DNA from: Gallionellaceae bacterium UBA5126
Lineage (GTDB): Bacteria > Pseudomonadota > Gammaproteobacteria > Burkholderiales > Gallionellaceae
DNA: 8,910 nucleotides
Direction of reading: 5' to 3'
Assembly (NCBI GenBank): GCA_002414205.1
Contig: DHYQ01000056.1
Coordinates: 1-8,910 of the forward strand
The position numbers and the translations under genes are program-made. Positions 1 through 8,910 of this stretch are shown here, one piece after another. Position 1 is the stretch's first letter. Every line of letters starts with the position of its first letter. The notes beneath the pieces are model-generated. The model was not told the origin of the DNA. It was given only the letters and a program-made list of their open reading frames with translations, and made no database searches.

Positions 1-229
1 GCTCATTGCGCTTGCCCTGTTGGTGCCGTTACTGATGCTTTCAGCGGCCCTGTTGACCATCCTCTTCATTGTTGCCGTCATCGGCGGTGGCATTTTCTGG
101 TGGAAAACCCGTGCCCTACGACAGCAGATGCGTGCAATGCGTGAGTTTCCGTCGCCAGTCATGTCAGCACAGGGGGAGGGGGGCGTTGTGATTGAAGGCG
201 AAGTGATACGGGTGCCGACCGAACGGTGA
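1..229 (+). CDS. Small membrane protein, 5'-truncated by the window edge
   Basis: The reading frame is open from the first bases of the window, so the true start lies upstream; a TTG at 20 is only an internal candidate. The visible part starts with a very hydrophobic stretch of about 30 residues rich in Leu, Ile, Val and Ala, ending in a Gly-Gly-Gly and Trp-Trp boundary. This is one or two membrane-spanning segments. A strongly basic stretch follows (RALRQQMRAMR), which by the positive-inside rule would face the cytoplasm. The tail is short, with acidic and Val/Ile residues (VVIEGEVIRV), and ends at TGA 227-229. I do not recognise a family and assign no function. A strong terminator follows after 14 bases, so this is the last gene of its transcript. 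Confidence 0.6.
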   Translation, partial: LIALALLVPLLMLSAALLTILFIVAVIGGGIFWWKTRALRQQMRAMREFPSPVMSAQGEGGVVIEGEVIRVPTER

Positions 230-243
230 ACTTATGCCGGTTG

Positions 244-280
244 AAAAACAGGGGGAGGCTGTCCCCTCCGCCCTGTTTTT
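244..280 (+). terminator. Intrinsic terminator after the membrane-protein gene
   Basis: An A-run and AACAGGG-GGAGG arm pair with CCTCC-GCCCTGTT across a short loop, followed by a run of five T. It starts 14 bases after the stop codon at 229. The flanking A-run and T-run would let it work in both directions, but no minus-strand gene reads into it, because the tRNA operon has its own terminator. Confidence 0.85.
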
Positions 281-409
281 GCATACACAACGCGACTCGA
301 TGTCGTGTTCAAGTTCTTTGCCGGTGATGTGTAGAGGCTGTTCGCGGTTTTTCGCGAGCCTAGCTAGCTTGGAAGCGTGTTGCTGAAGTAGCGCAGCAAT
401 TGGCGCTGG

Positions 410-438
410 AAAATAAAAAGCCTGCTTGCGCAGGCTTT
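410..438 (-). terminator. Intrinsic terminator of the tRNA operon
   Basis: A perfect 9-bp stem, AAAGCCTGC (417-425) with GCAGGCTTT (430-438), closes a 4-base loop. Read on the minus strand the stem runs directly into TTTTTATTTT. It lies 6 bases after the CCA end of tRNA-Glu, as expected for the 3' end of a tRNA transcript. The stretch between this and the + strand terminator (281-409) shows no gene that I can support. Confidence 0.9.
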
Positions 439-443
439 CAATT

Positions 444-519
444 TGGCGTCCCCAGGGGGATTCGAACCCCCGTTACCGCCGTGAAAGGGCGATGTCCTAG
501 GCCTCTAGACGATGGGGAC
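444..519 (-). tRNA. tRNA-Glu (anticodon TTC)
   Basis: Read on the minus strand this is a 76-nt cloverleaf. The acceptor stem is GTCCCCA/TGGGGAC. The D-arm holds TCTAGAGGCCTAGGACA, the anticodon stem-loop is CCGCCCTTTCACGGC-like with anticodon TTC, and the T-arm holds GGGTTCGAATCCCC. The 3' CCA is encoded. It closely matches the bacterial tRNA-Glu pattern. It is the second gene of a two-tRNA operon, 27 bases behind tRNA-Ala, and the terminator follows at once. Confidence 0.97.
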
Positions 520-546
520 GTAGTTTTTACGTCATCTTTCTTCTGG

Positions 547-622
<76 letters not shown>

Positions 623-640
623 GTTTCCGAAAGAGGCCGC

Positions 641-669
641 ATTATATGGAGACACCCGGATCTTGTAAA
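641..669 (-). promoter_or_regulatory. Sigma70-type promoter of the tRNA-Ala/tRNA-Glu operon
   Basis: On the minus strand, TTTACA (664-669) is followed by a 17-bp spacer and a perfect TATAAT (641-646). The bases after the -10 box are GCGGCC, a GC-rich discriminator. In stable-RNA promoters such a discriminator is associated with stringent (ppGpp/DksA) control; that control is inferred here. The box positions are direct observations. Confidence 0.88.
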
Positions 670-722
670 GCCCTATTTGCAATTTTTTGGAGATTATTAC
701 GCAGTTGGCTCAAAACCCGCTC

Positions 723-1418
723 TCAGGGAATGTCCGCGTCGTTGATACGTTGCAGGATGATGCCAGTTTTGCGCTGCAAGCCCTTAGCTTCGCGGTGGGT
801 GTCGTAATAGCGCGGGTTGGGCACCATGGCGGCGAGTTTGGCGGCTTGAAAGGCACTCAGTTGCGCCGCACTGATCTTGTAATAATGGCGCGCGGCGGCT
901 TCTGCACCGAAAACACCATTGCCCCATTCGATCATGTTGAGGTAAATCTCAAAAATGCGCTGCTTGTCCATGGTCTTTTCCAGCATCACGGTGATGATAG
1001 CTTCCTCCAGCTTGCGCCAGGGCGTGCGCTGAGTGGAAAGAAACAGGTTTTTCGCCAGTTGCTGACTGATGGTGGAGCCACCCGCCACGATGCGGCCTTT
1101 TTTCAGATTTTTTTCGTAGGCTTTTTGAATGCCTTCCCAGTCAAAACCTTCGTGATCGACAAATTTGGCATCTTCGGCGGCAATCAGTGCGCGCTTGAGG
1201 TGATTGGAGATGCGGTTATACGGCACCCACTGCTGCTCCAGCTTGGCATCGGGATTGGTTTCCTGCATCACGTCCAGCCGCTGTTCCATAAAGGCGGTGG
1301 TGGATGGATTGTGATTCACCCACCAGGCGATGTGCGCGAACAGCCAGAGCTGGTACAGCGTGATAATGAGCAGCAGGGCCAGTACGCCGCGTAACAGCAG
1401 CCACCAAAAGTTCTTCAT
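723..1418 (-). CDS. mtgA: Monofunctional biosynthetic peptidoglycan glycosyltransferase
   Basis: The 231-residue protein polymerises lipid II into glycan strands at the periplasmic face of the inner membrane, without a transpeptidase domain. Residues 7-33 form one N-terminal membrane anchor. The GT51 motifs appear in order: EDAKFVDHEGFD with the catalytic Glu at 82, GGSTISQQLAKN at 113-124, RKLEEAI at 135-141, EIYLNMIEWG at 157-166, and KLAAMVPNPRYY near residue 200. The length fits the MtgA family. The ATG overlaps the aroE stop codon as ATGA, so translation is probably coupled to aroE. A purine-rich GGAGG lies about 12 bases upstream of the start. No clear terminator follows before the tRNA promoter. 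Annotated from motifs; I see nothing damaged. Confidence 0.96.
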   Translation of the reverse strand: MKNFWWLLLRGVLALLLIITLYQLWLFAHIAWWVNHNPSTTAFMEQRLDVMQETNPDAKLEQQWVPYNRISNHLKRALIAAEDAKFVDHEGFDWEGIQKAYEKNLKKGRIVAGGSTISQQLAKNLFLSTQRTPWRKLEEAIITVMLEKTMDKQRIFEIYLNMIEWGNGVFGAEAAARHYYKISAAQLSAFQAAKLAAMVPNPRYYDTHREAKGLQRKTGIILQRINDADIP

Positions 1419-2218
1419 TTTGTTTGCAAGGCCTCCCGCACCGGCGCAGTGTCGGGTCGCACCCCGCGCCAGACATAAAACGATTCTGCCGCCTGTTCCA
1501 GTAACATGCCCAAGCCATCGGCCACCTGCGCGCCCTGAGCGCGGGCAAAGGCCATGAACGGCGTCTCGCGCCCGTACAGCATGTCGTATCCCAGCGCGCC
1601 GGGCGCGAACACCGTGGCGGGAATCGGTGGCAATTCGTCATTCAGCCCGCTGGAGGTGGCGTTAATCACGCAGTCAAACGCTGCTTGCCCGGCCAGATCG
1701 GCATAGCCGCAACCGGTCACACTCGCATGGCGACTGGCCAGTTCCACTGCCTTGGACGCCGTGCGATTGGCGATACACAGCCTCACCCCCGCTTGCAACA
1801 GCGGCAACATGACGCCAGACGCCGCGCCGCCCGCACCCAGCAACAACACCCGCCGCTCGGCCAGTGGAAAGGCCTGGTTGTGTTGAATGTCGCGCACCAG
1901 CCCCGCGCCGTCGGTGTTGTCGCCCAGAATGTCGCCATTCGGCAAGAACGACAGCGTGTTCACCGCCCGCGCCGCCTGCGCCCGCTCGCTCAGCGTTGTA
2001 GCCAGCGCAAACGCCTCCAGTTTGAACGGCACTGTCACATTCATGCCGCGCCCGCCCTCCGCCACGAACTGCTGCACTGTGGCGACAAAACCATCCAGCG
2101 GTGCCAGCAGCGCCTCATAGCGTAAGTCCTGAGCGGTCTGTGCGGCAAAGTGGCGGTGAATCAGGGGAGATTTGCTGTGGGAAATAGGATGGCCGATAAC
2201 GGCGTAACGATCAGTCAT
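1415..2218 (-). CDS. aroE: Shikimate dehydrogenase (NADP+)
   Basis: AroE reduces 3-dehydroshikimate to shikimate with NADPH in the cytoplasmic pathway to chorismate and the aromatic amino acids. The 267-residue protein has the family's usual length. The N-terminal substrate motif GHPISHSKSPLIH is at 9-21, with NVTVPFK at 60-66 (catalytic Lys66) and DNTD at 100-103 (Asp103). The dinucleotide loop GAGGAA is at 128-133, and NRT at 151-153 is the usual mark of NADP preference. The C-terminal GLGMLLEQAAESF helix contacts substrate in the family. It overlaps mtgA by 4 bases. The 93-base gap to arnD holds a -10-like TACAAT (2250-2255, minus) without a convincing -35 box, so separate transcription is possible but not shown. 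No strong Shine-Dalgarno sequence is visible. Confidence 0.97.
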   Translation of the reverse strand: MTDRYAVIGHPISHSKSPLIHRHFAAQTAQDLRYEALLAPLDGFVATVQQFVAEGGRGMNVTVPFKLEAFALATTLSERAQAARAVNTLSFLPNGDILGDNTDGAGLVRDIQHNQAFPLAERRVLLLGAGGAASGVMLPLLQAGVRLCIANRTASKAVELASRHASVTGCGYADLAGQAAFDCVINATSSGLNDELPPIPATVFAPGALGYDMLYGRETPFMAFARAQGAQVADGLGMLLEQAAESFYVWRGVRPDTAPVREALQTK

Positions 2219-2311
2219 GGTGGGTAATCGGGTGGAAAAAACGCGCGCTATTGTAAACGTAGCCGTGCGTGTGTGCCGCGCGATTTGTGTCCACGTCTCC
2301 AGTCGTGCGCG

Positions 2312-3211
2312 TCAGGGACGTTGCACCGTCAGTTTGCCAATGCGCCCATCGACTTCGCGCAACTCGACCGGATGATGCGGCAGGCAGGTAGTGGGGAGGT
2401 GGGCGAGGTAGTCTTGCATGGCGACCAGTTGGTAGCCTTGTTTTTTCCAACCGTCCAGCAGTTGCTCGAACACCGGCATCCACTTGCCGCCTTCCAGTTC
2501 GGCGTGCAGAGTGAAGACGTGGCCGGTGGGCGGCGCGTCCTGGGTCAGATTCAGCATGTACTCGGCCAGATTGTCCAAAGTCAGGCCGTCGCGGTTAATC
2601 AGCTCGTCCAGCGTCGGCAGGGTCGTGGGCAGTTGCGGGCAGGCGATGATTTCGCCGTCCCAGGTAGGAATAAACGGCGCATAGCCCCGGCTGTCAGAGC
2701 TGTAGCGGAAGCCCAGCCGCTGCATCAGGCGGAAAGCGTGGCGGTTCATTTGCCAACCGGCGGCGGCGTGGGCGTGGGGTTCTTCGCCAAACACATCCCG
2801 ATACACGGCGATGGCGCGCTCCAGCTCGCGCTTCGTCCACGCTTCATCCTTGTGGACGACGTGATCCTGCCAGCGGATGTGGTCGTGGCAATGAATGCCG
2901 ACTTCAAATCCAGCCTCCTTGACGCTGCGCAAAATGTCGCGGCAGCGTTTGCCGATATTCGGCGCCGGCAGCAAGGTGCCGTACAGCAAAGTCTTGATGC
3001 CGTAATGCTCCACCACCGACATGCGCGACACCTTTTGCAAGTAGCCCTTGCGGAACACGCGGAAAATGGCGCGGCCCATGTTGTCCCGGCCCAAGGTGAA
3101 AAAAAACGTCGCGCCAGCTTGGTGGCGTTGCAAGGTTTCCATCAAGCGCGGCACACCTTCCCGCGTGCCGCGATAGGTGTCCACGTCGATTTTCAGAGCG
3201 ATTTGTTTCAT
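2312..3211 (-). CDS. arnD: ArnD, 4-deoxy-4-formamido-L-arabinose-phosphoundecaprenol deformylase
   Basis: The NodB/polysaccharide-deacetylase fold protein (299 residues) removes the formyl group from Ara4FN on undecaprenyl phosphate. This yields the Ara4N donor for lipid A modification and resistance to cationic peptides. The start KIDVDTYRGTREGVPRL (7-23) carries the metal-binding Asp pair. HCHDH at 107-111 supplies catalytic histidines, AAAGWQMN is also typical, and FTLHAELEGG near the C-terminus carries the last conserved His. These are hallmarks of ArnD rather than of general chitin-type deacetylases. The ATG at 3211 places the first motif as in known ArnD. An in-frame ATG at 3253 would add 14 residues encoded by a repeat and is rejected. 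No good ribosome-binding site is visible at either start. The synthase gene for UDP-4-keto-pentose lies just upstream. Confidence 0.93.
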   Translation of the reverse strand: MKQIALKIDVDTYRGTREGVPRLMETLQRHQAGATFFFTLGRDNMGRAIFRVFRKGYLQKVSRMSVVEHYGIKTLLYGTLLPAPNIGKRCRDILRSVKEAGFEVGIHCHDHIRWQDHVVHKDEAWTKRELERAIAVYRDVFGEEPHAHAAAGWQMNRHAFRLMQRLGFRYSSDSRGYAPFIPTWDGEIIACPQLPTTLPTLDELINRDGLTLDNLAEYMLNLTQDAPPTGHVFTLHAELEGGKWMPVFEQLLDGWKKQGYQLVAMQDYLAHLPTTCLPHHPVELREVDGRIGKLTVQRP

Positions 3212-3230
3212 GGGAAGGGTGAAGAGAGCG

Positions 3231-3379
3231 GTAGGGTGCAATAAGCGCAGCACATTGCACCAACCAATTGAACAAGAAGGTTAATTTGTGGAGCGAATGA
3301 TTTCGCTACAAATTGGATTGCACATCCACCTGACGTTCCGATGATTATGGTGCAGTGCGCTACGCTTACTGCACCCTAC
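3231..3379. repeat. Pair of inverted REP-like palindromic repeats between arnD and the UDP-sugar synthase gene
   Basis: Two 32-bp arms, 3231-3262 and 3348-3379, are inverted copies matching at 28 of 32 positions. Both carry the GTAGGGTGCA core. Each arm is itself palindromic (GGTGCAAT with ATTGCACC in the left one), so each can form its own hairpin as well as pair with the other. This is the layout of REP/BIME or small MITE-type elements. The GTAGGGTGC type is, to my knowledge, widely scattered in proteobacterial genomes. The element fills nearly the whole gap between the two genes. Confidence 0.85.
3283..3314. repeat. Second hairpin nested between the repeat arms
   Basis: AATTTGTGGAGCGAA (3283-3297) pairs with TTTCGCTACAAATT (3301-3314) around a short loop, with one unpaired base. 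The sequence is unrelated to the GTAGGGTGC arms. It resembles the separate, common TGTAGGAGCGAA-type palindromic repeat of gammaproteobacteria. It looks like a second element sitting within the first. Confidence 0.7.
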
Positions 3380-3388
3380 GTGGGCGTT

Positions 3389-4429
3389 TTAATCCATCAA
3401 GCGGCGAGCTTCGCCAACCTGCCCACGATACGCATCAAAAATGTTGCGCAGGGTGTCGGCCATGCCGACGGTGGGCTTCCAGTCCAGTTCTTCGCAGGTG
3501 TTGGTGATCTTGGGCACGCGGTTTTGCACGTCCTGATAACCCTTGCCGTAATACGCGGCGGAGGTGGTTTCCACAATCTTCACCTTGGCGGCAGAGTCGC
3601 GGTATTCGGGATACTCTTCGGCCAAGGTCAGCATCATGTCGGCCAGATCACGAATGGCATAGTTGTTGGTCGGATTGCCGATGTTGTAAATCTTGCTGCT
3701 GGCCACGCCATCCTTGTTTTCGATGATTTTCATCAAGGCGCTGATGCCGTCGTCAATGTAGGTAAAGGCGCGTTTTTGATGGCCGCCATCCACCAGACTG
3801 ATGGTTTCGCCGCGCACGATGTGGCCCAGAAATTGGGTGACGACGCGGGAGCTGCCTTCCTTGGGGGTGTGAATGGAGTCCAGACCGGCACCGATCCAGT
3901 TGAAGGGACGGAACAGGGTGAAGTTCAGGCCGTCCATGCCGTAGCCCCAAATCACGCGATCCATCAATTGCTTGGAGCAGGAATAAATCCAGCGTGGCTT
4001 GTTGATCGGGCCGCAAATCAACTCGGAATTGTCCGGGTCGAATTCCTCGTCGTGGCACATGCCATACACTTCGGACGTGGAGGGGAACACCAGATGCTTG
4101 TTGTACTTGGCGGCGGCGCGCACGATGGGCAAGTTGGCTTCAAAGTCCAGCTCGAACACGCGCAGGGGCTGCTTCACATAGGTGGAAGGCGTAGCAATCG
4201 CCACCAGCGGCAGAATCACATCGCACTTTTTGACGTGGTATTCCACCCACTCCTTGTTGATGGTGATGTCGCCTTCAAAGAAGTTGAAACGAGGCTGATC
4301 GAGCAGGTCGGTGATACGGTCGGTACTCATGTCCATGCCGTACACCTCCCAGTCGGTGGTGTTCAGAATGCGTTGGGACAGGTGGTGGCCGATGAAACCG
4401 TTGACACCGAGAATCAGGACTTTTTTCAT
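3389..4429 (-). CDS. UDP-4-keto-pentose/UDP-xylose synthase (ArnA C-terminal-domain-type UDP-glucuronate decarboxylase)
   Basis: The 346-residue extended short-chain dehydrogenase oxidises and decarboxylates UDP-glucuronate to UDP-4-keto-pentose, the precursor of UDP-Ara4N. It has the Rossmann motif GVNGFIGHHL (8-17), STSE at 117-120, and YSCSK with Tyr149 and Lys153. Arg304 in GYQDVQNRVPKI corresponds to the decarboxylation Arg of E. coli ArnA; the Thr118-Tyr149 spacing also equals that of ArnA. The ArnA formyltransferase half is absent, so this is the stand-alone form. The Ralstonia solanacearum relative also makes UDP-xylose, and whether this one does cannot be read from sequence. The start at 4429 is supported by AAGGA six bases upstream and by the immediate Rossmann strand. 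In-frame ATGs farther upstream add a non-homologous stretch. arnD follows beyond the repeats. Confidence 0.93.
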   Translation of the reverse strand: MKKVLILGVNGFIGHHLSQRILNTTDWEVYGMDMSTDRITDLLDQPRFNFFEGDITINKEWVEYHVKKCDVILPLVAIATPSTYVKQPLRVFELDFEANLPIVRAAAKYNKHLVFPSTSEVYGMCHDEEFDPDNSELICGPINKPRWIYSCSKQLMDRVIWGYGMDGLNFTLFRPFNWIGAGLDSIHTPKEGSSRVVTQFLGHIVRGETISLVDGGHQKRAFTYIDDGISALMKIIENKDGVASSKIYNIGNPTNNYAIRDLADMMLTLAEEYPEYRDSAAKVKIVETTSAAYYGKGYQDVQNRVPKITNTCEELDWKPTVGMADTLRNIFDAYRGQVGEARRLMD

Positions 4430-4463
4430 TGTTTTTCCTTGTGGGCGATTTAGAGAATGTAAA

Positions 4464-4483
4464 ACAGGCCGCGAACGGCCTGT
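4464..4483 (-). terminator. Terminator-like hairpin in the leader of the UDP-sugar synthase gene
   Basis: On the minus strand an 8-bp perfect stem, ACAGGCCG with CGGCCTGT, closes a TTCG loop and is followed by TTTTACATTCT. It lies downstream of the synthase promoter and 34 bases before the start codon. It could end transcripts reading through from recJ, attenuate the synthase transcript, or both. A second, weaker pairing lies just upstream on the same transcript (GCTGGT 4515-4520 with ACCAGC 4496-4501). The T-run is interrupted, so efficiency is uncertain. Confidence 0.55.
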
Positions 4484-4536
4484 GCAAAATTTGATGCTGG
4501 TCATTCGTGCGCGCACCAGCTTGCGCGAGCGGGCGC

Positions 4537-4565
4537 ATTAGAGCAAATCGGGCCGGAATCGTCAA
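4537..4565 (-). promoter_or_regulatory. Sigma70-type promoter of the UDP-sugar synthase gene
   Basis: On the minus strand TTGACG (4560-4565), a 17-bp spacer and TCTAAT (4537-4542) make a strong match to the consensus. The expected start of transcription near 4530 gives a leader of about 100 nt before the ATG at 4429. The promoter lies 34 bases past the recJ stop codon, so the synthase and arnD can be transcribed independently of recJ. Confidence 0.7.
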
Positions 4566-4598
4566 GAAAGGGTAGGGCGTTGCGCCAGCTTTTTGATT

Positions 4599-6287
4599 TT
4601 ATGGTGTGATTTTGTCCACATGCCGAATCAACAGTTGCACGCTGCGCTGACCGTTGTAGTCGTTAATCGACAGGCTGTAGGCGGCGTGGATTTGCTCCGG
4701 CAGCGGGCTGGGGTCGCCAAACAAGATGCCGTCCAGCACCACCCCGGCGCGTTGCAAGCGCAGTTTGAGGTGTTTTTCGCCCACCACGCGCTGTTGCAGC
4801 ACGCGGAAATCGTCGTCGAACAGCGGCTCCGGGAAACCCTGGCCCCACACCTGCTGCGCCAGTTGCTCGGCGAAATCCAGCGAAAAATTGTCCAGCGCGC
4901 CGTCGCTGTCGATGCGCGCCTGTAAATCGGCGGGGTTGAGCAATTCCTGACAGACCTGCTCGAAGGCCGCCACAAAAGCGGCAAAATCAACGGCGGCGAT
5001 GGTCAACCCGGCGGCAGCGGCGTGTCCCCCAAATTTGCGTATCAACGTGGGATGGCGCTTGCTGACCAAGTCCAGCGCGTCGCGCAGATGCAGCCCGTTA
5101 ATCGAGCGCCCGGAGCCTTTCAACTCCTCGCCGGAGGCGGCAAAGGCAATCACCGGGCGGTGGTAGCGCTCCTTCAGGCGCGAGGCCAGAATGCCGATCA
5201 CGCCCTGATGCCAATCATCCTGAAACAGCGCCAGACTGTAGCGCTCGGCCACCTCCACCTGCTGCAAACTGGCCAGTGCGCTGTCCTGCATGTCGCTTTC
5301 GATGGCGCGGCGCTCGCGGTTCAGCGCATCCAGTTGCGTGGCGATGCGCGTGGCCTGTTCCACGTCGTCGGTCAACAGGCAGGCGATGCCCAGACTCATG
5401 TCGTCCAGCCGCCCGGCGGCATTCAAACGCGGGCCGACGGTAAAGCCTAGGTCTTGCGCCACCAGCTTGTCCGGCGCTTTGCGCGCCACCGCCAGCAGCG
5501 CCTGAATGCCGGGACAAGCCCGCCCGGCCCGCATGCGCGCCAGGCCCTGTTGCACCAGAATGCGGTTGTTGCGATCCAGTTTGACCACATCCGCCACCGT
5601 GCCCAGCGCCACCAAATCCAGCCAGTCGGCCAGCTTGGGTTCACCGCCCGCCGCAAACGCGCCGCGCTGGCGCAATTCCGCCCGCAGCGCCAGTAGCACG
5701 TAAAACATCACCCCCACGCCCGCCAGATTTTTGCTGGGAAACGGGCAACCCGGCTGGTTGGGATTGACGATGCAAGCCGCGTCCGGCAGCGTGTCGCCCG
5801 GCAGATGGTGGTCGGTGACGAGCACCCGCAGCCCCAGCCGATTGGCCTCCGCCACCCCGGCCACGCTGGCAATGCCGTTATCCACGGTCAACAACCAGTC
5901 GGGGCGCTGGCGCATCGCCTGCTGCACAATCGACGGCGTCAGGCCATAGCCATCCTCAAAACGATTCGGCACCAAAAACGCCACCGTCGCCCCCAGCGCC
6001 GCCAACCCACGCATCGCCAGCGTACACGCCGTCGCCCCGTCGGCATCGTAATCCGCCACAATCAGGATTTTTTCCCCGGCAGCAATCGCCCCCGCCAGTA
6101 GCACCGCCATCTCGCGGGCATTTTTCAACGACTCAAACGGCAACAATCCCGCCAACCCAGTCTCCAACTCCGCCTCTTCCGTCACCCCGCGTGCGGCAAA
6201 AATCCGCGCCAGCGCAGTCGAATAACCGGCGGCGGTCAAATGCTGAATGGCGGCAGGCGGGGCAGGGCGGTGGTGCAGGGTGGGCAT
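4599..6287 (-). CDS. recJ: Single-stranded-DNA-specific 5'-3' exonuclease RecJ
   Basis: RecJ degrades single-stranded DNA 5' to 3' in RecFOR recombination, mismatch repair and base-excision repair. The 562-residue length is normal. The DHH phosphoesterase motifs are VADYDADGATA at 77-87, TVDNGI at 135-140, TDHH at 158-161 and ALGTVADVV at 227-235. GPRLNAAGRLDD follows, and the DHHA1 motif KFGGHAAAAGL sits in the second domain, then the OB-like C-terminal part ending LIRHVDKITP. The start at 6287 (MPTLHHRPAP) is chosen because residues 12-60 match the family N-terminus. An in-frame ATG at 6356 would run the coding region through the duplicated repeat block. No clear Shine-Dalgarno sequence precedes the chosen ATG. 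The upstream region is shared with a second copy at 8277-8325. Confidence 0.96.
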   Translation of the reverse strand: MPTLHHRPAPPAAIQHLTAAGYSTALARIFAARGVTEEAELETGLAGLLPFESLKNAREMAVLLAGAIAAGEKILIVADYDADGATACTLAMRGLAALGATVAFLVPNRFEDGYGLTPSIVQQAMRQRPDWLLTVDNGIASVAGVAEANRLGLRVLVTDHHLPGDTLPDAACIVNPNQPGCPFPSKNLAGVGVMFYVLLALRAELRQRGAFAAGGEPKLADWLDLVALGTVADVVKLDRNNRILVQQGLARMRAGRACPGIQALLAVARKAPDKLVAQDLGFTVGPRLNAAGRLDDMSLGIACLLTDDVEQATRIATQLDALNRERRAIESDMQDSALASLQQVEVAERYSLALFQDDWHQGVIGILASRLKERYHRPVIAFAASGEELKGSGRSINGLHLRDALDLVSKRHPTLIRKFGGHAAAAGLTIAAVDFAAFVAAFEQVCQELLNPADLQARIDSDGALDNFSLDFAEQLAQQVWGQGFPEPLFDDDFRVLQQRVVGEKHLKLRLQRAGVVLDGILFGDPSPLPEQIHAAYSLSINDYNGQRSVQLLIRHVDKITP

Positions 6288-6300
6288 GGTGGTGGCGAGT

Positions 6301-6350
6301 GAAAAATGGGGGGCGGAGTTTAACCGATTCGCCGTGCGTGGGTGGCGTGC
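6301..6350. repeat. Left copy of a ~50-bp direct repeat (upstream block of the hipBA scar)
   Basis: This block matches 8277-8325 in the same orientation, with one length difference and about three or four substitutions. The last 22 bases, GCCGTGCGTGGGTGGCGTGC included, are nearly unchanged. It lies 13 bases upstream of the recJ start. It contains a TTAAACT sequence on the minus strand that could serve as a weak -10 box for recJ, with no matching -35 box. Confidence 0.85.
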
Positions 6351-6353
6351 ATA

Positions 6354-6486
6354 CAAGGCGCTGGTCTTAACCCAGGCGCAACTGGCCTCGGCGATAGGGC
6401 TGGGGCCGCGCTTTGTGGTGAAACGGATGGCGCGGTTGCAACAACGGGTGGCGTTGACTGAGCGACGCTTTATCGAAACGGGTTGA
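6354..6486 (+). pseudogene. Remnant of a hipB-type antitoxin gene (left hipBA scar)
   Basis: Positions 6354-6420 align without gaps to 8461-8527, the helix-turn-helix part of the right-hand hipB, at 57 of 67 bases. The translation KALVLTQAQLASAIGLGPRFVV preserves the first helices of a Cro/C1-type domain. No start codon or N-terminal part is present: the block jumps straight from the shared upstream repeat into the domain, a loss of about 135 bp relative to the right copy. After 6420 the reading frame continues into MARLQQRVALTERRFIETG and stops at TGA 6484-6486. That tail is not hipB, and may be the last codons of a lost hipA. It is not expected to make a working antitoxin. Confidence 0.7.
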
Positions 6487-6497
6487 GCGGGCTGTCG

Positions 6498-6525
6498 CCC
6501 GCCATGCCGCTTAGCGGCAGGCGGG
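6498..6525. repeat. Palindromic hairpin after the left hipBA scar and the SET-PLP gene
   Basis: CCCGCC-A-TGCCGC pairs with GCGGCA-GGCGGG around a TTA loop, giving 12 base pairs with one bulged A. It follows the scar's TGA and resembles the left arm of the repeat at 8809-8840 (both read CGCCATGC...GCGG...GCGGGG-like). It also lies 5 bases past the SET-PLP stop codon on the other strand, so it could act as a transcript end for that gene, though no T-run follows. Confidence 0.7.
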
Positions 6526-6530
6526 GTGCT

Positions 6531-8198
6531 TCACACTAGATATTCGCCGGGCAGTCCCTTCAGGCAGTGATCGCTGGCCATGCTCGCGCCATAAGCGCCT
6601 GCCGGGAAAAAGGCCAGCAAATCGCCTTCGCTCATCTGTGGCAGGGGGCAGTCGCGTGTGAAGAGGTCATTGGCCTCGTTGATATTGCCAGCGAGCACAT
6701 AATGCGCGGCAACAGCGGCACCGGGGTGCTGCACCGCGATGATTTCCTGCGGAATCTGGTAGTGCGCGGCATAGACATTGACGTTGTGCCCGCAATCGAC
6801 CCCCAGCCAAGGCTGTCCAAAACGTTGTTCCACGGTATTGATTTCAGTCACCAGCAAGCCGGAGGAGGCGACAAGATAAGTGCCGGATTCACAGGCGATG
6901 CGTAGGCCAAGGGGGGCCAGATGTGTTTTGAGCAGCGCCGACCAGCTTGCAAGCGACAGCGGCTCATCCTGCGCCACCTGCTTCCAGCACAGGCCGCCGC
7001 CGACGTTGAGCGTGGTGAGGGTTGGCATCTCACGTGCCAATTCGGCTACTTGGTGCAGAACGTCTGCCAGATGAGTGCTAATGTCTTGCTGCAAGCCCCA
7101 GCCGACGTGGAGATGCAGGGTGTCGACCACCAATCCTAATTGCCCGGCATAGGCATAGGCCTCCTGCGCCGCTGACAGCGCAAAGCCAAATTTGCTGTTG
7201 CCATAAGACAATTTCGGATTGTCGCCATAGCCCAGGGCCACGCCGGGATCCAGACGCAAGCCGATGTGGGTCGAATGCCCCTCGGTGGCCGCCCAGCGCC
7301 GCAATGCCGAAAAAGTATCCAGATTCAAATGAACCCCATGGTCGGCGTACTGCCGCAAATCGCGATTGGACGGCATGCTGCACGTGACCGAAATCTCGTC
7401 CGGTTGGAAACCGGCAGACAGGGCCAAGGCCACTTCGCGTGGCGAACTGGTGTCGATACCAAGGTCACGCGCCTCCCGAATGACTTGCAGCACGGGGGCG
7501 TGGCGATTGGCTTTTACGGCGTAATACATGCGATAAGGCGCGCCCGTGGACTGCAAGGCCTGGCGCAGCTCGGCAATGCGGCGGCGTATCGTTTGGCCGG
7601 AATAGAGATACAGCGGCGTACCGTGTTCGCGTGCTAAATCGGCCACCACATTGCCATCCAGCATCAAGCCACGCTCACTCTGCTGCAATTCGTCCTGCTG
7701 CCACCAAGGCGCTGTTGGCATGCGCTGACGCAGATAAGGCAAGGCCAAATCGGCCAGCCGCACCTGTTGTGCCGGTGACAAATGGCGAAAACCGCGAATA
7801 TGCCCATGACAGCACGCCTGACCACATTGGCACAAAAACGGGGTCGCCATATCCCATTCGCTACTCAGATAATTGAAAGTCACCTCTTCTCCGGGACTGA
7901 GTGGCTTGAGGGCGACCACTTCCAGCGTTTCCGCCACAAAGCGCGCACTGGGTGCGCAACTGTGATTGAGAAACGCCCCCAGATTGTGATCGGTCACCAG
8001 ATGTTTGCCGTGATCCACCTGAATGGTGTACTTGGTCGGATGGGGTATGAACACCGCGTCAAACATCGTCAGACGTTCACCCACCGCAAAATGTCTGGCC
8101 GCAAAAATACCCAGGCCATGTCCACGATGTTCCAGCAAAAGACCAGAAGCGAGGTGGGTTCCAGGCGGCGGGGGCAGTGGCGATTTGTGTTCACTCAT
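6531..8198 (-). CDS. SET domain - fold-type III PLP decarboxylase-like fusion protein
   Basis: A 555-residue two-domain protein of unknown substrate. Residues ~15-140 are a SET (protein-lysine methyltransferase) fold: RGHGLGIFAARHFAVGE at 25-41, NHSCAPSARF at 78-87 for S-adenosylmethionine binding, GEEVTFNYL at 103-111 with the usual Tyr110, and post-SET-like FLCQCGQACC at 121-130. Residues ~185-555 resemble diaminopimelate/ornithine decarboxylases. They hold YYAVKANRHAP (Lys229 for the PLP Schiff base), HLHVGWG (His364), NVGGGL (399-403), ESGTYL (438), GNINEANDLF (504-513) and AGAYGASMAS (533-542). The family's CES motif reads NEA here. A linker rich in Trp and Gln joins the halves. AAGGA lies 7 bases before the ATG. 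A TACAAT about 55 bases upstream lacks a clear -35 box. No biosynthetic partner genes are visible; hipBA scars flank it on both sides. Confidence 0.85.
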   Translation of the reverse strand: MSEHKSPLPPPPGTHLASGLLLEHRGHGLGIFAARHFAVGERLTMFDAVFIPHPTKYTIQVDHGKHLVTDHNLGAFLNHSCAPSARFVAETLEVVALKPLSPGEEVTFNYLSSEWDMATPFLCQCGQACCHGHIRGFRHLSPAQQVRLADLALPYLRQRMPTAPWWQQDELQQSERGLMLDGNVVADLAREHGTPLYLYSGQTIRRRIAELRQALQSTGAPYRMYYAVKANRHAPVLQVIREARDLGIDTSSPREVALALSAGFQPDEISVTCSMPSNRDLRQYADHGVHLNLDTFSALRRWAATEGHSTHIGLRLDPGVALGYGDNPKLSYGNSKFGFALSAAQEAYAYAGQLGLVVDTLHLHVGWGLQQDISTHLADVLHQVAELAREMPTLTTLNVGGGLCWKQVAQDEPLSLASWSALLKTHLAPLGLRIACESGTYLVASSGLLVTEINTVEQRFGQPWLGVDCGHNVNVYAAHYQIPQEIIAVQHPGAAVAAHYVLAGNINEANDLFTRDCPLPQMSEGDLLAFFPAGAYGASMASDHCLKGLPGEYLV

Positions 8199-8276
8199 GG
8201 GTCAATCCTTACAAAAAATAGGGGCGGATGGCGGGATTCGCCGGGTGGCATTGTAAAAATGCAGCGACAGGTGGGC

Positions 8277-8325
8277 GAAAAAAGGGGGCGGAGTTTAACT
8301 GATACGCCGTGCGTGGGTGGCGTGC
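8277..8325. repeat. Right copy of the ~50-bp direct repeat
   Basis: The same block as 6301-6350, here between the SET-PLP gene (start 8198) and the hipBA control region. In both places the block lies upstream of a minus-strand gene and next to hipB sequence on the + strand. The shared order suggests that both copies come from one locus. Confidence 0.85.
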
Positions 8326-8341
8326 TTGGCGATATTAAAAA

Positions 8342-8404
8342 TTCCCGAACGGGATGTTCTTGTGGTTTTGACATGCTTTTCGCCATATTTTTCCTGAACG
8401 GGAA
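8342..8404 (+). promoter_or_regulatory. Likely hipBA operator/promoter region with two palindromic sites
   Basis: Two near-identical palindromes, TTCCCGAACGGGA (8342-8354) and TTCCTGAACGGGAA (8391-8404), start 49 bases apart. Each is followed by TTTTGACATG (8366-8375 and 8406-8415). The spacing is close to five helical turns. Paired inverted repeats ahead of hipB are what the HipB dimer binds in known autoregulated hipBA operons; binding here is inferred. A consensus TTGACA at 8368-8373 has no good -10 box at normal spacing, so the exact promoter is uncertain. Confidence 0.6.
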
Positions 8405-8412
8405 TTTTTGAC

Positions 8413-8641
8413 ATGAGCCAAATCGACACAACACTACAATTCGGCGCGGCGGCGGGCGCGCAAGGCGCTGGGCTTGACCCAGGCGCAACTGGCTTTGGCG
8501 GCGGGCGTGGGGCCGCGCTTCGTGGTGGAGCTGGAGGCGGGCAAACCCACCGTGCGCTTGGCGCAGGTGCTGCGCGTACTGGCCGCGCTGGGCGGGACAT
8601 TGCATCTGGATGGATTGCCGGAGGATGACCCTGCGGCATGA
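8413..8641 (+). pseudogene. hipB: Frameshifted hipB-type antitoxin gene (right hipBA scar)
   Basis: HipB is the DNA-binding antitoxin of HipA kinase toxins. The N-terminus MSQIDTTLQFGAA is read from ATG 8413. The rest, ARKALGLTQAQLALAAGVGPRFVVELEAGKP and on to LRVLAALGGTLHLDG, is read in the next frame, ending TGA 8639-8641. The frame changes inside the G/C-only run at 8443-8461, where one extra base (or two lost bases) explains it. The second frame has a stop at 8414-8416 and no start codon before 8474, within the first helix. The domain order and the LEAGKPTV signature fit HipB. The 3' end overlaps the hipA start by 17 bases. It is either a true pseudogene or an assembly error in a hard GC run. 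Confidence 0.75.
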
Positions 8642-8801
8642 GCTGGCGGTGTGGCTGTTTGCCGACTGGGTCGGCGTGCTGGGCTGGCAGGAGGGGCAGT
8701 TGCAGTTTGCCTATCGCGCCGACTGGCTGGCGCGGGATGATGCGCGCCCCTTGTCGCACAGTTTGCCGTTGCAGGTCGAGCCATTTGGCGACGCGGGTTG
8801 A
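8625..8801 (+). pseudogene. hipA: Truncated hipA toxin gene, N-terminal fragment only
   Basis: The 58-residue product begins MTLRHELAVWLFADWVGVL and continues through FAYRADWLARDDARPLSHSLPL to VEPFGDAG, then TGA 8799-8801. This is the beta-strand N-terminal subdomain of HipA serine/threonine kinases, where SLPL and the following Pro/Gly are conserved. Full-length HipA is about 400-440 residues, so the whole kinase domain, with the ATP-binding and catalytic residues, is missing. The fragment overlaps hipB as in intact operons. The last bases, CGGGTTGAG, also end the left scar, so an internal deletion is likelier than a simple premature stop. The product cannot act as a HipA kinase. Confidence 0.8.
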
Positions 8802-8808
8802 GTAGGTC

Positions 8809-8888
8809 GTAGCCCGCCATGCAGCGCAGCGGAATGCGGGGATTTTTTGCGGATCATCCCGGATTTCGCTGCGCTGCATTCGGGCTAC
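8809..8888. repeat. Inverted-repeat element (REP/MITE-like) downstream of truncated hipA
   Basis: The left arm 8809-8840 starts GTAGCCCGCCATGCAGCGCA. The right arm 8858-8888 ends GCATTCGGGCTAC. They are inverted copies with one length difference and a few mismatches, around a short AT-rich centre. GTAGCCCG...GCAGCGCAGCG elements of this kind are, to my knowledge, dispersed repeats in many proteobacteria. A relative of the left arm follows the left hipBA scar at 6498-6525. The last 22 bases of the window show nothing recognisable. Confidence 0.8.
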
Positions 8889-8910
8889 ACGCTAAAATAA
8901 CGCTGGCTGG

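Follow-up and report, generated by a model that had tools for sequence, protein, structure and literature searches.

In the window analysed here (the whole 8,910-nt stretch of the Gallionellaceae bacterium UBA5126 contig), a SET methyltransferase domain and a PLP-dependent decarboxylase domain are encoded on one chain, which raises the question of what two such activities could do together. The frame encoding the 555-aa protein (P0001) runs unbroken from 6531 to 8198 on the minus strand, as 555 codons plus a stop; it starts with ATG, and a Shine-Dalgarno-like AAGGA, read from the sequence as a consensus match, lies 7 nt before it (8206–8210, minus strand). Pfam finds the SET domain at E = 1.2e-8 (35.8 bits, above the cut-off of 22.4, with residues 68–109 matched) and, in the other half, the fold-type III decarboxylase domains Orn_Arg_deC_N (5.2e-30) and Orn_DAP_Arg_deC (3.1e-12). 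All coordinates within the gene are on the minus strand. When aligned to BurB, the methionine S-methyltransferase discussed below, the SET domain spans residues 15–143 (7770–8156). Alignment also places in it a T-x-Q-x(5)-H-L stretch (TIQVDHGKHL, residues 58–67, 7998–8027), NHSC (residues 78–81, 7956–7967) and the SET tyrosine Y110 (7869–7871), which ends GEEVTFNY. The decarboxylase half occupies residues 161–555 (6534–7718), with K229 in YAVKAN (7512–7514, by alignment) as the expected Schiff-base lysine of the fold-type III family. The post-SET CxCG and GAYGASMAS were also found, so that every motif listed in a first-pass annotation of this sequence is present in the protein. Both halves have the expected folds in confident models (two models, mean pLDDT 87.7 and 90.8), so that a missing fold, which that annotation named as a refutation, did not come true. 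The SET half was modelled alone because VIA-align with the whole model gave only PLP structures among the 50 matches listed, diaminopimelate decarboxylases at the top.

The arrangement is not limited to this genome. Two homologue searches together yielded at least 16 further 90%-identity clusters with the same three Pfam domains (12 fused among the 120 listed of 237 passing in the first, 15 among 120 of 335 in the second); some 8000 candidates were scored, and the count of 16 is a lower bound. The fused homologues are 505–569 aa long; in P0013 and P0149 the N terminus is shortened. Those 12 clusters of the first search are 44–71% identical to the window protein, and the remaining four are 43–53% identical to P0014. 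All 17 fused proteins, the one in the window included, have the four SET motifs tested, and 16 of them also have the four PLP motifs tested, so that a single member does not show all eight. This is P0149 (505 aa, from a metagenome), which has kept its SET motifs in front of a decayed PLP half, with the PLP lysine gone (YAMRAN) and GNINE and GAYG lost. One fused protein, P0002, carries a source name, coming from a Pseudobdellovibrionaceae MAG. Among the close PLP homologues listed, the majority are unfused, and a search of genome contigs with the fusion as query gave 18 loci, all PLP relatives of 22–30% identity and none with a SET domain by local profile. The continuous SET–PLP frame proposed at first reading thus holds up by frame, by Pfam and by recurrence, which speaks against a chance frame or two merged genes, and the suggestion made there that a search by domain architecture might reveal a real family with conserved active sites has been borne out.

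A clue to the SET half comes from its nearest relative of solved structure. By sequence, by Foldseek and by structure alignment this is BurB (PDB 9l4t, 9l4v), which in Burkholderia thailandensis is reported to S-methylate free methionine to S-methylmethionine (SMM) (PMC7496086, PMC12542666). Identity is 25–28% in structural alignments, and 32–33% to the SET protein of a bur-like cluster in Eleftheria terrae. The SET half and BurB share the SET fold, the T-x-Q...H-L stretch (TLQINAHTHL in BurB), the histidine of the NHSC motif (H79, aligned to BurB His93) and the SET tyrosine (Y110, aligned to Tyr124). In our mapping of residues onto the reported ligand contacts, His93, Tyr124 and Thr73 are kept, and Arg42, Ala44, His72, Arg133, His138, Met132, Val130, Arg70 and Ser88 are changed. 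His93 is described as an adenine contact, a Y124A variant as nearly inactive and Y124F as keeping over 60% of activity, and methionine as bound mostly by the main chain (PMC12542666). BurB differs from the fusion in being a separate 172-aa protein, reported as a tetramer in solution (PMC12542666), and in having LHSC; LHSC or AHSC is found in BurB and four of five paired SET proteins, as against NHSC in the fused ones, as in protein-lysine enzymes. Several standalone small bacterial SET proteins (P0134, P0137–P0146) share an S/T-x-Q...H stretch, with an insertion before an FLNHS motif. Because its alignment is short and its branches are long, the SET tree accommodates one fusion origin as well as several.

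For the PLP half, a tree of 58 domains places the fusion in a clade of 49 rows (support 100/99) apart from LysA, made up of eight BurI-type rows, 12 actinobacterial ones, and 29 in which fused and unfused members are intermingled; the tree leaves the branching order of these three subclades unsettled. The PLP protein of the Eleftheria terrae cluster, which here stands for BurI, belongs to this clade. Like the fusion, the Eleftheria protein has lost the two arginines and the cysteine that mark LysA, and its partner is a SET protein of the BurB kind; unlike it, it is a separate protein in a larger cluster, 37.5% identical, with an acidic pair in the pocket. By alignment, T440 (6879–6881) replaces the Arg of LysA EPGR, Y476 (6771–6773) the Arg of RPxxY, and N507 in GNINE (6678–6680) the catalytic Cys of CES/CET. 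Asn at the last position is common to the BurI-type and fused-group proteins; at the first two, the BurI-type has EPGD/E and Glu, and the fused group ESGT/EPGT and Tyr/Phe. Because of these pocket differences the fused protein is not counted among the BurI-type enzymes, and is claimed only to work like one. An argument from charge, in which the acidic pair would bind a sulfonium, was abandoned for the fused group: its members have Thr/Tyr at these positions, and EPGD also occurs in a partnerless actinobacterial PLP protein (one frame).

Unfused relatives of the PLP half have informative gene neighbours. Among 369 genomes of the class, four besides UBA5126 have an unfused PLP protein of 36–39% identity, in each case with a SET frame directly upstream; one of these SET frames scores 21.2 bits, slightly under the Pfam cut-off, and all four pass two other SET models. 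The Eleftheria aminotransferase had no match in the 8–18 kb stretches around these four pairs; in one of these stretches (L033) an aldehyde dehydrogenase frame, 29% identical to the Eleftheria one, lies about 5 kb away. Among plasmids, seven records match at E ≤ 1e-30. That of Sphingomonas paeninsulae has a SET–PLP gene pair, situated (L035, 6059–15989) among HAMP, Crp/Fnr, STAS, ATP-binding, response regulator and diguanylate cyclase genes. The Eleftheria terrae cluster contains PLP, SET, aminotransferase, gamma-aminobutyraldehyde dehydrogenase, PKS-type and FkbH genes, with the SET gene about 18 kb from the PLP gene and its product matching BurB at 1.7e-73. In Rhizobium lusitanum the PLP gene lies between aminotransferase pieces and MmtN, and Rhodovulum sp. 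P5 has an aminotransferase, the PLP gene, two MmtN pieces and an aldehyde dehydrogenase. In the latter plasmid (L038, 7854–10162) the PLP frame runs without a stop into an N-terminal MmtN portion, the rest being in a later frame, which could be a fusion in the reverse order or a disrupted gene. The other three plasmid records (two from Burkholderia, one from Aureibacter) fall outside the clade.

The PLP family thus adjoins two unrelated methionine S-methyltransferases, and in all eight rows of the BurI-type subclade the partner is either MmtN or a BurB-kind SET protein. The fold of MmtN differs from the SET fold. This exchange of partners is the main argument for proposing SMM as the substrate of the PLP half. 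The actinobacterial members have another setting: 12 of 346 genomes of the Amycolatopsis phylum have a PLP protein of the clade (34–38% identity), and a SET protein of the BurB kind was found in none of the 12 by a search that finds all four of the genomes with SET–PLP pairs. Nor was MmtN found in any of them, by a search run without a positive control. These partnerless proteins, together with the unsettled order of the subclades, leave room for an ancestral substrate other than SMM. In one of these loci (L045, of L044–L055) the end of a putative MFS transporter frame and the start of the PLP frame overlap. Conversely, Rhizobium bangladeshense has a BurB-like SET protein, 48.9% identical to that of Eleftheria, and the genes listed within 9 kb of it include no PLP gene; on its plasmid p7 (L072, 7952–9864) the SET gene overlaps an asparagine-synthase-related gene and has a SAM decarboxylase gene after it, and the region also holds RuvC and ribonucleotide reductase.

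Taken together, the protein probably works like a fused BurB and BurI, converting methionine via SMM to DMSP-amine. On this reading free methionine would be methylated at its sulfur by the SET half, with SAM as the donor, and the PLP half would then turn the resulting SMM into DMSP-amine (3-dimethylsulfoniopropylamine) by decarboxylation. A tethered decarboxylase could pull SMM forward, which would help because the reported KM values of BurB are millimolar (1.8 mM for SAM and 16.6 mM for Met; PMC12542666). Separate enzymes might next oxidise the DMSP-amine to DMSP, or it might be used as such. In the bur pathway as described, a burI mutant accumulates SMM, and DMSP-amine, DMSP-aldehyde and DMSP come next (PMC7496086, PMC12542666); B. 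thailandensis mutants in burD (aminotransferase) and burE (aldehyde dehydrogenase) are reported still to make the product, in reduced amounts (PMC7496086). Compared with the Eleftheria enzymes, the three class III aminotransferases of the UBA5126 genome (78.1% complete) reach no more than 31% identity, and the single frame of the aldehyde dehydrogenase family gave no match. Several findings tell against the proposed function: the low identity to BurB, the altered ligand contacts, the pocket differences from the BurI-type proteins, the partnerless actinobacterial subclade, the largely unfused state of the listed PLP homologues, the lone BurB-like SET protein of Rhizobium bangladeshense, and the lack of close matches to the downstream enzymes in this incomplete genome. 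A bolder version is doubtful, though worth stating: in bacteria outside Burkholderia one chain would carry methionine all the way to DMSP-amine, as the methylation route's first bifunctional enzyme, and in lineages like this, which yielded no dedicated oxidising enzymes, the sulfonium amine would itself be a polyamine-like end product. From the sequence alone, the first-pass annotation had imagined methylation followed by decarboxylation, acting on a lysine-like compound or a carrier protein, or self-modification; the succession of steps and a small substrate survive as a prediction, with methionine better supported than any of the targets it named.

The most serious alternative retains the two-step logic and changes the substrate, to another free amino acid or amine that would be, for example, N-methylated and then decarboxylated. 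The pocket has diverged in both halves of the fused group: NHSC replaces LHSC and several BurB contacts are lost on the SET side, Thr440 and Tyr476 stand in place of the BurI-type acidic pair on the PLP side, and the actinobacterial relatives do without a SET protein of the BurB kind. Against this, BurB remains the best solved relative, and the constancy of a BurB-kind SET or MmtN beside the BurI-type proteins (8/8 rows) points to methionine; a change of substrate is considered rather unlikely.

Less likely again is a regulatory fusion, in which the SET half would methylate protein lysines or its own PLP half. Automatic naming takes this side ("SET domain-containing protein-lysine N-methyltransferase", for P0002 among others), as do NHSC, the post-SET cysteines and the ASH1L-type SET domains, which are the next structural matches. 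However, BurB is the better match by four measures, and the PLP clade exchanges its SET partner for MmtN, an unrelated enzyme acting on free methionine. Histone and protein-lysine SET domains rank below BurB in every comparison made, and a histone-like assignment was dropped for that reason; the ranking itself is compatible with some lysine activity of the SET half.

That the PLP half is an ordinary meso-diaminopimelate decarboxylase (LysA), accidentally fused to a SET domain, is very improbable. It has the fold, the PLP lysine and the glycine-rich loop in common with LysA, public annotations read diaminopimelate decarboxylase, such enzymes are its top fold matches, and LysA (TIGR01048) is its best NCBIfam match. 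The score of that match, however, is 231.7 bits, below the curated cut-off of 297.9, and the EPGR Arg, the RPxxY Arg and the Cys are all missing, whereas a second, LysA-like copy in the same genome (L002, 30% identical) keeps all three. The LysA identity was rejected on the cut-off and these residues.

The genomic setting suggests that the fusion gene arrived from elsewhere. It adjoins recJ, which is present in 25 of 26 same-genus genomes, this one included (66–76% identity in the other full-length same-genus matches), and the contig therefore belongs to the genus. The fusion itself was found in only one of 150 relatives at E ≤ 1e-60, UBA5126 itself, which suggests that it was acquired locally; a search of 399 genomes of the order at E ≤ 1e-40 gave this genome and one match of 29% identity. 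A tblastn search for traces of it at five same-genus recJ loci found none; in four of the five, the frame upstream of recJ starts like a putative aspartate kinase. Three families of direct repeats occur on both sides of the gene. Copies of a 48-nt repeat (family D3, 92% identical) flank it at 6303–6350 and 8278–8325, and copies of a 92-nt repeat (family D1, 78%), both on the plus strand, at 6341–6432, in a putative HTH or hipB-like remnant, and at 8448–8539, in a putative hipB-like frame. More broadly, 6303–6526 and 8278–8841 appear to be two diverged copies, putative hipB/hipA remnants by reading of the frame. The arrangement suggests that the gene was inserted laterally into a contig that is itself native. 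The failure to find the gene in the other 149 relatives searched and the flanking repeats with hipB-like remnants might also hint at an artefact of assembly or annotation, or at a dead gene, but two-domain homologues from other sources at up to 71% identity, the intact motifs, the confident models (mean pLDDT 87.7 and 90.8) and a native recJ on the same contig make this scarcely credible. Elsewhere in the window, an ArnD-like deformylase gene (below its NCBIfam cut-off) lies beside a gene for a bifunctional UDP-4-keto-pentose/UDP-xylose synthase (2312–4516); the pair is perhaps a partial aminoarabinose set.

The first-pass annotation knew of no described enzyme with this pair of domains. No description of a SET–PLP decarboxylase fusion was found in the literature searched, a scope that leaves out most subscription papers, and to that extent the remark stands; the separate enzymes, BurB and BurI, have been described (PMC7496086, PMC12542666). 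The reactions and the individual enzymes are thus already known, and the fusion is the new part. The nearest parallel is DsyGD of Gynuella sunshinyii, in which one chain is reported to combine an S-methyltransferase with the decarboxylase of the next step in DMSP synthesis (PMC11306096). As described there, DsyGD differs from the present fusion in belonging to the transamination pathway, with MTHB and DMSHB as substrates, and in its unrelated domain families, its decarboxylase resembling ureidoglycolate lyase (PMC11306096). MmtN is alike in another way, since it catalyses the reaction proposed for the SET half and adjoins relatives of the PLP half; it is not fused to a SET domain, and is reported to have no significant sequence similarity to BurB (PMC12542666).

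A 2026 review describes BurB as reported exclusively in B. thailandensis (PMC13360808), and an earlier paper places it in some Burkholderia only (PMC9135737). A broader distribution of SET-type methionine S-methylation is suggested by the fused family, by the SET–PLP pairs of Sphingomonas and of four genomes of the class, and by the Eleftheria cluster. If the proposed function is right, the family would join DsyGD as a second example in which an S-methyltransferase and the next decarboxylase of DMSP synthesis share one chain, and a domain search for SET with Orn/DAP decarboxylase would provide a marker of sulfonium synthesis in environmental genomes, covering proteins that are now named lysine methyltransferase or diaminopimelate decarboxylase.
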